Under the pieces are notes generated by a model, which was not told the DNA's origin, made no database searches, and saw nothing but the letters and a program-made list of their open reading frames with translations. Below are positions 1-9,322 of a DNA stretch of 9,322 bases, piece by piece. The DNA is from Coriobacteriaceae bacterium (GTDB lineage Bacteria > Actinomycetota > Coriobacteriia > Coriobacteriales > Coriobacteriaceae): contig CABJBO010000052.1 of assembly GCA_902363875.1 (NCBI GenBank), positions 1 to 9,322 of the forward strand, read 5' to 3'. Each line of letters opens with the position of its first letter. The first letter of the stretch is position 1. A program made the position numbers and the translations under genes.

Positions 1-1
1 A

Positions 2-73
2 CTTGCAGCGACGGACCTCGGGACGCTCTTACACCACGTCTGCGCGCGCCACCACATCGAGAGTGTTAAATGA
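2..73 (+). CDS. 3' end of an unidentified gene (partial)
   Basis: The second frame is open from the window edge to a TGA at 71-73 and reads LAATDLGTLLHHVCARHHIE plus SVK. Most third codon positions are G or C, as in the GC-rich rloAB genes, which is the main reason to think it is a real carboxyl terminus. The stop overlaps an ATG in the ATGA arrangement (70-73) typical of coupled genes. The ORF starting there closes after only 18 codons, at a TAG at 124-126. The fragment is too short to assign a family. It could be the last gene before the island or part of an upstream defence module. Confidence 0.35.
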   Translation, partial: LAATDLGTLLHHVCARHHIESVK

Positions 74-281
74 GCGACCAATTCGGAAGTGGGGTGAAAA
101 ACCGAGACCTGTCGACCAGACCCTAGTTTTGGGCACCCGCGACCTGCGGTTTTGTTGCCTGAAATCGGGCTATGCTCGGCGAGTTTCGATTTTTCTCCGC
201 ACTTCTCCTACGCACCGGATTTGCAATCGCGCATCACAATCCGCCAATCGCCCTAACCGGAAAGCCAATCCACAGACTCGA

Positions 282-950
282 CTAGCCAGCCAGATACGGC
301 CCGATTACATCGAAAATTTCGCCCACCTTAGTTGCAGGGTTTTGCGCAGATGGCTTAACGTTACCCAGCCCCCTATGGTATGTGACGAGGCGCCCAACAC
401 GCTGCAATGCCTCGCCTCGTTTGCCGTCCACCACCTCGAACAGCCCGTCCAAGTTCTTGCGGTACTCGATGCCCAGGTCTCTCGACATCTCCTGCGCGAG
501 GGCATGCTGGCAGTCGGACGCGGACATATGCGCGGTCGTGTAGCGAAAGTGCAGAAGAGGCCACAGCTCGAAGCAGGGGTTCGACCACAACGCATGGAAG
601 GTCCTCGAACCATCGGAGAGCTCGTCGCATTTGCGCTCCATCGCGTCAAAGTCGGACGCAGGAAAGTCATCCTTGTCATACACGAGCCACACATGGTCGA
701 ATGTCTCGGGCGCATAGCGGCAGTGTTCGACGGCAAAGTCAAGTAGGTCAAGTGTGTGTTTGCCGGTCCCCTTAACGACAATGGCAACCTTACGCTCGTT
801 CGCCGCACCCAACGCCGCACGCACACCCTCAAAGTAGCGAGGCTCGGTCTCCTTGCCCTCGCTCACTACAAGATGACGCGTCATCTGAACCATGCGCGAG
901 CGGCCCTCTCGTTTGCCGCTACGCCAGCCCTTCGACTTCTTCGCCACCAT
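282..950 (-). CDS. rloB: RloB-family TOPRIM-like protein (AbiLii-type)
   Basis: This 222-residue protein is a good match to the RloB family, the small partner of RloA-type ATPases in AbiL-like systems. The family is thought to act as a nuclease with a TOPRIM-like fold. The amino terminus is strongly basic (residues 1-20). It is followed by the first acidic motif VVSEGKETEPRYF (28-40), the second VWLVYDKDDF (87-96) with its Asp pair, the family block WSNPCFELW (122-130), and a carboxyl-terminal NPATKVGEIFDVI block (204-216). Length is normal for the family. The ATG is preceded by GAGGAG ten bases upstream, and it lies one base after the rloA stop codon (TAG C ATG), so the two are almost certainly cotranslated. 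A second Met at residue 20 is possible but would lose the basic tail common in the family. The nuclease role is family inference. No terminator with a T-tract was found just downstream. Confidence 0.88.
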   Translation of the reverse strand: MVAKKSKGWRSGKREGRSRMVQMTRHLVVSEGKETEPRYFEGVRAALGAANERKVAIVVKGTGKHTLDLLDFAVEHCRYAPETFDHVWLVYDKDDFPASDFDAMERKCDELSDGSRTFHALWSNPCFELWPLLHFRYTTAHMSASDCQHALAQEMSRDLGIEYRKNLDGLFEVVDGKRGEALQRVGRLVTYHRGLGNVKPSAQNPATKVGEIFDVIGPYLAG

Positions 951-951
951 G

Positions 952-2169
952 CTAATCCCACTCCTCGATGCGGGTGAGATACGGATCGGCGCCGTAGCGA
1001 CCGGACAGGTATTGCTTGTCGAAAGCCGCGTTCTTGCTTACCAGATTACCGTTTGCCTCGTGGATGTCGGCGAGAGACCACAGTTGGCTCGCCTCCCCCT
1101 CGCCGCGCGCAGCGAACCATATCTCGTCACGGCGGAACACATCGTTTCGCATGGTTGACACATCCTGGGACGAGAAGATGAGCTGCGCGCCACTCTTGTT
1201 GACCCCAGGATCCTTAAACAGCAGAATCACATAGCGAAGAAGCTTCGGGTGCAGTTTGGCGTCGAGCTCGTCTACCACAACGGTGCCACCACGCTCAAGC
1301 GCTGTCATCAGATACGCAGCCAACCCCATGAGCTTCTGGGTTCCGGCAGATTCCTCGGATAAACGCAGCTCGTACGCCTTGCCGCCCACCTCGTGCCTCA
1401 CGAAGACGCGCTGGCCGCGCCACTCCGGCGCCCTCTCCACTCTGAAGCCATCAATACGTACATCAACGGCGCGCAAAAAACGCGTGACCTCGGGTGAGTC
1501 ATCCTCATCGAGCAATTGTTCGAGCATCTGCTCCAGATAGGAGCTGTTATAGTTCAGGAACACCCCGTCAAGAAACCAGCTGGCAGCCTCCTTGACCACC
1601 GGCGCGTCAAAGTTGATGCAGAGAAACGACAGGTACGGCAGTCTCGGGTTGAATCTCGCAGCCGTCACGAGCTTACGCAGCGTGGGACCGAGCTCAACCT
1701 CTGCGCCCTCACGCTCGAACAGCATCGCCGTGCGTGACGCTCCCAATTTTCGCCGCCATAGGCCTTCGGACACGATCTCGTCCGCATGCACGGACAGGGC
1801 ATAGCGGTACTCGTGCTCACCCGCGCGATAGTAGAGCTCGAACTCGGTGGGCTCGGCAGCAGACACGTCATCGAACTCAAACGCAGAGCAACGGGGTATC
1901 GAAGGACGGTTACCCTCTGGCGCATCAGTGCTGGCAGACAGCAATCTGATAGGCCTGGCCACCGCCGAACGAATGTAGTCAAGCGCCTCGAGCAGGTTAG
2001 ACTTGCCGCCAGCGTTAGGTCCGTACACCGCAGCCACCGGAAGAAAACTCTGCCCGTCAGGGCACTCTATGAGGGAGCGCTCGAACTCCCTCATCGATGT
2101 TGCCTGCATGGAAAGCTCAGTTTCGTCGCGATAGGATCTATAGTTCCTGAAGGTAAACTGGCAAAGCAT
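952..2169 (-). CDS. rloA: RloA-family AAA/ABC-type ATPase (AbiLi-type)
   Basis: This 405-residue ATPase belongs to the SMC/RecF-like group (AAA_21) that pairs with RloB. It should bind and hydrolyse ATP as a dimer to sense infection and gate the RloB effector. Counting from Met at 2169, the protein opens with MLCQFTFRNYRSYRDE, the usual opening strand of the fold. Walker A is YGPNAGGKSNL (49-59), the signature motif is SEESAGTQKLMGL (271-283), and Walker B is TVVVDELDAKLHP (296-308) with catalytic Glu. The position where relatives usually have a TTH or TSH switch histidine reads FSSQD (about 342-346), so that histidine is replaced by Gln. An in-frame ATG at 2190 would add seven residues but has no ribosome site. 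The chosen ATG follows AAAGGA by twelve bases and also has a GAGG close by. A strong promoter lies 55-82 bases upstream. ATPase identity is secure; the defence role rests on family and partner. Confidence 0.9.
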   Translation of the reverse strand: MLCQFTFRNYRSYRDETELSMQATSMREFERSLIECPDGQSFLPVAAVYGPNAGGKSNLLEALDYIRSAVARPIRLLSASTDAPEGNRPSIPRCSAFEFDDVSAAEPTEFELYYRAGEHEYRYALSVHADEIVSEGLWRRKLGASRTAMLFEREGAEVELGPTLRKLVTAARFNPRLPYLSFLCINFDAPVVKEAASWFLDGVFLNYNSSYLEQMLEQLLDEDDSPEVTRFLRAVDVRIDGFRVERAPEWRGQRVFVRHEVGGKAYELRLSEESAGTQKLMGLAAYLMTALERGGTVVVDELDAKLHPKLLRYVILLFKDPGVNKSGAQLIFSSQDVSTMRNDVFRRDEIWFAARGEGEASQLWSLADIHEANGNLVSKNAAFDKQYLSGRYGADPYLTRIEEWD

Positions 2170-2223
2170 CGGCCTCAAAATTCCTTTCATTGTTTTGAAA
2201 AGATATTTCAGGGTTTTTCTTTG

Positions 2224-2251
2224 ATTATAGACTTTAAGTAGGCTAAATCAA
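2224..2251 (-). promoter_or_regulatory. Promoter of rloAB
   Basis: On the minus strand there is TTGATT (2251-2246), a 16-base spacer, and a perfect TATAAT (2229-2224). Transcription would begin near 2217, giving a leader of about 49 bases to the preferred rloA start. No other hexamer pair of similar quality was seen between rloA and the terminator at 2358. Confidence 0.65.
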
Positions 2252-2338
2252 GTGCTTGCTACACCAATGACAGCAGGCGCAAGGTGCAAACCGCCCACAC
2301 TCGACCATCCCATTGCCGGAATGGCGTTTAGCAAGCAC
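2252..2338. repeat. Inverted-repeat-bounded element with internal hairpins
   Basis: Perfect 10-bp inverted repeats GTGCTTGCTA (2252-2261) and TAGCAAGCAC (2329-2338) bound 67 bases. Inside are GGCG/CGCC (2276-2279 with 2292-2295) and CCATT/AATGG (2310-2314 with 2320-2324), so the whole could fold as a three-way junction. The element abuts the -35 box of the rloA promoter. No flanking target duplication and no coding frame were seen. It may be an operator or cruciform, a short miniature element, or a small RNA. Confidence 0.4.
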
Positions 2339-2357
2339 GTCGCACATTACATGCATG

Positions 2358-2396
2358 AAAAAAGGGCAACACTCTCTAACAGAAAGCGTCGCCCTT
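2358..2396 (-). terminator. Rho-independent terminator, minus strand
   Basis: Read on the minus strand, AAGGGC (2396-2391) pairs with GCCCTT (2367-2362). The stem continues inward with a few mismatches to AGA/TCT around a three-base loop (2378-2380), and six T residues follow (2363-2358). It would stop transcripts arriving from the OLD operon or the remnant region and so insulate the rloAB promoter. No intact minus-strand gene ends close to it; the nearest stop is at 3159. Confidence 0.6.
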
Positions 2397-2416
2397 AAAG
2401 CTCCCGAAGAGCTTTT
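2397..2416 (+). terminator. Possible weak plus-strand terminator hairpin
   Basis: AAAGCTC (2397-2403) pairs with GAGCTTT (2409-2415) around the five-base loop CCGAA, followed by one further T and then GTATTG. The T-tract is short. It sits back to back with the minus-strand terminator, so the pair may separate two transcription units. Confidence 0.3.
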
Positions 2417-2501
2417 GTATTGTAGGAAAATACTCTACACCATCTCCCCTTGATTGAGGAAATCAGCCCGTAACTAGCCGGCCGAGACCATAACAAATCT
2501 T

Positions 2502-2711
2502 ATGAATTACGCCATTAAGCACGGTGGGCATTTTGGTGGCAAAAAGGCACGGCACTTCCCATATCAATGCCTTCTTCCAGTATTGAATGTTCTCGCCTAC
2601 TACGATCCGCTTGCCTGGCACGAGGCGAAAGCGGGCGCAAGCTATACTGCAGTGTATGAGTTGGCAAGTCACAGTAGGCTCTTTGTAGAACTTCTCGACG
2701 AGGCAATTTAA
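2502..2711 (+). CDS. Short hypothetical ORF, possibly a gene fragment
   Basis: This 69-codon frame begins at ATG 2502 and is open back to a TAG at 2475. It contains a stretch AYYDPLAWHEAKAGASYTAV (about 32-51) and ends in a helix-like ELASHSRLFVELLDEAI. Codon choice looks reasonable, but there is no clear ribosome site before the ATG. The minus strand across the same bases is also open for a comparable length (stop near 2463), so coding direction cannot be decided by eye. I do not recognise the sequence. It lies 24 bases before a decayed gene in the same direction, so it may be part of the same degraded locus. Confidence 0.25.
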   Translation: MNYAIKHGGHFGGKKARHFPYQCLLPVLNVLAYYDPLAWHEAKAGASYTAVYELASHSRLFVELLDEAI

Positions 2712-2734
2712 GAGACCTGGGGGAACAAGAAAAG

Positions 2735-3131
2735 ATGAGCTTCCATGCCATCAAGAAACCGAAAACAGGCGAAGCCGCTTTGTTGAAGACGTGCACACGA
2801 CAATCTACAACGCCAACTACACCGACCCGCGGATCCGGGAACTGAACGGTATCGATCTTAACATATCGTCACAAGACAAAGAACTTTTCCAGCGCCCGGC
2901 TCCACCATCGGCAACCCGGTAAAGCCATCTCTGGCTAACGCACTCACCAGATTCTTTATATCCCTACGCGACGATTCCTCGTCAACTGTTGCGACTCTCG
3001 AAGACGCGGTCCATGCGCCCACGTCAGTGATTTGCTATTTAGCGCCGGGAATCATATGACTGGGCGTGGCCGTACTCGCTATGTGGCTGTTAAATTGCAA
3101 AAGAAGTGATACGTCGCCCGCCAATGGATAA
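2735..3131 (+). pseudogene. Decayed gene for a small protein with a C-terminal membrane segment
   Basis: Three successive plus-strand frames give protein-like text that could be stitched together. ATG 2735 starts MSFHAIKKPKTGEAALL, with GGGGGA ten bases before it. Another frame then reads FVEDVHTTIYNANYTDPRI and ends ISSQDKELFQRP before a TAA at 2920. A third frame runs from about 2898 and includes PSLANALTRFFISLRDD and LEDAVHAPTSVICYLAPGII. It reaches a TGA at 3057 and stays open beyond it as LGVAVLAMWLLNCKRSD to a TAA at 3129. The segment around the TGA would form one hydrophobic helix of about 20 residues with a basic end. This implies two frameshifts and one nonsense change. The reconstruction is inference, and sequencing error is an alternative. 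No family was recognised. Confidence 0.35.
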
Positions 3132-3158
3132 AAGGCCGTCCAAACTAGATGAAAAGAG

Positions 3159-4169
3159 TCACCTCATAGCCCATATCTTCCAAATGCCGTTCCGCTTCAC
3201 CAGAACTATTTCATGCCCGCCCTCGATGAGCTGCGGTCCCTCAATCAGAAACGGTTCTCGAACGTTTGGGAGAAGCTTTACGAGGGCCGAGCCGTCCTCT
3301 TGATACCGAACAAGAGTGCTCATTCCATAATCCCCTTCCAAAAGCTCGGCGGCTTGCAAATAATCACCCCATCTGAAAATGGTCTCCCGTGCGACAAGGG
3401 AATTGAGTTCGCTGGGGTCCAGGGGCCTTCTGCCAAGCGCCTCTTTGAATAGTAGAACAGCGGTGATTATCTCTAAATCATCGCGCGAACCTTGCTGAAC
3501 CTTTTTCTCAATGTCCTCATCCCCAAGATCTCTACCGCGAAGATTTCGCCAAAATGGCGAATTCTCAATCTGGCGACAAGCGTCTTTTGATTCAAACGAA
3601 ACAGTTGCCGATGCTTCCTCTTTCCTCGATAGCGGCTTGATTCCAGCATTAAGAAGGAACTCAGAGAACTGCAGCAAAATCTGTTCTCTCCCCGCGATAT
3701 ACGGTGCCAGGGCGACCAGTCTCATGTGTTCGGGAACAGAGACGAGGTTCTCTGCCCGCGTTATATCCGCGTGCATCAGCACTCCGTACATTACATCTTC
3801 GACGTTTGCAAAGGCACCCTCGACAACCTTGCCGTCCCCAAAGGCAAACTCAATTGATTGGCTATTAAGGGCATCAAGACTATCCAGCAAGGATTCAATC
3901 ACATCCTTACTAGAAGCGAAGTCCCGTTCAGCAGACTTGAGCAGCCTCCTGAGAAACAAGTCCTTTCCGCGCACAAAATACTTGCGCTGCAGCATAAGAC
4001 GCACCGAGACCGCAGCAAACGCTTCATCCCCAAGCTCAAGTTCACCTAATTTCGAAAAGCAATTAGGATCGAAACGGGCAAGCCTCTCATCAAGTGGAAG
4101 CGTGCTGGCAAGTCTCTTGTAAGTATCAATCGTGTATAGATACAACTCATACGCAACGCTATTGTCCAA
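3159..4169 (-). CDS. Unknown protein, partner of OLD-family nuclease
   Basis: This gene encodes 336 residues, and I cannot assign it to a family. It starts 44 bases after the stop of the OLD-family gene in the same direction, so the two form an operon. The chosen start is TTG at 4169 because GAGGGG lies ten bases before it. A TTG at 4187, directly after an in-frame TGA, would add six residues but has no ribosome site, and the nearby ATG is out of frame. The protein is soluble and acidic with no signal or membrane segment. The first two thirds look helical (for example FAAVSVRLMLQRKYFVRGKD and the DRLL-like helices that follow). The end looks like a small beta domain (DGSALVKLLPNV ... HEIVLVKRNGIWKIW). 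No nuclease, ATPase, HEPN or TIR motif was seen. By position it may be a sensor, regulator or immunity subunit of the OLD nuclease. Confidence 0.85.
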   Translation of the reverse strand: MDNSVAYELYLYTIDTYKRLASTLPLDERLARFDPNCFSKLGELELGDEAFAAVSVRLMLQRKYFVRGKDLFLRRLLKSAERDFASSKDVIESLLDSLDALNSQSIEFAFGDGKVVEGAFANVEDVMYGVLMHADITRAENLVSVPEHMRLVALAPYIAGREQILLQFSEFLLNAGIKPLSRKEEASATVSFESKDACRQIENSPFWRNLRGRDLGDEDIEKKVQQGSRDDLEIITAVLLFKEALGRRPLDPSELNSLVARETIFRWGDYLQAAELLEGDYGMSTLVRYQEDGSALVKLLPNVREPFLIEGPQLIEGGHEIVLVKRNGIWKIWAMR

Positions 4170-4213
4170 AGCTGCCGCACCCCTCAATCATGATTGACAG
4201 GTCGATAATTCAC

Positions 4214-6004
4214 CTACTGCGTTTCAACGTCATTGGCCGCACATATCAGATCGCACAACTCTGCCACGCGTTTCATTGCATCACCCAACGGAGAAAAACC
4301 GGCCCCACAGGCAGTCCTTGCAATCCTAATTTTATCTGGATGCGTTTTCCCACCCTTAAACGTAAAGCTCAGCGGGCAAATAAATCTGTCACCAAGGGGA
4401 TGCTCCCATTTTTTACCCGAATAACATTTCTCAATCGAAGCTGCAAGCACATCTTCTGGAACATAGTTCTCAATTGTTGCGCCCCAGGTAACCCACGACA
4501 TTGCGCCGTTCTGTGTGCACTCGTCAATAATGCGTCGCTTGGTTGAATTAAGTCTCGAATGAGAGGATTTCTTATCAGAATCCATCAGCACGCAGAGATG
4601 AGTATTGATTCTAAAGAGGGATATCAGCTCCGCGGGGATATCTTCGCCAGCACTTGCATCTAGTGCATTCAGCAACTTGCCACCGTAAATCATTGCACTG
4701 TAATGAATACCTTCTTCGAGCGAAATGTTATGCTCATCAGACCATCTCTTAATCCAATAATTCAGGTACACGCGGTCCGAGGGCCCCTCAACCCACACTA
4801 CAAAGTTTGCTTGCAACAGATCGGAGGCCTTGACCCCCAAATCATCAAGCAAATCGCGAGCACAACCCAGACCGTCAAGCTGTCTGCATCCAGAAACTCC
4901 ATTTGTCTTAGACACATGGGCAACCTGAACGCCAGGATAGTTAATAACAGTTGGAGAATGCGTAGTGATGATAAATCGGTTTGAATCGTCCTCGAGAAGG
5001 TATTTCATAAACCTCGCCTGCAGAGCCGGGTGCAGATGAATTTCGGGTTCTTCAATACAGATAATGCTGTTGTCGTTGCAAGCAATAATCGAAGCGAGAA
5101 TTACGAGCTCCGTAACTCCCGTACCCAAAGATTCAAGCGGCAGGTAATCGGCATCGGAAGTCTTAAGAGATATCTCATGGCTTTCATGCGAAACAAGCAG
5201 AGAGGCACGGGGGTCGTTCATGACATCGCGCACGAATCCTTGCAGCTTATTCAGCCGCGCTTCTGCCCGAGCATGATTTGAACGCTCCGGATTAAACAAG
5301 CGAAGCAAAGCTGTTGGAAGACCGCGTCCGCTGCAAAGATCGACATCGCGATCTGGAAAATCATCGTCTTCAACCGACCTAATTGCATCGACCTTAACAA
5401 AGCGAGGGATATTCCCCCACGGAACAATACTGCGGATTATGTCGGCATAGCACGATTCGTCATCACCGCCGTGTTGGAGAGGATCAAGGGAGCAGCGATT
5501 CAGGTCCATAGACAAGCCTGCACTTTTATACTGCGAGAAAGACGCAATCAGATCATTTACTAAAGACGACCCAGCAGCCGGCGACGCCGTTAGAAAGTCA
5601 AGCCAAACGCCATCTCCATCGTTTGATATATACGGCGGACGGGAAAATAACTCAGAAAGCTCTGCCATCCGCTTATCTCCAGAAGGTCGCTTTAAACTGG
5701 AGGACTCCAATAAAACAGATCGATCTATACACAGGGAAATAGTCAACGGGTCATTTGCCCCCGCTGATTTCAGCAGCAAGGGCGCATCTTCCCTAGTGAA
5801 GGGATAGCGATTGCGGGCGATTTCCCCTCTTTGGTCAATGGATGTCATTGCCTTAATAACAAAATCAACAAGAGACGATTTTCCGCAGTTATTCTGTCCC
5901 GCTAGGACTTGGACTTTATCAAATGGACCGAAGCGCGAGTCTTCACTTCCGAAAAAGGAGCGATAGCCGCTACAACCAAAACCCAGAAAGATATTGCGAC
6001 GCAT
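4214..6004 (-). CDS. OLD-family ATP-dependent endonuclease (ATPase + TOPRIM)
   Basis: This 596-residue protein is an overcoming-lysogenization-defect (OLD) nuclease, of the architecture found in P2 Old and Gabija GajA. Numbering from the chosen Met, Walker A is GQNNCGKSS (36-44), an ABC-signature-like LESLGTGVTEL is at 290-300, Walker B is IICIEEPEIHLHP (314-326), and the switch motif is ITTHSP (346-351). The carboxyl TOPRIM domain has VVWVEGPSD (402-410, catalytic Glu), VLMDSDKKS (472-480, Asp pair) and ATIENYVPED (509-518). All key residues are present, so it should be active, with ATP gating DNA cleavage. An upstream in-frame ATG at 6070 would add 22 residues. However, ATG 6004 has AAGGGGGG nine bases before it and begins exactly at the fold's first strand. 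No UvrD-like helicase (GajB) or reverse transcriptase is adjacent, so this is neither canonical Gabija nor a retron system. Its neighbour is the unknown 336-residue protein. Confidence 0.9.
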   Translation of the reverse strand: MRRNIFLGFGCSGYRSFFGSEDSRFGPFDKVQVLAGQNNCGKSSLVDFVIKAMTSIDQRGEIARNRYPFTREDAPLLLKSAGANDPLTISLCIDRSVLLESSSLKRPSGDKRMAELSELFSRPPYISNDGDGVWLDFLTASPAAGSSLVNDLIASFSQYKSAGLSMDLNRCSLDPLQHGGDDESCYADIIRSIVPWGNIPRFVKVDAIRSVEDDDFPDRDVDLCSGRGLPTALLRLFNPERSNHARAEARLNKLQGFVRDVMNDPRASLLVSHESHEISLKTSDADYLPLESLGTGVTELVILASIIACNDNSIICIEEPEIHLHPALQARFMKYLLEDDSNRFIITTHSPTVINYPGVQVAHVSKTNGVSGCRQLDGLGCARDLLDDLGVKASDLLQANFVVWVEGPSDRVYLNYWIKRWSDEHNISLEEGIHYSAMIYGGKLLNALDASAGEDIPAELISLFRINTHLCVLMDSDKKSSHSRLNSTKRRIIDECTQNGAMSWVTWGATIENYVPEDVLAASIEKCYSGKKWEHPLGDRFICPLSFTFKGGKTHPDKIRIARTACGAGFSPLGDAMKRVAELCDLICAANDVETQ

Positions 6005-6099
6005 TCTTGCCAGCCCCCCTTGATAAATAAGCCATGTCCAAACTAATTCTAATTGTCTAAAACTCTTCATGAACCAGCAGCACGTGAGAACGGTCCCAT

Positions 6100-6243
6100 C
6101 TAAAGCATGTCCATCGCCTTAGGCTTCAATGTAAAAGATAGTGACCACTCCACCGTCGAACTCATCGACCATCTCATTGACCACAGCTCATAATTCTGCA
6201 AAGTTGGATACTCGATAGAGATTGTCGTGCAATCATTTGGATA
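6100..6243 (-). pseudogene. Possible gene remnant between abiF and the OLD operon
   Basis: On the minus strand a 47-codon frame without a start runs from just after a TGA to a TAG at 6102-6100. It has unusual Trp-rich, protein-like text: SIEYPTLQNYELWSMRWSM, then VEWSLSFTLKPKAMDML. It looks like the carboxyl end of a larger protein whose beginning has been lost. I cannot name the family. It occupies the leader region of the OLD operon, in the same direction. Other frames here are also short and open, so confidence is low. Confidence 0.25.
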
Positions 6244-6283
6244 TCAATTGCAGGACAACTCAACCGTATCGACGCCCTCAGCC

Positions 6284-7225
6284 TCAATCGAACAGGGTGC
6301 CATCTTGTGACTTTTGAAGCAGCTCAACAAATCCAATTTGGTCGAGTATGTGCTTTATCGCGTAGGTTTTCAAATACCTACTCAGCAGAGCCGTCAACTC
6401 TTCGACAAACGTTCTGAATTCAATCTCGGTCAGATAACGTTTGAGCATCCACACCATCTGGATGTAGTTAATGTTCTTGCGCCCTCCGACCCTAGCACAA
6501 TAAAGACGCTCGTCATGGGCGCAAACGTTACGGAATTTAACGAGTGTTTCAATTGAAAGTTGAGCGGCCTTTTCGCTAAAGAAACCGCTTTTCTTCGATC
6601 CGGTTTTCCCAGTTGCATCTACAATCATTTTGCAAAAAGTACGCCGCTCGCCGGGCTTCATCAGATTGTAGAAATGCTCCATGTTTCCAAACGTCAAATC
6701 ATTAACCAGAACCCACAGCGGCACCGAACCATATTCATTGCGATAGTGAGCAACAAATTCAGATTTACTTTTTAATGCCCTGCGGCTAAGTATGCTCGTC
6801 AGATTGGAAATCTCACGGGCGTATCTCGCCTCGTCTTTTCCCGTCGCAGAATATTCGTCTTGAGCACAAAATGAAGACTGCAAGTAATAGTCATTGGGAC
6901 CACGATGAACATTCGAAAAGGTGTACGCGATCGCGGTCTTTATTTTGGCCTCGGCTAATATGAGAAACTTAAATGTTAGAGACCTCAACTCCCTATCGAA
7001 CGTAAACAATGAATATAGGTCCGAAAAGGTTGCGCCGCTGCGATACCGGTCCTCATTGAACTTCGAGCTTAAGCTCATATCAATAAACGGATCCTTATAG
7101 CCGTTAACAATCGAGTAATAACCCTCGCTCATCAGAATGCGAGCCGTGTTGTCGTCAACAGTCAAACCCCTTTGCTTAAGCAATCTGACTTGATCGTCAA
7201 TGGGCAAGAAAGGCTTTGCTGTCAT
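6284..7225 (-). CDS. abiF: AbiF/AbiD-family abortive infection protein (Abi_2, HEPN)
   Basis: This 313-residue protein matches the Abi_2 family (AbiD/AbiF) in both length and motif order. It begins FLPIDDQVRLLKQRGL, followed by EGYYSIVNGYKDPF (34-47), the long helix FDRELRSLTFKFLILAEAK (76-94), and PLWVLVNDLTFGNMEHFY (169-186). It also carries the HEPN-type ribonuclease motif RNVCAHDERLY (232-242), in which R232 and H237 give the R-x4-H spacing. HEPN proteins of this kind cleave RNA and shut down growth on infection. From memory, recent work ties AbiF proteins to a conserved non-coding RNA acting as antitoxin and to the ancestry of Cas13. The ATG has GAGGAG five bases upstream. The SD lies inside a short palindrome (TTGAG/CTCAA) that could partly hide it. 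The leader is highly structured (see the ncRNA entry). The gene stands alone in its orientation, upstream of the OLD operon. Confidence 0.9.
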   Translation of the reverse strand: MTAKPFLPIDDQVRLLKQRGLTVDDNTARILMSEGYYSIVNGYKDPFIDMSLSSKFNEDRYRSGATFSDLYSLFTFDRELRSLTFKFLILAEAKIKTAIAYTFSNVHRGPNDYYLQSSFCAQDEYSATGKDEARYAREISNLTSILSRRALKSKSEFVAHYRNEYGSVPLWVLVNDLTFGNMEHFYNLMKPGERRTFCKMIVDATGKTGSKKSGFFSEKAAQLSIETLVKFRNVCAHDERLYCARVGGRKNINYIQMVWMLKRYLTEIEFRTFVEELTALLSRYLKTYAIKHILDQIGFVELLQKSQDGTLFD

Positions 7226-7242
7226 TGAGGCTCCTCAAATGA

Positions 7243-7312
7243 AGAAAGGCAGCCATCCCAAGAAGGACAGCCGCCTTTCTGCAGGACGCGGGACCCGTAG
7301 GTTATCCGCGTC
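7243..7312 (-). ncRNA. Tandem stem-loops in the abiF leader, candidate RNA antitoxin
   Basis: Transcribed with abiF, the leader folds into two hairpins. The first has stem GACGCGG/CCGCGTC (7312-7306 with 7291-7285) and an inner ACC/GGT closing a tetraloop. The second pairs AGAAAGGCGGCUGUCC (7280-7265) with GGAUGGCUGCCUUUCU (7258-7243) around the six-base loop UUCUUG: 16 unbroken pairs, three of them G-U. Those three are pairs only on this strand, being C-A mismatches on the other, which points to an RNA function in the abiF direction. The second hairpin ends 12 bases before the abiF SD, with a mildly T-rich stretch between. It could be a separate small RNA, an attenuator or a translation regulator. 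That it acts as an AbiF antitoxin is inferred from family knowledge. Confidence 0.55.
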
Positions 7313-7329
7313 AATACCGCTGTTCAGAT

Positions 7330-7358
7330 AGTCTACTGATTATCGATCCAAAAATCAA
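7330..7358 (-). promoter_or_regulatory. Promoter of the abiF leader
   Basis: On the minus strand TTGATT (7358-7353) is followed by 17 bases and TAGACT (7335-7330). Each box matches consensus at four of six positions. Start of transcription would be at A7324 or A7323, about 11 bases before the first stem-loop and about 99 bases before the abiF ATG. Confidence 0.5.
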
Positions 7359-7571
7359 CGTTAAAAATTGAGCCGAACGACAAAACATATGACCCTAAAT
7401 TCTCATTTTCATTGCAGCCGCTCAGGCTGTTGCGTTGAGATTGTAATCAACCCGCTTCCCTAAAGCGATAGAATAAAAAACGAGCAGGGTCGCGTATCGC
7501 CGGAACAATGCCCTCAATATATTTGAATCCGCAATTAGGCAAACACCAAACCCATAATCCGGACAACAGAA
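7359..7571. other. Divergent intergenic region with no clear gene
   Basis: This stretch separates the abiF leader promoter from the next plus-strand gene. It holds a short inverted repeat CAGCC/GGCTG near 7416-7430, GTTGA/TCAAC near 7434-7451, and a TAGAAT box at 7469-7474 on the plus strand without a convincing -35 partner. I could not define the promoter for the plus-strand gene. Confidence 0.4.
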
Positions 7572-8249
7572 GTGAGCCATATGCATAGCCCCATTGATAG
7601 CGAAAGCTACGTCATGCCCATCCTTGGCAGGACCAAGATTGATATCTGGGAGTGTTATGCGAGACATGTTCTGCAATTTATCGATAACGACAAATACGGC
7701 AATTTGGCTTACAGCGACAAACCGGATCTGATCGATCGGGCACAGTCCCTGGGCATCGAGGTAACAGCTTCCCAATCACAAGACAGCAGAAAGGCAGAAT
7801 CCCTCTATTCCAAACTCCTATACGAGAATGATTCTTCTCAGGAAAAACGCCGAATCGAACTTATTGAGCAATGTGGAGCGCATTTCGAAAAAGGAGTCCT
7901 GTATGGCCCAAATGGTTCGGATTCGTTCGAGCTGATTATTGAGGTTCTTCGCAAAAAGCTGGACAGACTCGACTCTGGCGACTACGAACCCTTTAGGAGA
8001 AACGAGCTGTTTGTCAGATCCAATATTCTAGCTGACGAGGAAATGCTTCGCGAAGCGCTCTCCAACATGAAAAAAGAATCCAGTGGTCACTCATGCCACT
8101 TCGCATCTGTTATCGTCTCGGTCCCTGGATACAATTACGTTTTCGACCTCGATGCATCGACATGCGTATCTCTTGAATTCGAATACGAAGACCAGCATCG
8201 TATTGCTCGTGAAGCAAACAAGGAAGTGAACATCGCACAGTCAAGCTGA
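7572..8249 (+). CDS. Unknown protein with possible PD-(D/E)XK nuclease core
   Basis: This protein of up to 225 residues is encoded divergently from abiF. Its best clue is KPDLIDRAQSLGIEVTAS (50-67): an Asp in a PD motif (D52), then a hydrophobic strand with Glu and Thr (E63-V-T65). This is the spacing of a PD-(D/E)XK nuclease fold with Thr where Lys is usual, a variation known in restriction-like families. An amino-terminal helical part precedes it. A carboxyl beta-rich part (HFASVIVSVPGYNYVFDLD, 176-194) follows. No membrane segment is present. The start is uncertain: GTG 7572 gives the longest form, ATG 7581 or ATG 7614 are alternatives, and none has a strong ribosome site (AGTGAG lies four bases before 7581). 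The nuclease call is a motif-level guess; the gene itself looks genuine, with consistent codon use. The next gene begins 229 bases later in the same direction. Confidence 0.8.
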   Translation: MSHMHSPIDSESYVMPILGRTKIDIWECYARHVLQFIDNDKYGNLAYSDKPDLIDRAQSLGIEVTASQSQDSRKAESLYSKLLYENDSSQEKRRIELIEQCGAHFEKGVLYGPNGSDSFELIIEVLRKKLDRLDSGDYEPFRRNELFVRSNILADEEMLREALSNMKKESSGHSCHFASVIVSVPGYNYVFDLDASTCVSLEFEYEDQHRIAREANKEVNIAQSS

Positions 8250-8478
8250 GACGCGATACTACGACCGATATACCAACAGACCATTTCGTAGCAGGTCGGA
8301 ATAAGGCCCCCGGAGCTCTTTGCTGCGTAAGCCTCAGCGTCCCAATGAGCCATCACCCCAAGCGACGCAGATCCACGCCAATCCGGCACGAAGGTTCTGA
8401 GAATTTCCCTTATCTTGACAGTGAGAAGCCGGAAAGCACAAGGCGGCCCGGGCACCTCCACCCAAGAAAGGATCTTAT
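8250..8478 (+). other. Intergenic leader with inverted repeats
   Basis: There is no supported gene here. CTACGA/TCGTAG (8259-8264 with 8286-8291) and CTGCGT/ACGCAG (8323-8328 with 8365-8370) could form stems. A perfect -35 box TTGACA lies at 8415-8420, but no -10 box follows at normal spacing. AAAGGA (8465-8470) is the ribosome site of the next gene. Confidence 0.3.
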
Positions 8479-9150
8479 ATGCTCAAAGACGGCATCGCAT
8501 ACCTACTCAAGTTCGCGCCCAAGGAAGCATACATCGACGACTTGATAAACGGTCGCCTCTACATGAACGCGGCCGGCTACTATCATGGCCTGCCTGGCGA
8601 GCAGGGCGATCCACTCGAGGCGTCCATGGCTCCCGGAGTGTGCCTCTACGGATATACTTGTCTGCCCATCTACTGCATGTACACGGTCCGCGAGAACGAT
8701 ATCGTCGACAACACCGTGAAAAACCCGATGCGCATGATCCAGGAGTTCGGGTGCGCGGACGGGTGGATCGGTATCGTGCAGTACGACAGCTTCGCACGCC
8801 TCGCCGACAGACACATTGCCGACGACGGAAGCGTCTACGCCCACGGTCCCATCTCCTACGGCGTCCCCGGGCCAAAACTGATTCGCGAGATCTTTGAGGG
8901 CATCCCGCACAATCTCGTTATCAAAACGCCCAAGTACGCATATCAGAAGGAGTATCGAATCATCGGGTCGCGACCGGTCGAATGTCGTCTTTTACCAGAC
9001 GAGAATCACCCTGGCTGCAAAATTGAAAAATACGACCATGCGGAACTAGACTTAGGCTGCAGCCTCGCGGACTTTTCCTGGAAGTTCTCGGTGCCGTGCC
9101 TCGATGAGCCGCAAGACGGCCTCATGTTGAAGCTACCGCATTGCGTATAG
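8479..9150 (+). CDS. Hypothetical protein, DUF2971-like
   Basis: This 223-residue protein starts at an ATG preceded by AAAGGA at ideal spacing, so the gene is solid. Its layout resembles DUF2971-type proteins, which are common in defence islands and on mobile elements. There is an early Lys-Phe (11-12), then INGRLYMNAAGYY (23-35), the short turn QGDPLEA (42-48), and a late KYAYQKEYRI (152-161). The pattern is of the form K-F, NGxLYxN, DPxE and EYR(I/L). No function is established for these motifs that I can state with confidence. A weak similarity to ADP-ribosyltransferase-like folds has been suggested for relatives, but I cannot show it here. There are several Cys residues but no clear zinc site, and no signal or membrane segment. 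By eye the gene is GC-richer than the preceding gene and has its own leader, so it is probably a separate module. Confidence 0.85.
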   Translation: MLKDGIAYLLKFAPKEAYIDDLINGRLYMNAAGYYHGLPGEQGDPLEASMAPGVCLYGYTCLPIYCMYTVRENDIVDNTVKNPMRMIQEFGCADGWIGIVQYDSFARLADRHIADDGSVYAHGPISYGVPGPKLIREIFEGIPHNLVIKTPKYAYQKEYRIIGSRPVECRLLPDENHPGCKIEKYDHAELDLGCSLADFSWKFSVPCLDEPQDGLMLKLPHCV

Positions 9151-9178
9151 TCAACCCAGCACAGGTCAGAGCACCGCC

Positions 9179-9264
9179 GGGGACTAAAGCGGGCCTGCTC
9201 CCCTCCCCAACATTCCCCAGAAAGTTCGATGATGTTGACTGGGGTTCCCGTAAAATAAACCCCA
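9179..9264. repeat. Overlapping inverted repeats after the last gene
   Basis: Several G/C-run inverted repeats interleave here: GGGGA/TCCCC (9179-9183 with 9199-9203), CCCCAG/CTGGGG (9215-9220 with 9239-9244) and TGGGGTT/AACCCCA (9240-9246 with 9258-9264). No T-tract follows them. CTGGGG can pair either left or right, so two alternative folds compete. They may serve as a terminator for the last gene or as part of a mobile-element end. Confidence 0.35.
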
Positions 9265-9271
9265 ATAAAAT

Positions 9272-9322
9272 AGGCTCTGTTAGACCACATTTGACACGAT
9301 CGGCTGTTCGTCGAACCGGGAA
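9272..9322 (+). mobile_element. Possible insertion-sequence end (partial)
   Basis: The sequence from GGCTCTGTTAGACCACATTT onward resembles the terminal repeat of ISL3-like or similar insertion sequences, which often start GGCTCT, and it follows an AT-rich stretch suitable as a target. The rest of the element would lie beyond the window. No matching opposite end occurs within the window. This is recognition by resemblance only. Confidence 0.3.

Follow-up and report, generated by a model that had tools for sequence, protein, structure and literature searches.

A two-hairpin RNA in the leader of a coriobacterial abiF gene as a candidate antitoxin

Two tandem stem-loops lie just upstream of an abiF gene in the Coriobacteriaceae sequence analysed here, and this raises the question of whether they form an RNA that restrains the encoded toxin, a switch controlling transcription into its gene, a plain terminator or an operator in the DNA. 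The window, i.e. the whole stretch of DNA analysed, comprises 9,322 nucleotides.

The abiF gene and its predicted leader transcript

The minus strand of the window carries an abiF/abiD-like Abi_2 gene (6284-7225) encoding 313 aa. The protein is a member of Abi_2 (PF07751, E 1.4e-38, 133.5 bits with a cut-off of 25.6) and matches the PADLOC AbiD model (1.2e-44). Its HEPN motif, R232-N-V-C-A-H237, has the R-x4-H form; R232 and H237 are invariant across a 63-row alignment and the motif aligns with the R-x4-H of 8vz6, which carries the annotation Abi family protein and is the sole PDB match by sequence (E 1.1e-18). The Pfam, PADLOC and PDB matches agree with an earlier, first-pass annotation of this DNA, which had placed an RNA in the leader of a HEPN-type abiF, and Abi_2/HEPN membership suggests that AbiF is a growth-arresting RNase. 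A database protein with 95% identity is the closest match. With the single protein as query no relative was found in genome or viral contigs, while the 63-row alignment recovered them; among the best 80 of 143 matches the nearest named relatives are Coriobacteriia, headed by Collinsella aerofaciens (L002, 68% identity) and followed by Enorma, Collinsella, Olsenella and Slackia.

Read along the minus strand, the locus consists of a promoter-like pair, stem-loop 1 (SL1), stem-loop 2 (SL2), a U-rich tail, a ribosome-binding site (GAGGAG, 7231-7236) and the intact Abi_2 gene from 7225, which confirms the layout first proposed, with two tandem stem-loops between a plausible promoter and the abiF start. 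The minus-strand stretch 7226-7330 folds at -51.2 kcal/mol compared to a mean of -32.1 (sd 3.4) for 200 shuffled versions, none of which folds equally well (z -5.56). SL1 (7285-7312) has a 7-bp outer stem (7312-7306 paired with 7291-7285), an asymmetric internal loop, a 3-bp inner stem ACC/GGU (7302-7300 paired with 7295-7293) and a UACG loop. The terminator-like SL2 (7243-7280) joins arms 7280-7264 and 7259-7243 in 17 unbroken pairs, or 16 without the closing U-G pair, the number given previously. Three of the 16 are G-U pairs, as also stated before (G7272-U7251, U7269-G7254 and G7268-U7255). In one relative (L010, 2248-2370) a tandem duplication around SL2 has left the second hairpin in two copies.

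The -35-like hexamer TTGATT (7353-7358) and the -10-like hexamer TAGACT (7330-7335), both read from the sequence on the minus strand, are 17 nt apart. With 8 of 12 matches to the consensus, the pair is unlisted by a consensus promoter scan of the window. A TTGA-like hexamer occurs at a roughly matching place in many, not all, of the relatives' leaders. The pair is believable because the end of the TANNNT hexamer lies 6-8 nt 5' of a conserved AGYGR element in 27 leaders, the window included (by eye), and transcription should therefore start there. The predicted +1 falls at about 7323-7321, near the start at 7324 suggested earlier. The candidate product is a short non-coding RNA of about 85-90 nt (7236-7323, minus strand, predicted ends), running from the promoter to the end of the U-rich tail.

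Conservation and covariation of the leader

The leaders of related abiF genes fall into class A (the window, L002-L012, L126 and L127) and class B (for example L013-L026, L028, L131, L165, L168, L178 and L185-L187). A model, R1, was built from 11 class-A seeds, the window among them. It matches all 14 distinct leaders of the closest Abi_2 genes (profile score at least 388), 11 of which are seeds; the window matches over the full length (84.3 bits, model 1-92) just 5' of the Abi_2 start, partly by construction. Outside its seed, R1 matches 17 class-B leaders at E 0.003 or better.

Changes on both sides of a pair are frequent. The class-A alignment A2 (MAFFT) holds 11 of the 14 leaders, without the near-duplicates L005 and L127 and without L010, in which part of the leader is duplicated; 15 of 26 pairs have changed on both sides, and 93.9% of cells are paired compared to 42.8-52.7% in slid versions. 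These changes are found in four of the seven outer and two of the three inner pairs of SL1, and in 9 of the 16 pairs of SL2. In class B (A4, 17 leaders) compensatory changes occur in 13 of 24 pairs, with 91.6% of cells paired versus 35.5-53.0% in slid versions; A4 omits the divergent L014, L045 and L046, the near-duplicates L025, L026 and L187, also L022, as well as L035, L176 and L182, which were excluded because it is doubtful that they are the same RNA. All 17 class-B rows and 10 of the 11 class-A rows retain the U-G wobble 7269-7254 of SL2. In a set of 26 class-A RNAs, toxin-free ones included (A9), covariation was compared to a null in which branch substitutions were redistributed along a FastTree tree. 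This purpose-written script, used rather than R-scape and of modest power with 26 short sequences, gave 13 of 26 pairs at p<0.05, eight at p<0.01 and three at E<0.05, while 5 of 3715 non-helix pairs pass E<0.05. The sense strand out-folds its complement in all 30 leaders compared, by a mean of 12.4 kcal/mol. The first-pass annotation had argued for selection on RNA rather than DNA and had named a lack of compensatory changes in homologues as evidence against its reading. Such changes are present, wobbles are kept in relatives and the sense strand folds better, all of which bear out the argument.

A wider SL1 core across phyla was considered and dropped. It had been drawn by eye from eight SL1-like leaders in Bacillota genomes and viral contigs (A6), and no universal core is claimed because a search of 86 sources with the model made from them (R2) added no abiF leader and failed to recover the class-B leaders that those sources contain; one of the three weak matches is SL1 in the class-A copy of L026.

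A second helix, P1, may compete with SL2. The sequence GCUGU in the 5' arm of SL2 (7267-7271, minus strand) is complementary to ACAGC at 7323-7319, and the pairing is strong in class B (90.4% of cells versus 26-54% when slid; 76.2% in class A) and weak in the window, where only 5 bp form, no better than in shuffles (0.456 of 1000). Permutations with swapped arms were as good in 24 of 20000 cases for class B and 5 of 20000 for both classes together, both significant, and in 2342 of 20000 for class A alone, which is not; L225 (no anchor match) and L217 were excluded from the permutation, as were the near-duplicates L005, L022, L025 and L187 and the additional copies in L026 and L165, and the arm window is offset by about 1 nt in five rows (L012, L017, L045, L046 and L223). 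By pairing, class B thus holds two mutually exclusive conserved helices, with covarying outer pairs of P1 that are possibly untranscribed, as these pairs (A4 columns 6-68 and 7-67) probably fall at positions -1/-2, before the predicted +1. The repeat could be an antiterminator or an operator.

Predicted termination and relation to known abiF RNAs

The U-rich tail UUUCUUCAUUUG (7236-7247, minus strand) follows the G+C core of SL2, and the pairing of SL2 extends into the first 5 nt of the tail. The tail contains 8 T in 12 positions, a content reached by 0.2% of sampled 12-mers, with a background taken from the plus strand of every locus, whereas the leader of the window is on the minus strand. 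Over 33 leaders, the T content after the SL2 core averages 7.3 of 12. The tail is an interrupted U-run, SL2 ends 17 nt 5' of the start codon, and a terminator scan of the window did not report SL2; by a purpose-made rule the window leader counts as terminator-like. Applied to 133 of 208 abiF starts (those with a full N-terminus and 150 nt upstream, near-duplicates removed), this rule finds terminator-like hairpins in 35 of 74 coriobacterial abiF leaders compared to 9 of the 288 remaining ORFs from these loci; the corresponding figures for other taxa (Bifidobacteria, Bacillota, viral contigs and others) are 36 of 59 and 20 of 234. The enrichment is significant in both groups (Fisher p <1e-16 each) against controls that are mechanical ORFs of at least 150 aa rather than curated genes. 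The 39 coriobacterial leaders without such a hairpin include eight of classes A and B (L009, L126, L010, L131, L013, L014, L018 and L178) and a leader-less clade. In this clade of coriobacterial Abi_2 genes (L132, L138-L142, L145 and L148) neither an R1 match nor a visible leader of the two-hairpin kind was found, and the Abi_2 family therefore does not always need the RNA. Some members of the clade and their relatives have a -10-like box near the start codon. A third leader type, GUGAUGAGG..CGGUACGUCCG.. followed by a terminator-like hairpin, precedes the Abi_2 genes of L027, L031-L033, L087, L088, L174, L177 and L179.

The only abiF RNA family returned by the Rfam searches is RF03085. It has no match in the window at E<=5, nor in 6000-7600 at E<=10, while the same search recovers the leader of the C. 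difficile phage phiC2 (37.6 bits, gathering 37), and Rfam as a whole gives only chance matches in the window (mir-3158, Chloroflexi-1 and mir-367, E 2.3-4.5). Among the 31 genomes and records behind the loci, RF03085 has two matches at E<=1 and none above its cut-off; among 396 Coriobacteriia genomes, searched with stricter filters, it exceeds the cut-off in seven. Ten RF03085 loci were inspected (seven over and three under the cut-off), and in three (L247, L250 and L255) a divergent Abi_2 frame, recognised by the A1 profile, follows directly. RF03085 thus occurs at some coriobacterial abiF genes, and at least two different abiF-associated RNAs therefore exist in Coriobacteriia. The earlier suggestion that the leader is a candidate for the published AbiF non-coding RNA does not hold, since RF03085 is unmatched and the fold differs; a match of such a model elsewhere in the locus, which had been named as adverse to the antitoxin proposal, is likewise absent from the window. 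Judged by its sequence, the leader is a distinct coriobacterial RNA rather than the published one, and no report of a two-hairpin abiF leader RNA in Coriobacteriia was found in the open-licence literature.

The best-described relative is RCd22 of C. difficile, an abiF leader RNA that ends at a terminator, neutralises AbiF both in cis and in trans and copurifies with it, according to the available text of the report (PMC12373285). As far as that text goes, the two loci share a leader non-coding RNA with a promoter, or promoter-like pair, of its own, a terminator or terminator-like hairpin 5' of the toxin gene, and an Abi_2/HEPN protein with the RN-x-CAH motif (PMC12373285). Location of the RNA in the toxin's own 5' leader, pointed out previously, is hence not unusual, as RCd22 has it as well. 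The RNAs differ in that RCd22 has two RF03085 hairpins, with the larger internal loop on the 3' side, and a separate terminator hairpin, whereas in the window SL1 differs in sequence and carries its internal loop in the 5' arm, and the wobble-containing SL2 (wobbles conserved) lies directly 5' of the U-rich tail. PbAbiF-AbiFr (PDB 8vz6) is an RNA-bound HEPN dimer and a distant homologue of the window protein (PMC12737573, available part). The L. lactis abiD1 gene, according to the accessible part of PMC2661086, is likewise an Abi_2 gene with a terminator in its leader, and the only visible promoter transcript is a 50 b RNA ending at the terminator just upstream. It differs in the control described there, translational activation by a phage protein, and removal of the terminator had no positive effect on a reporter (PMC2661086).

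More generally, in Type III systems the RNA antitoxin lies directly 5' of a cotranscribed toxin gene with a terminator between them, and it binds and neutralises the toxin protein, a growth-arresting RNase. The sequence of the window places the predicted RNA directly 5' of abiF, with the terminator-like SL2 between. The ToxIN toxin and its RNA are unrelated to AbiF and the leader RNA, and ToxI is repetitive whereas the coriobacterial abiF RNA is a single two-hairpin unit. The likeness to ToxIN lies in the Type III logic of an RNA antitoxin with its toxin, as described in the available part of PMC3475682.

Copies without the toxin and the proposed role of the RNA

In the 396 Coriobacteriia genomes (searched with stricter filters and with 10 candidates per genome scored, which may miss weak copies), R1 gave 24 matches of at least 41 bits, all full-length, of which nine are seeds found by construction. 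Three of the 15 others lie at Abi_2 starts (G017, G004 and G169, the last with a broken gene). Five are followed by an apparent C-terminal abiF remnant with a shared junction, recognised by tblastn in L223 (E 3e-24) and L026 (E 6e-8) and by eye in L220-L222. The remaining seven (G193:C16, G332, G199, G171, G107, G242 and G157) have no recognisable abiF start directly downstream; the contig of G199 ends 420 nt past the RNA, and G157 has an intact abiF farther downstream, preceded by a class-B leader of its own. A further degraded trace of this remnant may be present in L216, L219 and L244 (by eye). In L220 and L222 a weak match to the Abi_2 N-terminus occurs farther along (E 8e-4 and 1e-4), in L222 within an ORF carrying an HTH_3 domain. 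Eight of the 11 genomes with toxin-free copies have no Abi_2 match at E<=1e-20, a count that includes possibly incomplete genomes. A pattern scan of IMG/VR gave seven viral contigs, two with the full RNA (L244, 2798-2890, 84.6 bits; L240, 6802-6893, 79.2 bits), and tblastn at E<=1e-4 found no abiF in either (6.3 of the 17.9 kb of L244 covered). Neither the window leader in annotated phages nor the L216 RNA in plasmids gave any BLAST match.

Full-length copies without abiF are found in prophage-like regions in L216, L217, L219, L240 and L244. Their neighbours comprise an integrase, a ParB-like protein and a regulator in L240, a regulator, a HicB-like protein and an integrase in L244, a RhuM-family gene just upstream in L216, L217 and L219 (tested for L216, by eye for the others) and, downstream in L217, an integrase-like gene resembling that of L244 by eye. 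A shared partner gene was sought in protein X, which follows the RNA in L216, L219 and L244 (one family, by eye) and has a partial relative in L165 (by eye), and was rejected, other neighbours being present in L217, L218, L240, L224 and L225. Protein X of L244 matches PHROG 3243, of unassigned function, the L216 and L219 copies have no Pfam match, and a viral-contig scan with protein X returned only its own contig.

The structure is maintained in these copies. In 12 genomic toxin-free copies (A8), 93.3% of cells are paired versus 41.9-54.3% in slid versions, and 11 of 27 pairs show compensatory changes. Identity among L026, L223 and L220 amounts to 84-94% in the RNA, 50-64% in the promoter stretch and 38-42% in the downstream sequence. 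Among L216, L217 and L219 the promoter stretch (95-98%) is more alike than the RNA (84-92%), and L220 and L222, close relatives throughout, have flanks as similar as the RNA; by these latter identities the toxin-free copies could be recent toxin losses.

As a cis attenuator is useless without its gene, a structured RNA kept without abiF favours a trans-acting function. Together with the RCd22 precedent (PMC12373285, available part), the toxin-free copies make an antitoxin released by premature termination the likeliest reading. We accordingly put at about two in three the probability that the conserved two-hairpin RNA is a trans antitoxin of the downstream predicted HEPN RNase AbiF, with SL2 predicted to end most transcripts. 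Of the original proposal the RNA antitoxin candidate thus stands, with the toxin-free copies favouring it over an attenuator, while identity with the published RNA does not. Transcription would start near 7323-7321 and most polymerases would stop in the U-rich tail (7247-7236), releasing an RNA of about 85 nt, while rare read-through would give the abiF mRNA. Excess RNA would bind the AbiF dimer and block its RNase site. If the supply of RNA were lost, e.g. by phage host shut-off, AbiF would be freed, leading to RNA cleavage and cell arrest.

The terminator-like tail on SL2, 17 nt 5' of the start codon, and the enrichment of such hairpins in abiF leaders would also suit a pure cis attenuator, in which SL1 and SL2 govern how often transcription continues into abiF and the released RNA is without a role of its own, and a P1 repeat conserved in class B is what is expected of an antiterminator. 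However, the RNA persists with covariation where an abiF start is absent directly downstream, SL1 covaries though dispensable for termination, and the C. difficile leader RNA is also active in trans (PMC12373285, available part), which makes pure attenuation unlikely. That the hairpins are an ordinary intrinsic terminator or generic hairpin with no specific link to AbiF is far less probable still: R1 matches below about 34 bits do include generic G+C-rich terminators (L229-L233 inspected), but 17 of the 24 matches of at least 41 bits lie at abiF starts or remnants (three remnants by eye), conservation extends beyond SL2 to SL1 and the 5' AGYGR element, and the conserved wobbles would weaken a plain terminator. 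We give equally little credence to inverted repeats acting in the DNA as operator sites for a regulator. The position of the outer P1 pairs, probably 5' of the predicted +1, means that P1 may act in DNA, yet the SL2 wobble kept in nearly all rows breaks DNA symmetry and the sense strand consistently folds better.

The trans antitoxin reading also bears on the prophage-like copies. A phage with its own copies of the antitoxin sequence escapes ToxIN (PMC3475682, available part), and it may tentatively be suggested, at odds well short of even, that stand-alone copies with their own promoter in coriobacterial prophages are decoy antitoxins holding host AbiF off during infection, and that the decayed chromosomal copies are anti-addiction RNAs. 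If so, the decoys would be the AbiF counterpart of phage pseudo-ToxI, and one RNA would serve as antitoxin, attenuator and counter-defence. The toxin-free copies in prophage-like regions offer material for testing phage antitoxin mimics against AbiF, and the structurally different RNA of Coriobacteriia offers natural variation for testing RNA recognition by AbiF. The available parts of PMC12737573 and PMC12165695 propose that Cas13 descends from AbiF-type HEPN ribonucleases that have RNA partners.

A further locus, L191, holds a sub-threshold RF03085-like hairpin (1426-1460, minus strand, 23.3-23.4 bits) with a near-identical score in more than 10 genomes. In L191 about 45 residues resembling the Abi_2 N-terminus (by eye) come next, unreported by the A1 profile, and run on into unrelated sequence; the hairpin is possibly a second case of an RNA kept without its toxin.

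The remainder of the window contains, divergent from abiF, two plus-strand ORFs of 225 and 223 aa (7572-8249 and 8479-9150) without a Pfam or PADLOC match. On the minus strand, a 618-aa OLD/GajA-like AAA ATPase (4214-6070; best PADLOC models AriA, NsnB, PtuA and GajA) is followed by a 342-aa protein (3159-4187) with no Pfam or PADLOC match, and the two form a possible further defence pair. An RloB-like protein (222 aa) and an AbiLi-like AAA ATPase (412 aa) make up an AbiL-type pair (282-2190, minus strand), and look-alike RloB/AbiLi proteins (by eye) adjoin the toxin-free RNA copies in L220-L222.
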